This document shows positions 1 to 64,000 of a stretch of 64,000 bases of DNA, one piece after another. The DNA is from Castellaniella defragrans (lineage in GTDB: Bacteria > Pseudomonadota > Gammaproteobacteria > Burkholderiales > Burkholderiaceae_B): positions 125,634 through 189,633 of the forward strand of contig NZ_JACHIB010000007.1 of assembly GCF_014203015.1 (NCBI RefSeq), given 5' to 3'. The position numbers were made by a program, and so were the translations under genes. The first letter of the stretch is position 1, and each line of letters starts with the position of its first letter. The notes beneath the pieces were generated by a model. It did not search any database and was not told the DNA's origin. It saw only the letters and a program-made list of their open reading frames with translations.

Positions 1-47
1 GCATCGGCGTGGGGCAGGGCATCGCGCTGGCCTTCGAGCGTGTCTGA
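1..47 (+). CDS. Thiolase (acetyl-CoA acyltransferase) family, C-terminal end only
   Basis: The window opens inside a reading frame that ends at a TGA at 45-47. The visible residues IGVGQGIALAFERV match the usual C-terminus of thiolases (acetyl-CoA acetyltransferase and beta-ketoadipyl-CoA thiolase), where a conserved Cys-containing loop just before this stretch carries the second catalytic cysteine. Only 14 residues are visible, so the substrate cannot be judged and the family call rests on this tail motif alone. The next gene starts 136 bp downstream with its own ribosome binding site. Confidence 0.55.
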   Translation, partial: IGVGQGIALAFERV

Positions 48-183
48 ACAGGAGAGCCCCGGCATGACGCAAGAAATGCTGCTTTAGGAACGCGCCTTCT
101 TCCCGGCGTGGCCGTGCCGCGCCGGGCCTGCCGCATCCGATCGCATCCGATAACGACATCATCCCAATCACGAGGAGACAACC

Positions 184-1440
184 ATGCATTCATATCGAGA
201 CGGCGCGCACGCGCCCTGGCAGATCGCCATTGGCGCCTGCCTGGCCCTGATCGTGGGCAACGGTCCCGTCATGCAGTTCACCTTCGGGGTCCTGATCATT
301 CCCCTGAGCGAGGCGCTGGGGACCGATCGCGGCAGCATCTCCACCGCGCTGCTGGTCGGGCTGGTGACGACCGGCGTGGCGACGCCGTGGATCGGGCGCC
401 TGATGGACCGCCATGGCGTGCGGCGAGTGGGCTCCTTCTGCATCCTGGCATTCGCGCTGCTGATGGCGGCCTGCGGATGGCTCGCCCACTCGGTGGCCAC
501 CCTGATCCTGCTCTATTTCCTGGCGGGGGTGTTCGCCGCCGGGCAGACGCCGCTGGCCTACAGCAAGGCGATTACCGCCGCGTTCGACCGGCAGCGCGGC
601 CTGGCGCTGGGCGTGGCGGCGGCCGGGGTCGGCCTCGGGACGATGCTCATGCCCATGGTGGCCCAGTGGCTGCTCAATCAGTTTGGCTGGCGGGGCGCCT
701 ATGTGGGATTGGGGGCGATCACCGCCCTGATCGCCCTGCCGGCGTTCCGGCTGATGGTCGTGCCGCGGGCGGGAAGCGGCGCGGCCTGCGTGTCGGCGGT
801 GTCGGCGCAGGCGGATGCGGCCGAAGCGGCGGCCCTGCCCGGCTGGTCCGCCCGGCAGGCGCGTTCGAGCGGCATCTTCTGGACGATGGCGGGCGCCTTC
901 TTCCTGGTGGCCCTGGCGGTGTCCGGCACCATCGCCCATATCGTGCCCCTGCTGGTGGACCGCGGCGTGTCGCCGCAGGCCGCCGCGACGGCGATCAGCA
1001 CGGCGGGCCTGTCCCTGCTCGTCGGCCGGATATTCGCCGGATGGATGCTGGACCGCTGCCCGGCGCCCCATGTGGCGATCCTGTTCTTTTGCCTGCCCCT
1101 GGCCGGCCAGGCGCTCCTGCTGCTGGACCATGGCGCGTCTGCCGGCCTGATGGCGGCCGTCTTGATCGGGCTGGGGCTGGGGGCCGAAATCGACCTGATC
1201 GCCTTCATGCAGTCGCGCTACTTCGGCCGGCGGGCATTCGGTGAGATCTACGGCTATTTCTTCGCGATCTTCATGTTCGCTTCCGGGTTCGGCCCCTTTC
1301 TCATGGGACAGGCCTTCCGCGTCAGCGGCAGCTACGAGCCCTTTTTGCTGGTCTCGATGGCGGGGCTCGCGGTCGCGTGCCTGCTGATGGTGATGCTGAG
1401 CCGGCGGCCGGAGCGGGTGGCGTCCGTGGACATGGCCTGA
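184..1440 (+). CDS. MFS transporter (probable organic-acid/metabolite carrier)
   Basis: This 418-residue protein has the length and hydrophobic pattern of a 12-helix major facilitator superfamily carrier in the inner membrane. After the second helix it has GRLMDRHGVRRVG, the MFS motif A loop (G-x3-D-R-x-G-R-R). A related loop, GRIFAGWMLDR, follows the seventh helix. The central loop around residues 200-230 is hydrophilic and Ala-rich, as expected between the two six-helix halves. A GAGGAGA ribosome binding site lies 6 bp before the ATG. The gene follows a thiolase, and convergent to it is a secreted sugar dehydrogenase, so the substrate is not fixed by context. Related carriers in this order often move carboxylates, but that is only family knowledge. 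Confidence 0.85.
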   Translation: MHSYRDGAHAPWQIAIGACLALIVGNGPVMQFTFGVLIIPLSEALGTDRGSISTALLVGLVTTGVATPWIGRLMDRHGVRRVGSFCILAFALLMAACGWLAHSVATLILLYFLAGVFAAGQTPLAYSKAITAAFDRQRGLALGVAAAGVGLGTMLMPMVAQWLLNQFGWRGAYVGLGAITALIALPAFRLMVVPRAGSGAACVSAVSAQADAAEAAALPGWSARQARSSGIFWTMAGAFFLVALAVSGTIAHIVPLLVDRGVSPQAAATAISTAGLSLLVGRIFAGWMLDRCPAPHVAILFFCLPLAGQALLLLDHGASAGLMAAVLIGLGLGAEIDLIAFMQSRYFGRRAFGEIYGYFFAIFMFASGFGPFLMGQAFRVSGSYEPFLLVSMAGLAVACLLMVMLSRRPERVASVDMA

Positions 1441-1464
1441 ACCACCGGCCCCGCGCGCGCTGCC

Positions 1465-1484
1465 CCGGATCCGCGCGGATCCGG
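1465..1484. terminator. Perfect 20-bp palindrome between convergent genes
   Basis: CCGGATCC-GCGC-GGATCCGG forms a perfect 8-bp stem with a GCGC centre that is itself self-complementary. It lies 25 bp after the MFS stop and 23 bp before the stop of the convergent sugar dehydrogenase gene. The position suits a bidirectional transcription stop, but no T-run follows on either strand, so rho-independent termination is only possible, not shown. Confidence 0.35.
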
Positions 1485-1506
1485 CGGCGTCCGGGGCGGC
1501 GCCCGT

Positions 1507-2760
1507 TCACTTCGCCGTGAGCCGCAGCAAGCCCGCGCCGGAGCCGTCCTCGATCAGCCAGACCGCGCCGTCGGCGGCTACCGCCACGTCGCGGATGCGC
1601 CGGTCCAGCGACCAGCGGTCCGCCTGGCGGGGGATGCCGTCCTTGCCGAACGCCACCCGTACCAGGCCTTCGGCGCGCAGGCCGCCGATCAGGGCCGAGC
1701 CCTGCCAGGCGGGGAATGCCGTCCCCCGGTAGAACGCCAGGCCGGCCGGGGCGATCACCGGGGTCCAGTAGAGGCTGGGCGCGTCGAATTCGGGGCGGGT
1801 GGCGTGCCGGGGGATGGGCCAGCCGCTGTACTGGTCGCCGTTCGAGACTTCCGGCCAGCCGTAGTTGCCGCCGGGCCGGATGCGGTTCAGCTCGTCGCCG
1901 CCGCGCGGCCCCATTTCGTGTTCCCAGAGCGTGCCGTCGGGCGCGAAGGCCAGGCCGTAGGCGTTGCGGTGGCCCGTGCTCCAGGTCAGTGCGCGGATGC
2001 CGGCCTGCTCCGCCATGGGGTTGTCCGGCGGCGCGGAGCCGTCCGGGTTCAGGCGCAGGATCTTGCCCCGCGCGGCCTCGGGGTCCTGGGCGGTGTCGGG
2101 CTCCATCCGGTCGCCGACGGTCAGGAAGAGATGGCGGCCGTCGGGCGAGAAGGCGATGATGCCGCCGGGCTGGCCGCCCCGGCTGGCGGGCCGCTGGCGC
2201 CACAGGGTCGTCAGCTCGCTCAGCCGCGCGCGGCCGCCGGATTCGTCCAGCCGGGCGCGGGCCAGGATCAGCGCGCCGCCGCCCTTTTCGGGCGCCACGC
2301 GGGTGAAATAGAGCAGGCGGTCGCGGGTGAAGTCCGGCGAGGGGGCCACGTCCAGCATGCCGTTCTGGCCCCGGTCGTAGGCCGCCGGCACGCCGTCGAT
2401 GGCGGTTTTGGCGCCGGCCTGCGTGACGAGGAACATGCGGCCGGCCTTTTCGGTGAGGACCAGGCGCCCGTCGGGCAGGAAGGCGATCGCCCAGGGGCGG
2501 TCGAAGGCGGCGATCCGCCGGACCGCGAACGGGGCGTCGGCCTGCGCCGGCAGGGGGCCGGCGTTTTGCGCGGCGGCGTTTTCCGGGGCGGCATTTTCCG
2601 GGGCGGCGCTTTTGGAGGCGGCCTGGTCCGGGGATGCGCTTTCCGGAGCCGTGCCGCGGAGGCCGGCGCCCTGCGGCGCGGCGCAGCGTGCGGCGGGCGC
2701 CGCCGCGGCCAGCAGCGCGGCCAGCGCGAGCGCGGCGGGGAGGGCGGAAAAACGTGTCAT
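1507..2760 (-). CDS. Secreted PQQ-dependent aldose sugar dehydrogenase-like protein
   Basis: The protein has about 417 residues. A signal peptide ([17 protein letters not shown]...) is followed by an Ala/Pro/Glu-rich linker to about residue 75 and then a six-bladed beta-propeller of the soluble glucose/aldose dehydrogenase family (YliI type). Typical family phrases are visible: [48 protein letters not shown] and [18 protein letters not shown]. Members oxidise aldoses in the periplasm with pyrroloquinoline quinone, passing electrons to the respiratory chain. The ATG at 2760 is preferred because AAAGG lies 7 bp upstream; an ATG two codons earlier (2766) is the alternative. Whether this strain makes PQQ is not visible here. 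Confidence 0.85.
2578..2622 (-). repeat. 15-bp in-frame tandem repeat in sugar dehydrogenase linker
   Basis: Two adjacent 15-bp units (2578-2592 and 2593-2607) differ at one base, and a third degenerate unit follows to 2622. The unit is exactly five codons and adds an AAPEN-type pentapeptide to the linker between signal peptide and propeller, so copy number could change without a frameshift. Confidence 0.7.
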
Positions 2761-2923
2761 GTGCATGCCTTTCGGGGGGCGTCCGGCCGGGTGTCCATTC
2801 CAGTTTTATAGTCGGCGCGCGGGCCGGCATCAAGAGGCCGCGCCGGGGGCCGTCGGGGGGCTATACTCGATTGAACGGACGGCATCCCGTCCCCTTCCCC
2901 TTTCAATCCACCGGTTCCGAACG

Positions 2924-4384
2924 ATGACGACTTCCGCGATGACGACCCCTGCCTATCCCGATACCCGGCTCCTGATCGACAACCAATGGGTCGATGCGGC
3001 CGACGGCCGGACGCTCGACGTGCTCAATCCGGCCACCGGCCAGGTAATCGGCCGGGTGGCCCACGCCGGCATCCCCGACCTGGACCGCGCGCTGGCCGCC
3101 GCCCAGCGGGGCTTCGAGACCTGGCGCGACACCTCGGCGCACGACCGCGCCGCCGTGATGCGGCGCGCGGCCGGCCTGCTGCGCGAGCGCGCGGAGGACG
3201 TCGCCCGCCTGCTGACCCTGGAGCAGGGCAAGCCGCTCGCCGAGGCGCGGGCCGAGACCCTGGCCGGCGCCACGATCATCGAATGGTTCGCCGACGAGGC
3301 GCTGCGGGTGTACGGCCGCATTGTGCCGTCGCGCAATCTCTCGGCCCTGCAGCTGGTCATCAAGGAGCCCGTGGGACCGGTGGCCGCCTTCACGCCCTGG
3401 AATTTCCCCATCAACCAGGTGGTGCGCAAGCTGGCCGCCGCGCTGGCGACCGGCTGCTCCTTCCTGTGCAAGGCGCCGGAGGAAACCCCGGCCTCGCCGG
3501 CCGCGCTGCTGCAGGCCTTCGTGGACGCCGGCCTGCCGCCCGGCGTGGTGGGCCTGGTGTACGGCAACCCGGCGGAAATCTCCGGCTACCTGATCCCGCA
3601 TCCGGTCATCCGCAAGGTCACCTTCACCGGCTCCACGCCGGTCGGCAAGCAGCTGGCCGCGCTGGCGGGCGCCCACATGAAGCGGGTTTCCATGGAACTG
3701 GGCGGCCATGCGCCGGTGATCGTCGCCGAGGACGCCGACGTCGAGCTGGCGGTCAAGATCTCCGCCGCCAGCAAGTTCCGCAACGCCGGGCAGGTCTGCA
3801 TCTCGCCCACGCGCTTCCTGGTGCACAGCAGCCTGGTCGATGAATTCACCCGCGCCTTCGTGCGCCGCGCCGAGTCCCTCAAGCTGGGCGACGGCCTGGC
3901 CGAAGGCACCACCCTCGGGCCGCTGGCCAATGCGCGCCGCATCGCCGCCATGGACAAGGTGGTCGAGGACGCCCGCCGGCGCGGCGCCGAGGTCCTGACG
4001 GGCGGCGCGCGCGTCGGCGAGGCGGGCAATTTCTTCGCCCCGACCATCATCGCCGGGCTCACCACCGAGGCCGACCTGTTCAACAACGAGCCTTTCGGCC
4101 CGGTGGCGGGCATCCGCGCCTTCGACCGCCTGGACGAGGCCATCGCCGAGGCCAACCGCCTGTCCTACGGCCTGGCCGCCTATGCCTTCACCCGTTCGCT
4201 GCGCAACGCGCAGCAACTGATGAGCCGGGTCGAGGCCGGCATGCTGTGGATCAACCAGCCGGCCACGCCCTCGGCCGAGCTGCCCTTCGGCGGGGTCAAG
4301 GATTCGGGTTACGGCACGGAAGGCGGCCCCGAGGCGCTGGAGGCCTACCTGAACACCAAGGCGGTGTCGGCGGTGGGGGTCTGA
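2924..4384 (+). CDS. NAD(P)-dependent aldehyde dehydrogenase, succinate-semialdehyde type
   Basis: A 486-residue aldehyde dehydrogenase, the usual length for GabD-type succinate-semialdehyde dehydrogenases. It has the cofactor-binding TPWNFPINQ and [10 protein letters not shown] motifs, the general base Glu258 in MELGGHAP, and the nucleophile Cys292 in [11 protein letters not shown]. The C-terminal [15 protein letters not shown] segment is also typical. The frame is open far upstream, but family length and alignment favour the ATG at 2924; another in-frame ATG lies at 2939, and neither has a strong ribosome binding site. The gene stands alone between convergent neighbours. It could serve GABA or another semialdehyde route, and the exact aldehyde is unproven. 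Confidence 0.85.
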
Positions 4385-4494
4385 GGCCTTGCCCGGCGCG
4401 GGCCGGGCGCGCTTCGGCCGCCGGGCCGCGCGCACGGCGGGCCGTGCGGACAGCGGACCGCGCGGTCGTCGCCCGGGTCGCCCGATCCAGGAAT

Positions 4495-5157
4495 TCAGCG
4501 CTTTTCGAGGGTCTTGAGCACGGGGGACTGTTCGAGCTGCTGCGTCAGGGCGTGGCCCCAGGCCGCGTAGCCGGCCCGGTTGAAGTGCACGCCGTCCACC
4601 GTGGTCCAGGCGCCGGGCCTGGACAGCTTCAGCGAGTCGATGTAGCCGCAGGGGGCCACGTTGCCGGCGAGGAACGCCGAGACGAGCTTCACGCGGGCGT
4701 CGGTCTTGCCGTACTTGCCGCCGTCCTGGCCCCAGGCCGGACCGATCCACAGGCAGGCGGTGCCGGTGGCCGACACGGCCTTGGTCAGGGCGCTGACCTG
4801 CTGCCAGGCCCAGGCCTTGGGGAAGCTGGGCTTCGGGTACGAGGCCAGGGTGTCGCCCATGACGATGAGCAGCAGCCGCGGCTTCTCGCGGGCCAGCAGG
4901 GTCTGGATGGAAGGGATCTCGGCGCCGGCCGCGAGGATTTTCACCGGCCCCTTGCCGACGCGTTCGGCCGCCCCGCAGGTGCTCTTGACGGGCGCCAGCC
5001 AGTCGCTCGGCTCGGTACCGCAGGCCCCCACGGTGTGGACCCTGGCGCCCTTGCCTTCCAGCCCCATGTGCAGCGAGTCGATGAGATTGCCCGCGCTGAT
5101 CAGATGGCTGTCGCCGATGACGAGGATGGACAGGCCGGCGAGGAGGGTGGTCACCAT
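4495..5157 (-). CDS. SGNH/GDSL-family hydrolase
   Basis: A 220-residue protein of the SGNH hydrolase superfamily (esterases, lipases and carbohydrate acetylesterases). Block I is VIGDSHLISAGN with the likely nucleophile Ser17. LLIVMGDT resembles blocks II/III, and the Asp-His pair of block V is DGVHFN with Asp188 and His191. The N-terminus is short and hydrophobic and continues straight into the GDS strand, so export is uncertain. The start at 5157 is chosen because AAGGAA lies just upstream and the catalytic block follows at the family's usual distance. Longer upstream reading into repetitive DNA is not believed. The substrate is unknown. Confidence 0.75.
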   Translation of the reverse strand: MVTTLLAGLSILVIGDSHLISAGNLIDSLHMGLEGKGARVHTVGACGTEPSDWLAPVKSTCGAAERVGKGPVKILAAGAEIPSIQTLLAREKPRLLLIVMGDTLASYPKPSFPKAWAWQQVSALTKAVSATGTACLWIGPAWGQDGGKYGKTDARVKLVSAFLAGNVAPCGYIDSLKLSRPGAWTTVDGVHFNRAGYAAWGHALTQQLEQSPVLKTLEKR

Positions 5158-5286
5158 GTCGGGATTTCCTTCGGAGTGAGTCTGCCCGCCCGGGGAGGCG
5201 CGTCTGCGCGGACGAGCGGGCGAGGAGGGCCGCCTGCGGCCGGCCTTGCGGAACCGCTGGCTCGCATTATGGCGCCGATCCCGGCC

Positions 5287-5393
5287 GGCCGCCAGACCAC
5301 CGGCCACCAGAACGCGGACCGCCGGACCACCGGCCGCCAGACCACCGGCCACCAGAACGCGGACCTCCAGAACGCGGACCGCCGGACCACCGG
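5287..5393. repeat. Mosaic direct repeats (34 bp at 45-bp period; 27 bp at 60-bp period)
   Basis: A 34-bp sequence at 5287-5320 recurs exactly at 5332-5365, and a 27-bp sequence at 5307-5333 recurs exactly at 5367-5393. All are built from CCACCGG, CCAGA and ACGCGGACC blocks. The tract lies in the 280-bp gap between the SGNH hydrolase start and the end of the IclR gene. No other feature is seen there. Confidence 0.8.
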
Positions 5394-5437
5394 ACCACCG
5401 GACCACCAGAACGCCGCGCGTGCGCGCAGCGGGCCGC

Positions 5438-6298
5438 TCAGGCGTCTTCGTCGGCCCCCAGGCGGCGCGACAGGCGCGCGCAGATGTCGGCCTGGATGCG
5501 CTTGACGTCTTCGATGGAAGGGGCGGCGGCCGCGTCGATGCGCGCGATGTAGGGCACGTTGACGGCGGCCACCACCTTGCGGTTCAGGCCGTACACGGGG
5601 AAGGCGATGTTGGTGACGCCCTGGATCTGCTTGCTGGGCATCAGCGAGCAGCCCGCGCGCCGCACGTCGGCGAGCAGGGACAGCAGGTGGCCGGGGTCCA
5701 TGTCGAGCTCGCCATCGACCTTGATGTGGTTGCGCAGCATGCGGGCGCGGCCGATCTCGTCCTGGTAGGCCAGCAGGATGTGCCCCGAGGAGGTGTCCGT
5801 CAGCCCCATGAACGCGCCGGTCTTCAGCCCGAAGGACCAGCGCTCGGGGCTGTCGACCTGGGCGACGACCACGCTGCAGCCGCGTTCGTACACGGCCAGG
5901 TGGCAGGACTGGCGCGCCCGTTGCGCCAGTTCGTCGAGCAGCGGCAGCGCCGTCTGGATCATGCGCTTGAGGGGCGGCTGGCGGTGCGCCAGGCAGAACA
6001 TCTTCAGCGTGAGCGTGTAGCGGTCGCCGGCGTCGGACTGGATGTAGCCGCGCCGGTGCAATGCCACCACCATGCGGAAGATCTGGCTGACGTTGCGGTT
6101 CAGGGCGTCGGCCAGCTCCTTCAGCGTGCAGCCTTCTTCCGTCCTGCTGAGGACTTCCAGGATGTCCAGCCCCTTGTCCAGGGCGGGCGCGCTGTAGCGC
6201 AGGCTTGCGCCGGCGGGGGCCGGATCGTCCGGCGGATCGGTCGTGTCCATTGGAGGCGTCGTTCCCGGTTGAACAGGGGGCCGCCGCATGGCCTTCAT
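5438..6298 (-). CDS. IclR-family transcriptional regulator
   Basis: A 286-residue regulator. An N-terminal winged helix-turn-helix at about residues 35-95 (ALDKGLDILEVLSRTEEGCT, then LKELADALNRNVSQIFRMV) precedes the C-terminal IclR effector-binding domain, with phrases such as RQSCHLAVYERG and GVTNIAFPVYGLNRKVVAAV. IclR proteins bind small aromatic or sugar acids in the C-terminal domain and repress or activate adjacent catabolic genes. The start at 6298 has AGGAA 6 bp upstream; an in-frame ATG at 6250 is a shorter alternative. The gene is divergent from the SDR/FAH pair starting at 6711, which is its most likely target. A 14-bp tandem repeat fills its leader. Confidence 0.88.
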   Translation of the reverse strand: MKAMRRPPVQPGTTPPMDTTDPPDDPAPAGASLRYSAPALDKGLDILEVLSRTEEGCTLKELADALNRNVSQIFRMVVALHRRGYIQSDAGDRYTLTLKMFCLAHRQPPLKRMIQTALPLLDELAQRARQSCHLAVYERGCSVVVAQVDSPERWSFGLKTGAFMGLTDTSSGHILLAYQDEIGRARMLRNHIKVDGELDMDPGHLLSLLADVRRAGCSLMPSKQIQGVTNIAFPVYGLNRKVVAAVNVPYIARIDAAAAPSIEDVKRIQADICARLSRRLGADEDA

Positions 6299-6710
6299 GC
6301 GGCGTTCCTGGCGGCAGCCGTATCGGTCATCGGCAAGCGGTCATCGGCAAGCGGTCATCGGCAAGCGGTCATCGGCAAGCGGTCATCGGCAAGCGGTCAT
6401 CGGCAAGCAGTCATCGGCAAGCGGTCATCTTGTTTTACCAGAAAAATTATAAGTTCATATAGAAAACAAGAAACGTCATTTAACGTCATTTTTCCTGAAA
6501 ATTTACGTTTTATAGGGTAAACACCGAACGGAAAACAGCGTGATCTCGTTGTCAACAAACGGCCCATCGATGAACATAGAGTCTCATTCAAATAAGAAAT
6601 CCATTTTCATAAGAGGAAATGGGTTCCGCCTCTCACCACTCACCGAGCCGGCCGCCCGATCCAGGGACGTGCCTGGGGCCGTCCGGTTCGCACGACAAGG
6701 AGCATGAACA
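6299..6710. other. 412-bp divergent intergenic region
   Basis: It separates the IclR gene from the SDR gene. The left third is a 14-bp tandem repeat (6324-6429). The rest, to about 6620, is strikingly A+T-rich for this genome and holds the likely divergent promoters. Two tandem AACGTCATTT decamers lie at 6472-6481 and 6482-6491, and a short palindrome, TTGTCAACAA, is at about 6549-6558. A ribosome binding site (AAGGAG) precedes the SDR ATG. No reading frame here looks coding. Confidence 0.6.
6324..6429. repeat. 14-bp tandem repeat, about 7.5 copies
   Basis: The unit CGGTCATCGGCAAG is repeated head to tail at 6324, 6338, 6352, 6366, 6380 and 6394. A seventh copy at 6408 has one change (CAGTCATC...), and a partial eighth ends at 6429. 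The array begins 26 bp upstream of the proposed IclR start codon and abuts A+T-rich promoter-like DNA, so it lies in the promoter or leader of that gene. Confidence 0.95.
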
Positions 6711-7457
6711 ATGGCAGCTCGTCTTTCCGGAAAAACCGCCCTCGTCACCGCGGCGGGCAATGGCATCGGCAAGGCCACGGCGCAGCGCTTCCTGGGCGAG
6801 GGCGCCCGCGTCATCGCCACCGACATCGACGAAGATGCGCTGCGCGCGCTGGCCGGCTGCGAGACGCGCAGGCTCGACGTCACGGATCCGGCGGCCATCG
6901 CCGCGCTGGTGGCCGAAGTCGGCCCGGTCGACGTGCTCTTCAACTGCGCCGGCTACGTGGACAGCGGCTCCATCCTCGAATGCAGCCGCGCGGCCTGGGA
7001 TTTCTCGTTCGGGCTGAACGTCACGTCCATGTATGAAATGTGCCGCGCCGTGCTGCCGGGCATGCTCGACAAGGGCGCGGGCTCCATCGTCAACGTCTCG
7101 TCGGTCGCCTCCAGCGTCAAGGGGGTGCCCAACCGCTTCGTGTACGGCACGACCAAGGCGGCGGTCATCGGCCTGAGCAAGGCCATCGCGGCCGACTTCG
7201 TGGGCCGCGGCATCCGCTGCAACGCCATCTGCCCGGGCACGGTCGAATCGCCGTCGCTGCGCGCGCGCATGCGGGCCCAGGCGCAGGCGCAGACCGCCTC
7301 CCTCGACCAGGTGCGCGACGCCTTCGTGGCGCGCCAGCCCATCGGCCGCCTGGGCACCCCCGAGGAAATCGCCGCGCTGGCCGTCCATCTGGCCGGCGAC
7401 GAATCCGGCTACACGACCGGTACCATCCACATCATCGACGGCGGCTGGACCAACTGA
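6711..7457 (+). CDS. SDR oxidoreductase, probable 2-keto-3-deoxy-L-fuconate/sugar-acid dehydrogenase
   Basis: A 248-residue classical short-chain dehydrogenase. The Rossmann glycine motif TAAGNGIG is at the N-terminus and D-I-D (residues 44-46) suggests NAD preference. The structural NCAG, the catalytic serine in NVSSVAS and the YGTTK (Y-x3-K) pair are all present, as is the late PIGRLGTPEEIA helix. It sits 25 bp before an FAH-family hydrolase, and opposite an L-fuconate dehydratase. That arrangement matches the non-phosphorylating L-fucose route, where an SDR oxidises 2-keto-3-deoxy-L-fuconate to the 2,4-diketo acid. The assignment is by context and family resemblance; an L-rhamnonate analogue is possible. 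AAGGAG precedes the ATG. Confidence 0.8.
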   Translation: MAARLSGKTALVTAAGNGIGKATAQRFLGEGARVIATDIDEDALRALAGCETRRLDVTDPAAIAALVAEVGPVDVLFNCAGYVDSGSILECSRAAWDFSFGLNVTSMYEMCRAVLPGMLDKGAGSIVNVSSVASSVKGVPNRFVYGTTKAAVIGLSKAIAADFVGRGIRCNAICPGTVESPSLRARMRAQAQAQTASLDQVRDAFVARQPIGRLGTPEEIAALAVHLAGDESGYTTGTIHIIDGGWTN

Positions 7458-7482
7458 CCCCGTCCGTTCCAGGAGAATACGA

Positions 7483-8340
7483 ATGAAACTGTTGCGCCAC
7501 GGCCCGGTGGGCCAGGAAAAGCCGGCCCTGGTCGATGCCCGGGGCCGCATCCGCGATCTGTCTCCCGTCATCGACGACATCACGGCCGAGACCTTGCGGC
7601 CCGCCGCGCTGGCCGCCCTGCGGGCGGTCGATCCGGCATCGCTGCCGCTGGTCGAGGCCCCGGGCCGGATCGGCGTGCCGTTCCGCGGCCCGGGCAAGTT
7701 CCTCTGCGTGGGCCTGAACTACAGCGACCACGCCGCCGAGACCGGCGCCGAGGTGCCCGCGGAGCCTGTGCTGTTCAACAAGTGGTCGCGCCCCTCGGGG
7801 GCCAACGATCCCATCGTCCTGCCCCAGGGCTCGGTCAAGACCGACTGGGAAGTCGAGCTGGGCGTGGTGATCGGCAGCAAGGCGCGCTACGTGTCCAAGG
7901 GGGATGCGCTGTCGCACGTGGCCGGCTACTGCGTCATCAACGACGTGTCCGAGCGCGAATACCAGCTGGAGCGCGGCGGCACCTGGGACAAGGGCAAGGG
8001 CTGCGACACCTTCGGGCCCGTGGGCCCCTGGCTGGTGACGGCCGACGAGATCGCCGACCCGCAGAACCTGGCCATGTGGCTGGAAGTCAACGGCCGGCGC
8101 TACCAGGACGGCAACAGCCGCACCATGATCTTCGACGTGGCCGCGCTGGTGCATTACATCAGCCGCTTCACCACCCTGTACCCGGGCGACATCATCTCCA
8201 CCGGCACGCCGCCGGGGGTGGGCCTGGGGCAGAAGCCGCCGGTCTACCTGAAGGCGGGCGACACGGTGCGGCTGGGCATCGAAGGCCTGGGCGAGCAGCG
8301 CCAGCAGGTGCTGGCCTGGGATGCGGCGCTGCTCGACTGA
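7483..8340 (+). CDS. FAH-family hydrolase, probable 2,4-diketo-3-deoxy-L-fuconate hydrolase
   Basis: A 285-residue protein with a short N-terminal region and a C-terminal fumarylacetoacetate hydrolase fold. It has KFLCVGLNYSDHAAETGAE, the metal-binding acidic residues in DWEVELGVVIG, and the downstream VINDVSEREYQLERGGTW. This is the form often annotated as ureidoglycolate lyase. Next to a sugar-acid SDR, and with an L-fuconate dehydratase convergent to it, the better role is hydrolytic cleavage of a 2,4-diketo-3-deoxy sugar acid to pyruvate plus lactate or glycolate. AGGAGA lies 8 bp upstream and only 25 bp separate it from the SDR, so the two are probably co-transcribed. Confidence 0.82.
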   Translation: MKLLRHGPVGQEKPALVDARGRIRDLSPVIDDITAETLRPAALAALRAVDPASLPLVEAPGRIGVPFRGPGKFLCVGLNYSDHAAETGAEVPAEPVLFNKWSRPSGANDPIVLPQGSVKTDWEVELGVVIGSKARYVSKGDALSHVAGYCVINDVSEREYQLERGGTWDKGKGCDTFGPVGPWLVTADEIADPQNLAMWLEVNGRRYQDGNSRTMIFDVAALVHYISRFTTLYPGDIISTGTPPGVGLGQKPPVYLKAGDTVRLGIEGLGEQRQQVLAWDAALLD

Positions 8341-8427
8341 GCGGTCCGCCGGCGATCGCGGGGCCGGTCCCGCCGATCCCGCCGGGGCCGGGCGGGCCGG
8401 CGGCGCCAGTGCGGCTCACGGCCCGGC

Positions 8428-9714
8428 TCACGGGGCGGGACGGAAGCGGTAGCGCTCCAGGGAGTCCCGCTTCATCTCGATCGAATAGCCGGGCCGGGTG
8501 GGCGGCATGTAGGCGGCCCGCCGGATCCGGCAGGGATCGACGAAGTGCTCGTGCAGGTGGTCCACGTATTCGATGACGCGGCCTTCCTTGGTGGCGGCGA
8601 AGCACAGGTAGTCGATCATCGACAGGTGCTGGACGTATTCGCACAGGCCCACGCCGCCGGCATGGGGGCAGACCTTCAGTCCATGCTTGGCGGCCATCAG
8701 CATGACGGCCAGCACTTCGTTGACGCCGCCGAGCCGGCAGGCGTCGATCTGCACCACGTCCACCGCCGATTCCATGATGAACTGCTTGAACATCACGCGG
8801 TTCTGGCACATCTCGCCGGTGGCGACCTGCATGCGGCCCCGCAGGGCCTGGCGGATGCGCCGGTGCCCCGCGACGTCGTCCGGGCTGGTGGGCTCCTCGA
8901 TGAACCAGGGCTTGGCGAAGGCCAGGCGCTCCAGCCAGGGGATGGCCTGATCGACCTCCCAGACCTGGTTGGCGTCGATCATCAGGTGGCGCTCGTCGCC
9001 CAGGACCTCGCGGGCGATCCGCACGCGGCGGATGTCGTCCTCCAGGTCGCGCCCCACCTTGAGCTTGATGTGCGAGAAGCCGGCCTGCACGGCCTGCGTG
9101 GCCAGGCGGCGCAGCTTGTCGTCGTCGTAGCCCAGCCAGCCGGCCGAGGTCGTGTAGCAGGGATAGCCGTCGCGCTCCAGCTCCGCCAGGCGCCCGGCCT
9201 TGCCGGCGGCCCGCTGCGTCAGCAGTTCGAGCGCCTCGTCCGGCGTGACGCAGTCGGTGATGTAGCGGAAGTCGATCAGCCGGACGAGCTGCTCCGGCGT
9301 CATGTCGGCCACCAGCCGCCAGACCGGCTTGCCCTCGGCCTTGGCCCAGAGATCCCAGACGGCGTTGACCAGCGCGGCGGTGGCCAGGTGGATGGCGCCC
9401 TTGTCGGGGCCGATCCAGCGCAGCTGGCTGTCCGAGGTCATGTGGCGCCAGAAGCGGCCCATGTCCTCGGTGATCCAGTCCAGGTCCAGGCCGATCAGCC
9501 GGGGCTTGAGGGCTTCGATCGCGGCGCAGCAGATTTCCGTGCCGCGCCCGATGGTGAAGGTCAGGCCATGGCCCTCCAGCCCATCGACGTCCGTGCGCAG
9601 GATGGCGTAGGCGGCCGAGTAGTCCGGGTCCGGGTTCATGGCATCCGAGCCGTCCAGATGCGCGGACGTCGGGAAGCGGACGTCCAGTACTTCGATGGAT
9701 TGGATGAGGGTCAT
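8428..9714 (-). CDS. L-fuconate dehydratase (enolase superfamily)
   Basis: A 428-residue member of the mandelate-racemase branch of the enolase superfamily. The long N-terminal capping domain is followed by a barrel with the KxK motif in HIKLKVGRD, the metal ligands in MIDANQVWEVDQA and WFIEEPTSPDD, and the His motif in CPHAGGVGLCEYVQHLS. N-terminal text such as VRFPTSAHLDGSDAMNPDPD is characteristic of L-fuconate dehydratases, which convert L-fuconate to 2-keto-3-deoxy-L-fuconate. It is the last gene of an operon with the ABC importer upstream (13-bp gap), and converges with the SDR/FAH pair that would process its product. Confidence 0.9.
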   Translation of the reverse strand: MTLIQSIEVLDVRFPTSAHLDGSDAMNPDPDYSAAYAILRTDVDGLEGHGLTFTIGRGTEICCAAIEALKPRLIGLDLDWITEDMGRFWRHMTSDSQLRWIGPDKGAIHLATAALVNAVWDLWAKAEGKPVWRLVADMTPEQLVRLIDFRYITDCVTPDEALELLTQRAAGKAGRLAELERDGYPCYTTSAGWLGYDDDKLRRLATQAVQAGFSHIKLKVGRDLEDDIRRVRIAREVLGDERHLMIDANQVWEVDQAIPWLERLAFAKPWFIEEPTSPDDVAGHRRIRQALRGRMQVATGEMCQNRVMFKQFIMESAVDVVQIDACRLGGVNEVLAVMLMAAKHGLKVCPHAGGVGLCEYVQHLSMIDYLCFAATKEGRVIEYVDHLHEHFVDPCRIRRAAYMPPTRPGYSIEMKRDSLERYRFRPAP

Positions 9715-9727
9715 GGTCCGGTCCGCC

Positions 9728-10552
9728 TCATTTGCCTTCGGCCACGATCTCGGCCGGCAGATCGGCGCCGTGGTATTTCCTGTAGATGGCGTTCAGCTCG
9801 CCGCTCTTCAGGGTCTTGCGGATCAGCTCGTTCATTTTTTCCAGGAGCTGCGGGTTGTTCTTCGCCACGCCGATGCCCAGCATGGAAGTCGCCATGACGA
9901 CCTTGGTGACCAGCGGCGGCTTGCCGTTTTCGGCCAGCTGCTTGTTCAGCGAGGCGATGATGGCCGGCGCCCCGGAATAGATGTTGCCCCGGCCGCTGGT
10001 GACGGCGGTCATGGCGGTGGCGTCGTTCTCGAAGCGCACGATGTTCGTGCCGGCGGGCGCGAGCCTGGTGACGTTGGCGTCGTTGGTCGTGCCGCGCGCG
10101 GTCATCACGGTCTTGCCGGCCAGGTCCTTCATCGACGAGATGGCTTCGCTTTCCGGCGCGGCGATGACGGACTGGATGGCCGCGTAGGGAATGGTGAAAT
10201 CGACGACCTCCTGGCGCTGCGGCGTGATCGTCAGGCTGGAGATCACCACGTCGGCCTTGTTGGTGAGCAGGAACGGGATGCGGTTGGCCTGGGTGGTGGG
10301 CACGATCTCGAGCCGCACGCCCAGATCCTTGGCCAGCAGCTGCGCGGTCTCGACGTCCGAGCCGGTTTCCTTGAGGCTGGCGTCCTTCATGCCGTAGGGC
10401 GGCGCGTTGAGGTCGATGGCGACGCGCAGCGTCTTCTGCTGCTGGACCTGTTCCAGCGTGTTGGCGTGCGCCGGCGCGGCGGCCGCAAGCAGCGCGGCGG
10501 CGCCCAGGGCCAGGGCGGCCATGCCGCGGTTCGGGGGGAATGAGGTGATCAT
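9728..10552 (-). CDS. ABC transporter substrate-binding protein, polar amino-acid (family 3) type
   Basis: A 274-residue periplasmic binding protein with a clear signal peptide ending near AAPAHA. The family 3 fold shows in TLRVAIDLNAPPYGMKD, DVVISSLTITPQRQEVVDF and DLAGKTVMTARGTTNDANV. Such proteins normally bind polar amino acids. Here the gene lies in an operon with two permeases and an ATPase upstream and L-fuconate dehydratase downstream, so the ligand may be a sugar acid instead; that is inference from position. It starts 49 bp after the ATPase gene, with AGGAGA about 7 bp before the ATG. Confidence 0.85.
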   Translation of the reverse strand: MITSFPPNRGMAALALGAAALLAAAAPAHANTLEQVQQQKTLRVAIDLNAPPYGMKDASLKETGSDVETAQLLAKDLGVRLEIVPTTQANRIPFLLTNKADVVISSLTITPQRQEVVDFTIPYAAIQSVIAAPESEAISSMKDLAGKTVMTARGTTNDANVTRLAPAGTNIVRFENDATAMTAVTSGRGNIYSGAPAIIASLNKQLAENGKPPLVTKVVMATSMLGIGVAKNNPQLLEKMNELIRKTLKSGELNAIYRKYHGADLPAEIVAEGK

Positions 10553-10601
10553 GATGTGTCTCCTGTGGGAATGGTCGGCGCCATCCTGGCGCCTGGGCCG
10601 G

Positions 10602-11336
10602 TCAGAGCCCGTTGCTGACGAACTGCCGCAATTCGGCGGTCTGGGGGTTGCGCAGGATGTCCGCGCCGCCCTGTTCGTGGATCCTGCCCTCGTGCATGAA
10701 GATCACCCGGTGGGCGAGCTTCATGGCGAAGGCCATTTCGTGGGTGACCAGCACCATGGTCATCCCGCCCGCGGCGAGCTTCTCGATGACCCGCAGCACC
10801 TCGCCGGTGAGCTGCGGGTCCAGCGCCGAGGTCACTTCGTCGAACAGCATGAGCTGCGGGTCCATGGCGAGCGAGCGGGCGATGGCCACGCGCTGCTGCT
10901 GCCCGCCGGACAGCTGCTCGGGGTAGCAGCCGGCCTTGTCGCTCAGCCCGACCTGGGCGAGCACGTCGGCGGCGATCTTCCGCGCCTGCTCGGCCGGCAG
11001 CTTGCGCACCGAGCGGGGCGCGAGCGTGATGTTCCGCTCGACCGTCAGGTGGGGAAACAGGTTGTAGCTCTGGAACACGATCCCCACGTCCTGGCGCAGC
11101 TGTTTCAGGTCGGTGCTGGAGATGCCCTTGCCGAAGGTATGGCCGCAGACCGTGATTTCGCCTTCGTCGATGATTTCCAGGTGGTCCATGCAGCGCAGGG
11201 CGGTGCTTTTTCCCGAACCGCTCTGGCCGATGATGGCCACGATCTCGCCCTTGCGGATGCTGAGGTCGATGCCTTTGAGGACGTGGTTGCCGCCGAACCG
11301 CTTGTGGACGTTGCTGAGGCGTACGACTTCCGTCAT
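10602..11336 (-). CDS. ABC transporter ATP-binding protein, GlnQ/HisP type
   Basis: A 244-residue nucleotide-binding subunit. It has the Walker A motif GQSGSGKST, the Q-loop VFQSYNLFPH, the signature LSGGQQQR, Walker B LMLFDEVTSALD and the switch histidine in LVTHEMAF. In Walker B, Val replaces the usual Pro of DEPTSALD, a common and tolerated variant in this subfamily. The protein energises the two neighbouring permeases at the inner membrane. It is followed by the binding protein and preceded by the permease at 11368-12015 with a 31-bp gap. Confidence 0.92.
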   Translation of the reverse strand: MTEVVRLSNVHKRFGGNHVLKGIDLSIRKGEIVAIIGQSGSGKSTALRCMDHLEIIDEGEITVCGHTFGKGISSTDLKQLRQDVGIVFQSYNLFPHLTVERNITLAPRSVRKLPAEQARKIAADVLAQVGLSDKAGCYPEQLSGGQQQRVAIARSLAMDPQLMLFDEVTSALDPQLTGEVLRVIEKLAAGGMTMVLVTHEMAFAMKLAHRVIFMHEGRIHEQGGADILRNPQTAELRQFVSNGL

Positions 11337-11367
11337 GAAGAAACTCCTTGGCCGGGAATCCGGACTC

Positions 11368-12015
11368 TCAGTTGCGCGCGATGGTCAGCCTGCGTTCGAG
11401 GCGCAGGCTGTACCAGGACAGGGGGTAGCAGATGAGGAAATACAGGACCGCCGCCGCGCCGAAGTAGAGGAAGGGCTTGAAGGTCGAGTTGTTGAGGATC
11501 TTGGCGTTGTAGGACAGTTCGGCGAAACCGATGACCAGGGACGCGAACGAGGTGTTCTTGACGATCTGGACCATGAAGCCCACCGTGGGCGGCACGGCGA
11601 TCTTGAAGGCCTGCGGCAGGATGACCTTGAACATGCGCTGGACGCGGTTCAGCCCCAGGCATTCGGCGGCTTCCCATTGGTTGCGCGGCACGGACTCGAT
11701 GCAGCCGCGCCAGATTTCCCCGAGGAACGCGGCCGCGTGGACCGTCAGGGCCAGGACGGCGGCGAACAGCGGCGAGGTCTCCGCGGCGCCGAGGATCGAG
11801 GGGCCGTAGAAGCAGATGCCCATGATCACCAGCAGCGGCGTGCCCTGGATGACGTTGATGTAGCCGAAGGCGGCGCCCTTGACGGCCCGGCTGCCGGACA
11901 CGCGCATCAGGGCGACGGCCAGGCCCAGCAGGGCCGAGCAGGCGAAGGTCAGGACCGACAGCAGCACGGTGCCCCAGGCGCCGGCGAGCAGATACAGGAC
12001 TTGTTCGTGGTTCAT
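11368..12015 (-). CDS. ABC transporter permease, HisM/GlnP type (second of two)
   Basis: A 215-residue inner-membrane subunit with about five hydrophobic helices and the amino-acid permease coupling loop EIWRGCIESVPRNQWEAAECLG, which contacts the ATPase. It lies 10 bp after the other permease gene and 31 bp before the ATPase gene. The permease family, together with a family 3 binding protein, defines this as a polar amino-acid-type (PAAT) importer even though the operon ends in a sugar-acid dehydratase. Confidence 0.9.
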   Translation of the reverse strand: MNHEQVLYLLAGAWGTVLLSVLTFACSALLGLAVALMRVSGSRAVKGAAFGYINVIQGTPLLVIMGICFYGPSILGAAETSPLFAAVLALTVHAAAFLGEIWRGCIESVPRNQWEAAECLGLNRVQRMFKVILPQAFKIAVPPTVGFMVQIVKNTSFASLVIGFAELSYNAKILNNSTFKPFLYFGAAAVLYFLICYPLSWYSLRLERRLTIARN

Positions 12016-12025
12016 GGCGGGGCCT

Positions 12026-12709
12026 TCAGAGCAGGGTGCCGAGCTTGCGCTTGCGCACGAACAGGAACTTGCCGGCCAGCGCGAAGGCGCCGCGCACCAG
12101 CGCCGACATGGCCAGGTACACCGCCCACAGCACGATGAAGACCTCGAAGTTGCGGAAGGTGAGCGCCTGGACGTTGCCCGAGATGCCGAACAGGTCTTCC
12201 GTGCCCACGGCCGAGAGCAGGCTGGTCACCAGCATCAGCAGCACGAACTGGCTGGTCAGGGCGGGGTAGACGCGCTCCAGCGCCGGCACGAGGATGATGT
12301 GCCAGTAGACCTGGAAGGGGGACAGGCCCAGGCACTCGCCGGCCTCGCGCTGGCTGCGCGGGACGGATTCGATCCCGGCGCGCACGATCTCGCAGGTGTA
12401 GGCGGTGATGTTGATCACCAGGGCCAGGATGGCGCCGGTCAGGATCGACAGGGTGAAGCCGACGCTGGACAGGCCGAAGATCAGGAAGTAGCTCTGGATG
12501 ATGAGGGGCGTGTTGCGGATGACTTCGACGTAGGCGCCCACGGCCCGCCGCAGCAGCGGCCCGCCGGAGCTGCGGGCGACGGCGCAGCCCACGCCCATGA
12601 CGAAGCCGGCCACGGTGGACCAGAACGACATCAGGAGCGTGGTTTCCACCCCCTGGAGGAACAGGGGCCAGTACTGCAGCACCGCGCCGAAATCGAATTG
12701 ATAGGTCAT
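12026..12709 (-). CDS. ABC transporter permease, HisQ/GlnP type (first gene of operon)
   Basis: A 227-residue PAAT-type permease with the coupling loop EIVRAGIESVPRSQREAGECLG and about five membrane helices. It is the promoter-proximal gene of the five-gene operon running down to L-fuconate dehydratase. Upstream lie two copies of a 14-bp operator-like sequence and then the divergent GntR gene, so expression is probably controlled by that regulator. Confidence 0.9.
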   Translation of the reverse strand: MTYQFDFGAVLQYWPLFLQGVETTLLMSFWSTVAGFVMGVGCAVARSSGGPLLRRAVGAYVEVIRNTPLIIQSYFLIFGLSSVGFTLSILTGAILALVINITAYTCEIVRAGIESVPRSQREAGECLGLSPFQVYWHIILVPALERVYPALTSQFVLLMLVTSLLSAVGTEDLFGISGNVQALTFRNFEVFIVLWAVYLAMSALVRGAFALAGKFLFVRKRKLGTLL

Positions 12710-12779
12710 GCTCGGGCCTCGCTGGCCGGCGGGCGGCCGGGGAAGGGTTTCGATGGCTGTTTCTAGTCTAAAAGGACTG

Positions 12780-12833
12780 ACCGGTAAAACCAGTTATGGA
12801 TTTCCCTGATTTTTGTATTACCGGTCAGACCAG
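12780..12833. promoter_or_regulatory. Two 14-bp operator-like repeats (ACCGGTNNRACCAG)
   Basis: ACCGGTAAAACCAG at 12780-12793 and ACCGGTCAGACCAG at 12820-12833 are direct repeats exactly 40 bp apart. On the other strand each reads CTGGTYTKACCGGT, close to the TGGT-N3-ACCA style of FadR-type GntR sites. They lie in the A+T-rich gap between the ABC operon and the gntR gene, well placed for control of both promoters. Confidence 0.6.
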
Positions 12834-12881
12834 ATAAAATGGGGCCGCCGGCGGAGTGCGCCGGGGCAGCGGAGATCCCTC

Positions 12882-13640
12882 ATGGAAAAAGCAGCGGACG
12901 TTTCGATCCACGTGGTGGACCGCACGCGGGGTTACATGCAGGTGGCCGATGCGCTGCGCCGGGAAATCCGCCGGATGGACCTTCCGGCGGGCGCGCGCCT
13001 GCCGTCGGAGCGCGAACTCGCGCAGCATCTCCGGATCTCCCGGCCCAGCCTGCGCGAGGCCCTGATCGTGCTGGAACTGCAGGGCGAGATCGAGATCCGG
13101 GTGGGCTCGGGCATCTACCTGAAGCGCGACGTGCCGACGGAGGATGTCGAGGCGGGCGCGCGGGTGCCGGGCATCGACCACGACGTCGCGCCGATGGGCC
13201 ACAGTCCGCAGGACGTGAGCCAGACCCGGTATTTCCTCGAAGGCGGGGTGGCCGCGCACGCGGCGCGCTTCATCACCCGGGAGCAGATCAAGACGCTGGG
13301 CGCCAGCGTCGAGGCCATGCGCCGGGCGGTCGGCACGCGCGACCGCACCGGGGACAAGCCCCTGGCCGACGCCGACCGCCTGTTCCACGTCACCCTGTCC
13401 TCCACGACCCGCAACCGCCTGCTGATCCAGACGCTCGAAGAGCTGTTCGACCAGCGCTACACCCCGATCGGCGGCTCCATGCACCGCCTGTTCGACACCG
13501 AATCGGTCTGGCTGGACGCCGTGCAGGAGCACCAGGAAATCTACGATGCCGTGGCGGCCCGCGACCCGCTGCAGGCCCAGGCCGCCATGTACCGGCACCT
13601 GACGCGGGCCCATGCGCGCCTGATGGCCGTGATCGGCTAG
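12882..13640 (+). CDS. GntR-family regulator, FadR/FCD type
   Basis: A 252-residue regulator. The N-terminal winged helix (MQVADALRREIRRMDLPAGA, then RLPSERELAQHLRISRPSLR) is typical GntR. The C-terminal all-helical FCD domain carries likely metal or ligand residues in DADRLFHVTLSSTTRN and the late EHQEIYDAVAARDPLQAQ stretch. The ATG at 12882 is preceded by GGAGA at 6 bp; the longer upstream frame lacks such a site. It is divergent from the ABC/L-fuconate dehydratase operon and convergent with an FAH-family gene, so its effector is probably a sugar-acid intermediate. Confidence 0.9.
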   Translation: MEKAADVSIHVVDRTRGYMQVADALRREIRRMDLPAGARLPSERELAQHLRISRPSLREALIVLELQGEIEIRVGSGIYLKRDVPTEDVEAGARVPGIDHDVAPMGHSPQDVSQTRYFLEGGVAAHAARFITREQIKTLGASVEAMRRAVGTRDRTGDKPLADADRLFHVTLSSTTRNRLLIQTLEELFDQRYTPIGGSMHRLFDTESVWLDAVQEHQEIYDAVAARDPLQAQAAMYRHLTRAHARLMAVIG

Positions 13641-13749
13641 CGCCCCGGCCGGGCCCGCCGCGCCCGGCCCATCGATCCAGCCCGCTGATCGGCCTGGGCT
13701 GCGAGACGAGCCAGATCACCGGCCGCCCGCATCGAGGGGCGGCGGGACT

Positions 13750-14922
13750 TCAGGCCGACAGCAGGCCGCGCCGCGCCAGGTTGCGCATCAGCCAGGCGAT
13801 GCCGCCCGTCCAGGGCGGCGCCTCTTCGCTGTAGGTGACGCGGTTGATCAGCGTTCCCAGCCGGGGCGAACCGATGCGCACGACGTCGCCCGGCTTGTGG
13901 GTGAAGCCCTGGCCGGGCGCGTCGCGGTCCTCGGTGGGGGCGAACAGGGTGCCGGTGAACAGCATGAAGCCGTCCGGATACTGGTGATGCCGGCCGCAGG
14001 TCTGGGCCACCAGGTCCGCCAGGTCGCGGCTGATCCGGCGGATGGAGCTGTGGCCGTCCAGGACGAAGCCGTCCTCGCCGGTCACGTTCAGGCGGATTTC
14101 GAGCCGGCGGGCGTCGTCCAGGGTGAAGCGCGCGTCGAACAGCCGGATGAAGGGACCGATGGCGCACGAGGCGTTGTTGTCCTTGGCCTTGCCCAGCAGC
14201 AGGGCGCTGCGGCCTTCGATGTCCCGCAGGTTCACGTCGTTGCCCAGCGTGGCGCCGCGGATCCGGCCCGCGGCGTCCACCGCCAGGACCAGTTCGGGTT
14301 CCGGATTGTTCCACTGCGAGGCCTTCAGGATGCCGATCGCCTCGCCGCTGCCCACGGCCGACAGCACCGGGGCCTTGGTGAAGACTTCGGCGTCCGGGCC
14401 GATGCCGACTTCCAGGTATTGCGACCACAGGCCTTCCCGGACCAGGTACCGGCGCGCTTCCTCGGCTTCCCGGGAACCGGGACGGATGCTGGAGATGGCC
14501 GCGCCGATCGCCTGGCCGATCCCGTCGCGGATGCGGGCGGCGTCCTGGGGATTGCCGCCCGCCTTTTCCTCGATGACGCGTTCGAGCATGCTGTCGGCGA
14601 ACGTGACGCCGCAGGCCTTGATGACCTGGAGATCGCAGGGCGCCACGAAGCGCGGCGCGTCCCGGTCGCCGGCGAGGGTGGCGCGCGCCACCGCGTCGAA
14701 CGACCAGCGGGCGGGGGCCGCCCGCCCCACGGCCGCGGCCGGGTCGTCCTGGTTCAGCAGTTCGGAGACCGTGGGGAACCGATGGGTCAGATCGACCAGG
14801 ACGCCGTTCCGGAGGGCGACCACGCTGGGGCCCTGGTCGCGCGGGTCATGGATGCGTCCGATCAGCAGGGCCTGTCCGGCATCGGACGGAAGCAGCGCGG
14901 AAGTGCCGTGCGTGTCGTGCAT
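13750..14922 (-). CDS. FAH-superfamily dehydratase, similar to 2-keto-3-deoxy-pentonate dehydratase (XylX type)
   Basis: A 390-residue protein, longer than simple FAH hydrolases and close to the length of Caulobacter-type XylX. Such enzymes dehydrate 2-keto-3-deoxy-xylonate or -arabinonate to 2-oxoglutarate semialdehyde. Visible text includes VIKACGVTFADSMLERVIEE, PEPELVLAVDAAGRIRGATL and LGNDVNLRDIEGRSALLLGK. The product would feed the 2-oxoglutarate semialdehyde dehydrogenase encoded at 35650-37218. It starts only 4 bp after the nrdH stop on the same strand, so it may be read through from the ribonucleotide reductase operon; no strong ribosome binding site precedes its ATG. The exact pentonate is not determined. 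Confidence 0.72.
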   Translation of the reverse strand: MHDTHGTSALLPSDAGQALLIGRIHDPRDQGPSVVALRNGVLVDLTHRFPTVSELLNQDDPAAAVGRAAPARWSFDAVARATLAGDRDAPRFVAPCDLQVIKACGVTFADSMLERVIEEKAGGNPQDAARIRDGIGQAIGAAISSIRPGSREAEEARRYLVREGLWSQYLEVGIGPDAEVFTKAPVLSAVGSGEAIGILKASQWNNPEPELVLAVDAAGRIRGATLGNDVNLRDIEGRSALLLGKAKDNNASCAIGPFIRLFDARFTLDDARRLEIRLNVTGEDGFVLDGHSSIRRISRDLADLVAQTCGRHHQYPDGFMLFTGTLFAPTEDRDAPGQGFTHKPGDVVRIGSPRLGTLINRVTYSEEAPPWTGGIAWLMRNLARRGLLSA

Positions 14923-14926
14923 GGGA

Positions 14927-15157
14927 TCAGGCGTACGAGACCAGCCCCTTGATCTTCTCCTGGTCGTAGCCCGACCAGGAGCCGTGCTCGGTTTCCACCA
15001 CGGGGGCGCCGCGGTGGCCCAGGCCGATCAGGCGTTCGAGCTCGTCCTGGCGCTGGGTCAGGTCCACGGTCTCGTATTCGATGCCCAGGATGTCCATGTC
15101 GCGCTTGGTGAGTTCGCATTGCGGGCAGTTGGGCTTTGAATAGACGGTGATGGCCAT
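14927..15157 (-). CDS. nrdH: NrdH-like glutaredoxin
   Basis: A 76-residue redoxin with the NrdH-type active site CPQC in SKPNCPQCELTK and the C-terminal GAPVVETEHGSWSGY, where GxWSGY is the usual NrdH signature. It supplies electrons to ribonucleotide reductase. The gene lies 81 bp after nrdB on the same strand, with a GGAT-rich upstream region, and completes an nrdA-nrdB-nrdH order. The next gene (FAH-superfamily) begins 4 bp after its stop. Confidence 0.88.
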   Translation of the reverse strand: MAITVYSKPNCPQCELTKRDMDILGIEYETVDLTQRQDELERLIGLGHRGAPVVETEHGSWSGYDQEKIKGLVSYA

Positions 15158-15238
15158 GTCGGATCCTTTTGGGTCGTGGGGGTTGAGAGAGTGGGGGGCG
15201 GAGGCGCGGGTCCGGGGAATCCAGCGGGTGCGGCGGAT

Positions 15239-16357
15239 TCAGAAATCCACGTCGAACACTTCGTTCTCGTCGTCGCGCTTCATCACGCCGACCTTGTACT
15301 GGGCGGTGTCCTCTTCCTGGTTGGAGGCCTGGACCTTGCTCATGTTGAGCCAGCTTTCCATGTATTTCAGCGGGTTCTCGGTGACGATCGGGAAGGACAC
15401 CCGGTCCTGGACGTTGAAGAAGCGGGCCACGTCGGTGGCGCTGAAATGGACCCAGTCCTTCATCATCTGGCAGGTCACGCCGGTGAGCTCGCGGCCTTCG
15501 GAGAAGGCGTAGTCGGTCCATTCGACCTCGCTGGCGGTGACCTCGTCGATCATCTGGACGATCTTGTCGCGGCATTGCTCGAAGGCGGTGCGGCCGCGCT
15601 CGGTCTTGACCATGGCGCGCAGGACTTCCTTGCCGTACTGGACGTGGACCTCGAATTCGTCCTGGGCGATCTTCTGGACCGCCTTGCCGATGGGCTGGAA
15701 CAGGCCCGTGCCGTCGCAGATGCCGAAGGTGACGGCGAACGAGGCAAGGAACTGGATGCGCTCCATGCACAGCACGGCGACGATGAACAGGTAGATGGCG
15801 TTGTAGGTTTCCTGGTCGTTCTCGCGCTGGCCGCGGGCGTAGTCGTAGCTGACCTCGAAGGCGCGGTTGAAGACCTCGCTGACGACGCGCAGGCGGCTGA
15901 TGGCCTCCTTGACCGAGAGGATCTCGTTGAGGATGTCGTCGGGATTGTCGAAGCTGTTGCGGACGATCTCGGAATACGTGGCGGCGTGGACGATCTCGTT
16001 CTTGGTGATCTCCACCCAGCCGGACCAGGCCTCGCTGCTGGTGCAGACCGGGGCCAGCACGGCGGCGATGGAGCGCGAGGCGACGCTGTCGGCCTCCCAT
16101 TGCCACGCCAGGGTCTTGACCATCATGTCGTAGGTGTGGCGGTCGCAGGTCTTGAACTGCACGTTGCAGGTGGAATAGTCGAACTCGTTCTCGTCCCAGT
16201 CCTGGTTCTTCAGCGTCTTGTAGAGCTTCCAGATCTCGGGATAGAACTTGTTGATCGTGTCGAACAGGCCCAGGTCCTGGCCCAGGATGATTTCCGGGAA
16301 GGCGTAGTCGGACTTGTCGGTGTTGAAGATCTTGGTGGGCAGGGCTTCTTGGGTCAT
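15239..16357 (-). CDS. nrdB: Class Ia ribonucleotide reductase, beta subunit
   Basis: A 372-residue radical-generating subunit. The diiron and tyrosyl-radical signature is intact: an Asp in EADSVASRS, then E-x2-H-x3-Y in NEIVHAATY, which places the radical tyrosine correctly. The second-half ligands lie in QDEFEVHVQYGKEVLRAM. With the alpha subunit it reduces ribonucleoside diphosphates aerobically. The start at 16357 was chosen by family alignment although the frame is open much further upstream through the nrdA region. The C-terminus ends VFDVDF, the short acidic-hydrophobic tail that docks on NrdA. The gap after nrdA is 110 bp. Confidence 0.92.
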   Translation of the reverse strand: MTQEALPTKIFNTDKSDYAFPEIILGQDLGLFDTINKFYPEIWKLYKTLKNQDWDENEFDYSTCNVQFKTCDRHTYDMMVKTLAWQWEADSVASRSIAAVLAPVCTSSEAWSGWVEITKNEIVHAATYSEIVRNSFDNPDDILNEILSVKEAISRLRVVSEVFNRAFEVSYDYARGQRENDQETYNAIYLFIVAVLCMERIQFLASFAVTFGICDGTGLFQPIGKAVQKIAQDEFEVHVQYGKEVLRAMVKTERGRTAFEQCRDKIVQMIDEVTASEVEWTDYAFSEGRELTGVTCQMMKDWVHFSATDVARFFNVQDRVSFPIVTENPLKYMESWLNMSKVQASNQEEDTAQYKVGVMKRDDENEVFDVDF

Positions 16358-16467
16358 TTTCGGGTCGTGCCAGGGGTAGGGGGCGGTCGGAGGCCCCGGA
16401 ACGGTCGTTCGGGGCCGGGGGTCGTGCGGGCCGTGCGGCGCGGGCGGCCCTGATGTCGCGGAAGAGC

Positions 16468-18933
16468 CTACATCGTGCAGCTTTCGCAGACGACTTTTTC
16501 TTCCACGCCGTCGTGGATGCTGCCGGCGTTGTCCAGCGTCTTGTCCGAGGCCACGTTGGAGTTGTAGTAGTAGCGGGTCTTCATGCCGTACTTCACCATG
16601 GCGAAGTAGTGGGTGAGCAGTTCGCGGCTGGAGACCTTGTCGTCGTCTTTGATCCGGCGCCACAGGTCGGCGGAGATCCCCTGGTCGGTGAATTTCTGGA
16701 ACACCGCGTAGGCCTTGATCATGTCGACTTCGGAAATGTCCCAGGCCGACTGGTAGAAGTAGGCCGGGTTGTCGCTGTCGGGCGCGGCCCAGCGGATCGT
16801 GACCGAGCCGTCGGTCTTGTTCAGCGTGACGTCGCGCACGGGATAGAGCGAGTTGGGCTTGCCCAGCGCCTTGGAGGACGATTCTCCCGGCATGTACGCC
16901 ACCAGGCAGGAATGGGCGATGCCGCCGTTCTGCATGATCTCGGTGCGCAGGGCTTCCCAGTCGTAGCGGTTGTGGAAGTCGCCCAGCTCGTCGACGTTGC
17001 GGTTGTAGGTGTCGATCGGCAGCCAGCCGTCGGGCCAGCGGGTCTTGTGCATCCAGGGCGCGACGCCGCGTTCCTTGCTGATGCGCAGCGAGGCCCGGAT
17101 GGCGTGGTACATGTGGCGTTCGGCGATGCGGTGCAGTTCCTCGCGGCCCTCGTCGGTGTCGTAGCGCAGGCCCTTGCGGGCCATGTGGGTGGCCACGCCC
17201 ATCAGGCCCACGCCGGCGTTCATGCGGGCCTTGGCGGTCACGGCCACGTGGGGCAGCACGTAGTGCGAGTTGAGGATGCAGTAGTCGATCATCTTCAACG
17301 TCAGGTACATCGCCTCCTGGTAGGTCTCGTCGTCGTCCTCGCCGATGGCGTCGTAGGCGATGGCGCCCAGGGAGCACAGGGCGATCTCGGGTTCTTCGTG
17401 GGTCTCGACCACGCGGGCGACCCGGCCGCCCTTGCCCGGCTCGTCGGACAGGATGTCGTCGCCCGCCTTCAGTTCGCCGGCGAAGATGACGCGCGGCAGG
17501 GTGGAGTCGGCGACCGCGACGGTCAGCGGCGCGTTGAAGTCGAAGGTCTGCGTCGTTCCGTCGGCGAGCTCGACGGTGATGTGGCCCACTTCCCGGTCGG
17601 AATACAGGTCGCGCATGTCCTGGTAGGGACGGTTGGGCTCGCAGATCTCCAGGCACAGGTTGCTGGAATGGATGGGTTCCTTGAAGGGCGTGTGGCGGTT
17701 CATCTCGTCGATGTTGGCCAGGTAGGCCACGCCGGTCTCCAGCGCCTCGTTCAGCGAGGTCAGGATCAGGTCGCGCGGCTTGAAGGTTTCCTTCTTGAAG
17801 GAGGGGTCGCGCTCCAGGCGCTCGTATTCGCGCTTGAAGGCGGCCGAGTCGGGGCCGAAGAACAGCCGGGTGAGCTCGGGCGCGGTGCGCACGTTGAACG
17901 AGAAGGCTTCCTCGTTGCGGGCGACCTTTTCGGCGAAGAGCTTGTTGGTGACCAGTGCGTAGTGCAGGTCGCGGTTCTTGCGGTCCTCGGTGCTGCGCGG
18001 GTTGCGCAGGTAGGCGATGACCTCGGCCTCGGGGTCGAAGCCGGAATAGTAGGTGGTGCAGGCGCCGCCGCGCCCGGCCTGCATGTTGGCGTGCACCGCC
18101 TTGCCCAGCGAGGCCAGGTAGGGCAGCTTGCCCTGGTGCTGGATCAGGCCGCCGCGCACCGGGTCGCCCTTGCTGCGGGTGATCAGGTGGCTGCCGATCC
18201 CGGCCGAGGCCGCGGTCATGCGGTAGGCGATGTGGTCGCCGATGGCCAGGGACGCCTCGTTGTCGTCCACCACGTACAGGCAGCACGAGGCGAAGCCGCG
18301 CAGTTTGGTGCCCAGGTTGACGTAGTTGGGCGTGGGGGCGGAGATCCGCTTGGCGGAGAATTCGGTGTAGAAGCGCCGCACCAGGTCGATCCGGCGCTCG
18401 GCGGGCTCGTTTTCCGACAGCGCCATGGCCATGCGCATGTAGACGAACTGCTGCGTTTCGTATTCCTGCCGGGTGACGCGGTTCTGCAGGCTGTACTTCT
18501 TGCGGATGTAGTGCAGCGAGAAGTGCGGCGTGTCGTAGTCCTGCTCGTGGTCGATGAAGGACTCGATCTCGGCGTATTCGGCGTCGGTGTAGTCCAGGCG
18601 CACCATCACCCCGTCGGCCACCATGCGGTCGTGCAGGGCCTTGACGGTGGGGATGGCGGGGCCGTGGATGATCTTGTGCAGGTGGGACGCGTACAGCCGG
18701 CCCGCCATCAGGTAGTAGGACCAGGTGCCCTTGTCCAGGCAGTTCTGGATCAGCTTTTCCTGCAGATCGGCGGTGGAGACCGTCTCGGGCATGGTGCTGA
18801 CGGCCTGCAGCACGATGCTGCTCCAGTCGACCTTGTGGCCCAGGTTGGCGGCGGCCCAGCGGCCCCAGCCGTTGAGCTTGCTGGGGATGTAGGGTTCGAT
18901 GCGTCCATCACGCTTGACGATGTTCTTGATCAC
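16468..18933 (-). CDS. nrdA: Class Ia ribonucleotide reductase, alpha subunit (with inserted segment)
   Basis: An 821-residue catalytic subunit starting at GTG, with AAGGA 9 bp upstream. An ATP-cone (IVKRDGRIEPY) spans about residues 1-90. The active-site residues are recognisable: Cys at 217/218 (FASCCLY), the Asn-Cys-Glu triad in SSNLCLEI with Cys427, the partner Cys520 in EIALCSLGAI, the radical-transfer Tyr pair in KTRYYYNS and the terminal CESC. Between Cys427 and Cys520 there are 93 residues where E. coli has 23, so about 70 residues (437-512) are inserted. Several stretches (TRWPDGWLPIDTYN, the short C-terminus) resemble T4-like phage NrdA more than E. coli NrdA. Confidence 0.93.
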   Translation of the reverse strand: MIKNIVKRDGRIEPYIPSKLNGWGRWAAANLGHKVDWSSIVLQAVSTMPETVSTADLQEKLIQNCLDKGTWSYYLMAGRLYASHLHKIIHGPAIPTVKALHDRMVADGVMVRLDYTDAEYAEIESFIDHEQDYDTPHFSLHYIRKKYSLQNRVTRQEYETQQFVYMRMAMALSENEPAERRIDLVRRFYTEFSAKRISAPTPNYVNLGTKLRGFASCCLYVVDDNEASLAIGDHIAYRMTAASAGIGSHLITRSKGDPVRGGLIQHQGKLPYLASLGKAVHANMQAGRGGACTTYYSGFDPEAEVIAYLRNPRSTEDRKNRDLHYALVTNKLFAEKVARNEEAFSFNVRTAPELTRLFFGPDSAAFKREYERLERDPSFKKETFKPRDLILTSLNEALETGVAYLANIDEMNRHTPFKEPIHSSNLCLEICEPNRPYQDMRDLYSDREVGHITVELADGTTQTFDFNAPLTVAVADSTLPRVIFAGELKAGDDILSDEPGKGGRVARVVETHEEPEIALCSLGAIAYDAIGEDDDETYQEAMYLTLKMIDYCILNSHYVLPHVAVTAKARMNAGVGLMGVATHMARKGLRYDTDEGREELHRIAERHMYHAIRASLRISKERGVAPWMHKTRWPDGWLPIDTYNRNVDELGDFHNRYDWEALRTEIMQNGGIAHSCLVAYMPGESSSKALGKPNSLYPVRDVTLNKTDGSVTIRWAAPDSDNPAYFYQSAWDISEVDMIKAYAVFQKFTDQGISADLWRRIKDDDKVSSRELLTHYFAMVKYGMKTRYYYNSNVASDKTLDNAGSIHDGVEEKVVCESCTM

Positions 18934-18984
18934 GGCCGGCAGTCCTTGGTGGCTTGGGGTTCTCCTGCAGAAGACCCCTTTGAT

Positions 18985-19031
18985 TTTCTACATGTAGTGC
19001 GGCTGGAAATGATAAACACAATATATGGTGT
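18985..19031 (-). promoter_or_regulatory. Two NrdR boxes upstream of nrdA
   Basis: ACACAATATATGGTGT at 19016-19031 matches the NrdR consensus almost perfectly. A second, weaker box TTTCTACATGTAGTGC is at 18985-19000. Their starts are 31 bp apart, the three-helical-turn spacing usual for NrdR boxes. They lie 52-98 bp before the nrdA GTG, which points to repression by the chromosomal NrdR protein. Confidence 0.85.
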
Positions 19032-19203
19032 AGGCAAGCGCGGTTTCAAATTCGTCCGTTGAAACATTTTGAGGGTTTCGGCGGCCCCCCGCGTCGTGAT
19101 ACCCTGGAGCGCTTTGGGGGATTTCGCGGCGGTTTTCGCGCCGCGCGATCCCTGGATTTCATCGCCCGGGCCCGCGCGGCCCGGCGATCCTGCGTGTCAT
19201 CCC

Positions 19204-20400
19204 ATGAATGGAATCGTCCGGCTGCTGGCCGTGTCGGCCCTGCTGGGCGGCGCCAGCCTCGCGCCGGCCCGGGCCTGGCAGGCGGCCGACCCGGATGCGG
19301 CGCTCATCGACCTGGCCCCCCAGCGCTATGCCGTCCCCGACGTGCCCCGCGACGTCCCGTCCGACGTCCCCTCCGACGCGGCCGAGGCGGACGTGCCGGA
19401 TGCGTCCGGGGCGGTCGCCGTCCCCGGGCTGCGCTACGACCTGCTGTTCCTGGATGAGCCCGGATACGGGACAGTCCTTGCGGACTGTGACGTGCCTGGC
19501 GAATCCGGGCCGCTTGCAAGCGGCGAGGTGGAGGGATGCTTCCGCCTGCGCTGGTTCGGCTCGGCCGCCGATCCGGCGGCCGGCGCGGGGCCGTCCGGCG
19601 GATTCGGACCGCTCGCCTCCGGCGGCCTGGACGCCTGGACCCTGGGCGCGCGGAACTGGCGCTATCGCAGTTCCGCCGGCTATGGCGTGACGCTGGGCAG
19701 CACGGCCACGGGCGCGCCGGACTGGGGGCGGCCCGTGCGCCTCGCGGGGGTGGGCGTGGCCCGCTCCGTCTCCCAGGGGCGCCTGCCGGCCGGGTCGTGG
19801 GACTACGCGGTGGCGCTCGGCGCCGTGGACACCGGCCGCACGCCCGCCGAGGGCGACCTGGCCTACGGACCGGTCGCGCTCGATGCGACCACGCGCTACG
19901 CACCGGACCGCGACCTGATCCTGGCCTCGCGGCTGCAGAGCGCCCAGGGCCTGACGGCGCTGGGGCTGGGGGGCGATTATTCCATGGGCGGCGCGGGCGC
20001 CTGGCGGTTCGGCGTGTCCGGCTCGCGCCAGCCGCTGGCCGAGGGCTGGCGCCGGCAGCTGGGCTATACCCTGGGCCTGCTGCCGGGCTGGGACCTGTCC
20101 TGGGTGAATGCGCGGCAGGGCGGGGGCTATGCGGACCTGGCCGCGTACGGCGGCGACCCCGGCTGCGACTGCGTCAGCAACCAGTGGCAGCTGGACCTGG
20201 CGGCGGGCCGCTGGGGTTCGTTCAGCGGCTCGTTCGAGCGGCGGCTGGACACGGCGGGCGGCGGGCTGGACGAGCGGGTCGGGCTGGCGCACGGCTTCCG
20301 CTACGGTCCGTACCTGCGGGTGCGCCTGGAAACCAACCGCAACCTGACGTCCGGGGACTACGGCCTGGGCGCGCGGTTCTCGCTGCCGCTGGACTGGTAG
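19204..20400 (+). CDS. Secreted or outer-membrane beta-rich protein of unknown function
   Basis: I do not recognise a named family with confidence. The 398-residue product starts with a good signal peptide (MNGIVRLLAVSALLGGASLA, cleavage near ARA). A low-complexity Pro-Asp-Val-rich segment (about residues 45-70) follows. The remainder has many short amphipathic strands with Gly, Tyr and Trp, ending RVRLETNRNLTSGDYGLG then RFSLPLDW, which looks like an outer-membrane barrel or usher-like domain. A GCDC pair near residue 320 may form a disulfide. Codons at 19453-19530 lie within a copy of the dispersed palindromic repeat. The ATG at 19204 lacks a clear ribosome binding site but gives the only sensible signal peptide. 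Confidence 0.6.
   Translation: MNGIVRLLAVSALLGGASLAPARAWQAADPDAALIDLAPQRYAVPDVPRDVPSDVPSDAAEADVPDASGAVAVPGLRYDLLFLDEPGYGTVLADCDVPGESGPLASGEVEGCFRLRWFGSAADPAAGAGPSGGFGPLASGGLDAWTLGARNWRYRSSAGYGVTLGSTATGAPDWGRPVRLAGVGVARSVSQGRLPAGSWDYAVALGAVDTGRTPAEGDLAYGPVALDATTRYAPDRDLILASRLQSAQGLTALGLGGDYSMGGAGAWRFGVSGSRQPLAEGWRRQLGYTLGLLPGWDLSWVNARQGGGYADLAAYGGDPGCDCVSNQWQLDLAAGRWGSFSGSFERRLDTAGGGLDERVGLAHGFRYGPYLRVRLETNRNLTSGDYGLGARFSLPLDW
19453..19530 (-). repeat. Palindromic repeat element, copy 1, inside a coding sequence
   Basis: Read on the minus strand this matches copies 2 and 3. The outer palindrome GCCGCTTGCAAGCGGC (19509-19524) is perfect. Thirty bases further is a hairpin with 7-bp stem ACAGTCC/GGACTGT (19471-19477 and 19482-19488) around a 4-base loop, followed by the shared GGCTCATCC-like end. 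It is read in frame by the gene at 19204-20400 and adds about 26 residues. Confidence 0.8.
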
Positions 20401-20404
20401 GGCG

Positions 20405-20483
20405 GCGGCGCCGCTTGCAGGCGGCTCTGATTCGTCCGGCACCGATCAGTCCGCAGGGACTGATCGGTGTCCGGCCTCATCCA
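20405..20483 (+). repeat. Palindromic repeat element, copy 2 (possible bidirectional terminator)
   Basis: GCCGCTTGCAGGCGGC (20410-20425) is followed, 30 bases from start to start, by a perfect 13-bp hairpin, CACCGATCAGTCC/GGACTGATCGGTG (20440-20452 and 20457-20469), with loop GCAG, then GTCCGGCCTCATCC. It fills the gap between the convergent genes and supplies the last 11 codons and stop of the methionine sulfoxide reductase gene. The hairpin could stop transcription from both sides. Confidence 0.85.
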
Positions 20484-20964
20484 CGTGGTTCATGAAGACC
20501 CGGCACAGGGCTTCCATCCCGCGCCGGTCGTCCTCGTCGAAGCGGTCCGTGACGGGGCTGTCCACGTCCCAGACGCCCAGCAGCGATCCGTCCGCGCGCA
20601 CCAGCGGCACGACGATTTCCGATTGCGAGGCGGAATCGCAGGGGATGTGCCCGGAGAACCGGCTGACGTCGCGGACGACCTGGGTCCTCCGGGTGCTCGC
20701 GGCCGTGCCGCAGACGCCCGCGCCCAGGGCGATGCGGATGCAGGCGGGCTTGCCCTGGAAAGGACCGACGACGAGTTCCGTGCCGTCGTACAGGTAGAAG
20801 CCCGCCCAGTTCAGCTGCGGCAGGCTGTCGAACACCAGCGCGCTGAAATTGGCCGCGTTGGCGATCAGGTCGGGTTCCCCCGCGATCAGGCCGCGCGCCT
20901 GGGCGGCGAGGTCGGCGTAGTGTTCCGCCTTGCTGGCGTAGGCGCGGGGAGCGAATGTGAACAT
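20446..20964 (-). CDS. msrC: Free methionine-(R)-sulfoxide reductase (GAF domain)
   Basis: A 172-residue single GAF-domain protein of the YebR/fRMsr family, which reduces free Met-R-sulfoxide in the cytoplasm. Family motifs are complete: LNWAGFYLYDG, the substrate-pocket VGPFQGKPACIRI with one conserved Cys, GVCGTAA with the second, and SGHIPCDSASQSEIVVPL with the third, catalytic Cys. The C-terminus (DEAGHRSVPAD) is encoded by the palindromic repeat copy 2 and is therefore unlikely to be conserved. AGGA about 9 bp upstream of the ATG serves as ribosome binding site. Confidence 0.92.
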   Translation of the reverse strand: MFTFAPRAYASKAEHYADLAAQARGLIAGEPDLIANAANFSALVFDSLPQLNWAGFYLYDGTELVVGPFQGKPACIRIALGAGVCGTAASTRRTQVVRDVSRFSGHIPCDSASQSEIVVPLVRADGSLLGVWDVDSPVTDRFDEDDRRGMEALCRVFMNHVDEAGHRSVPAD

Positions 20965-21050
20965 CGGGCATTCCAGGAGACGGTCTGAGGAAATCCCATT
21001 GTAGGGCGGCCGTTGCGGGCCGGCCGCCGGCCGGACCGCGGCATGATGAT

Positions 21051-21074
21051 CGTTATAATCTTGTATATATAGCG
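21051..21074 (+). promoter_or_regulatory. ModE-like (molybdate-responsive) operator over a -10 element
   Basis: CGTTATA at 21051-21057 and TATATAGCG at 21066-21074 form an imperfect 24-bp inverted repeat that closely follows the E. coli ModE box pattern CGTTATAT-N8-ACATAACG as I recall it. A perfect -10 hexamer TATAAT (21054-21059) lies inside, so a bound repressor would block RNA polymerase. The next gene starts 140 bp downstream. Confidence 0.6.
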
Positions 21075-21213
21075 AATGTGTGCCCGACTGGCTTATGCTG
21101 GGCCGGGGGACGTTTGCGCGGCATCAAGGCCGCGTGTCCGATCTCCGCATGACAATGTCGGCGGCGCGGCATGGCGCCTGTCGCCGCCGGATCCGACGCC
21201 AGGAGAACCGCCC

Positions 21214-21753
21214 ATGATCACGCTGCCGATCGCCGCCATCGTCCATGACCACGAGGACGGGGCCGATGCGTTGATGCGCGCCTTCGCCGAGCGCCAGTCC
21301 CGCGCGGGGCTGGACGTGCGCGGCCTCGTGACGGAGCCGGGCGGCGAGGAGGCGGGCCGGTCCCGGCGGCGCCTGCGCGACGTCCGGACCGGCGAGTCCT
21401 TCGAGATTTTCCAGGACCTGGGCGCGGGATCCCGGGCGTGCTGCCTGGACGTCTTCCGGCTGGCGGCGGCCAGCGCCGCGCTGCGCGTGGCCGGGAATGA
21501 CCGCCCGGACCTGGTGGTCGTGAGCCGATATGGCCGCCAGGAAGCGGGCGGCGGCGGTTTCGCCGCGGAGTTCCTCGCCCTGATGGCCGAGAGCATTCCG
21601 GTGCTGACCATCGTCGCCGGGGAATTCCTGGAGGACTGGCGGCACTTCACCGGCGGCCTGGGCGTGGAGCTGCCCGTGGATGCCGATCTGTTGAACGAAT
21701 GGGGCGCGCGGGTGTGCGCGATGCCCGCGCGGAACCGATGGATGATGGCATGA
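21214..21753 (+). CDS. DUF2478 family protein (molybdenum-associated, function unknown)
   Basis: A 179-residue cytoplasmic protein that resembles DUF2478. The N-terminal strand-turn-helix PIAAIVHDHEDGADALMRAF is followed by GLDVRGLVTEPGGEE, a central DVRTGESFEIFQDLG, PDLVVVSRYGRQEAGGGGF and the late VPVLTIV-like strand. It has a Rossmann/P-loop-like alternation but no true Walker A. DUF2478 proteins are known mainly as neighbours of molybdate transport genes, and the reaction is unknown. AGGAGA lies 7 bp before the ATG. Its stop overlaps the start of the methyltransferase gene (ATGA), so the two are translationally coupled. Confidence 0.78.
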   Translation: MITLPIAAIVHDHEDGADALMRAFAERQSRAGLDVRGLVTEPGGEEAGRSRRRLRDVRTGESFEIFQDLGAGSRACCLDVFRLAAASAALRVAGNDRPDLVVVSRYGRQEAGGGGFAAEFLALMAESIPVLTIVAGEFLEDWRHFTGGLGVELPVDADLLNEWGARVCAMPARNRWMMA

Positions 21754-22562
21754 ATGACGACGCCTTGACGATCGAGGACCTGGATTTCGCCCGGCTGTAC
21801 CGCAATCACATGGCCCGCAGCGGCCGTCCGCCGAAGCAGGCGGGCGAGTGGGACGCCCGGGTCAGGAAGAACGGCATGCCCCTGGCCGGTACGAGCGGCT
21901 ATGCCGGCGAATTCCTCTCGCGCATGGACCTGAGCGGCGCGCGCACGCTGCTGGACGTGGGCTGCGGCCCCGGCACCATCTGCCTGCCGCTGGCCGGGCG
22001 CCTGGAGCGCGTCTACGGCCTGGACTACAGCACGGCCATGCTCGACGCCCTGCGTGAGCAGGCCGCGCGGCAGGGCGCCGGCAACGTCGCGGCGATCCAT
22101 CGCGCCTGGGAGGACGACTGGTCCGACGTGCCGGTCTGCGACATCGCCGTGGCCTCGCGCGCCTCCAACGTGGCCGACCTGGATGCCGCGCTGGACAAGC
22201 TGTCGGCCCATGCCCGCCTGCGCGTCTACCTGACGCATCTGGTGGGCGGGCATTTCATGGATCCCGCCGTCGCGGACATCGTGGGGCGCGGCCACCAGGG
22301 GTTTCCGGACTACATCTACGTCCTCAACCTGCTGCACCGCAAGGGCATCCATCCCCGCGTGGACTATATCGAAGTGCCCAGCCGCCTGGCGGGGACGGCC
22401 TCGTTCGAGGCCTTCGCCGCGCGGGTGTCCTGGACCTATCCGGACCTGGGCGAGCAGGAGCTGGCCCGCCTGCGCGCCTGGCATGATGCCGACCCCGCGC
22501 GCGCGGCCCGGGGCGGGGCGCCGATGCGGTGGGCCTTCATCCATTGGGAGAAAACGGCATGA
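21750..22562 (+). CDS. Class I SAM-dependent methyltransferase
   Basis: A 270-residue methyltransferase with motif I LLDVGCGPGTICLPLAGR, acidic motif II at VYGLDYS, and motif IV-like CDIAVASRASNV. The C-terminal half includes HLVGGHFMDP and a domain that I cannot assign. The start at 21750 overlaps the DUF2478 stop by ATGA; an ATG four codons earlier (21738) is the alternative. Its own stop overlaps the ATG of a 31-residue Mop-like ORF, again as ATGA. The methyl acceptor is unknown. The ModE-type box and Mop remnant suggest a link to molybdate or a molybdoenzyme, which is inference. Confidence 0.82.
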   Translation: MNDDALTIEDLDFARLYRNHMARSGRPPKQAGEWDARVRKNGMPLAGTSGYAGEFLSRMDLSGARTLLDVGCGPGTICLPLAGRLERVYGLDYSTAMLDALREQAARQGAGNVAAIHRAWEDDWSDVPVCDIAVASRASNVADLDAALDKLSAHARLRVYLTHLVGGHFMDPAVADIVGRGHQGFPDYIYVLNLLHRKGIHPRVDYIEVPSRLAGTASFEAFAARVSWTYPDLGEQELARLRAWHDADPARAARGGAPMRWAFIHWEKTA

Positions 22563-22654
22563 AAAAAAGCGCGCGCAACCTGGGCCTGGCCGTGGGCGAA
22601 TCCGTGCGGGCGATCTTCAAGGCCTCCAGCGTCATCGTCGGCGTGCCGGGCTGA
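22559..22654 (+). CDS. 31-residue ORF: internally deleted Mop/TOBE molybdate-binding domain
   Basis: The ORF MKKSARN-LGLAVGESVRAIFKASSVIVGVPG begins in an ATGA overlap with the methyltransferase stop. MKKSARN equals the usual start of molbindins (MKxSARNQ). LGLAVGESVRAIFKASSVIVGV equals their usual end (x-LGL-x-VG-x5-A-IKASSV). The roughly 35-40 residues normally between these parts (of about 70) are missing without loss of frame. It is therefore probably a remnant of a molybdate-binding Mop protein, or conceivably a minimal functional form. A weak GGCGGG/CCCGCC hairpin at 22660-22677 follows. Confidence 0.65.
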   Translation: MKKSARNLGLAVGESVRAIFKASSVIVGVPG

Positions 22655-22746
22655 TTTTCGGCGGGTCGATTCCCGCCGGTTCCGTGTATATTTCCTCCTT
22701 TCGGCACTACTCCTGGCGCCGGACATGACACGCAGGGAGGCACGGA

Positions 22747-25700
22747 TTGTCCGAATCTCGCGGCACGGGTCCCCGCACAGGATTGCTCGACAGCCTCAGG
22801 GCGCGCCTGTTCCTGGCGGTGCTGGCGGTCATCGTGCCGCTCCTCTGCGGGCTGGGCTATTACGTCTGGCATCAGTACCGCGGCCTGGCGGCCGGCAGCG
22901 AGCGCGCGGCCGAAAACCTGGTCAGCGTCACGGCGGCCTACGACCGGGCGCTGATCAACGACGCCAGCGACGTGCTCCACACCCTGGCGAACTCCCCCAT
23001 CCTGCGCCACGAGCGCTGGGCCGAATGCCGCGGCTACCTGGCGTCGCTGCTGGCGCGCCTGCCGCGCTACCTGAACCTGGGCGTGACCGACGCGCGCGGC
23101 TACCAGGTCTGCTCGGGCCTGCCCGACCCCGATCCCAACGGCGTCTACCTGGGCGACCGGCCCTATTTCCGCAAGGCCATCGAGCAGGCCGAGGTCACGC
23201 TGGGCGGCTTCATCATCGGGCGCATGTCCAACCTGCCCACGCTGGTCCTGGCGGTGCGCGTGCCGGGCGATTCCGGCGCCAACGGCGGGGTGGTCTTCGG
23301 CGGCATGAACCTCGGCTACCTGCGGGCCGGCGCGGCCATTCCCGACCTGCTGCCGGGCGGGCGCCTGTGGATCCTGGACCGCGAGGGGCACGTGCTGCAG
23401 CGCGTGCCGGGCGACACCAGCCACCTGGGCGAGCGGCTCGATCCGCATCCGCCCCACGAGGACGGGCTGGTGCGCGGCACCCACCTGGACGCCGACGGCC
23501 GCCGCTGGGTCACGATGTCCATGACGGCCGGCCCGCGGGGCGATCCGCACGGCCTGTCGGTGCGCTACGAGGTGCCGGAATCGGTGCTCTACGGCGAGGC
23601 CCGCCGCGCCCTGTGGGTCGGGATGTTCATCGTCGCGCTGCTGCTGTGCGTGGCGGTGCTGGCGGCCTGGAACCTGATGCAGCTGGCGGCCGGGCGCAGC
23701 CTGGAGCACCTGCGCGGGGCCGTGCGGCGGCTGGCGTCGCAGGACTTCTCCGGGCGCGTGGCCGACCGGCTGCAGGGGCGCGACCTGCGGGAGATCGGCC
23801 AGCAGTTCGACGACATGGCCGATGCCCTGCAGTCGTACCAGCGCTCCCTGGCCCAGTCCGAGCAGAGCTACCGGCTGCTGTTCGAGGGCAGCCCCAATCC
23901 GATGATGGTGCTGAGCCTGGACAGCGGCCGCTTCCTGGCCGTCAACGACGAGGCGATGCGCCGCTACGGCTACGGCCGGGACCACTTCCTGCGCCTGGGC
24001 CTCGACGACCTGCGCATCGAGGTGCTCGAACACCAGCCGGACACCGCCTTTTCCTACGAGCGCCACCGCCGCCGCGACGGGCAGCCGCTGTTCGTCGAGG
24101 TCCGCAGCCTGTCGCTGATGTTCACCGGCCAGCTGGCCCACGTGCTGGTCATCCGCGACCTGACCGAGCGCGAGACGCTGAGCCGCGGGCTGAAGGAACG
24201 CGAGCGCCTCATCAGCCAGCTGATGGACGTCACGGCGGAAGCCATCTACGGGCTGGATGCGAGCGGCTGCTGCATCTTCGCCAACCAGGCCTGTTCGCAC
24301 CTGCTGGGGTACGACCACCCCGACCAGCTGGTGGGCCAGCACTTCCACAGCCTGATCCATGACCGGCACGAGGACGGCAGCCCCTATCCGCTGGAGGAAT
24401 GCCGCATGCACCTGGCCCTGCGGGAGGGCAAGGGGATCCACGTGGACGACGAGGTCCTGTGGCGCCGCGACGGCACCTGCTTCCCGGCGGAATACTGGTC
24501 CTATCCGATCCTGCAGGACGGCCGGCTGGAGTTCTGCCTGGTGACGTTCCTGGACATCAGCGAACGCCGCGCGCAGCAGCGGGCGCTGGCCTACCAGGCC
24601 ACCCACGATCCCCTGACGGGGCTGCTGAACCGCGGCGACATCCTGCGGCGCCTGCAGGCGCGCTCGGAACAGGCCCCCGAGGCGCCCTGGACCCTGGTCA
24701 TGTCCAATCTGGACGGCTTCAAGGAGGTCAACGAGGCGCTCGGGCACGACGCGGGCGACCGGCTGCTCCAGGCGGTCGCGCAGCGGCTGCAGGGGCTGCT
24801 GGGCCCGGCGTGCATGCTGGCCCGGCTGGGCAGCGACGAATTCGCCTTCCTGCTCGACACGGGCGACGAACACCTGGCGCAGGAGCAGGTCCACGTGCTG
24901 CTCGCCGCGCTGCGCGATCCGTTCGCGCTGAACGACCTGCAGATCCGCATCAGCTGCAGCTTCGGCCTGGCCGTGCATCCCGGCCATGCGCGCGATCCGG
25001 ACGAGCTGGTCCGCTGCGCCGACACCGCGATGCGCCGCGCCAAGCGCGACGGCCTGGGGATCGCCGTGTTCAATCCCCAGGACCGCGCCAGCGTGCACGA
25101 CCACCTGCTGCTGCGCGGGGAACTGCGCACGGCGCTGGCGCAGGGCCAGTTCCTGCTGCATCTGCAGCCCAAGGTCTTCCTGAACGACGGCCTGCGGGCC
25201 TCGGGCTCGCCGATGGGTTTCGAGGCGCTGACCCGCTGGATGCACCCGGAACGGGGCCTGATCCCGCCGGGCCGGTTCATCCCCATCATCGAGGTCAGCG
25301 ACCTGATCCATCCCTTCACCCTCTGGGTCGTGGACCAGGCGGTGGCCTGCTGCTCCCGGCTGCAGGCCGTCCATCCCGGCGTCGGCATGGCCGTGAACGT
25401 GTCCGCCCGCAACCTGCTCGACGGCCATTTCCCCAGCCAGATCAGGGACGCCCTGCTGCGCCACGGGCTGGACCCCGCGCTGCTGGAGCTCGAAGTCACC
25501 GAAAGCGCCATCATGGCCGACCCCACCCGGGCGCTGGACACCCTGCACGCCCTGCACGCCCTGGGCGTGCGGCTGTCGATCGACGATTTCGGCACCGGCT
25601 ATTCCTCGTTCGCCTACCTGAACCGGCTGCCCGTCGACGCGCTGAAGATCGACCAGTCCTTCGTGGCCGGCATGGCCGCCGATGCCGACATGCGCGCCAT

Positions 25701-25878
25701 CGTGCGCTCCATCATCGAGATGAGCCACACCCTGGGCCTGATGGTGATCGCCGAGGGCATCGAGACGCAGGAAACGCTGGACCTGCTGTGGAACATGGGC
25801 TGCGACGTCGGCCAGGGCTACTTCATCGGCCATCCGGCGCCCGAGTCCAGCGCCGAGGCCTGGCTGCGCGGCCGCTGA
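22747..25878 (+). CDS. Membrane sensor with PAS, GGDEF and EAL domains (c-di-GMP turnover)
   Basis: A 1043-residue inner-membrane protein. TM1 lies at about residues 17-40, an extracytoplasmic Cache-like sensor at about 45-275 (with DRPYFRKAIEQAE), TM2 at about 285-310, and a HAMP-like linker comes next. Two PAS regions (about 370-480 and 490-610) lead to GGDEF with the site degenerate as GSDEF (about 695-699). EAL has intact EAL (826-828) and DDFGTGYSS (946 on). It is therefore more likely a c-di-GMP phosphodiesterase than a cyclase. Translation starts at TTG, supported by GGGAGG 7 bp upstream; no ATG lies near. Confidence 0.9.
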   Translation: MSESRGTGPRTGLLDSLRARLFLAVLAVIVPLLCGLGYYVWHQYRGLAAGSERAAENLVSVTAAYDRALINDASDVLHTLANSPILRHERWAECRGYLASLLARLPRYLNLGVTDARGYQVCSGLPDPDPNGVYLGDRPYFRKAIEQAEVTLGGFIIGRMSNLPTLVLAVRVPGDSGANGGVVFGGMNLGYLRAGAAIPDLLPGGRLWILDREGHVLQRVPGDTSHLGERLDPHPPHEDGLVRGTHLDADGRRWVTMSMTAGPRGDPHGLSVRYEVPESVLYGEARRALWVGMFIVALLLCVAVLAAWNLMQLAAGRSLEHLRGAVRRLASQDFSGRVADRLQGRDLREIGQQFDDMADALQSYQRSLAQSEQSYRLLFEGSPNPMMVLSLDSGRFLAVNDEAMRRYGYGRDHFLRLGLDDLRIEVLEHQPDTAFSYERHRRRDGQPLFVEVRSLSLMFTGQLAHVLVIRDLTERETLSRGLKERERLISQLMDVTAEAIYGLDASGCCIFANQACSHLLGYDHPDQLVGQHFHSLIHDRHEDGSPYPLEECRMHLALREGKGIHVDDEVLWRRDGTCFPAEYWSYPILQDGRLEFCLVTFLDISERRAQQRALAYQATHDPLTGLLNRGDILRRLQARSEQAPEAPWTLVMSNLDGFKEVNEALGHDAGDRLLQAVAQRLQGLLGPACMLARLGSDEFAFLLDTGDEHLAQEQVHVLLAALRDPFALNDLQIRISCSFGLAVHPGHARDPDELVRCADTAMRRAKRDGLGIAVFNPQDRASVHDHLLLRGELRTALAQGQFLLHLQPKVFLNDGLRASGSPMGFEALTRWMHPERGLIPPGRFIPIIEVSDLIHPFTLWVVDQAVACCSRLQAVHPGVGMAVNVSARNLLDGHFPSQIRDALLRHGLDPALLELEVTESAIMADPTRALDTLHALHALGVRLSIDDFGTGYSSFAYLNRLPVDALKIDQSFVAGMAADADMRAIVRSIIEMSHTLGLMVIAEGIETQETLDLLWNMGCDVGQGYFIGHPAPESSAEAWLRGR

Positions 25879-26027
25879 CCGCGCGGCCGCCGGCGCCGCG
25901 CGCGGCGGCCGCGGCGGGGCCCGTCCATGTCCCGGCGGGACCCGCCCATGTCTTGATGCGGGTCGACTGGCGCTCCCGGGAAACGTGGTATGAATGAAAT
26001 ATCGAAGACGGGCGCGGGAGCGTTTCC

Positions 26028-28085
26028 ATGTCAGTTTCCATGTCAGACAGAGCGGATGCGGCCGACCGGGATGCCGTGAACCAGAACGTGCAGGGACTGA
26101 TGCGGTTCCTGCGGGAATATCCGCCCTTCGACCAGATGGAGCCGGGGCACGTGCGCCGGCTGGTCGAGCGGATGCGGCTGCGGTTCTTCGAGGCGGGGCA
26201 GGAGATCGCGTCCCCGGACGACGGGCCCGCCGATGCGTGGTACCTGATCCGCCAGGGCGCGGTCGAAGGCCGCCGGCCCGGCCCGGACGGCGCTGCCGGT
26301 GCGACTGCGGGTGCCGGTACAGATACAGGTGCGGGTACGGGTGCCGGTGCCGGTACAGAGACGGGTCCGGATGCCGGGGCCGGCGCGGCGGGGAAGTCCG
26401 CCGCGGGCGCCGATCCGGGCGGCGGCTTCGTCCTGGGGCCGGCCGACGCCTTTCCGGTGGCCGCCCTGCTGGAGCATCGCCCCACCCGCACGCGCTACCG
26501 CGCCCTGCAGGACACCTTCTGCCTGCAGGTGGACCGGCCCGATTTCGTCGAGGCCCTGGAATGGTCCGAGCCCTTCCGCGCCTACGCCCTGCGCGGCGCG
26601 GGCAGCCTGCTCGGGCGGCTGCACCAGCGCACGCGGCAGGAGGCCGCGGCGGTCCAGGGCGAGGGCTATGTCTTCGACCAGGCGCTGGGCTCGCTCATGG
26701 CGCGCGACCCGGTGGCCTGTACGCCGGATCTGCCGCTGTCCCGGGCGGTGCAGCGGATGCACGAGCGGCGGGTGGGCAGCATCGTCGTCACGGACGAACA
26801 GCGCCGTCCCGTGGGCATCTTCACTCTGCGCGACCTGCGCCGCGAGGTCGCGGCCGGCGCGATCCGGCTGGACGCCCCCATCGGGGAATTCATGACCCGC
26901 CATCCGGTCTGCCTGCCGCCCGACGCCATGGCCTTCGAGGCCATCCTGCTGATGACGCGCCATCGCATCGGCCACCTGTGCATCGCGCAGGCCGGCGTCC
27001 TGGCCGGCGTGGTGTCCGAGCGCGACCTGTTCGCCCTGCAGCGGATCGGCATCGTGCACCTGGCGCGGGCCATGCGCCAGGCCGAGGACGCCGAGACCCT
27101 GGCCGGGCTGCGCACGGACCTGGCCCGGGCGATCTCGGGCATGCTGGCGCACGGCGTCGATGCGCTGCAGGTGATGCGCCTGATCGCCCAGATGAACGAC
27201 CACACCACGCATCGCGTGATCGAGCTGGCGCTGCGCGACGTCGGCGATCCGGGCGTGCCGTTCGCCTGGCTGGCCTTCGGCAGCGAGGGCCGGCGCGAGC
27301 AGACGCTGCTGACGGACCAGGACAACGGCATGCTGTTCCAGGCGGCGAGCGACGCCGAGGCGCAGGAACGGCGCGAAGCGCTGCGGCCGCTGGCCGAGAC
27401 GATCAACCAGGACCTGGACCGCTGCGGCCTGCCGCTGTGCCGCGGCAGGGTCATGGCCAGCAATCCGGCCCTGCGCCTGGCGGCGCGCGAATGGGAACGC
27501 TGGTTCGCCGACATCATCCGGCAGCCCACGCCCGAGCACCTGCTCCAGGCGGTGATCTGCTTCGACCTGCGGCTGCTGTGGGGCGAGGACAACGGCTTCG
27601 CGGCGCTGAGCCGGTTCCTGCTGGAGCAGGTGGCCGATTCTCCCCAGTTCCAGCGGATGCTGGCCGAGACGGCCCTGCGCAACCAGCCGCCGTCGGGCGG
27701 CCTGTTCGAGATCGCGGGCGGCGCCTGGAAGGCGGGCGCCTCGGGCTTCGACCTGAAGACGCAGGCGCTCACGCCCTTCGTGGATGCCGCCCGGGTCTTC
27801 GCCCTGGCCGCCGGCATCGCCGAGACTTCCACGGTGGGGCGCCTGCAGGCGCTGGCCGAGCGCGGCGTGCTGAGCGGGCGCGACGTGGGCGCCTACGTCG
27901 AATCCTACCGCTACCTGCAGCTGCTGCGGCTGCGGCAGCACCAGGCGCGCATCCATGCCGGCGAGGCCCCGTCCAACCACGTCCTGCCGGGTTCGCTCAA
28001 CGCCCTGGACCGGCGCATCCTGCGCGAGGCCCTGCGCCAGGCCGCCGACCTGCAGAAGCTGCTGCGCTACAGCTACCGCCTGTGA
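26028..28085 (+). CDS. cNMP-binding/CBS/DUF294 nucleotidyltransferase-like protein
   Basis: A 685-residue soluble protein. It has an N-terminal cyclic-nucleotide-binding-like fold (about 15-185), two CBS domains (about 210-350, e.g. RRVGSIVVTDEQRRPVGIFT) and a DUF294 nucleotidyltransferase-like domain with FGSEGRREQTLLTDQDNGM (about 420). A C-terminal DUF294 substrate-binding domain ends at the stop. Such proteins resemble GlnD in layout and are thought to sense nucleotides. An Ala-Gly-Thr-rich low-complexity run, residues about 84-132, splits the cNMP domain. The downstream DEDD exonuclease is the usual neighbour of this family. GGGAG lies 8 bp upstream of the ATG. Confidence 0.88.
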   Translation: MSVSMSDRADAADRDAVNQNVQGLMRFLREYPPFDQMEPGHVRRLVERMRLRFFEAGQEIASPDDGPADAWYLIRQGAVEGRRPGPDGAAGATAGAGTDTGAGTGAGAGTETGPDAGAGAAGKSAAGADPGGGFVLGPADAFPVAALLEHRPTRTRYRALQDTFCLQVDRPDFVEALEWSEPFRAYALRGAGSLLGRLHQRTRQEAAAVQGEGYVFDQALGSLMARDPVACTPDLPLSRAVQRMHERRVGSIVVTDEQRRPVGIFTLRDLRREVAAGAIRLDAPIGEFMTRHPVCLPPDAMAFEAILLMTRHRIGHLCIAQAGVLAGVVSERDLFALQRIGIVHLARAMRQAEDAETLAGLRTDLARAISGMLAHGVDALQVMRLIAQMNDHTTHRVIELALRDVGDPGVPFAWLAFGSEGRREQTLLTDQDNGMLFQAASDAEAQERREALRPLAETINQDLDRCGLPLCRGRVMASNPALRLAAREWERWFADIIRQPTPEHLLQAVICFDLRLLWGEDNGFAALSRFLLEQVADSPQFQRMLAETALRNQPPSGGLFEIAGGAWKAGASGFDLKTQALTPFVDAARVFALAAGIAETSTVGRLQALAERGVLSGRDVGAYVESYRYLQLLRLRQHQARIHAGEAPSNHVLPGSLNALDRRILREALRQAADLQKLLRYSYRL

Positions 28086-28126
28086 AGGAGGACGGCGTGG
28101 TGAGCGGGAGCAGCGTGGTGAATGGA

Positions 28127-28190
28127 GGCCGCATGGCGAATGAGGACAGCGTGGAGGACGGGGGCCGCATGGCGAACCAGGACGGCGTGG
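28127..28190. repeat. Direct repeat of 28 bp at 36-bp period
   Basis: GGCCGCATGGCGAA-led 28-mers at 28127-28154 and 28163-28190 differ at three positions. Related fragments (GACGGCGTGG, GGCGAA) extend the pattern over the whole 166-bp gap between the DUF294 gene and the exonuclease gene. The strand that could be read has no convincing gene. Confidence 0.75.
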
Positions 28191-28251
28191 CGAACGGAGA
28201 CGGCGTGCTCCGGCTTCGGGCAGACCGCGCGGCCGTGCGCCGGAGGCGGCG

Positions 28252-28899
28252 ATGTGGATGAGGCGCGAGGCCTGGCGCGCGCGCGACTTCCGCAGCCAGC
28301 CGGCCGTCGTCTTCGACCTGGAGGCCAGCGGCCTGGATCCCCGGCGGGACCGCATCCTGTCCATCGGCGCGGTCCGCATCGAGGACCTGGCGATCCCGCT
28401 GGGCCGCCAGTACGCCCGCGTCGTGCGCGCGACGGGTCCGCTGGGGCTCGCGGGGCGGCTGTTCCATGGCCTGACGCGCGCCGACCTGGAGCGCGGCGTG
28501 GCGCCGCGGGACGCGCTGTCCGGCCTGCTGGATTTCGCCGGCGACGCGGTGTGGCTGGCCTTCCATGCCGGCTTCGACCGCGCGCTGCTGGCGCGCGCCC
28601 TGAAGGCGCACCTGGGACTGCGCTGGGACGGCGAGGTGCTGGACCTGGCGGTGCTGGCGCCGATGCTGTTCCCCGACCGGGCCGGTCCGCATGCGGGGCT
28701 GGACGAGTGGGCGGCGGCGTTCGGGCTGGCCGCGCCGGCCCGGCACGCGGCGGTGGCCGATGCCATGCTGACGGCGGAACTCGCCCTGGTGGCGCTGCGC
28801 CGCGCGCAGCGGCAGGGCCTGCGCACCTGGGGCAAGCTGGCCGCGGCGGCGCGGGACTGGCGGGCCGGCCGGATGGGGCCGGGCGGGCCGGTCTTCTGA
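28252..28899 (+). CDS. 3'-5' exonuclease, DnaQ-like (DEDDh)
   Basis: A 215-residue exonuclease domain. Exo I is VVFDLEASGLDP with the Asp-Glu pair, Exo II is LAFHAGFDRALL, and Exo III is RHAAVADAMLTAEL, giving the DEDDh His-Asp. It resembles the epsilon proofreading subunit of DNA polymerase III but lacks the C-terminal alpha-binding region, so a stand-alone nuclease is likely. GGAGG lies 5 bp before the ATG. A gene of this type commonly follows the cNMP/CBS/DUF294 gene in proteobacteria, which suggests shared function in nucleotide signalling or repair. Confidence 0.88.
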   Translation: MWMRREAWRARDFRSQPAVVFDLEASGLDPRRDRILSIGAVRIEDLAIPLGRQYARVVRATGPLGLAGRLFHGLTRADLERGVAPRDALSGLLDFAGDAVWLAFHAGFDRALLARALKAHLGLRWDGEVLDLAVLAPMLFPDRAGPHAGLDEWAAAFGLAAPARHAAVADAMLTAELALVALRRAQRQGLRTWGKLAAAARDWRAGRMGPGGPVF

Positions 28900-29089
28900 G
28901 CCGGCGCGCGTCCGCGCCGCGCCGCATGACGCCGTATGATGAAAGATGCGGGCCCGTTCCAGGACGGCACACCTTCGGACGGCCCGCCGTGATCCGCCGT
29001 TCCGGCCCATGCCGGCCTTGGCCGGCTGGCGCCCGATGATCGACCTTCCCGATACGACCCTTCCTTCCGATACGACCCGCCTTTCCGAC

Positions 29090-29704
29090 ATGACCGACGA
29101 TTCCGATACGAACCTGACCGAGACCCTGATCCGCAGCGAGCCCCTGTGCGAGGGCAATTTCCTGAAGGCGCGCCGCGACACGGTGCGCATGCCCGATGGC
29201 AGCGTCTCGACGCGCGAATACATCGTGCATCCCGGGGCGGTGGTGGTGATTCCCCTGCTGGACGAGCGCCACGTCCTGGTCGAGCGCCAGTTCCGCTACC
29301 CCGTGGGCCGCATCATGACGGAGTTCCCGGCCGGCAAGCTCGATCCGGGCGAGGACCCCTGGGTCTGCGCCCGGCGCGAACTGCGCGAGGAAACCGGCTA
29401 CGCCGCGGAGGAATGGGCGCTTGCCGGGCGGATGCACCTGGCCATCGCCTATTCCACCGAAGTCATCCACGTGTTCTTCGCCCGCGGCCTGAAGGCCGGC
29501 GAGCGGGACCTGGACGCGGACGAGTTCCTGGACGTCGGCACCTCGTCCGACGAGGCCCTGCTCGACGCCTGCCGCGATGGCGCGGCCACCGACGCCAAGA
29601 CCCTGACCTGCCTGCTGTGGCTGCAGAACGTGCGCAGCGGCCGCTGGACGCTGGACTGGCACCGGACTCCGGATGCCGGCCCGGGAGATCAGGATTCGGC
29701 GTAG
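29090..29704 (+). CDS. Nudix hydrolase, ADP-ribose pyrophosphatase type
   Basis: A 204-residue protein with a complete Nudix box, GKLDPGEDPWVCARRELREE followed by TGY. The flanking EYIVHPGAVVVIPLLDE and VERQFRYPVGRIMTEFPAG are typical of ADP-ribose pyrophosphatases. It would hydrolyse ADP-ribose or related nucleoside diphosphate derivatives. The start at MTDDSD (29090) fits family length. An ATG at 29036 would add 18 residues from degenerate GATACGACC repeats and is less likely; neither has a good ribosome binding site. Its last 16 bp overlap the end of the convergent carbonic anhydrase gene. Confidence 0.85.
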   Translation: MTDDSDTNLTETLIRSEPLCEGNFLKARRDTVRMPDGSVSTREYIVHPGAVVVIPLLDERHVLVERQFRYPVGRIMTEFPAGKLDPGEDPWVCARRELREETGYAAEEWALAGRMHLAIAYSTEVIHVFFARGLKAGERDLDADEFLDVGTSSDEALLDACRDGAATDAKTLTCLLWLQNVRSGRWTLDWHRTPDAGPGDQDSA

Positions 29705-30327
29705 GGCTCGAAGCGGCCGGTCTCCGGGTTGCGGATGAACAATACGCCCGTGGCGACGCCGAAATACGCGCCGTGGATGGCGAGCGTGCCGGCCTCGACG
29801 CGTTCGCGCACGGCGGGGAAGGTCATCAGGTTGCGCATGCTGTATTCGACCACGCCCCATTCCATCCGGCGGATCCAGTCGGCGTAGTCGTCCGTGCGGG
29901 GGCCGACCGCCTCGGCCACGGGCCTGATCTGGGACATCCACTTGCCGATGAAGTCGCGCTTGGACAGGGGCGCGGCCTGGTTGGCGTAGGCGGACACGCC
30001 GCCGCAGCTGGCGTGGCCCATGATCACGATGTGGCCGACCTCCAGGGCGTTGACGCCGAACTCGACGCAGGCGCTGGTGCCGTGGAAGGCGGTTTCCGGA
30101 TCCTCGTCGCAGGGCGGGACGATGCCGGCGATGTTGCGCACCACGAACATCTCGCCCGGGCCCGCGTCGAAGATGGTTTCCGGCGCCACGCGCGAATCGC
30201 CGCAGCTGATCACCATGATGTCCGGGTGCTGGCCCTTTTCGGCCAGTTCGAGGTAGCGCGCGCGTTCGGTGGCGAGCCGGCCGTGCAGGAAGGAGCGGTA
30301 GCCGTCGGTCAGTCGTCGAGGGAGCAC
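29689..30327 (-). CDS. Beta-class carbonic anhydrase
   Basis: A 212-residue zinc enzyme that interconverts CO2 and bicarbonate. The zinc ligands are visible in ISCGDSRVAPETIF (Cys, Asp-Arg pair) and IMGHASCGGVSAY (His and Cys). GTG at 30327 is the start, with AAGGA 7 bp upstream; the long frame above it belongs to no gene. The start lies 19 bp inside the end of the LysR gene on the same strand, so the two are probably co-expressed. With DabA/DabB transcribed divergently from that regulator, the enzyme is part of an inorganic-carbon supply module. Confidence 0.93.
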   Translation of the reverse strand: MLPRRLTDGYRSFLHGRLATERARYLELAEKGQHPDIMVISCGDSRVAPETIFDAGPGEMFVVRNIAGIVPPCDEDPETAFHGTSACVEFGVNALEVGHIVIMGHASCGGVSAYANQAAPLSKRDFIGKWMSQIRPVAEAVGPRTDDYADWIRRMEWGVVEYSMRNLMTFPAVRERVEAGTLAIHGAYFGVATGVLFIRNPETGRFEPYAES

Positions 30328-31265
30328 GATGAGTTCCTTGTGGGTTGAATGGGGTCGGATGCGTCGGTGAAGATGTCTCCGGCCGCCTCGCGCGACAGCA
30401 GCCGGCTGAGCGGGCCCGCCAGGTGGCCGTGGCGCACCGTGATGGCGTAGAAGTGTTCGGTCAGCTGCGAGGACTGGCCGACGTGCACCAGCTCGCCCGA
30501 GTGCAGTTCGTCCTGCACGACCACTTCCGGCAGCACCGTGATCCAGCCGCTGTCGCGCGCGATCAGGCGCAGCATCGTCATGTCGTCGATCTCGGCGCGC
30601 AGCCGCGGCTGCACCCCGGCCGAAAAGCACAGGGCGTCGAACTGCAGGCGCACGCCGTGGCGCACGCTGGGCATGGCCATCTCGACCCCGTCCAGGTCTT
30701 CCGGAACGCGCAGCGCGGTGCCCGACCAGCGGTCGGCCCGGCCGACCAGCGAGATGACCTGGCTGCCGAGGAAGCGCGAGGACGTGGGGCGGGTGGGGTC
30801 GGACGGCACCGGCTCGTTGGCCAGCACCACGTCCAGCTGGTGGCGCAGCAGGCGTTCCACCAGCGTCTCCAGCGAACCCGAATCCACCGACAGCACGATC
30901 GTCGGGTCGTGCAGCAGGGGGCGCAGCCAGTTGACCTGGAAGTTGCGCGACATGGTCGAGACGCTGCCCACGCGCACGCGGGTCGCGCCTTCGTCGCGGC
31001 CTTCGAGCCAGCCGAGCATCTGCTCGCCCAGCGCGAAGATGCTTTCGGCGTAGGCGAAGACCTGCTGACCCGTCGCGGTGAGCTCCAGGTGGCGGCCCTG
31101 GCGGTCGAACAGGGGCGTGCCCAGGCGGTTTTCCAGCTGCCGTATCTGGGTGGAGAGGGCCGACTGGGACGTATGGATCTGCTCGGCCGCGTGCGTGAGG
31201 GAGCCCTGCTTGGCCACGCGCCAGAAGTAGAACAGGTGCTTGAAGTTGAGCTGGTTGATGTCCAT
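30309..31265 (-). CDS. LysR-family regulator (NhaR-like)
   Basis: A 318-residue LysR-type regulator. The N-terminal helix-turn-helix contains LNFKHLFYFWRVAKQGSLT, then HAAEQIHTSQSALSTQIRQL. The wording is close to NhaR, but other LysR subgroups share it. The C-terminal effector-binding domain (about 95-300) has no obvious defect. It overlaps the carbonic anhydrase start by 19 bp and is divergent from dabB, so it probably controls both sides of this inorganic-carbon cluster. The effector (for instance CO2/bicarbonate status or sodium) cannot be read from the sequence. Confidence 0.88.
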   Translation of the reverse strand: MDINQLNFKHLFYFWRVAKQGSLTHAAEQIHTSQSALSTQIRQLENRLGTPLFDRQGRHLELTATGQQVFAYAESIFALGEQMLGWLEGRDEGATRVRVGSVSTMSRNFQVNWLRPLLHDPTIVLSVDSGSLETLVERLLRHQLDVVLANEPVPSDPTRPTSSRFLGSQVISLVGRADRWSGTALRVPEDLDGVEMAMPSVRHGVRLQFDALCFSAGVQPRLRAEIDDMTMLRLIARDSGWITVLPEVVVQDELHSGELVHVGQSSQLTEHFYAITVRHGHLAGPLSRLLSREAAGDIFTDASDPIQPTRNSSCSLDD

Positions 31266-31437
31266 CGTTCTGTTTTAGAGAACCGTTCAATATTATAAAT
31301 GTAATTTACAGAACATACGAAAACTTCAAGAATACGCAGGTCGTTTTTGCCGCCGGGCCGCCGCGACGCAGAAGCCTCCTCCGGCGGGGGAGGCGGGTGG
31401 CCGCGGGCCGGGCGGCGGGGGCCTTTTCCTGGAGTAC
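31266..31437. promoter_or_regulatory. Divergent promoter region of the lysR and dabB genes
   Basis: The 172-bp gap is A+T-rich from 31268 to about 31335, unlike its surroundings. It contains TTCAATATTATAAATGTAA and neighbouring TTACAGAACAT, compatible with T-N11-A type LysR sites and with -10 elements in both directions. The right half is G+C-rich leader ending in the GGAG that precedes dabB. Confidence 0.4.
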
Positions 31438-33042
31438 GTGTTGGATTCGTCATTCTCATCCGAGTTGAATTTCATGCTGGCGCTGGCGCCGGCGTTGCTG
31501 ATGTCGGCGGCGGCGCTGGAGGCGTGGCGCAGCCGGGAACCGGTCGAACGCCTGTGGCGCCGGTTCAACGCGCTGACCTTCGCCGCCCTGGCCTTGGCCC
31601 TGGCCGGGCTCGTCGCGCAGCTTGCGCTCGCGCCGGCGGACGGCGCGGCGGACGCCGGCATGGACGGCTGGCTGGCCGCGAACGCGTTCGGCGCCTGGGT
31701 CAGCCTGCTGGTGCAGCTGCTGGGCGCGGCGATCGGCGTCTATTCCTCCAAGCACCTGCGCGGCGAGCCGCGCCAGCCCGTCTACGCGACCGCCCTGGCC
31801 GCCGTGCTGGCGGCCGTGCACCTGCTGCTGCTGGCCAACCACTGGGTCGTCCTGATCGCCGCGTGGGCGGCCATCGGCGGCGCGATGCATCCCCTGCTGT
31901 GCTTCTACGGGGACCGGCCCTTCGCGCTGCTGGCCGCGCACAAGAAGCGCGTGACCGACCGCGCCGCCGACCTGCTGCTGATCGCCGCCGCCGCGCTGGC
32001 TTGGTCCGAGACGGGCAGCGGGTCCTTCCCCGTCCTGTGGGCGCACATCGCGGCCGGCCAGGCCTCCGCGGCCCTGGCCTGGAGCGGCGTCTGCCTGGCG
32101 CTGGCGGTCATCGCGCGCACCGCGCTGATGCCGGTGCACGGCTGGCTGGTCCAGGTGATGGAAGCGCCGACGCCGGTCTCGGCGCTGCTGCATGCGGGGG
32201 TGGTCAACCTGGGCGGGTACGTGCTGGTGCTGTTCGCACCCCTGCTGGGCGTGTCGCTCGCCGCGCGCTGGCTGCTGGTGGCCTTCGGGCTGGTGTCGGC
32301 GATGGTGGCGGGGCTGGTGCTGCTGACGCGGGTCAGCCAGAAAGTGCATCTGGCCTGGTCCACGATCGCGCAGATGGGCTTCATGCTGCTGGAATGCGGC
32401 CTGGGCCTGTACCTCTTCGCGGCGCTGCACCTGCTCGGGCATTCGCTCTACAAGGCGCACAATTTCCTGAACGCGTCGAGCACCGTCGGGGAGTGCGGGC
32501 GCACGCTCGTCACGGGCGAGGCGCGCAATTCGGGCCTCAGCATGGCGCTCGCCGTGCCGGTGGCGCTGGCGGTCGTGTTCGCCGTGCGGGCGGCCCTGGG
32601 CGGGGGCGCCTGGCCGTGGTGGTGGAGCGCGGTGCTGGCGCTCGCCTGGGCGCCGATCCTGTGGGTGCCGGCCGCGCCGCAGGGACGCGCCGCCGTGCCC
32701 GTGCGCCTGGCGGCGGCGCTGGCCATGACGGTCTTGCTGACGCTCGCGGCCGGCCTCGTCGATCATGCGCCCCTCGGGGTGGCCAACGATCCGCTGGCGC
32801 CCGCCGGCCTCGTCGCCCTGGCCGGCATGGCGGCGATGTACCTCGGCATGGCGGCGTTCCAGCTGCGGCCGCGGGCGGTCACGGCCATCCGTCGCTGGGT
32901 GTATGCCGGTTTCTACATGGACGAGGGCTATACCCATTGGGTGCTGCGGCTGTGGCCGGCGCGCTGGGCCGGCGCCGGCCGGGCGGCCGCGCCGGCGGCC
33001 TGGGGCCTGCGCGGCTCGGCCTGGGGGAGGTCCGGATCGTGA
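31438..33042 (+). CDS. dabB: DabB, NuoL-like proton-channel subunit of the DAB inorganic-carbon complex
   Basis: A 534-residue integral membrane protein of the proton-conducting complex I/Mrp antiporter family. Long runs of helices contain the conserved RTALMPVHGWLVQVMEAPTP and SALLHAGVVNLGGYVLV, and the conserved lysine and glutamate of the channel are in place. It ends 4 bp inside the DabA start (GTGA overlap), the usual dabB-dabA arrangement. DabB is thought to couple proton entry to DabA-driven hydration of CO2 to bicarbonate. GTG at 31438 is 3 bp from GGAG; TTG at 31441 (6 bp) or ATG at 31474 are alternatives. Confidence 0.9.
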   Translation: MLDSSFSSELNFMLALAPALLMSAAALEAWRSREPVERLWRRFNALTFAALALALAGLVAQLALAPADGAADAGMDGWLAANAFGAWVSLLVQLLGAAIGVYSSKHLRGEPRQPVYATALAAVLAAVHLLLLANHWVVLIAAWAAIGGAMHPLLCFYGDRPFALLAAHKKRVTDRAADLLLIAAAALAWSETGSGSFPVLWAHIAAGQASAALAWSGVCLALAVIARTALMPVHGWLVQVMEAPTPVSALLHAGVVNLGGYVLVLFAPLLGVSLAARWLLVAFGLVSAMVAGLVLLTRVSQKVHLAWSTIAQMGFMLLECGLGLYLFAALHLLGHSLYKAHNFLNASSTVGECGRTLVTGEARNSGLSMALAVPVALAVVFAVRAALGGGAWPWWWSAVLALAWAPILWVPAAPQGRAAVPVRLAAALAMTVLLTLAAGLVDHAPLGVANDPLAPAGLVALAGMAAMYLGMAAFQLRPRAVTAIRRWVYAGFYMDEGYTHWVLRLWPARWAGAGRAAAPAAWGLRGSAWGRSGS

Positions 33043-35561
33043 GCGCCGTCCTTTCAGCCACGGTCTCCGCGGACGCGGCCCCCGCGCCGGCCGCGCCCTG
33101 CGACGGCGCGGCCCTGCGCGACGCCGTCGCGCACGCCTGCTCGGGCATCATGCCGGCCTGGCCGCTGGACCAGGCGGTGGCGGTCAATCCCCACTGGCGG
33201 CGCATCGGCATGCCGATCCGCCACGTGGCGGCGCGCCTGGCGGTGCTGGGCGACTTCCGGGTGTTCCCCGCGCGGGACTACATCCGGCGCGAGTGGGCCG
33301 CGGGCCGCATCCTCCCCGCCGACCTGGAGGCCGCGCTGCGCGTCCACGCGGGCCGCGAGGGCGGCGCCGCGGCGGCCGAGCGCTGCATCGCCGAGCTGGC
33401 GGCGGCGCCCCGGGTGCGCCGCGCGCCGCTGCTGGTGGACCTGCTCGACGACGCGGTGCAGAAGAACCGGCGCTGGCCGTGGCGCGAGGCCATCGTCTTC
33501 CAGATGAGCCAGGCCTGCGCGACCTACTTCGACCGCCACCAGGCCGACTGGCGCGCGTCGGGCAGCCCGGACCTGTACGGCTTCTGGCGCGAGAGCATGG
33601 TCGGCGACCATGGCCTGGGCGCGCGGCTGGGCCTGCCCGGGCTCATGCGGCACCTGCGCGGGCTGCCCCTGCGCGCGCAGGACGCGATGGCCTGGGCGCT
33701 CGCCGAGCTGGAGCTGGAATCCGCGGCCTGGAAGGATTATTTCGAGGCCCTGCTGCTGTCGATCAATGGCTGGGCCGCGTGGTGCGCGTACGTCGGCTGG
33801 CAGAAGGCCGCCGCCGGGCAGGACGACGCCCGCCTGAGCGACCTGCTGGCCTGCCGGATCGCCTGGGAGGCGGTGCTGGCGCGCGCCGTGCCGCCCGCCG
33901 CGCGGAGCCCGGCGGTGGCCGCGCTGGGGGCGGCCTGGCTGGACGTCCCGCAGCGGATCGCGCGGGCCGAGGCGGAGCTGGCGATCGACGAGCTCTGGCA
34001 GGAGGCGCTGGAGGCGAGCTTCCAGCGCGAATTCGCCCGCACCCTGCGCACGCCGGCGCCCCCGCCGGCCGCGGCCTCCGCCGCGCCTGAAGTCCAGGCC
34101 GTCTTCTGCATCGATACGCGCAGCGAACGCATGCGGCGCGCGCTGGAGGCCCTGTGGCCGGGCGTGGAGACGCGCGCCTGTGCGGGCTTCTTCGGGCTGC
34201 CCGCGCACTACAGCCCGCTGGGCACCGAGGCCCGCCGGCCGCAGCTGCCGGGGCCGGCCTATCCGAGCATCGCCCTGCGCGACGTGGCGACGGCGCCCGG
34301 GCAGGCGTGCGCGGACGAAGCGCGCACGGCCCGCCTCGGTGCGGCCCGCCGGCGGCGGCTGGCGCGGCTGGACCAGTGGCTGGGCGCCGTGCGCTGGCCG
34401 AACGCCACCTTTTCCTTCGTCGAGACCCTGGGCGTGGCCTACCTGGGCAGGATCGCGCACTGGATCCGGCCGCCGGCCGCGCCGCGCGCGCCGGCGGACC
34501 GCCTGGGCATGCCGGCCGGCGGGCGCGAACCGTGCCGCCCCATGGTCGTGGGGCTGGACGCCGGGGCACGCGCCGAACTCGCCGCCGGCATCCTGCGCAC
34601 GATGGGGCTGGGCGACCGGCTGGCGCCGCTGGTGATCCTGTGCGGCCACGCCGGGCACAGCACCAACAACGCGCACGCCTCGACGCTGGACTGCGGCGCC
34701 TGCCACGGGCGCTCCGGCGAGGCCAACGCGCGCGCCCTGGCGCATCTGCTGAACGACCCGCAGGTGCGCGCCGGCCTGAGCGCGCGCGGGCTCGACATCC
34801 CGTCCGGCACGGTCTTCATGGGGGCCCTGCACAACACGACCACCGACGAGGTGACCGGTTTCGACCTCGACCTCCTGCCGCCGGCGGCGCGGGCGCGCTG
34901 GGACCGGATGGAGCGGGTCTTCGCGCAGGCCGGCGACCGCGTCCGCCGCGAACGCGCGCCGGCGCTGTGGATGGACGCCGGCCTGGCGCCCGGGGCGCTG
35001 CTGAAGGCGTTCCGCCGCCGGGCCAACGACGGCGCGCAGACCCGCCCGGAATGGGGGCTCACCCGCAACGCCGCGTTCATCATCGGCCCGCGCGAGCGCA
35101 GCCGGGGCCGGGTGCTCGACCGCGTCTACCTGCACGACTACGATGCGCGCGCCGACCCGGATGGCACGGTGCTGGAGGCGCTGATGACGGGGCCGATGGT
35201 GGTCACCCACTGGCTCTCCTGGCAGTACCACGCCTCCACCTGCGACCCGCTGCACTACGGCGCGGGCAACAAGGTGCTGCACAACGTCGTGGACGGCCAT
35301 GTCGGGGTGTTTGAGGGCAACGGCGGCGACCTGCGCATCGGCCTGCCCAGGCAGTCGCTGCACGACGGCGACGGCTGGTATCACCAGCCCGTGCGCCTGA
35401 CCGTCGTGATCGACGCGCCGGCGGCCTCGATCGAAGGCGTCATCGCGCGCCATGCCGAACTGGGCCGGCTGTGCGACAACGGCTGGCTGCTGCTGTGGCG
35501 CTACGAGGGCGACGAACTGCGGCGCTACGAGCGCGGCCGCTGGCTGCCGCTGGCGGTCTGA
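33039..35561 (+). CDS. dabA: DabA (UPF0753/DUF2309), zinc subunit of the DAB inorganic-carbon complex
   Basis: An 840-residue protein of the DabA family, the cytoplasmic carbonic-anhydrase-like partner of DabB. The four predicted zinc-site residues are present: Cys357 and Asp359 in VFCIDTRSER, His537 in LCGHAGHSTNN, and Cys552 in LDCGACHG. The His-Cys spacing of 15 equals that of the characterised Halothiobacillus protein. The start is the GTG at 33039, overlapping the dabB stop (GTGA), with GGGAGG 8 bp upstream. A much longer open frame upstream is the dabB region read out of phase. Carbonic anhydrase and a LysR regulator lie beside it. Confidence 0.93.
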   Translation: MSAVLSATVSADAAPAPAAPCDGAALRDAVAHACSGIMPAWPLDQAVAVNPHWRRIGMPIRHVAARLAVLGDFRVFPARDYIRREWAAGRILPADLEAALRVHAGREGGAAAAERCIAELAAAPRVRRAPLLVDLLDDAVQKNRRWPWREAIVFQMSQACATYFDRHQADWRASGSPDLYGFWRESMVGDHGLGARLGLPGLMRHLRGLPLRAQDAMAWALAELELESAAWKDYFEALLLSINGWAAWCAYVGWQKAAAGQDDARLSDLLACRIAWEAVLARAVPPAARSPAVAALGAAWLDVPQRIARAEAELAIDELWQEALEASFQREFARTLRTPAPPPAAASAAPEVQAVFCIDTRSERMRRALEALWPGVETRACAGFFGLPAHYSPLGTEARRPQLPGPAYPSIALRDVATAPGQACADEARTARLGAARRRRLARLDQWLGAVRWPNATFSFVETLGVAYLGRIAHWIRPPAAPRAPADRLGMPAGGREPCRPMVVGLDAGARAELAAGILRTMGLGDRLAPLVILCGHAGHSTNNAHASTLDCGACHGRSGEANARALAHLLNDPQVRAGLSARGLDIPSGTVFMGALHNTTTDEVTGFDLDLLPPAARARWDRMERVFAQAGDRVRRERAPALWMDAGLAPGALLKAFRRRANDGAQTRPEWGLTRNAAFIIGPRERSRGRVLDRVYLHDYDARADPDGTVLEALMTGPMVVTHWLSWQYHASTCDPLHYGAGNKVLHNVVDGHVGVFEGNGGDLRIGLPRQSLHDGDGWYHQPVRLTVVIDAPAASIEGVIARHAELGRLCDNGWLLLWRYEGDELRRYERGRWLPLAV

Positions 35562-35649
35562 ACCCGCCAGGACGCGCGCGGCGGGGCGGTGGCGCGCAGG
35601 TGCGCCGGGCCCCGGCGCGGCTTCCCCGATGCCGCGGGGGCGAACGCTC

Positions 35650-37218
35650 CTAGCGCTCGGCGCGGGGAATGCCCCAGGGATTGTCCTGGCGCAGCGCCGG
35701 CGGCAGCAGGCCGTCGGGAATGTCCTGGTAGCACACGGGGCGCAGGAAGCGCGCGATCGCCAGCGTGCCCACCGAGGTCGAGCGCGGGTCGGAGGTGGCG
35801 GGGAACGGCCCGCCGTGGACTATGGCGTCGCACACCTCGACGCCGGTCGGATAGCCGTTGGCCAGGATGCGGCCCGCCTTCAGTTCCAGGATCGGCAGCA
35901 GGCCGGCCGCCAGGGCGTCGTCGGCGCCGGCTTCCAGGTGCAGGGTGGCCGTCAGCTGGCCTTCCAGCGCCCGGGCGACGGCCGCCAGTTCCTCGGGGGA
36001 TGCGCAGCGCACGACCAGGGCGCTGGCGCCGAACACCTCGGCGCCCAGGCCGGCCGGGTCCGCCAGGAAGGCCTCGGCCGTGGTCGCCGCCAGGCCGGCC
36101 TGGCAGGGCGCGGGGCCCTGGCCCGCCGCGCCGCGCGCCAGGGGCGCGACGCCCGCGTGGCCATGCAGGCGCTCGACGCCTTCGCGGTAGGACCGGGCGA
36201 TGCCGGCCGTCAGCATGGTGGCGGCCGGCGCGGCGCCCACGCCCTCGGCGGCCAGACGCACGAAACGGTCCAGGTCCGGCCCGTCCAGGCCGATGATCAG
36301 GCCCGGGTTGGTGCAGAGCTGGCCCGCGCTGCCCGTCAGCGAGGCGACGAAGCCCCGGGCGATGGCCTCGGCGCGCGCGGCCAGGGCGCCGGGCAGCAGG
36401 AACACCGGGTTGGTGCTGCTCATCTCGGCGTAGACGGGGATGGGCACGGGGCGCGCGGCGGCCGCCCGCATCAGCGCCAGGCCGCCCTGGCGCGAGCCGG
36501 TGAAGCCCACCGCCCGGATCGCGGGATGGCCGACCAGCGCCAGGCTCAGCTCGTGGCCCGGCCCCGCCAGCAGGGAAAAGACGCCTTCGTGCAGGCCGCA
36601 GCGCTGGACGGCCCGGCGGATGGCGCGGCCCACCAGTTCCGAGGTGCCGGGGTGCGCGGGATGCGCCTTGACCACGACCGGCGCGCCGGCGGCCAGGGCC
36701 GAGGCGGTGTCGCCGCCCGCCACCGAGAAGGCCAGGGGGAAGTTGCTGGCGCCGAAGACGGCCACCGGCCCCACCGGGATGTGGCGCAGGCGGATGTCGC
36801 TGCGCGGCAGCGGCGTGCGCTCGGGCAGGGCGCGGTCGATGCGGGCGCCGACCCAGTCGCCGTCGCGCACCACGCGGGCGAACAGGCGCAGCTGGTTCAC
36901 GGTGCGGCCGCGCTCGCCTTCCAGGCGGGGCCGCGGCAGGCCGGTCTCGCGCATGGCGCGCTCGATCAGCGCGTCGCCCAGATCCAGGATGGCTTGGGCG
37001 ACGGCTTCCAGGAAGTCGGCGCGGGCTTCCAGGCCGGTCTCGCGGTAGGACGCGAACGCGGCCTCGGCCAGCCGCGCCGCCCGGTCCACCTGGCCGGCGT
37101 CCGCGCCCAGCCAGGCGGGCGGCAGCGCCTCGCCCGTGGCGGGGTCGATGGCGTGGAATGCGGCGCCGGTGCCGGGGATGTCCTGGCTGCCGATCAATTG
37201 GGTGCCGGTGATCTGCAT
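35650..37218 (-). CDS. 2-Oxoglutarate semialdehyde dehydrogenase (KGSADH)
   Basis: A 522-residue aldehyde dehydrogenase of the NADP/2-ketoglutaric-semialdehyde subgroup. Typical text is [46 protein letters not shown], the general base in [17 protein letters not shown] and the nucleophilic Cys in [10 protein letters not shown]. It would oxidise 2-oxoglutarate semialdehyde to 2-oxoglutarate, the last step for aldarates and pentonates. It lies 16 bp after the aldose epimerase gene at the end of the ABC operon, with AAGGA before the ATG. The semialdehyde can come from KdgD (46920-47825) and possibly the XylX-like enzyme. Confidence 0.9.
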
Positions 37219-37234
37219 GATGAGGTCCTTCGTG

Positions 37235-38224
37235 TCAGGGGTCTGTCGGGGCCGCGCCGTCCGCGCGGCGGGCCGGGTTCGGGCGGACGTCGAGCCGCAG
37301 GCCGACGTCCAGGGATGCGCCGGGCGCCAGGACGCGCAGCCCGGTGCCGGCCTGTCCGTCCGCGCTCAGGTTGACGGCGTCGCAGACGTGGGTGGCGGGC
37401 TCGACGCACAGGTAGCGTCCGGCGTTGGCGTGCAGCACCAGGTGTTCCAGCGGGCCTTCGGCGCGCAGGTCCAGGCCCGGTCCCCGCTCCCAGTCCAGCC
37501 GGGCCAGGCCGTCCCAGCCGCCCAGGAACGCGGTCCAGGTGCGCGTGCCGCGCGGCCAGTCCGCGCGCTGGTTGGCCCGGGGAAAGCGCGCCAGCTCGTC
37601 CTCGTGGGTCCATTCGACGGCGGCGTTCAGGCGCACGCCGGCCGCGGTGAAGTAGGGGTGCAGCCCCAGGCCGGCGGGCATGGGAGTGTCCGACCGGTTG
37701 CGCAGCGACAGGCGGACGCGCAGGCCGGCGGGCTCCAGCCGGACCGTCTGGCGCAGCCGCCAGGCCCAGGGCCAGCCGCCGACGCCGGCCGGATGGTCCA
37801 GCGCCAGTTCGGCGTGGGCGGCGCCGGCGTCCAGGACCGTCCAGGGCATCGCCTGGGCCTGGCCGTGCAGGGCGTGGGGATGGCCGGGCAGGGCTTCCAG
37901 GGCCAGCGTGCCCGATCCCCAGCGCAGCCGGGCGTCGCGCACGCGGTTGGAAAACGGCGCCAGCGGAAAGAGGCCGCCCTTGGGCCAGGCGTGGGCGGGC
38001 CAGCCCTCGGCCTCGATCGGCGCCAGCCAGTCGCGCGGCCCTTCCTCGGGCAGGTCCGTGGTCCAGCGCAGGATGCGCCCGCCTGCCGCCGGCGCGAGCA
38101 CGGCCCGGTGGGGGCCGCAGCTCAGGACCAGGCGGGCCGGCCCGGCCGCGTCCATCCAGGCGGCGTACATCCCGGAAGGGCCTTGCGGCGTGCCCATGGT
38201 GGCTTTTTGACGCTGCGCGTTCAT
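37235..38224 (-). CDS. Aldose 1-epimerase
   Basis: A 329-residue galactose-mutarotase-family protein. The family residues are seen in [13 protein letters not shown], the catalytic-site His in PHALHGQ, the second His in LGLHPYFT, and the catalytic-base Glu in LCVEPATH. It interconverts alpha and beta anomers of sugars or uronic acids. Its ATG overlaps the stop of the preceding permease gene (ATGA), so it is translationally coupled to the transporter. This suggests that the transported sugar or uronate needs anomerisation before oxidation by uronate dehydrogenase, which acts on one anomer. Confidence 0.87.
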
Positions 38225-39120
38225 GCCTCGCGGGGCGCTTCCTTGACGCGGCTGACCAGTTGCGTCGGGCTGACGAAGCGCAGGGCGATCAGGACCCACA
38301 GCAGGGTGATGGCCATGTAGATCATCGCCATCGCGTCGATCGCCTGCGGCGCGCGCACGCCGGTGGAGAACACCGCGTAGTACAGCGCCACTACCAGGGT
38401 CTGGGAATCCGGTCCCGCCGTGAAGAAGGTCAGCTCGAACATGCCGATGGTGCGCACCAGCACCAGCAGGCCCGCCGCCAGCATGCCCGGCACCAGCAGG
38501 GGCAGCAGCACGTGGCGGAAATACTGGTAGGTGTTGGCGCCGAAGATGCGCGCGGCCGATTCCAGGCCGGGGTCGATCTGCTCGATGAAGGGCGTCATCA
38601 CCAGGATCACGAAGGGCAGGGCGGGCACCAGGTTGGACAGGATGACGCCCGTCAGCGTGCCGCCGACGCCGAGCTGGTACATCGCCGTGGCCATGGGGAT
38701 GCCGTAGGTGACCGGCGGCACCATCATGGGCAGCAGGATCAGCAGCATGGCCAGGCGCTTGCCCGGAAACCGGGCGCGGGCCAGCGCGTAGGCGGCGGGC
38801 ACGCCCAGCAGGATCGACAGCAGGACCGTGGCGGCGACGACTTCCAGCGTCACCACCAGGACGTGCGCGAGCTGGAAGTCGTCCCAGGCGCGGCCGTACC
38901 AGGACAGCGTGAAGCCTTCGGGCAGGGGCGTGCCGAACCAGCGCGTCGCCACCGAGTTGACCACCACGGTGGCGATCATGAAGACGACGTTGAGCAGGAA
39001 GAAGCCCATGACGGTCCAGATCGTGGCGCGCCACAGCCAGCCCCAGCGCCGCGAGGGCGCGGCGGAGGCGGGCAGGCCGGTCCGGGAAGTCGGGAGTGTG
39101 TTGGCGGTATCCATGATCAT
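38221..39120 (-). CDS. ABC transporter permease (second)
   Basis: A 299-residue inner-membrane permease with six helices and the EAA-type loop ESAARIFGANTYQYFRHVLLP near residue 200. It resembles the spermidine/putrescine and iron-type family (binding-protein-dependent permease). Its ATG at 39120 overlaps the preceding permease stop (TGATG), and its stop overlaps the next ATG, so the three are translationally coupled. It serves the importer at 35.6-42.4 kb. An ATG two codons later (39114) is a possible start. Confidence 0.9.
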   Translation of the reverse strand: MIMDTANTLPTSRTGLPASAAPSRRWGWLWRATIWTVMGFFLLNVVFMIATVVVNSVATRWFGTPLPEGFTLSWYGRAWDDFQLAHVLVVTLEVVAATVLLSILLGVPAAYALARARFPGKRLAMLLILLPMMVPPVTYGIPMATAMYQLGVGGTLTGVILSNLVPALPFVILVMTPFIEQIDPGLESAARIFGANTYQYFRHVLLPLLVPGMLAAGLLVLVRTIGMFELTFFTAGPDSQTLVVALYYAVFSTGVRAPQAIDAMAMIYMAITLLWVLIALRFVSPTQLVSRVKEAPREA

Positions 39121-39995
39121 CAACCCTTGCCGCTGGTGGCCGGCCCGCTGTAGAAGGCGCGCCGGAATGCGAAGATCGCGCAGACGATGAGCAACTGCAC
39201 GAATCCCATGACGATGGCGATGGCCGAGGCCATGCCGTAGTCGTACTGCTCGAAGGCCGCCTCGTAGGCGGCGATGGAGATCACCCGCGTCGGCCCCGCC
39301 GGGGCGCCCAGCAGGATGGCCGAGGGGAACACGGCGAAGGCCTGGACGAAGGACAGCGCGGCGGCCATCGACAGCCCCGGCACCAGCAGGGGCAGGTAGA
39401 TCAGCCGGAACTGGTTCCACGGGCCGGCGCCCAGCGTGCCCGCCGCCCTGGCCAGCGTCGGGTCGATGCCCGAGATGTAGGACAGGGTCAGCAGGAAGGC
39501 GAAGGGAAAGCCCGAGATCACCAGGGAGATCAGCACGCCCCAGAAATTGTGGGTCAGGCGGACCTCGTCCATGTACAGGTGCAGGCCCTGCAGGAATTGC
39601 GGGAACCAGCCCGCCGGGCCGTAGAAGGTCAGCATGCCGTCGGCGACCAGCACGGTGCCCAGGGTGATCGGGATCACCAGCAGCGTCGTGACGATGCGCT
39701 GGGCGCGGCTGTTGCGGCGCAGGGCGAAGGCGACCGGCACGGACAGGCCGACGTTGATGAGGGTGGCGGGCACGGCCAGCTTCAGCGTCACCCACAGCGT
39801 GCTCCATTGCGACGGCGTGGTGAAGAAGTGCGTGTAGTTGGCCCACAGGCCGCCGCCTTCCAGCGGCTGCGTCGAGATGACGACGCCGTAGACGAAGGGG
39901 TAGACGAACAGGGCGAGCAGCACCAGGACGGCGGGCGCCACCAGCCAGCCGCGCCGGTCCCCCGTGGGTGCGACGCTCAGGGCGGTCGAACTCAT
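39120..39995 (-). CDS. ABC transporter permease (first)
   Basis: A 291-residue permease with about six transmembrane helices and the coupling loop RAAGTLGAGPWNQFRLIYLP. It is paired with the permease at 38221-39120 as a heterodimeric channel. It follows the ATPase gene after a gap that holds a 9-bp hairpin repeat (40000-40034), and overlaps the next permease gene by one base. The protein family fits transport of organic acids, polyamines or iron. Here the sugar-acid context favours uronates or aldarates. Confidence 0.9.
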   Translation of the reverse strand: MSSTALSVAPTGDRRGWLVAPAVLVLLALFVYPFVYGVVISTQPLEGGGLWANYTHFFTTPSQWSTLWVTLKLAVPATLINVGLSVPVAFALRRNSRAQRIVTTLLVIPITLGTVLVADGMLTFYGPAGWFPQFLQGLHLYMDEVRLTHNFWGVLISLVISGFPFAFLLTLSYISGIDPTLARAAGTLGAGPWNQFRLIYLPLLVPGLSMAAALSFVQAFAVFPSAILLGAPAGPTRVISIAAYEAAFEQYDYGMASAIAIVMGFVQLLIVCAIFAFRRAFYSGPATSGKG

Positions 39996-39999
39996 GCGG

Positions 40000-40034
40000 C
40001 CCCCTTGGCGCTGCGCGCCGTCCCCCCAAGGGGG
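40000..40034. repeat. Hairpin repeat CCCCCTTGG/CCAAGGGGG
   Basis: A 9-bp perfect stem (40000-40008 with 40026-40034) encloses CGCTGCGCGCCGTCCCC. Sequences of this look are common between genes in Burkholderiales, by my general knowledge. It sits between the ATPase and first permease genes and might attenuate or stabilise the operon mRNA. The adjacent ACTCATGCGGCC occurs twice, at the starts of both halves of this gap. Confidence 0.6.
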
Positions 40035-40062
40035 AATTCGTACTTGGAGCGGTCCTGCGTAC

Positions 40063-41142
40063 TCATGCGGCCTCCGCGTAGGCCAGGACCCGGTCGGCCG
40101 GGATGTGCAGCCGGATGCGGTCGCCCGGCGCGAAGGCGCCCGGCAGGCGCACGTACAGGTCGCCCAGGCCGGTGGCGACGGACAGCAGGGAATCGCGTCC
40201 GCCGAATTCCAGGGTCCGGATGGTGGCGTCGAAGGCGTTGGTCTGGCCCTGCGCGGCGATCTCGAAATCGTCGGGCCGCATGGCGACGGCGACTTCCCGG
40301 TGGCCGGCCAGCTCGCCGATGGCGGTGCCGCCGAGCTGGATCTGGCTGCGTTCGAGCGTCAGGCTGTCGCCGGCCTGGCGCACGGTGCGGAAGTCGAGCA
40401 CGTTGCGGTAGCCCATGAAGCGCGCCACGTGCAGGTTGCGCGGGCGGCCGTAGACTTCGCGGGGCGCGCCGATCTGCTGCACCGAGCCGGCGCGCATCAC
40501 CACGATCCGGTCGGCCATCGAGAGGGCCTCGTCCTGGTCGTGGGTGACGTAGATGGTGGCGCGTTCGAGCTGGCGGTGGATGCGGCGGATTTCCGCGCGC
40601 ATCTCGATGCGCAGCTTGGCGTCCAGGTTCGACAGGGGCTCGTCCATCAGGATCACGGGCGGTTCGATGACGATGGCCCGGGCGATGGCGACGCGCTGCT
40701 GCTGGCCGCCGGAGAGCTGGCCCGGCAGCTTGTGTTCGTGGCCTTCCAGCTGGACCAGGCTCATGGCCGACTGCACGCGGCGGGCGATCTCGTCCCTGCG
40801 CACGCCGCGCATCCGCAGGCCGAAGCCCACGTTGTCGCGCACCGACATGTGGGGAAACAGCGCGTAGTTCTGGAACACCATGCCGAAGCCGCGCCGCTCC
40901 GGCGGCAGCACGTCGATACGGGTATCGTCCAGCCAGATGCTGCCCTCGCTGAGCGAGGTCAGGCCGGCCAGGCAGTTCAGCGCGGTCGATTTGCCGCAGC
41001 CCGACGGCCCGAGCAGGGCGATGAACTCGCCGCGCCGGATGTCGAGACTCAGACCGCTCAGGGCGGCGACGGCCGAGCCGGAGGCCGTGTCGAATTTCCG
41101 GCCCACGCCATCCAGACGCAGCTGTTGAAAAGAATGATTCAT
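40063..41142 (-). CDS. ABC transporter ATP-binding protein (PotA/UgpC type)
   Basis: A 359-residue ATPase. It has Walker [11 protein letters not shown]-loop [10 protein letters not shown], signature LSGGQQQR, Walker [12 protein letters not shown] and the His switch in [11 protein letters not shown]-terminal TOBE-like regulatory domain (about residues 240-359) is the feature that separates this class from amino-acid importers. The start at 41142 is chosen on family alignment, with AAGGA close upstream. It lies 80 bp after the binding-protein gene and energises the permeases at 38221-39995. Confidence 0.92.
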
Positions 41143-41222
41143 GATCCTTGATCCAGGAGGGTCGGGCCGCCCGCGCGCCCGGGGCGGGCAGGCGGGCGGC
41201 CGTTCACGGGAATGCGACTGCG

Positions 41223-42395
41223 TTACTTCTTCAGGGCGCCGACTTCGGCGTCCCACTTGCGGAAGGCCTCGACCATCGCCTTGGCGTCCAGCGGCACGGC
41301 GTTCGGGCGGCGCGCGATCATTTCGTCGTATTCCGGCCGGCCGAACTTCTTGATGACCTCCTGGCTTTCGGCCGGCGCGGCCGACAGCGGCACGTCGCGG
41401 ATGGCCGGACCCGGGTAGAAGTAGCCGGAGTCATAGGTCATGGCCTGCTGCTTGGGTTCGAGCATGAACTTCAGCAGCTGGAACAGGACTTTCTGCTTTT
41501 CCGCCGAGACGCCCTTGGGGATCACCATGTAGTGCGCGTCGTTCACCCAGGTGAAGTTGTCGAAGGCCTGGATCTTGAACTCGGCGGGCACCACGCCCAG
41601 CGCGCGCGGGTTGATGTCCCAGCCCGTGACGGTCACCGTCATGTCGCGGCTGCCTTCGCCCAGCTCCTTCATCACGGCCGAGGTGCCGCCGGGGTAGTAG
41701 GGCACGCAGTCGTTCAGCTCCTTCAGGAACTGCCAGGTCTTGTCCCAGCCGTTGATCGGATCGTAGGGATCCTTGTCGCCCAGCAGGTAGGGCAGGCCCA
41801 TCAGGAAGGTGCGGCCCGGGCCCGAGTTCGCCGGCCGCGCGTAGATCAGCTTGTTGGGATTGGCCTTGCACCAGGCCAGCAGCTCGGCCGGCGTCTTGGG
41901 CGGGTTCTGCACCTTGGCCGGGTTGTATTCCAGCAGCGGGCCGGCCGGCATGAAGGTGACTTCCAGGCCGTAGCCCTGGGCCAGTTCCTGCATGCGGGCG
42001 GGGCCGCGCGCGTACCGGGTGAGGATGTCCTTGAACTCGGCCTCGTGGTCGGGCAGCAGCTTCAGCCACAGGCCCTGCTCGATGCCGGCGGCCAGGGCGT
42101 CGGTGCCGGTCAGGACCAGGTCGATGTCGGAGCGGCCGGCATTCTGCATGGCCTTGATCTTGCCGGGCAGCTGCGGCGAGGGCGCGTTGGTGAAGGTGAT
42201 GTTCGAGACCAGGTCCGGGTGCTGGTCGCGGAAGGCTTCCAGGGCCTTCTGAGTCAGGGCCAGGTTGCCGGCCACGTCGACGACGTTCAGCGTGACGGGG
42301 GCGGCGTGGGCCGACAGGGCAGCGCCGGCCAGGGCCAGGGCGCCCGCCAGCGCGTGGAATCGTCCCAGTCGCGGGGACTGCTTGATGCCTTTCAT
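41223..42395 (-). CDS. ABC transporter extracellular solute-binding protein
   Basis: A 390-residue periplasmic binding protein with signal peptide (cleavage near ALSAHA). The family 1 two-domain fold shows in TLNVVDVAGNLALTQKALEA, IDLVLTGTDALAAGIEQGLW and FTWVNDAHYMVIPKGVSAEK. The ligand is unknown. It is the first gene of a six-gene operon ending in aldose epimerase and KGSADH, and divergent from glucarate dehydratase, so a uronate or aldarate is likely. CTAGGAGAC before the ATG is a strong ribosome binding site, and a regulon-type 13-bp site lies 98 bp upstream. Confidence 0.9.
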   Translation of the reverse strand: MKGIKQSPRLGRFHALAGALALAGAALSAHAAPVTLNVVDVAGNLALTQKALEAFRDQHPDLVSNITFTNAPSPQLPGKIKAMQNAGRSDIDLVLTGTDALAAGIEQGLWLKLLPDHEAEFKDILTRYARGPARMQELAQGYGLEVTFMPAGPLLEYNPAKVQNPPKTPAELLAWCKANPNKLIYARPANSGPGRTFLMGLPYLLGDKDPYDPINGWDKTWQFLKELNDCVPYYPGGTSAVMKELGEGSRDMTVTVTGWDINPRALGVVPAEFKIQAFDNFTWVNDAHYMVIPKGVSAEKQKVLFQLLKFMLEPKQQAMTYDSGYFYPGPAIRDVPLSAAPAESQEVIKKFGRPEYDEMIARRPNAVPLDAKAMVEAFRKWDAEVGALKK

Positions 42396-42493
42396 GAGTT
42401 GTCTCCTAGGGTGTTCGCCAGTGCGCGGAAGAAGCCGGCAAACGGAATGTCCAGTTCGATCGCGGCCCGGATGTCCAGCCGTTCTTCTCGTAA

Positions 42494-42506
42494 GTCATCA
42501 TATAAG
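42494..42506 (+). promoter_or_regulatory. Putative regulon site 1 (GTCATCATATAAG)
   Basis: One of six 13-mers fitting STCATMNKAYRAS, a degenerate TCAT-N3-AYRA palindrome of GntR/FadR type. It lies 99 bp before the start of the ABC binding-protein gene. Confidence 0.5.
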
Positions 42507-42681
42507 TTCATGGGTCCGGAGGACAACATTTTTTTGCATCTCGCGGGCCCGTGGACGCGGTTCCATAAAATGAATAATAGTCCTAATATTATGATTTACA
42601 TGGACTAAATTCGGAAATTCCGCTTCTTGTCAGTATATTCCCTAGTAGTCCAGGATTTCCCGCTGAATCTACAGTCTGCAT

Positions 42682-42694
42682 GTCATACGACAAC
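42682..42694 (+). promoter_or_regulatory. Putative regulon site 2 (GTCATACGACAAC)
   Basis: Same consensus as site 1, 32 bp before the glucarate dehydratase ATG and centred in a TGCATGT/ACATGCA inverted repeat. Binding here would overlap the gudD promoter or leader. Confidence 0.55.
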
Positions 42695-42725
42695 ATGCAA
42701 TCTCACCGTCCCCGCAAGGCCTCCC

Positions 42726-44000
42726 ATGAAACTCAAGACTGTCAAGATCACGCCCATCGCATTCAAGGATCCCCCGCTGCTGAACGCCGCGGGCATCCAC
42801 GAGCCCTACGCGCTGCGCACCATCATCGAACTGGAAAGCGACACCGGCCGGATCGGCCTGGGCGAAACCTACGGCGACGCGCCCATCATCGAACTGCTGC
42901 GGGCCCTGCAGCCGAGCCTGATCGGGCTGGACCCCTTCGACCTGAACGGCCTGCGCCGGCGCGTCCAGGACACCGTGGCACGCACCCAGGTCAGCGCCAA
43001 CACGGCCTACAAGCTCGCGCCCGGCACCGATCCGGCCAAGAACGTCCAGAAGCTCTATTCCGCGCTGGAAGTCGCCCTGATGGACATGCAGGCGCGCCAC
43101 CTGGGCGCGCCGCTGGTGGACCTGCTGGGCGGGCGCGCGCGCGACGCGGTGCCCTTCAGCGCCTACCTGTTCTTCAAGTATGCCCGCCACGTCGATCCCT
43201 CCTATCCCGACGACGCCTGGGGCGAGACCCTGACGCCCGCGCAGCTGGTGGCCCAGGCCGGGACCATGATCGGCCGGTACGGCTTCCAGAGCATCAAGCT
43301 CAAGGGCGGGGTGCTGGAGCCCGAACAGGAAGTCGAATGCGTCAAGGCGCTGGCGGCCCGTTTCCCCGGCATGCCGCTGCGCATCGATCCCAACGGCAAC
43401 TGGTCGCTCGCCACCGCGATCGAGATGGGCAAGCGGCTCGACGGCCTGCTGGAATACTACGAGGACCCCTGCCCGACGCTGGCCGACATGGCCGCGCTGC
43501 ACCGGGCGACCGGCCTGCCGCTGGCGACCAACATGGTGGTCACGGACATGGCCCAGTTCCGCGAGAACGTCTCGGCCAACGGCTGCCAGATCATCCTGTC
43601 GGACCACCACTACTGGGGCGGGCTGCGCGATACGCAGCTGCTGGCGCGCATGTGCGAGGTGTTCGGCATGGGGCTGTCCATGCATTCCAACTCGCACCTG
43701 GGCATCAGCCTGATGGCCATGGCGCACGTGGCTGCCAGCGTGCCGACCCTGAGCTACGCCTGCGACACGCATTACCCCTGGCTGGATCCCGACGAGGAAG
43801 TCGTCGCCGGCGGGCACCTGCGCTTCCATGATGGCGCCATCGTGCTGGGCGACGCCCCGGGCCTGGGCCTGGAGATCGACCAGGACGCCCTGGCGCGGCT
43901 GCACGAGCAATACCTGAGCTGCGGCATCCGTTCGCGCGACGACGCCGCGCAGATGCGCAAGTACCGGCCCGACTGGAGCGGCAAGGCGCCGCGCTTCTGA
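42726..44000 (+). CDS. gudD: Glucarate dehydratase
   Basis: A 424-residue enolase-superfamily enzyme of the glucarate dehydratase branch. It converts D-glucarate to 5-keto-4-deoxy-D-glucarate. The active-site motifs are in order: KxK in SIKLKGGVLEPE, metal ligands in IDPNGNWS, YEDPCPT and the region to ATNMVVT, then the catalytic His in SMHSNSHLGISLM. The start is the ATG at 42726; the longer frame has no support. It is divergent from the ABC operon, and galactarate dehydratase converges with it. Its product is the substrate of KdgD. Confidence 0.9.
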   Translation: MKLKTVKITPIAFKDPPLLNAAGIHEPYALRTIIELESDTGRIGLGETYGDAPIIELLRALQPSLIGLDPFDLNGLRRRVQDTVARTQVSANTAYKLAPGTDPAKNVQKLYSALEVALMDMQARHLGAPLVDLLGGRARDAVPFSAYLFFKYARHVDPSYPDDAWGETLTPAQLVAQAGTMIGRYGFQSIKLKGGVLEPEQEVECVKALAARFPGMPLRIDPNGNWSLATAIEMGKRLDGLLEYYEDPCPTLADMAALHRATGLPLATNMVVTDMAQFRENVSANGCQIILSDHHYWGGLRDTQLLARMCEVFGMGLSMHSNSHLGISLMAMAHVAASVPTLSYACDTHYPWLDPDEEVVAGGHLRFHDGAIVLGDAPGLGLEIDQDALARLHEQYLSCGIRSRDDAAQMRKYRPDWSGKAPRF

Positions 44001-44094
44001 GCACAGCCGGGACGGCCTGGGCGGGAAGCCAAAGACGGTGCAGATTGCACGGCGGGGCGAACCAACAACGCGATCCGCCTCCAGGCCGTTCCGG

Positions 44095-45651
44095 TCAAGT
44101 CACGGGGCCGGGGTTGAACAGCACCAGATCGTTGACGATGCCCCAGTGCTCGGCCCAGGTCTTGCGGCCGCTGGCGACTTCCAGGATGCGCTCGAACAGT
44201 TCCTGGCCCAGTGCCTCGATGCTGGCCTCGCCGCTGGCGATCCGGCCGGCGTCGATGTCCATCAGGTCGTGCCAGCGGCGCGCCAGGTCCGAGCGCGTGG
44301 CGACCTTGATGACCGGGACCTCGGCCAGGCCGTAGGGGGTGCCCCGGCCGGTGGTGAAGATGTGCACGTTCATGCCCGCCGCTAGCTGCAGGGTGCCGCA
44401 GACGAAGTCGCCGGCCGGGGTGGCGGCGTACAGCAGCCCCTTGTCCCGTGCGCGCTCGCCCGGGGGGACCACGCCGCGGATCGGCATCGTGCCGGACTTG
44501 ACGATGGAACCCATGGCCTTCTCGACGATGTTCGACAGGCCGCCGCGCTTGTTGCCCGGCGTGGTGTTGGCACTGCGGTCGGCCTGGCCGCGCCGCAGGT
44601 AATCGTCGTACCAGGCCATCTCGCGGATCAGGTCGCGAGCGACCTCGGGCGTGGCCGCGCGCGCCGTCAGCTGGTCGATGCCGTCGCGCACCTCGGTGAC
44701 CTCGGAGAACATGACGGTGGCGCCCGCGCGCACCAGCAGGTCGGCGGCATGGCCCACCGCCGGGTTCGCGGTGGCGCCGGAAAAGGCGTCGCTGCCGCCG
44801 CATTGCACGCCCACCACCAGGTCGGAGGCGGGACAGGTTTCCCGGCGCCGCCGGTTCAGGCGCTCCAGGTGGGTTTCCGCCATCGCCAGGATGTCGTCGA
44901 TCATGCTGCCGAAGCCCACGTGCCGCTCGTCCTGCAGGCGCACCAGGTCCGGGTGCGTCTCGCCGCGGTCCTTGAAGCGCTCGGGCATGAGGCGCTCGGG
45001 CTGCAGCTTTTCGCAGCCCAGGCTGACCAGCATGACCTCGCCGCCGAAATTCGGATTCTGCGCGATGTGGCGCAGGGTCTTCACCGGGATGGAGGCGCCG
45101 GGGGCGTCGATGGCCACGCCGCAGCCGTAGCCGTGGTGCAGCGCCACGGCGCCGTCCACGTTCGGATAGCGCGGCAGCAGTTCGCGGCGGATGCGCTCCA
45201 GGGCGATGTCCGCCACCCCGGCCACGCACTGCACCGTCATGGCGATGGCGAGGATGTTGCGCGTGCCCACGGAGCCGTCGGCGTTGCGGTAGCCCTGGAA
45301 GGTGTAGCCGGCCAGGGGTTCGGGCTCGGGCACGGGGGCGGTGCAGATGGGCAGGTCGTCCAGGGACGGCGCCGGCGGCATGCGCATCACGGCCTCGTAG
45401 ACCCAGCTGCCGGCGGGCAGCGGGCGGGTCGCGTGGCCGATGACGACGCCGTAGCGCACGATGGCGCCGCCCTCGGGGATGTCGCACAGGGCGACCTTGT
45501 GGCCCTGCGGGATGGCTTCGAGCAGGGTCGGGCCGTCGGCGATGCGGGCGCCCGCGGGCAGCCCCCGGTCGTTGGCGACGATGGCGACGTTGTCGCCCGC
45601 GCGCATGCGGATCATGCGGGGGACCTGGACGGTCGGTCTGGGGGAATGCAC
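44095..45651 (-). CDS. garD: Galactarate dehydratase (UxaA/GarD family)
   Basis: A 518-residue dehydratase, close to the length of E. coli GarD. The N-terminal SAF domain ([20 protein letters not shown]) is followed by the large UxaA-type domain, with [45 protein letters not shown] and [17 protein letters not shown]. It would convert galactarate to 5-keto-4-deoxyglucarate. Divergent gntR shares its promoter region, which holds two regulon-type sites. It parallels glucarate dehydratase, so both uronate-derived aldarates can enter the same route. Confidence 0.9.
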
Positions 45652-45673
45652 GGGGGAGTCTCCTTGTGATCAT

Positions 45674-45800
45674 CTCATCATACAACTAGAGATTTGCACT
45701 GACAATCGGCCGTATGCGGCTGGATCGAGATCATTGCCCTATGCAGTCCGATGCCGGGTCCGGCGGGAACAGGGCGATCGATAATGTGTCGTCGTATGAG
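45674..45800. promoter_or_regulatory. Putative regulon sites 3 and 4 in the garD-gntR gap
   Basis: CTCATCATACAAC (45674-45686, plus strand) is 22 bp before the garD start codon. CTCATACGACGAC (45788-45800, minus strand) is 55 bp before the gntR ATG. Both fit STCATMNKAYRAS, suggesting control of garD and autoregulation. Confidence 0.5.
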
Positions 45801-45855
45801 TTATCTCTTCGGGAATGCAGTATCATGAATCGGTCCGAACCCACTGACCCCGCCC

Positions 45856-46590
45856 ATGGCCTCCGTTCCCGCCCGCCGTTCGCGCAACCTCACCCAGAAT
45901 GTCGTGGCCGCGCTCTCCGAGCGCATCCGCCACGGCGAATTCCACGTCGGCGAAAAGCTGCCGACCGAGTCCGCGCTGATGGAGTCCTTCGGCGTCAGCC
46001 GGACCGTCATCCGCGAGGCGATCTCGCGTCTGCAGGCCGCCGGCCTGGTCGAGACGCGGCACGGCATCGGCACTTTCCTGCTCGAACCGCGCAACGAACA
46101 GCAGCTGCGCATCCGCACGGAAAACATCCTCACCATGCTGGACGTGCTGGCGATCCTGGAACTGCGGATCAGCCTGGAAACCGAGGCGGCGGGGCTGGCC
46201 GCGCTGCGCCGCACGGACGCCCAGCTGCAGCAGCTGCGCGTCATCCTGGACGAGTTCGCCGAACACGTGCGCAAGAAGACCGGCAACGCGGTGGTCTCGG
46301 ACATCGCCTTCCACCTGATGGTGGCCACGGCCACGGGCAACCGCTATTTCCACGACATCCTCAAGCAGCTGGGCAAGGCCATCATTCCCCGCACGCGCGT
46401 CGATTCGGCGGCGCTGGCGGAAAACGACCGCACCGGCTATCTCGGCCGCGTCCACGTCGAGCACGAGGACATCTACAACGCCATCGTCCGCAAGGACCCG
46501 GACGCGGCGCGCGCCGCGATGCGCACGCACCTCACCAACAGCCGGGAACGCCTGCGCCGCGCCCAGGAAGCCGCCGCGCAGGACGCCTGA
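45856..46590 (+). CDS. GntR-family regulator, FadR/FCD type (probable aldarate regulon regulator)
   Basis: A 244-residue GntR regulator. The winged helix has LTQNVVAALSERIRHGEFHV, LPTESALMESFGVSRTVIRE and ISRLQAAGLVETRHGIGTF. The FCD domain has acidic and His residues for metal or effector binding in DIAFHLMVATATGN and HEDIYNAIVRKDPDAARAAM. It is encoded between galactarate dehydratase (divergent) and KdgD (same strand), so aldarates or their keto derivatives are the likely effector. The 13-bp sites found before these genes are its probable targets. It has a G+C-rich coding region and no strong ribosome binding site before its ATG. Confidence 0.88.
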   Translation: MASVPARRSRNLTQNVVAALSERIRHGEFHVGEKLPTESALMESFGVSRTVIREAISRLQAAGLVETRHGIGTFLLEPRNEQQLRIRTENILTMLDVLAILELRISLETEAAGLAALRRTDAQLQQLRVILDEFAEHVRKKTGNAVVSDIAFHLMVATATGNRYFHDILKQLGKAIIPRTRVDSAALAENDRTGYLGRVHVEHEDIYNAIVRKDPDAARAAMRTHLTNSRERLRRAQEAAAQDA

Positions 46591-46623
46591 GGGCGTTCGC
46601 GCGCCCGCCGCCGCCCGGCCTCC

Positions 46624-46662
46624 TGACCCGTTGACCCGTTGACCCGTTGACCCGTTGACCCG
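46624..46662. repeat. 8-bp tandem repeat (TGACCCGT, about 4.9 copies)
   Basis: TGACCCGT begins at 46624, 46632, 46640 and 46648, with a fifth copy lacking its last base from 46656. It follows the gntR stop by 33 bp and precedes the kdgD promoter region. Confidence 0.92.
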
Positions 46663-46717
46663 GCACCGGCACCGTCCATTTCCAACGCGCCGCAGCGCCT
46701 CGGCCTCTTATAGGTAT

Positions 46718-46856
46718 GTCATCGTATAAGATGATGAGGTCCGGCTTCCCGCACGGGTTCCTGGCGAAATTGCCACACAAACCATCCAGATGTAAGGGTA
46801 TACGCTAATCCGGCAGGATTCCGCTTGTTGCCCATTGCCCTATGTCATATGATAAC
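46718..46856 (+). promoter_or_regulatory. Putative regulon sites 5 and 6 upstream of kdgD
   Basis: GTCATCGTATAAG (46718-46730) continues into GATGATG, giving a TCATC/GATGA palindrome. GTCATATGATAAC (46844-46856) is flanked by ATGTC and GACAT arms. Both fit STCATMNKAYRAS. Site 6 is about 65 bp before the KdgD start codon. Confidence 0.55.
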
Positions 46857-46919
46857 GTACGACATGAACGGACGAGAGGGCGTGACGCACGCCTTCCAGA
46901 ATCAGAGGACACCACGCAT

Positions 46920-47825
46920 ATGACGACTTGCCAGGAATTGAAGGACATCCTGAGGGACGGACTCCTGTCGTTTCCCGTCACGGATTTCGACGCCCAGGGG
47001 GATTTCGACCCCAAGGGCTATCAGGCCCGCCTGGAATGGCTGATGCCCTACGGCGCCCGCGCGCTGTTCGCGGCCGGCGGCACGGGCGAATATTTCTCCC
47101 TCACGCTGGACGAGTTCTCCCGGGTGGTGAGCACGGCGGTCAAGACCTGCCAGGGCCATACGCCCATCCTGGCCGGCGCGGGCGGGCCGACCCGCACGGC
47201 GATCGCCTTCGCCCAGGAGGCCCAGCGCCAGGGTGCGGCCGGCCTGCTGCTGATGCCGCACTACCTGACCGAAGCCCCGCAGGACGGCATCGCCGCGCAC
47301 GTCAAGGAAGTCTGCCGCTCCGTCGAGATCGGCGTGGTGCTCTACAACCGTGGCCAGTGCCGCCTGTCGGCCTCCATCCTGGAGCAGCTGGCCGACGAAT
47401 GCCCGAACCTGATCGGCTTCAAGGACGGCGTGGGCGACATCGAGAACATGGTGCGGGTGCGCCGCCGGCTGGGCGACCGCTTCGCCTACCTGGGCGGCCT
47501 GCCCACGGCCGAGGTCTACGCCGAGGCTTACCGCGCCCTGGGCGTGCCGGTGTATTCTTCCGCCGTGTTCAATTTCATCCCCGCCACGGCCATGAAATTC
47601 TACGAAGCGGTCAGGGCCGGGGATCACGAAACCACCGGCCGTCTGCTGGACACCTTCTTCCTGCCGATGCTGGAGATCCGCAACCGCAAGCAGGGCTATG
47701 CGGTCAGCATCGTCAAGGCCGGCGCGCGCATCGTCGGCCATGCGGCCGGCCCGGTGCGCGCGCCGCTGGTGGACCTGCAGCCGCAGGAAGAAGCCGCGCT
47801 GCGCGAGCTGATCGAGGCGCTCTGA
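46920..47825 (+). CDS. kdgD: 5-Dehydro-4-deoxyglucarate dehydratase
   Basis: A 301-residue member of the DHDPS/NAL superfamily (TIM barrel). The GGTGEYFSL loop matches the GxxGE pyruvate-binding loop, and the Schiff-base lysine is in [19 protein letters not shown] sits where the family tyrosine lies. It decarboxylates and dehydrates 5-keto-4-deoxyglucarate to 2-oxoglutarate semialdehyde, the point where glucarate and galactarate routes meet. The ATG at 46920 has AGAGGA about 10 bp upstream. It runs 15 bp ahead of the uronate dehydrogenase fusion gene, probably in one transcript. Confidence 0.92.
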
Positions 47826-47840
47826 TCGACGGAGGCGAGC

Positions 47841-49583
47841 ATGGCGACTGAAGAGTCCGGCATTTCCCGGCCATACGGCCGCATCCTCCTCACCGGCGCC
47901 GCCGGCGGCCTGGGCAAGGTGCTGCGCGAGACGCTGCGGCCCCATGCGCGGGTCCTGCGGCTGTCCGACATCGCCCCGATGGCGCCGTCCGAGGGGCCCC
48001 ATGAAGAGGTCGTGGCCTGCGATCTGTCGGACAAGGACGCAGTCGACGCCCTCATGGAAGGCGTCGACGCGGTCGTGCACCTGGGCGGGATCTCGGTGGA
48101 GCGGCCCTTCGAGGAGATCATCGAGGCGAACATACGGGGCACGTACCACATCTACGAGGCCGCGCGCCGGCACGGGGCGCGCCGCATCGTGTTCGCCAGT
48201 TCCAACCACGTGATCGGCTTCCACCGGCAGGGCGTGCGCCTGGACAGCCGGTCGCCGCGCCGTCCCGATGGCTACTACGGCCTGTCCAAGTCCTTCGGCG
48301 AGGACCTGGCGTCCTTCTATCACGACCGCTACGGGATCGAGACCGTCAGCGTGCGCATCGGCTCGTCCTTTCCGGCGCCGCGCAATCGCCGGATGATGCA
48401 CACCTGGCTCAGCTACCGCGACCTGACGGATCTCGTGCGGCGCGGCCTGTTCACTCCGGGCGTGGGCCACACCGTGGTCTATGGCGCCTCGGACAACCGC
48501 GACGGTTGGTGGGACAACTCCGGCGCCGCCATCCTGGGCTATGTCCCGCAGGACAGTTCCGAGCCCTTCCGCGCCGAGATCGAGCGCCAGCCGGCACCGC
48601 CGGCCGACGATCCCGACCAGGTCTACCAGGGCGGCGCGTTCACCGCCGCCGGACCCTACGAGAACATGCCGCCCGTGCGCCGGGCCACCCGCTCGGCGGG
48701 AGACGCCGAACTGGTCCTGCACCTGCGCAACCAGACGGGCGAGAGCCCGGTCTGGCATGCGGGCGAGCAGGCCCTGTACTGGGTCGACATCCAGGCGGGC
48801 GCGCTGCACCGCTGGCGTGTCGGCGACCAGCAGCACGCCAGCTGGCGCGCCGATCAGCAGCTCGGCTGCATCGCCCGCCTGCCCGAAGGCGGCTGGATCG
48901 GCGCCATGGAGGACGGCATCCATCGCCTGACGCCGGGCGCGGGCCAGATCCTGGCGACGGAGCGCTGGACGGGCGTCGATCATGCGCGGCCCAGCATGCG
49001 CTTCAACGATGGCCGCTGCGACCGCCAGGGACGCTTCTGGGTCGGCACCATGCTGATGGACATGTCGCAGGCCGCCGCGGTCGGCGCGCTGTACCGCATG
49101 ACCGGCCGCGGCGACGGGCTGCGCCTGGAGCGGATGGCCGGGGATCTGATCGTGCCCAACGGCATGGCGTTCAGCCCCGACGGGCGCACCATGTACCTGT
49201 CGGATTCCCATCCGTCGCGGCAGTGCGTGTGGGCCTACGACTATGACGCCGACGAAGGCGTGCCGGGCCGGCGCCGCGTGTTCATCGAAGCGCTGGCCGG
49301 CGGCCGGCCCGACGGCGCCGCCATCGATGCCGAGGGATGCTACTGGATCTGCGGCAACGACGCGGGGCTGGTGCATCGCTACACCCCGGACGGCCGGCTG
49401 GACCGCAGCCTGCGCGTGCCCGTGGCCAAGCCCGCCATGTGCGCCTTCGGCGGCGCCGGGCTGGATACCCTGTTCGTGACCTCGATCCGCCTGCCGGATG
49501 CGGCTCCGCATGCGCTGGACGGCGCGGTGTTCGCCCTGCGGCCGGGGGTGAGCGGAATCGAGGAATCCCCCTACGCGCCCTGA
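47841..49583 (+). CDS. Fusion of uronate dehydrogenase and aldarolactonase (SMP-30/gluconolactonase)
   Basis: A 580-residue two-enzyme protein. Residues 1-270 are an extended SDR of uronate dehydrogenase type, with the Rossmann motif LLTGAAGGLG (17-25), catalytic Y146-x3-K150 in YYGLSK, and the family phrase RIVFASSNHVIGFH. Residues about 288-580 are an SMP-30/gluconolactonase propeller with metal residues in TGESPVWH (Glu301), RFNDGRCDRQGRFWVGTM and LSDSHPS. The first half oxidises galacturonate or glucuronate to the aldarolactone, and the second half would hydrolyse it to galactarate or glucarate. No stop codon or start lies at the junction. It follows kdgD by 15 bp and ends just before a terminator. 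Confidence 0.88.
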   Translation: MATEESGISRPYGRILLTGAAGGLGKVLRETLRPHARVLRLSDIAPMAPSEGPHEEVVACDLSDKDAVDALMEGVDAVVHLGGISVERPFEEIIEANIRGTYHIYEAARRHGARRIVFASSNHVIGFHRQGVRLDSRSPRRPDGYYGLSKSFGEDLASFYHDRYGIETVSVRIGSSFPAPRNRRMMHTWLSYRDLTDLVRRGLFTPGVGHTVVYGASDNRDGWWDNSGAAILGYVPQDSSEPFRAEIERQPAPPADDPDQVYQGGAFTAAGPYENMPPVRRATRSAGDAELVLHLRNQTGESPVWHAGEQALYWVDIQAGALHRWRVGDQQHASWRADQQLGCIARLPEGGWIGAMEDGIHRLTPGAGQILATERWTGVDHARPSMRFNDGRCDRQGRFWVGTMLMDMSQAAAVGALYRMTGRGDGLRLERMAGDLIVPNGMAFSPDGRTMYLSDSHPSRQCVWAYDYDADEGVPGRRRVFIEALAGGRPDGAAIDAEGCYWICGNDAGLVHRYTPDGRLDRSLRVPVAKPAMCAFGGAGLDTLFVTSIRLPDAAPHALDGAVFALRPGVSGIEESPYAP

Positions 49584-49591
49584 TTCACCCT

Positions 49592-49623
49592 GGCGGCCCG
49601 TCTTGACGGGCCGCCTTGATTTT
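49592..49623 (+). terminator. Rho-independent terminator after the fusion gene
   Basis: GGCGGCCCGT-CTTG-ACGGGCCGCC forms a 10-bp stem with a 4-base loop, followed by TTGATTTT. It lies 9 bp after the fusion gene stop and 67 bp before the TRAP binding-protein gene, so it may separate or attenuate the two transcripts. Confidence 0.75.
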
Positions 49624-49689
49624 GCGGCACCCGCGGTACCCCCTGAAGTTCCAAACACAAAACCATCCTTCGACAGGAGAGAGGAAGAC

Positions 49690-50676
49690 ATGTCCTATTC
49701 AACTCTGAAGCGCGTCTCGCTGGCCATCGCCGCCGGCATGCTGCTGTCCACCGGCCCGGGGCTGTCCCAGGCCCTGGAGCTGCGCTCCGCCGACATCCAC
49801 CCGGAAGGCTATCCCACGGTGCTCGCCGTCCAGAAGATGGGCGAGCTGATCAAGGAGCGCAGCGGCGGGCGCATCACCGTCAAGGTGTTCTCCGGCAGCG
49901 CGCTGGGCAGCGAAGGCGATTCGATCGAGCAGGTCAAGCTGGGCGCGCTGTCCATGGCCCGCGTCAGCAGCGCGGCCATGCACAACATCTGCGAAGTCAC
50001 CCGCGTGCCGTCCCTGCCGTTCCTGTTCACTTCCAAGGAGCACCTGCACAAGGTGCTCGACAGCGGCATCGGCGAACAGATCCTGAAGTCGTGCGAGCAG
50101 GCCGGCTTCGTCGGCCTGGCCTGGTACGACAGCGGCGCCCGGTCCATGTATTCCCGGGGCAAGCCGGTCCGCAGCGTGGCCGATGCCAAGGGCATGAAGA
50201 TCCGGGTGCAGCAGTCCGACCTGTCGGTGGCGATGATCGAGGCGATCGGCGCCAACGCGACGCCCATGCCCATGGGCGAGGTCTATACCTCGCTGAAGAC
50301 CGGCCTGATCGATGCCGCCGAGAACAACTACCCCAGCTACGAGAGCGGGCACCACTACGAGGTGGCGAAGTTCTTCTCCAAGACCGAGCACACCATGACG
50401 CCCGAGATCCTGCTATTTTCCAAGCGCCAGTGGGACAAGCTGCCCGAGGCCGACCGCAAGATCATCCAGGACGCGGCCCGCGAGTCCGTGCCCTACATGC
50501 GCAAGCTGTGGGCCGAGCGCGAAGACAAGTCCCTGGCGATCGTCCAGCAGGCGGGGGCCCAGGTGGTCGAGGCCGACAAGGCGTCGTTCCAGGCCGTGAT
50601 GAAGCCGGTCTACGACCGGTTCGTGACGACCGACGAGATGCGCGATCTGGTCAAGCGCATCCAGGCGGTGAAATAA
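49690..50676 (+). CDS. TRAP transporter solute-binding protein (DctP type)
   Basis: A 328-residue periplasmic binding protein with signal peptide (cleavage near LSQALE). DctP-family text includes ELRSADIHPEGYPTVLAVQK, KVFSGSALGSEGDSIEQVKLG, the ligand-binding arginine in GMKIRVQQSDLSVAMI and GEVYTSLKTGLIDAAENN. That arginine normally pairs with the substrate carboxylate, so an acidic sugar or uronate is plausible. It starts at 49690 with GGAGAGAGGAA upstream. Small and large permease genes follow at once, and the uronate dehydrogenase fusion precedes it, separated by a terminator. Confidence 0.92.
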   Translation: MSYSTLKRVSLAIAAGMLLSTGPGLSQALELRSADIHPEGYPTVLAVQKMGELIKERSGGRITVKVFSGSALGSEGDSIEQVKLGALSMARVSSAAMHNICEVTRVPSLPFLFTSKEHLHKVLDSGIGEQILKSCEQAGFVGLAWYDSGARSMYSRGKPVRSVADAKGMKIRVQQSDLSVAMIEAIGANATPMPMGEVYTSLKTGLIDAAENNYPSYESGHHYEVAKFFSKTEHTMTPEILLFSKRQWDKLPEADRKIIQDAARESVPYMRKLWAEREDKSLAIVQQAGAQVVEADKASFQAVMKPVYDRFVTTDEMRDLVKRIQAVK

Positions 50677-50677
50677 A

Positions 50678-51259
50678 GTGCGGCGCGCCTCCGGAACCAG
50701 CCTGGCCGCAATGGCGGCGGGCGGCGGCGCGGCCGCCGCCCCGGCGGGCTGGTGGATCCGCCTGTCGGACGGCTACACCCGGGCCTGCGCCCGCCTGGCG
50801 CGGCTGTGCATGATGCTCAGCGTCGCGGGCATGATCGCCTTGCTGGCGGCGGTCGCGTTCCAGGTCTTCGGCCGCCACGTGCTCAACGACACGCCGACCT
50901 GGGCTGAGAGCCTCTCGCTGCTGCTGGTCCTGTACGTGACCATGATGGGCGCGGCCGTCGGCGTGCGCGACGGGACGCACATCGGCTTCGAGTCCCTGCT
51001 GCTGCTCGTGCCCGCCGCCCGCCGCCGCTTCCTGCTGCTGCTGGTCCATGCCCTGGTGCTGGCCTTCGGCCTGCTGATGGCCTGGAACTGCGCCGTGCTG
51101 GCCGAGTCCGTGCACGCCTACAAGATTCCCAATCTGGGCGTGTCCGAGGGCTGGAAATACATGCCCGCCACGATCGCGGGCGGGTTGATCATGATCTTTT
51201 CCGTCGAACACATCGTCGCAGTCCTGCGCGACAGGAAGGTGGAACCCTCATGGCGCTGA
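50678..51259 (+). CDS. TRAP transporter small permease (DctQ type)
   Basis: A 193-residue membrane protein with four hydrophobic helices, starting at GTG two bases after the stop of the binding-protein gene. DctQ-type wording includes FQVFGRHVLNDTPTWAESLS and VGVRDGTHIGFE. An alanine-rich soluble N-terminus of about 35 residues is unusually long, so a later start is possible, though none with a good ribosome binding site is obvious. It overlaps the large permease gene by 10 bp. Confidence 0.9.
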   Translation: MRRASGTSLAAMAAGGGAAAAPAGWWIRLSDGYTRACARLARLCMMLSVAGMIALLAAVAFQVFGRHVLNDTPTWAESLSLLLVLYVTMMGAAVGVRDGTHIGFESLLLLVPAARRRFLLLLVHALVLAFGLLMAWNCAVLAESVHAYKIPNLGVSEGWKYMPATIAGGLIMIFSVEHIVAVLRDRKVEPSWR

Positions 51260-52533
51260 CCATTCTTTCCCTGGCCTTCACGGCCTTCCTGGTGATCGGC
51301 GTGCCGGTCGCCTTTTCGATCGGGCTGGCGTCGGTCACGGCCATCGTCTACGAGGACCTGCCGATCGCCGTGGCGTTCCAGCAGATGACCTCGGGCATGA
51401 ACGCCTTTTCGTTCCTGGCGATCCCGTTCTTCATCTTCACCGGCGAGCTGATGCTGTACGGCGGCGTGGCCGACCGCATCGTCGCCTTCGCCAAGGCGGT
51501 GGTGGGCCACGTGCGCGGCGGCCTGGGCATGTCCAACGTGCTGGCCTGCACGCTGTTCGGCGGCGTGTCGGGCTCGCCCGTGGCCGACGTGTCGGCCATG
51601 GGTTCGGTGATGATCCCGATGATGAAGCGCGAAGGCTACCACGCGGACTACGCCGTCAACGTCACCACGCACGCCGCGCTGGTCGGCGCGCTGATGCCGA
51701 CCAGCCACAACATCATCATCTACACGCTGGCGGCCGGCGGCAAGGTCTCCATCGCCGCGCTGATCGCCGCCGGCGTGGTGCCCGCGATCCTGCTGACGGC
51801 ATGCAATCTGGCCGCCGCCTACCTGGTCGCGCGGCGGCGCGGCTATCCGGCCGGCATCTTTCCGGGCTGGCCGGCGGTGCTGCATTCGCTGGCGGCGGCC
51901 GTGCCCGGCATGCTGGTGATCGTGCTGATCATTTCCGGCATCCTCAGCGGCGTGTTCACCGCGACGGAATCGGCGGCGGTCGCGGCCCTGTACGCCCTGC
52001 TGCTGACCGCGCTGGTCTACCGTTCGCTGAGCTGGCGGCAGTTCGTCGCCGCGGCGGCCAAGGCCGTCCAGACGACCGGCGTGGTGCTGCTTCTGATCGG
52101 GATCTCCGCGACCTTCGGCTATCTGATCGGCTTCTACGGCGTCGCCGAAAAGACCGGCGCGCTGATGGCCGCGGTCTCGGACAGCCCCTGGGCCATCTTC
52201 CTGATGGTGAACGTCGCGCTGTTCGTGCTGGGCACGTTCCTGGACATGGCCGCCACGATTCTGATCTGCACGCCGATCTTCCTGCCGATCTGCATGCAGT
52301 ACGGCATGGGACCGGTCCAGTTCGGGATCGTGATGCTGCTGAACTGCGCGCTGGGCCTGAACACGCCGCCGGTGGGGACCACCCAGTTCATCGGCTGCGC
52401 GATCGGGCAGGTGTCGGTGGGCACGGTGATGCGCACGATCTGGCCGTTCTACGGCGCCCTGCTGGTGGCCCTGGCGCTGGTCACCTACGTGCCGGCCTTT
52501 TCCCTGTGGCTGCCCGGGCACCTGCTATCCTGA
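51250..52533 (+). CDS. TRAP transporter large permease (DctM type)
   Basis: A 427-residue DctM protein with about 12 helices. It has the family phrases IPFFIFTGELMLYGGVADRI, LFGGVSGSPVADVSAMGS and GLNTPPVGTTQF. It uses the sodium gradient to import the solute delivered by the binding protein. Its start overlaps the DctQ end, so the two are coupled. It completes a three-gene TRAP system downstream of the uronate fusion. The next gene, a DMT exporter, starts 21 bp later and may share the transcript. Confidence 0.93.
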   Translation: MALTILSLAFTAFLVIGVPVAFSIGLASVTAIVYEDLPIAVAFQQMTSGMNAFSFLAIPFFIFTGELMLYGGVADRIVAFAKAVVGHVRGGLGMSNVLACTLFGGVSGSPVADVSAMGSVMIPMMKREGYHADYAVNVTTHAALVGALMPTSHNIIIYTLAAGGKVSIAALIAAGVVPAILLTACNLAAAYLVARRRGYPAGIFPGWPAVLHSLAAAVPGMLVIVLIISGILSGVFTATESAAVAALYALLLTALVYRSLSWRQFVAAAAKAVQTTGVVLLLIGISATFGYLIGFYGVAEKTGALMAAVSDSPWAIFLMVNVALFVLGTFLDMAATILICTPIFLPICMQYGMGPVQFGIVMLLNCALGLNTPPVGTTQFIGCAIGQVSVGTVMRTIWPFYGALLVALALVTYVPAFSLWLPGHLLS

Positions 52534-52554
52534 TCCCCGTCCGGAGTCCGACCC

Positions 52555-53466
52555 ATGACATCTTCCGCCGTCCTGCCGCGCCGTTCCGCCGTGGCGATCC
52601 TGCTCTGCGTGGGTGCGCTGTTCGCGGCGAACCATGTGGCGGCCCGCCTCGCCTTCGACGACCGGGCGGGCCTGCTGCTGGCCATCGTCTGCCGTTCCGG
52701 CCTGACCCTGCTGGTCCTGGCGGGCTTCGTGCTGTGGCAGCAGCCGCGCCTGCGCCTGGCGCGCGGCCAGGCCAGGTGGCAGCTCGTCCTCGGCGTGCTG
52801 ATCGCGCTGCAGAGCCTGTGCCTGTATTCCGCCGTGGCCCGCATCCCGGTCGCCCTGGCGCTGCTGATCGGCAACACCTTTCCGATCCTGCTGGCCCTGC
52901 TGACCTGGGCGCTCGGCGGCTCGCCGCCCACGCGGCGCGCCAGCCTGCTGATGGGGCTGATCCTGTGCGGCCTGATCCTGGTGCTGGATCTGCCGGCCTG
53001 GCTGTCGGCTGCGGGGCCCGCGGCGCCGGGCTGGCAGGCGGGCATCGGCTTCGCGTTCATGGCGGCTTGCGCGTTCGCCTGCGGACTGTGGATCACCGAG
53101 CACCGGCTGTCGTCCCTGCCGGGTGCCGTGCGCAGCCTCTACACCATCCTGATCGTGTTCTGCGGCATGCTGGCGGCCGGGGCGGCGGGCGTGGTGCCCG
53201 GGGGCATGAGCCCGCCGTCCGGCGGGCAGGGCTGGGCCGCTCTGGCCACGCTGTCGGTCCTGTACGCCACGGCGTTCACGGTCCTGTTCGTGTTCGTGCC
53301 GCGCCTGGACATGGCGCGCAATGCGCCGGTGATGAACATCGAGCCCGTGGCCAGCCTGCTGTTCGGCTGGCTGCTGCTGGATCAGGTCTTCGGCGGCCTG
53401 CAGCTGCTGGGCGGCGCGGTGGTGCTGGGCGGGATCGTGCTGCTGGCGTATTCGAGGCGGCACTGA
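52555..53466 (+). CDS. EamA/DMT-family transporter
   Basis: A 303-residue membrane protein of the drug/metabolite transporter superfamily with ten predicted helices in two EamA repeats (about residues 10-140 and 160-300). Family phrases include NTFPILLALLTWALGG and NIEPVASLLFGWLLLDQVFGG. Members export amino acids, nucleotides or other small metabolites, and the substrate is not predictable. It starts 21 bp after the TRAP permease gene. A stretch of tandem palindromic repeats follows its stop. Confidence 0.87.
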   Translation: MTSSAVLPRRSAVAILLCVGALFAANHVAARLAFDDRAGLLLAIVCRSGLTLLVLAGFVLWQQPRLRLARGQARWQLVLGVLIALQSLCLYSAVARIPVALALLIGNTFPILLALLTWALGGSPPTRRASLLMGLILCGLILVLDLPAWLSAAGPAAPGWQAGIGFAFMAACAFACGLWITEHRLSSLPGAVRSLYTILIVFCGMLAAGAAGVVPGGMSPPSGGQGWAALATLSVLYATAFTVLFVFVPRLDMARNAPVMNIEPVASLLFGWLLLDQVFGGLQLLGGAVVLGGIVLLAYSRRH

Positions 53467-53473
53467 AGCGGTT

Positions 53474-53683
53474 CCCACCTCGCGGCCTGCAGGCCGCTCC
53501 GATTCGGCAGGCACGGATCGTCGGGGGTTGGGGCAGCTCTCCACCTCGCCGCCTGCAGGCGGCTCCGATTCGGCAGGCACGGATCGTCGGGGGTTGGGAC
53601 ATCCCCCCACGTCGCGGCCTGCAGGCCGCTCCGATTCGGCAGGCACGAAATAGTCCGCGGGGACTATTTCGTGTCCGGCCTCA
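53474..53683 (+). repeat. Three 66-bp units of the palindromic repeat element (copy 3 complete)
   Basis: 16-bp palindromes start exactly 66 bp apart: GCGGCCTGCAGGCCGC (53482-53497 and 53614-53629) and GCCGCCTGCAGGCGGC (53548-53563). Only the last unit has the second hairpin, a perfect 13-bp stem CACGAAATAGTCC/GGACTATTTCGTG (53644-53656 and 53661-53673) with loop GCGG. The final CCTCATCC supplies the stop codon of the convergent PEP carboxylase gene. Confidence 0.88.
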
Positions 53684-56536
53684 TCCCGAATTCCTCAGCC
53701 CGGCGGCGATGCCGTTGATGGTCATGTGGATCGCGCGCTGGTCGCGCGATTCCTGCTCGTCGGCGCGGCGCGCGGAGGCGTGGCCGGAGCGCACGCGGCG
53801 CAGCAGCTCGACCTGCAGGTGGTTGAGCGGGTCGATGTAGGCGAAGCGCTCGGCCAGGGCGCTGCGCAGGGGCTCGTCGTGCGCCAGCAGGTCGTGGCCG
53901 GTGACGGTGCGGAAGGCGTCCAGCGTGGCCTGGTATTCGGCGGCGATGCGCTCGAAGATGCGCTTGCGCAGGGCCTTGTCGGGCACCAGTTCGGCGTAGG
54001 CGCGGCCGATGGCGAGGTCGGTCTTGGCCAGCACCTGCTCCATGTTGGACAGCAGGGTGCGGAAGAACGGCCAGTCGCGCGCCATGGCCTGCAGGCGCCG
54101 CAGGCGTTCCTCTTGCGGCAGGGCCTGGTCGGGGCCGCCCTCGGCCAGGTAGCGCCGCAGCGCCGTGCCCATGCCGTACCAGCCGGGCAGGGGCAGGCGG
54201 CACTGGGCCCAGGAGAACGACCAGGGAATCGCGCGCAGGTCCTCGATGCGCTGCAGGGCCTTGCGCGAGGACGGGCGCGAGCCGATGTTCAGGCCGGCGA
54301 TCTCGCGGATCGGCGTCGAAGCGAAGAAATAGTCCGTGAAGCCTTCCGTGCCGTAGACCAGGTCGCGGTAGGCGTGCCGGGCGGTCTCCGACATCCAGGC
54401 CATGGCCTCGCCGTAGCGGGCGGCGTGGTCGTCCTCGGCGCGGCTGGCCGGCGATCCGGACGCCAGGCTGGCCTCCAGCGTGGCGGCGACGAACAGCTCC
54501 AGGTGCGAGCGCCCGACCTCGGCGTCCTTGTAGCGGCCCTGGATGATCTCGCCCTGTTCGGTGAGGCGGATCTGGTTGTTCACGGTGCCCGGGGGCTGCG
54601 ACAGGATGGAATCGTAGCTGGGGCCGCCGCCTCGGCCCACGGAGCCGCCGCGTCCGTGGAACAGGCGCAGGCGGGTGCGGTGCCTGCGGAAGACTTCGAC
54701 CAGGCGCCGCTCGGCCTGGTAGAGCGACCAGTTCGAGGTCAGGTAGCCGCCGTCCTTGTTGCTGTCGGAATAGCCCAGCATGACTTCCTGGATGCCGTGC
54801 TGGGCGTGGCGCACGCGCGCGGCGACCTCGGGCAGCGACAGCCAGGCGTCCATGATGTCCGGCCCGCGCTCCAGGTCGGGGATGGTCTCGAACAGCGGCA
54901 CCACCATCAGCCCGCTGTCGGGCTCGGCGTCGTTCGCCGCGGTCGGCGCGATCAGGCCGGTTTCCTGCTGCAGCACCAGGACTTCCAGCAGGTCGCTGAG
55001 AGTCTCGGTATGGGACACGATGGTCTGGCGCAGGGCGGCCTTGCCGAAGCGGCGGCGGCAGTCGGCGGCCATGCGCAGGATGGCCAGTTCCTTGGTGGTC
55101 TCGGCCGAATATTCGATCCAGGGCGACACCAGAGGTCGCGGCTCGCGCAGTTCCTGGCGCAGCACGCGGACGCGGTCGGCCTCGGGCAGCCGGGCGTAGC
55201 GCACCGGCTTGCCGTCCAGGGTCACGCGGGCGTGGCGCATCAGCTCGTCGAGCACGCGCTCGTGCACGTCGGAACTCTGCCGCAGGTCCACCGTGGCCAG
55301 GTGCAGGCCGAAGATCTCGACCGCCTGGCGCAGGTGCGTCAGGCGCAGCCGCGCGACCAGGGCGCCGTGGTGCGCGTCCAGCGACTCGGCCACGATGCGC
55401 AGGTCCGCGGCGAGTTCGGCGGCCGAGCCGTAGGCCGGGGCGTCGTAGATGGTGCGCCGGGCCAGGCGCCGGCCGGTCAGGGCCTGCGCGGTGGCGGCGA
55501 GCCGGGCATAGATGTGGATGCAGGCGCGCCGGTAGGGCTCGTCCTGGCGGTGGGGCGAGGGGTCGCGGCTGGCGGCGGCCAGCTCGGCCAGGGCCGGGGT
55601 GACGTGCATCAGGGACTGCGAGACGGACAGCTCGGCGCCCAGGGCGTGGACTTCGGTCAGGTAGTGGCGCAGCACGTGCGCGCACTGGCGCAGCAGCGCC
55701 TGCTCCAGCGTGCCGGCGTCCACGTTCGGGTTGCCGTCGCGGTCGCCGCCGATCCAGCTGCCCATGTGGACGAAGGGCGGCAGCGGCGTGTTGTCCACGT
55801 CGAACACGGTGCGCGCCGGCTTGCGCAGCAGCGTGCCCATGTCCAGGTGGAGCTGGGGCAGGGTGCTGAAGAAGGTGCTGGTGTAGTAGGACAGGGCGTT
55901 GTCGATCTCGTCGAGCACGGTGAGCTTGCTCTGGCGCAGCATGCGGGTCTGCCACAGGGCGGCGATCAGGCCGGCCAGGCGTTCCCGCAGCCGGGCGGCT
56001 TCCAGCGGCGCGTGCGGCGTGTCCAGCTGGCGCAGGTGCCCGGCGATGGCCTGGTGCAGGTCCAGCGTGCTCTTGCGCTGGACTTCGGTGGGGTGCGCCG
56101 TCAGCACGGGCACGATGCAGGCCGAGGCCAGGTGCTGGCGGATGCGGGCGCCGGACAGGCCGGCGGCCTGCAGCAGATCGACGGCGTGCCGCAGGCTGCC
56201 CGGGACGGCGGGGCCTTCGGCCTGCCACTGCCGGCGCTGGCGGCGGGTCTGGTCGCGGTCCTCGGCGATGTTGGACAGGTGCAGGAAGTAGCTGAAGGCG
56301 CGCGCCACGGAATTGGCCTCGCCGTCGGCCAGGCGGCGGATCTGGCGCTCCAGCATGCGGCCGTCGCGGTCCAGGCCCTCGCGGCGGAACTTCACCGCCG
56401 CGCGGCGCAGTTTTTCGATCACGTCGTAGACGGCGCGCCCCTCGCAGTCCCGGATGACTTCCCCCAGCGTCCGACCCAGCATCCGGATGTCCTGTCGCAG
56501 GGGGGAAATGGCTTCGTTCGGGGTTGCGGGCTTCAC
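53681..56536 (-). CDS. ppc: Phosphoenolpyruvate carboxylase
   Basis: A 951-residue enzyme that carboxylates PEP with bicarbonate to oxaloacetate. Motifs are complete: catalytic His in [38 protein letters not shown] and the C-terminal GLRNSG, equivalent to the usual RNTG end. The start is GTG at 56536, supported by GGAGA 4 bp upstream and by alignment. The ORF continues upstream into antisense of ilvD and is not believed. It is divergent from ilvD over a 114-bp gap. The stop lies in the palindromic repeat. Confidence 0.93.
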
Positions 56537-56650
56537 GGGGTCTCCATCGTCGGAATCAGGGCGTGCGCTGCCTGCCCGCCCCATCGTGCCAGGCGGGAGG
56601 AACCGTTTATCATAAGCGCTTTTGCCCCTTCCGTTTCCAGGACAGCCGCC

Positions 56651-58507
56651 ATGCCGCACTATCGTTCCCGCACCTCGACCCACGGCCGCAACATGGCCGG
56701 CGCCCGCGCCCTCTGGCGCGCCACCGGCATGAAGGATGCGGACTTCAGCAAGCCCATCATCGCCGTGGTGAACTCCTTCACGCAGTTCGTGCCGGGCCAC
56801 GTGCACCTGAAGGACATGGGCCAGCTGGTCGCGCGCCAGATCGAAGCGGCCGGCGGCGTGGCCAAGGAATTCAACACCATCGCGGTGGACGACGGCATCG
56901 CCATGGGACACGGCGGCATGCTGTATTCGCTGCCTTCGCGCGAACTGATCGCCGATTCGGTGGAATACATGGTCAACGCGCATTGCGCCGACGCCATGGT
57001 CTGCATCTCCAACTGCGACAAGATCACCCCGGGCATGCTGATGGCCGCCATGCGCCTGAACATCCCCACCGTGTTCGTGTCCGGCGGGCCGATGGAGGCC
57101 GGCAAGGTCATCGCCAAGGACGGCAAGACCGTGGTGCGCAAGCTGGACCTGGTCGACGCCATGATCGAGGCCGCCGACCCCAATATCACCGACGAGCAGG
57201 CCGAGACCGTCGAGCGCAGCGCCTGCCCGACCTGCGGATCCTGTTCCGGCATGTTCACGGCCAATTCCATGAACTGCCTGACCGAGGCGCTGGGCCTGTC
57301 GCTGCCGGGCAACGGCACGGTGGTGGCCACGCACGCCCGGCGCAAGGGGCTGTTCGAGCTGGCGGGTAGCCTGATCGTGCAGCTGTGCAAGCGCTGGTAC
57401 GAGCAGGACGACGCCTCCGTCCTGCCGCGCAGCATCGCGACGTTCGAGGCCTTCAGCAACGCCATGACGCTGGACGTGGCGATGGGCGGCTCCACCAACA
57501 CCGTGCTGCACCTGCTGGCCGCCGCCCAGGAGGCCGGCGTGGCCTTCACCATGGCCGACATCGACCGGATCTCGCGCCGCGTGCCCTGCCTGTGCAAGGT
57601 CGCCCCGGCCACGCCGGACTACCACATCGAGGACGTGCACCGCGCAGGCGGCATCATGGGCATCCTGGCGGAACTCGCCCGCGCGGACCTGCTGGACCTG
57701 AACGTGGGCAACGTGCACGCCGGCACCCTGGGCGAGGCCATCCACCGCTGGGACGTGCGCGGCGAGCACGGCGCCGGCGTGGCCGACTTCTACCGCGCGG
57801 CGCCCGGCGGCGTGCCGTCCCAGACCGCGTTCAGCCAGGACCGCTACTACGAGACCCTGGACCTGGACCGCGAATCCGGCTGCATCCGCGACCGCGCGCA
57901 CGCCTATTCGCAGGACGGCGGCCTGGCCGTGCTGTACGGCAACCTGGCGCCCAACGGCTGCATCGTCAAGACGGCCGGGGTGGACGAAAGCATCCTCACC
58001 TTCACCGGCCGCGCGCGCGTCTACGAGAGCCAGGAAACCTCGGTCGCGGGCATCCTGGGCGGCGAGGTCGGCGCCGGCGACGTGGTCGTCATCCGCTACG
58101 AAGGCCCCAAGGGCGGCCCCGGCATGCAGGAAATGCTCTACCCCACGTCCTACCTGAAATCCATGGGCCTGGGCAAGTGCGCGGCCCTGCTGACGGACGG
58201 CCGCTTTTCCGGCGGCTCGTCGGGCCTGGTGATCGGCCACGCCTCGCCCGAGGCGGCCGAAGGCGGCAACATCGCCCTGGTCGAGGACGGCGACCCCATC
58301 GAGATCGACATCCCCAACCGCCGCATCCACCTGGCGATCGGCGAGGAAGCCCTGGCGGCGCGCCGCGCCGCCATGGAGGCGCGCGGCGCGCAGGCCTGGA
58401 AGCCGGTGGACCGCCAGCGGGAAGTGTCCCAGGCGCTGCGGGCCTACGCGGCGCTGGCGACCTCGGCCGACCGGGGCGCCGTGCGCGACGTCGGGCAGCT
58501 GAAGTGA
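56651..58507 (+). CDS. ilvD: Dihydroxy-acid dehydratase
   Basis: A 618-residue iron-sulfur enzyme of branched-chain amino-acid synthesis (third step, to 2-keto acids). Cluster cysteines are visible at Cys122 ([10 protein letters not shown]) and Cys192/Cys195 in [11 protein letters not shown]. The substrate region [19 protein letters not shown] and the terminal [14 protein letters not shown] are typical. Length and the [17 protein letters not shown] motif match the E. coli IlvD branch. No ribosome binding site stronger than the general purine stretch is seen before the ATG at 56651. The convergent TonB receptor follows. Confidence 0.95.
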
Positions 58508-58544
58508 TGCGCCCTGGCGGCGGTTTCCGGGCCCCGGACGGGGA

Positions 58545-60662
58545 TCAGAACCTGTAGTTCACGCCCGCCGTCACGCTGCGGCCGTTGCCGGGCAGGAAGG
58601 TGGGCATCGCGGTCGTGCCGGTGTTGCGGATGACGAAGGCGCTGGCGTAGGTCTCGTCGGTCAGGTTGTCGCCCTGCACGTAGGCCTGCCAGTGCTTGTC
58701 GATCTGGTAGTCCACCTTGAAGCCGAGCAGGGCGTAGCTGTCCTGCTGGGTGTCGGGCGTGTTGGCGTGGTTGGTTTCCGTGGCGGCCGGCATCCAGCGC
58801 ACGTTCGGGCCGAAGCGCAGGCCGCCCACGCGGTACAGGACCTCGGCGCTGACCAGGTGGCGCGGCACGCCGGCGATGCGGTTGCCGGCGTACTCGCCGC
58901 CCTTGAAGCGGAAGTCGCTGAAGGTGTAGGCGACGCGGTAGTCGAAGGCCGCGCCCTCGCCGAAGGCGGGCAGGCTGCCGTTCAGGCCCAGCTCGATCCC
59001 CTGGTGGCGGGTGCCGCCGCGGTAGTTGTAGGTGCCCGCCGCGGTGCCGTTGGCGGTGCTCACCGACATCAGCTCGTCCTTCACGTCGCTGTGGTAGAGC
59101 GTCAGCGCCCAGTGCGGCGCGTAGGCGCCGGCGCCCAGCAGGCCCTCGCCGCCGATCTCGACGGTGTCGGCGCGCTGCAGCTTCAGCTCGCTGAGGCCGG
59201 AGGTGCCGACCGCGTCGTTCAGGGGATTGGGCAGGCTGCCGCCGCCGATGATTTCCCAGTACGTCGGCGCTTCGTTGCTGCGGCTCACGTTCACGAAGAA
59301 GCGCTGCGACTCGACCGGCTGCCAGACCAGGCCCAGCTTCGGGCTGACGTAGTTCCAGTCCTGGTCCAGCGATTTGCCGGTGAACCGGTCGCGCGCGTCG
59401 CGGATCGCCTGGGTGAACTTGGCATCGCCCACGACCGTCCACTGCGGCGCGACGTGCCAGGCGAAGCCGAGCAAGGCGTTGCGGTTTTCCGCCTGCAGGT
59501 CGTAGTTGCCGTAATGGGTCTTGCGGCTGCCGGTTTCCTTGTTGACGGTGTACAGGTCGCGGTCCATGTCGCTGCGCGACCAGTCCAGGGCGACGCGGTA
59601 GTCGATGGTGCGGAACTTGCCCGCGAGCTGCCATTGCGCGCCGTAGGTCATGCCCTTGGTCGCGGTGGCCGTCAGCGGGTCCTGGAAGACGTCGTCGATG
59701 TTCTGCGCGTAGACGCCGACGGTGTTGTTCAGGGCCTCCGTGCCCCAGTAGGTGCGGTTGGCGGCGCGGAACTGGCGCGACGTGCGGTGCGGCTGGCGCT
59801 TGCCGATGTCGATCTGGTTGAAGGGCGGGTTCACCTTGACCCCCTCGCCGTTGGTCTGGCGCGGATCGTGTTCCATCTGCTCGCGCGTCACGACGAACGG
59901 GATGTCCACGTCCAGGTCGGTGTACGACAGGTAGGTGCGGTTCTCGAAGCCGTCGCCCTGGATGCCGAAATTGCCCTGCACGCTGGTGCGCTCCGAGCCG
60001 GAGTAGTGGCGGTAGCCGTCGTATTTGTCGTGGGTGACGCTCAGGCGGCCGTCCAGGTTGTCGCTGCGCAATCCCTTGGCGGCCTGGGCGCCGAAGCGGC
60101 CGAAGCTGCCGCCTTCCACGCGCAGCACGTCGCCTTCCGTGCCGGTCAGGGACTGGAAGTCCAGCTCGCCGCCCAGGGTGGTGGCGGCCGGCGACAGGGC
60201 GTTGGCGCCCCGGCGCGCGCTGATCAGGCGGGCGTTGCGCGGCTCCAGGAAGCCGATCACGAAGGAGCCGTCGGCCTCGTTCAGCGGCAGGCCGTCCTGC
60301 AGCAGCATCACGCCCCGGTTCACCGGATTGCTCTGGATGCCCGAGCCGCGGATGTTCAGGCGCGGCTGGTCCAGGCCGCCGAAGAATTCCTGCACCACCA
60401 GGCCGGGCTGGTAGTCCAGGGCGTCCTTCAGCGTGACCAGGCGGGTTTCCTTCTGCGGCTCGATCAGGTTGGTGCCGCCGGCCACGCCGTCCAGGCGGGC
60501 GCGTTCGGCCTTGACGCCGGGATTCAGGGGGGTGGCCTGGGCGTCGCCGCTGACGGTGATGGGGTTGAGGCTCTTGACTTCTTGGGCGTGGGCCGGCGTC
60601 AGGCCGGCAGCCGCCAGGGCCAGGGCCAGCGCCAGGGGGGTGTGGGCGTAGGGTGCGCTCAT
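58545..60662 (-). CDS. TonB-dependent outer-membrane receptor
   Basis: A 705-residue receptor. After the signal peptide (cleavage near AHAQ) come a possible TonB box (LNPITVSG) and a plug domain with [35 protein letters not shown] and [20 protein letters not shown] 22-strand barrel follows, with the terminal aromatic in VTAGVNYRF. Such receptors import siderophores, metals, cofactors or sugars. GAGGA before the ATG supports the start at 60662. It is downstream of a NitT/TauT ABC operon (49-bp gap), so both probably serve one ligand. Confidence 0.92.
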
Positions 60663-60711
60663 CGGGGGTCCTCGGTCGAAGGGGATGTGGAGAAAGGGTC
60701 TTGAAATCGGG

Positions 60712-61389
60712 CTATGGGCCGGCGGGCGGGCTCGGCGGGGCGCCGGCGGCGGGCTCGTCGGGACGGCCGAAGGGGGCGGCCTGTTCCCGGACCCGGCCGT
60801 CGGCCACGAGCAGGATGCGGTCCACCAGGCCGGCGAGCTCCCAGGGCTGGTGGCTGATGCAGACCAGGGCGGCGCCGGTGGCGCGGGCCTGTTCGGCGCA
60901 CAGCCGCCCCAGGTCGGCGCGCAGCGCCGGGTCCAGCGCGCTGAAGGGCTCGTCGAGCAGCAGCAGGTCCGGCTCCAGCGCCAGGGCGCGGGCCAGGGCG
61001 GCGCGCTGGGCCATGCCGCCGGACAGTTCGCCCGGCCAGGCGCGCGCCGCGCCGGCCAGGCCCACGCGGGCGAGCCAGCGCTCGCGCCGCGCGGCGATCT
61101 CGCCGGCGGGGACGCCGCCCGCGCGCAGGGCGATGTCCAGGTTGTCGGCCACGCTGCGCCAGGGCAGCAGGCGGGGCTCCTGGAATACCAGGCGGGTGCG
61201 CTGGAAGGTGTTGCGGCAGGTGCCTTCGTCCGGCCGCAGCAGGCCGGCCGCCAGGCGCAGCAGAGTGCTCTTGCCCGCGCCGCTCGGGCCGATGACGCCG
61301 ATGCGCTCGCCGGGCCGCACGTCCAGGCCGATGCCGTCGAGCACGGCGTGCGGCCCGAAGGCCAGGCGCAGGCCGCGCATCTCAAGCAT
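60712..61389 (-). CDS. ABC transporter ATP-binding protein (NitT/TauT type)
   Basis: A 225-residue ATPase. It has Walker A GPSGAGKST, Q-loop VFQEPRLLPW, signature LSGGMAQR, Walker B LLLLDEPFSALD and the switch His in CISHQPWE. The GGMAQR form is typical of the SsuB/TauB/NrtD family. Its start overlaps the permease end by 8 bp. It follows the permease and precedes the TonB receptor gene. Confidence 0.92.
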   Translation of the reverse strand: MLEMRGLRLAFGPHAVLDGIGLDVRPGERIGVIGPSGAGKSTLLRLAAGLLRPDEGTCRNTFQRTRLVFQEPRLLPWRSVADNLDIALRAGGVPAGEIAARRERWLARVGLAGAARAWPGELSGGMAQRAALARALALEPDLLLLDEPFSALDPALRADLGRLCAEQARATGAALVCISHQPWELAGLVDRILLVADGRVREQAAPFGRPDEPAAGAPPSPPAGP

Positions 61390-62158
61390 GGCTGGGCTCC
61401 TGCCAGCGGGTCAGGCGGCGCTGGATGGGCTGCAGCAGCAGGAATTCCAGCAGGGCCACCAGGCCCAGGATCAGCAGCACCCAGGCGTACAGCCGGCCGC
61501 TGTCGAAGGTGCTGCGCGCGTTGGCCAGCGCGTAGCCCACGCCGCTTTCGGCGCCCAGCACCTCGGCCATGACCACCAGCCGCACGCCGCCGCAGGCGGC
61601 GATCAGCAGCGCCGCCGTCAGGGGCGCGGCCAGCGCGGGCAGGTAGATGTGGCGCAGCCGCGTCCAGGCGCCGAAGCGGTAGACCTGGCCCATTTCCAGC
61701 AGGCCGGCGTCGATCATGCGCATGCCCTTGACCGTGTTGACGTACATGCCGGGCGCCATCATCAGGATGGTGATGAAGATCACCATGCCCGAGCCCAGGC
61801 CGAACCAGAGCATGGCCAGCACCACCACGACCACGGGCGGGATGGCCATCAGCAGCCAGCGCAGCGGCTCCAGCAGGCCGCGCAGGCGCGCGTCGTGGCC
61901 GGCGAGCACGCCCAGCGCGAAGCCGATGCCGCAGCCCGTGCCCACGCCCACGGCGATGCGCGTCAGGCTGTCGCGGCTGTGCGCCCAGAAGCCCGGGTCG
62001 CCCGCCAGCACGCCGATCGAGCGCAGCGCTTCGAGCGGCGTGGCCATCAGCATGGGCCCCATCAGGCGGGCGGCGAGCTCCCAGCCGGCGAAGATCAGGA
62101 CCACGCCCAGCGCGGACCAGAGCCGGGAGGTGCGCTTGGGGCGGCCCGGCGCGCTCAT
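61382..62158 (-). CDS. ABC transporter permease (NitT/TauT type)
   Basis: A 258-residue inner-membrane permease of the SsuC/TauC family, with six helices and the coupling sequence GLLEMGQVYRFGAWTRLRHI. The start is the ATG at 62158, overlapping the binding-protein stop (ATGA). It lies between the binding-protein gene and the ATPase gene and forms with them the importer. Ligands of the family include sulfonates, nitrate, taurine, thiamine precursors and others. Confidence 0.9.
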   Translation of the reverse strand: MSAPGRPKRTSRLWSALGVVLIFAGWELAARLMGPMLMATPLEALRSIGVLAGDPGFWAHSRDSLTRIAVGVGTGCGIGFALGVLAGHDARLRGLLEPLRWLLMAIPPVVVVVLAMLWFGLGSGMVIFITILMMAPGMYVNTVKGMRMIDAGLLEMGQVYRFGAWTRLRHIYLPALAAPLTAALLIAACGGVRLVVMAEVLGAESGVGYALANARSTFDSGRLYAWVLLILGLVALLEFLLLQPIQRRLTRWQEPSHA

Positions 62159-63150
62159 GGCCCGTAGAACCCCGTGTCGGGCAGGCGGCCGCCGACGGCT
62201 TCGGGGTTGTGCTGCAGGATGAGGCCGTAGAGGGCTTCGAGGGCGGGCCGCACGGCCCGCGCGTCGCGGCTTTCCAGGCGGGTGACGCGGATCGAGGCTT
62301 CGATGGCCTCGACCGGCAGGAAGTCCAGGTGCTTGTGCACCAGGCGGGCGCATTCGGCCGGCTCGGCCTTGCACCAGCGCGTCGACCGGTCGTAGGCGCG
62401 CGTGAAGGCCTCGCCCAGGGCGCGGTCGCCGGCCACGCCGGCGTTGGCCATGATGCCGGCCTGGGGCAGGTCGGGATGGGCCGGGAAGGTGCCGCGCCAG
62501 GCCTCTTCCAGGCTCTGCACGCGGTGCAGCGCCGCGCCGCCCCGGCGGGCGTTCTGCGCCAGCAGCAGCGAGACCGAGGGCTCGGGCAGCAGGGCGCTGC
62601 GGGCCTCGCCGGTGAGCAGCAGGGCGATGGCGTCCTGGGCGTCGCGCGCGTAGCGGATGGCCGGCGCGCGCGCGCCGGTCAGGCCCTGCGCGTCCAGCAG
62701 GCGCTCCAGCAGCAGGGCGGGCAGGTCGCGCTGGAAGGTCGTCAGCAGCGGCTTGCCGGCCAGGTCGGCGACCGTGCGCACGTCCGGGTCGGCGCTGACG
62801 AACCACAGCAGCCCCCAGACCGAGACGTTGAGCAGGCGCACGGGCATGCCGCGGTTGGCCATGATGGCGGGCAGGTTCACGGGCGTGGCGCTGAAGTCCA
62901 CTTTCTGCTTGGCGAGCAGCACGCGCAACTGGTCGGGGCTTTTCCAGTGGCGGAATTCCACGGTGCCGGCCCAGTCCGCCAGGGCGCCGGTCTCGACCAT
63001 GTGGATGAGCGGAAAACTGACGGCCGCCGTGGGGCCGGCCAGGACCAGGCGCTCGCGCGGCGCGGCCGAAACCGACAGGCCCATGCCCAGCAGGACGGCC
63101 AGCAGGCCCAGCCGCGCCAGGCGGTATGATGCTCGAAGGGATTCCCACAT
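62155..63150 (-). CDS. ABC transporter substrate-binding protein (NitT/TauT type)
   Basis: A 331-residue periplasmic binding protein with signal peptide (MWESLRASYRLARLGLLAVL, cleavage near VSAAPR). The NrtA/SsuA-like fold shows in GTVEFRHWKSPDQLRVLLAK, KVDFSATPVNLPAIMANRGM and RTVADLAGKPLLTTFQRDLP. The ligand is unknown. The start at 63150 is close to a divergent crp/fnr-type gene, leaving a 58-bp shared promoter. Its stop overlaps the permease ATG. The longer upstream frame crosses that promoter and is rejected. Confidence 0.85.
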   Translation of the reverse strand: MWESLRASYRLARLGLLAVLLGMGLSVSAAPRERLVLAGPTAAVSFPLIHMVETGALADWAGTVEFRHWKSPDQLRVLLAKQKVDFSATPVNLPAIMANRGMPVRLLNVSVWGLLWFVSADPDVRTVADLAGKPLLTTFQRDLPALLLERLLDAQGLTGARAPAIRYARDAQDAIALLLTGEARSALLPEPSVSLLLAQNARRGGAALHRVQSLEEAWRGTFPAHPDLPQAGIMANAGVAGDRALGEAFTRAYDRSTRWCKAEPAECARLVHKHLDFLPVEAIEASIRVTRLESRDARAVRPALEALYGLILQHNPEAVGGRLPDTGFYGP

Positions 63151-63208
63151 AACTGAATGCGAATTATTATCAATCTCGCATCGTCGCATTCCGAATCGCT
63201 CAACGCAA
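63151..63208. promoter_or_regulatory. Short divergent promoter with a Fur-like sequence
   Basis: The 58-bp gap contains GAATTATTATCAAT (63161-63174), similar to half of a Fur box (GATAATGATAATCATTATC). Together with the nearby TonB receptor this hints at iron control, but the match is partial and could be an ordinary A+T-rich promoter. No FNR or Crp half-site pair is evident. Confidence 0.35.
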
Positions 63209-63913
63209 ATGACAAAAGTCAATCCGACCGAGGATTCTCCCGCCCGGGTGCTAGGGCATCCGCTGTTCCGGGACGCGCCGCCGGAGGTGGTGCGCCTGCT
63301 GCTGCGCGACGCCGCGATCCTGCACGTCGAGGACGGCGACCTGCTGTTCCGGGAAGGCGAGGACGCCGTCGAATACCTGTACGTCCTGAGCGGGGGCATC
63401 GAGGTGCTGCGCCACACCCAGGACGGCCAGGAGCGCGTGTTCCACATCTTCCGCGCCGGCCAGCTGCTGGCGGAGACGGCCATGTTCATGACCCACGGCC
63501 GCTACCCGATGCACGCCCGGGCGCATGGCGACGCGATCGCGCTGTGCCTGAAGCGGGCCGGCCTGCAGGCGGCCTGCCGCGCCTGGCCCGACCTGGCCAT
63601 GCGGCTGCTGGCGCGCCTGAGCGACCGGGTCTACCAGCGGGTCAACGAGGTGGAATGGTTCAGCGACAGCACGGCCGCGCAGCGCCTGGCCGACTACCTG
63701 CTGCGCCTGCGGCCGGGCGAGGGATCGTCCGTGCGCCTGCCCCTGACCCAGCGCCAGCTCGCGGCGCACCTGGGGGTGCGCGCCGAGACCCTGAGCCGGC
63801 TGCTGGCCGACTGGGTGGCGCAGGGCCGCATCGCCGGCGCGCGCCGGGACTGGGTCCTGCTCGATCCGGCCTTCCTCGACGATCTGGCGCAGCCCGCCCG
63901 GCGCAGCTTTTGA
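63209..63913 (+). CDS. Crp/Fnr-family regulator
   Basis: A 234-residue regulator. The N-terminal cyclic-nucleotide-binding-like barrel (about residues 15-135, with GDLLFREGEDAVEYLYVLSG) lacks the cysteines of an FNR iron-sulfur centre. The C-terminal winged helix is LPLTQRQLAAHLGVRAETLS then RLLADWVAQGRI. It therefore looks more like Crp/DNR branches that sense cAMP, haem or other signals. It is divergent from the ABC/TonB operon and probably controls it. The ATG at 63209 is chosen by family length. The last 87 bp after its stop show nothing. Confidence 0.88.
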   Translation: MTKVNPTEDSPARVLGHPLFRDAPPEVVRLLLRDAAILHVEDGDLLFREGEDAVEYLYVLSGGIEVLRHTQDGQERVFHIFRAGQLLAETAMFMTHGRYPMHARAHGDAIALCLKRAGLQAACRAWPDLAMRLLARLSDRVYQRVNEVEWFSDSTAAQRLADYLLRLRPGEGSSVRLPLTQRQLAAHLGVRAETLSRLLADWVAQGRIAGARRDWVLLDPAFLDDLAQPARRSF

Positions 63914-64000
63914 CCGCGCGGGCCGATCCGCGCCCGGCGCGCCCCAATACCCGCATTCGACGTGCGCGTGTCCGGCCCGCCGGCGCGGAGAAGTCTTAAA

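Follow-up and report, generated by a model that had tools for sequence, protein, structure and literature searches.

Introduction

What are a DUF2478 protein and a methyltransferase doing behind an operator that resembles those of the molybdenum regulator ModE? The question is raised by a short operon in the window, that is, the whole 64,000-nucleotide stretch of DNA that we analysed. The first-pass annotation had counted three molybdenum signs in this operon and suggested a molybdenum-responsive system with a methylation step that it did not recognise as described. We propose that the locus is probably a ModE-repressed molybdenum-scarcity operon, and that DUF2478 and the methyltransferase serve as accessory enzymes of molybdenum acquisition.

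Results

Organization of the operon

The operon contains the following features.

21049 to 21076, no strand assigned: ModE-type operator ATCGTTATAATCTTGTATATATAGCGAA, agreeing with ATCGYTATATA-N6-TATATARCGAT at 19 of 22 positions
21054 to 21059, plus strand: TATAAT, probable -10 element within the operator (read from the sequence)
21201 to 21205, plus strand: AGGAG, likely ribosome-binding site for DUF2478 (read from the sequence)
21214 to 21753, plus strand: DUF2478 protein, 179 aa (PF10649, E 6.9e-52; predicted THEP1-like NTPase fold)
21750 to 22562, plus strand: class I SAM-dependent methyltransferase of 270 aa that carries the motif RAWEDDW (Pfam, NCBIfam, alignment, model and Foldseek)
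22559 to 22654, plus strand: remnant of a tandem Mop (di-Mop) gene, 31 residues (comparison with di-Mop proteins)

The operator includes the 24-bp inverted repeat CGTTATAATCTTGTATATATAGCG at 21051 to 21074, so that the repeat over a TATAAT box, as first described, holds at these coordinates. In the parts of the literature consulted, the ModE consensus is printed as ATCGCTATATA-N6-TATATAACGAT and ATCGNTATATA-N6-TATATANCGAT (PMC2700814, PMC545781). A sigma-70 scan gave no -35/-10 pair at its threshold at the operon promoter. The methyltransferase starts within the ATGA of the DUF2478 stop (21750) and the Mop fragment within the ATGA of the methyltransferase stop (22559), which confirms the two overlaps by which the annotation had joined the three genes. 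The 5′ neighbour is a divergent GAF-domain gene (20446 to 20964) and the 3′ neighbour a PAS-GGDEF-EAL gene (22747 to 25878); neither has an apparent connection with molybdenum. Further away, on the minus strand of the window (14927 to 18933), frames resemble by eye NrdH and the large subunit of a class Ib type ribonucleotide reductase.

The third gene is a Mop remnant

The third gene had been called a truncated Mop protein. Its 31 residues (MKKSARNLGLAVGESVRAIFKASSVIVGVPG) do come from Mop; they are better described as the remnant of a tandem Mop gene of the kind that follows the methyltransferase, with no recognisable HTH, in two relatives (G199, locus L133; G128, locus L142). We identified the fragment by eye and by comparison with such di-Mop proteins. 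The start of domain 1 is joined to the end of domain 2, the middle is missing, and about 110 codons are gone. The start of the fragment reads MKKSARN, compared with MKTSARN in the first Mop domain of L133, and its end reads LGLAVGESVRAIFKASSVIVGVPG, compared with LELAEGGRVGAIFKASSVIIGAPA in the second (16 of 24 identical). If about 110 codons were lost in frame, this structure would result. Judged by its sequence, the fragment is a broken remnant of a di-Mop gene and one more tie to molybdenum. It is not a complete Mop/TOBE domain, which takes about 65 residues.

Two other origins were considered. The tail of a ModE gene came into question because in G074 (L074) a full ModE follows the methyltransferase, and was set aside because the ends of the fragment match the di-Mop protein of L133. 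Collapse of a Mop repeat by the assembler is unlikely by reasoning, as less than one domain is left.

The operon box is the closest match to the ModE core in its genome

Over the 64-kb window, the 22-position consensus score reached 19 at the operon box and did not exceed 13 elsewhere. The whole genome was scanned with the core pattern CGTTATAN10TATAACG, allowing up to three mismatches, and the 22-position score was computed on loci. Four places were found.

Place 1: the operon box, one mismatch, score 19
Place 2: C5:111565, two mismatches, score 14, flanking genes not tied to molybdenum
Place 3: in front of a ModD gene followed by DUF364, about 300 bases from the matched ModD start, two mismatches, score 17
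Place 4: in front of a modABC operon, about 180 bases from modA, three mismatches, score 17

Thus, no place in the genome comes closer to the core ModE pattern than the operon box, and the three top scores among the four places (19, 17 and 17) all precede molybdenum-linked genes. The genome holds the pieces apart, as a boxed DUF2478-methyltransferase pair, a boxed ModD-DUF364 pair and a boxed modABC operon, whose modA and modB score above their NCBIfam cut-offs. The second ModE-boxed operon, ModD followed by DUF4213/DUF364, occupies L060:6842-8840 (C26, about 18841-20839); by eye, a G+C-rich stretch repeats itself between its box and ModD.

A ModE is encoded on C6. Its HTH scores just under the cut-off (TIGR00637, 94.3 bits against 98.5), one Mop domain lies above the cut-off (63.2 against 55) and a second is degenerate, and over the whole protein the best match is NF007957, a molybdenum-dependent regulator (132.6 bits; cut-off 369). 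The HTH and the single Mop match, taken with the low whole-protein score, suggest a ModE that has diverged and in which the second Mop domain is degenerate. A stand-alone ModE-type HTH with no evident TOBE domain was seen elsewhere (L062 near 6325-6570; C3:68324-68569), near frames that by eye resemble heavy-metal resistance genes. The genome also encodes a nitrate reductase, NarG, and an enzyme of the formate dehydrogenase type, which suggests that the cell has a use for molybdenum. A third PF00384 match is NuoG-like and was not counted as a molybdenum enzyme.

It could be argued that the box is an AT-rich spacer that happens to resemble a ModE site before an ordinary metabolic operon. The reversed control pattern does occur more often in this genome than the ModE pattern at up to three mismatches (25 places against four). 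Thus, the number of weak matches is uninformative, and the argument rests on closeness and location. The operon box lies within the promoter and matches CGYTATAN10TATARCG without a mismatch, whereas the reversed pattern finds no match in the genome at up to one mismatch.

ModE boxes near the genes of relatives

The location of boxes in other genomes bears on the same point. Across 60 loci (667,535 positions), 15 sites score at least 18, each no more than 0.6 kb upstream of the first matched cluster gene or, at L051, of DUF2478. The presence of such genes was the criterion by which these loci had been selected; two of them are E. coli copies, and one contig appears twice. In 40 methyltransferase-bearing genomes, 73 sites, spread over 34 genomes, match CGYTATAN10TATARCG with no more than one mismatch. 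Thirteen of these sites, in 12 genomes, fall within 7 kb of the methyltransferase, against an expectation of 0.31 that takes genome sizes as approximate and ignores contig ends (Poisson p about 3e-17). The reversed pattern occurs at 115 places by our own sum, a comparison of counts, not of positions; thus, the total is not enriched and placement alone is informative.

Boxes of at least 17 were found within 7 kb upstream of the methyltransferase at 20 of 56 loci, and downstream at four; at three of these four (L044, L046 and L050) they belong to the TonB genes of the same clusters. The remaining 36 loci show no such upstream box, and at 30 of them at least 3 kb of upstream sequence is covered. 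The first-pass annotation had suggested scoring the promoters of homologous DUF2478-methyltransferase pairs. The outcome was mostly favourable, with limits. A box of at least 17 lies within 7 kb upstream of the methyltransferase at 7 of the 26 loci with both genes, and one of at least 16 at 9 of 26; among the others, L033, L034 and L035 allow no judgement, as their sequence breaks off inside the TonB gene or immediately ahead of it. No box was found for any of the seven pairs in g9, a genus that includes the Bordetella petrii contig L047, or for the four in g25 (0/7 and 0/4). In the one g9 genome that was inspected (L176), a good box stands before modA. A ModE HTH was found in 39 of the 40 methyltransferase-bearing genomes, above the cut-off in 27; the argument is weak, as ModE is widespread (present in 7 of 14 control genomes). 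Two more boxes, of 19 and 20 out of 22, occur at L177:5034 and L178:5021 (G176 and G182), with no molybdenum reference match nearby.

The unboxed g9 pairs and the frequent reversed pattern, in this genome and over the 40, are what one would expect of a chance resemblance. Because of the closeness and position of the operon box and the recurrence of the association in 12 of 40 genomes, we reject this explanation as highly improbable, though weak matches are no commoner than those of the reversed control. ModE regulation of the operon is likely on this comparison of sequences.

Gene neighbourhoods in relatives

The three molybdenum signs first noted were upheld, and the relatives add ModD, ModE, MolA-like and FecCD proteins, TonB receptors and more ModE boxes. 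Sixteen loci came from a contig scan with the methyltransferase. At the Acidovorax locus L035, a TonB receptor comes first, followed by DUF2478, a periplasmic binding protein, a FecCD permease, an ATPase, the methyltransferase, DUF4213/DUF364, ModD and ModE; modA- and modB-like genes are additionally present in Comamonas (L033) and another Acidovorax (L038). The L035 binding protein matches MolA (HI_1472, 3psa) at E 1.5e-13, and two uncharacterised binding proteins match it better. MolA is described as a molybdate-binding protein in the part of the literature consulted (PMC4031551). In E. coli (L048), Pectobacterium (L044) and Proteus (L050), the set is binding protein, FecCD, ATPase, methyltransferase, ModD and TonB receptor, with no DUF2478 match at these three loci; Klebsiella (L045) has the enterobacterial set with no ModD match.

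One genome, G384, carries the DUF2478-methyltransferase pair after ModE boxes and a molybdopterin oxidoreductase. The pair is followed by a radical-SAM protein, a TonB receptor, a FecCD transporter, an O-methyltransferase-type protein and DUF364, and past DUF364 by a further box and a second molybdopterin enzyme. This large molybdenum cluster (L169 and L180) includes DUF2325 and three ModE boxes of at least 18. Two unrelated lineages have DUF2325 in the vicinity of DUF2478 and of molybdenum genes (L169:1460-2785 and, in Methylorubrum, L185:3243-4496).

The E. coli cluster, a ModE-boxed set of six genes (L048:9184-15660), adjoins ymgE. Its box scores 20 of 22 and begins 50 bases before the annotated binding-protein gene; that at L049 scores 19 of 22. 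Of 5,426 complete E. coli genomes, 2,094 cover at least 80% of the cluster. K-12 MG1655 has no cluster genes between ymgE and ycgY, and in a spread listing of 40 records the whole cluster occurs in 16 and only a flank of 53-64 bases in 24. The annotation given to the binding protein reads ‘iron ABC transporter substrate-binding protein’.

In the window itself, no match to a MolA-like binding protein or a FecCD permease was found. The genome has no close MolA-like protein; the best match (E 1e-9, on C11) adjoins a distant FecCD transporter, with no box of at least 16 nearby. The methyltransferase occurs within the genus only in this genome (1 of 10) and in 33 of 268 genomes of the family (both at E 1e-20), and in 6 of 399 order genomes and 5 of 398 phylum genomes at E 1e-40, draws that include its own genome.

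These observations raise the question of whether the operon is a decaying relic of a former full molybdenum-uptake cluster that has lost its transporter and Mop, leaving two irrelevant genes and a leftover box. A Mop gene reduced to 31 residues, a methyltransferase found in one of ten genomes of the genus and the absence of a close MolA-like protein would all fit such a history. We nevertheless regard it as unlikely. Both frames are open, the methyltransferase retains its invariant residues, and no other place in the genome matches the core as closely as the box. Moreover, ModD-DUF364 has been kept behind a box of its own, and bare DUF2478-methyltransferase pairs persist in other genera.

DUF2478 has a predicted THEP1-like fold

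DUF2478 matches PF10649 over its full length (175.7 bits against a cut-off of 22.3; 1-159 of 159). PDB sequence relatives were absent up to E 1. In a Foldseek search with the predicted model (pLDDT 88.8), the sole match below E 0.001 was 2i3b, a human nucleoside triphosphatase that we take to be THEP1 (E 1.9e-4, probability 1.00, TM 0.64, rmsd 4.3); the next was a KdpD sensor domain (E 0.003). The predicted fold is thus that of a THEP1-like NTPase, apparently minus the P-loop lysine. All 11 aligned members lack a Walker A lysine in the P-loop region, a stretch placed by eye, which makes NTP hydrolysis by DUF2478 doubtful.

DUF2478 occurs in 47 of 268 genomes of the family. It had been described as a molybdenum-neighbour family. 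This does not hold throughout: in 23 of 40 family stretches of about 10 kb around DUF2478, none of the 12 other reference proteins matched, one of the 23 (L094) giving no DUF2478 match either. DUF2478 as a dedicated molybdenum protein was not upheld, since nine g4 genomes have no reference matches nearby, the gene content there being inspected in one genome (L072). In Thioclava, DUF2478 lies two genes on from a narGHJI set, and in Methylorubrum it is near modA and glp. On two Azospirillum plasmids it comes after a TusA-type gene; there (L183 and L186), a protein of about 400 residues annotated DUF2478 directly follows the TusA-type sulfurtransferase.

The methyltransferase

The methyltransferase matches Methyltransf_25 (E 4.4e-11, for the longer frame from 21699), and a Pfam scan returned only methyltransferase domains above the cut-off. 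It contains the SAM motif LDVGCGPGT, and a Rossmann-type fold is supported by Pfam, the model (pLDDT 87.3) and Foldseek, the model resembling many class I enzymes. D-x-GCGPG, RAWEDDW and ASR are common to 16 aligned methyltransferases, and the window protein keeps the invariant residues of this alignment; in the tree it is placed without strong support. Among the 25 of 28 NCBIfam families listed, no named equivalog reaches its cut-off, the best score being that of CpaM (34.8 bits against 180). Profile, PDB sequence and fold searches did not identify a substrate.

The enzyme might act on a protein or RNA as part of a response to molybdenum scarcity, with ModE control of the operon as we propose and no molybdenum ligand as its substrate. 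Similarity in the SAM-binding region does extend to rRNA, tRNA and protein methyltransferases, PDB sequence matches include protein-arginine and RNA methyltransferases, and the pair can occur with no dedicated transporter at the locus. We consider a macromolecular target distinctly improbable. The best 50 fold neighbours are mostly small-molecule methyltransferases, Pfam shows solely methyltransferase domains above the cut-off, and the genes often lie among transporter genes. A position beside DUF364 and ModD suggests that the enzyme may work on a small ligand, whether to build it or to free molybdenum from it.

Discussion

Based on these results, we favour ModE repression of an operon that serves molybdenum acquisition. 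The operon structure, the box, the presence of ModE and the linkage to molybdenum genes are supported by comparison; we infer repression in vivo, a small-molecule substrate and the role of DUF2478. The argument draws on the closeness and position of the operon box, a ModE encoded in the genome, and weaker boxes before modABC and ModD-DUF364. It also draws on the gene neighbours in relatives, the placement of the 15 best-scoring sites, and 13 of 73 sites near the methyltransferase where 0.31 were expected. Against it we count the 36 of 56 loci with no upstream box, the g9 pairs, none of which is boxed though modA is in one genome, and a reversed control that is commoner (115 against 73). We also count the genome’s lack of a close MolA-like protein, the matches to protein-arginine and RNA methyltransferases and the failure of the searches to name a substrate.

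In our model, when molybdate is sufficient, ModE-molybdate would occupy the box, cover the -10 element and block transcription. Once molybdate becomes scarce, both DUF2478 and the methyltransferase would be made, along with ModABC and ModD-DUF364, which have similar boxes. The two proteins may then act as accessory enzymes, as their copies in relatives lie among TonB/FecCD-type uptake parts. The most likely substrate of the methyltransferase is a small molecule that serves to bind, carry or release molybdenum, and DUF2478 would be its partner with a nucleotide-binding fold.

A broader proposal can be made tentatively. ModD, DUF364, the methyltransferase and DUF2478 may form a ModE-controlled module that makes or dismantles a small-molecule molybdenum carrier, that is, an undescribed metallophore or ligand-release pathway. 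In many bacteria this module would have its own TonB/FecCD, and the six-gene version, with methyltransferase and ModD, would be present in 2,094 of 5,426 E. coli genomes. The ligand could be, for example, of a pterin, pyridine or catechol type, modified for instance by methylation. ModD is a relative of quinolinate phosphoribosyltransferase. To our knowledge, neither ModD nor DUF364 has a tested role. In the parts of PMC2954201 consulted, DUF364 (PF04016) is proposed to take part in the synthesis of pterin/flavin-like metal chelators, based on structure and on a gene context that includes molybdate/tungstate genes. If the proposal is true, the ‘iron transporter’ of these E. coli genomes would be re-labelled as a molybdenum system. 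It is of interest because ModE boxes in one genome and gene order in others tie ModD, DUF364, the methyltransferase and DUF2478 into one testable pathway, and if right, it would add an enzymatic step to molybdenum uptake.

The methylation step was rightly noted as one not recognised as described. The literature searched, as far as its text was accessible, held no description of the DUF2478-methyltransferase pair or of its control by ModE, and mentioned DUF2478 only as a table entry on archaeal plasmids. An earlier prediction of the pair’s regulation may possibly exist in regulon databases only.

How does the operon compare with known systems? Like Mop or molbindin (TOBE domain) and di-Mop proteins, the third gene retains the SARN start and the FKASSVIVG end; it is short by about 110 residues and would not be expected to form a normal molybdate-binding barrel. 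DUF2478 shares its predicted fold with the THEP1-type NTPase 2i3b but, across the 11 aligned proteins, differs from it in the P-loop lysine. The operator has the architecture of those of the ModE regulon (E. coli modABC-type), and ModE and modABC are both present in the genome; the controlled genes differ, as DUF2478 and the methyltransferase are not among the targets named in the parts of the literature consulted. DUF364 adjoins the methyltransferase in several relatives, and in the window’s own genome it stands with ModD behind a ModE box; the consulted parts of the DUF364 paper make no mention of DUF2478, the methyltransferase or ModE boxes (PMC2954201). Last, the clusters of relatives share a MolA-like binding protein, a FecCD permease and an ATPase with MolABC of Haemophilus influenzae (HI_1470-1472), and add, in varying sets, a TonB receptor, the methyltransferase, ModD, DUF364, DUF2478 and ModE boxes. 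Of these accessory genes, the window retains only two.
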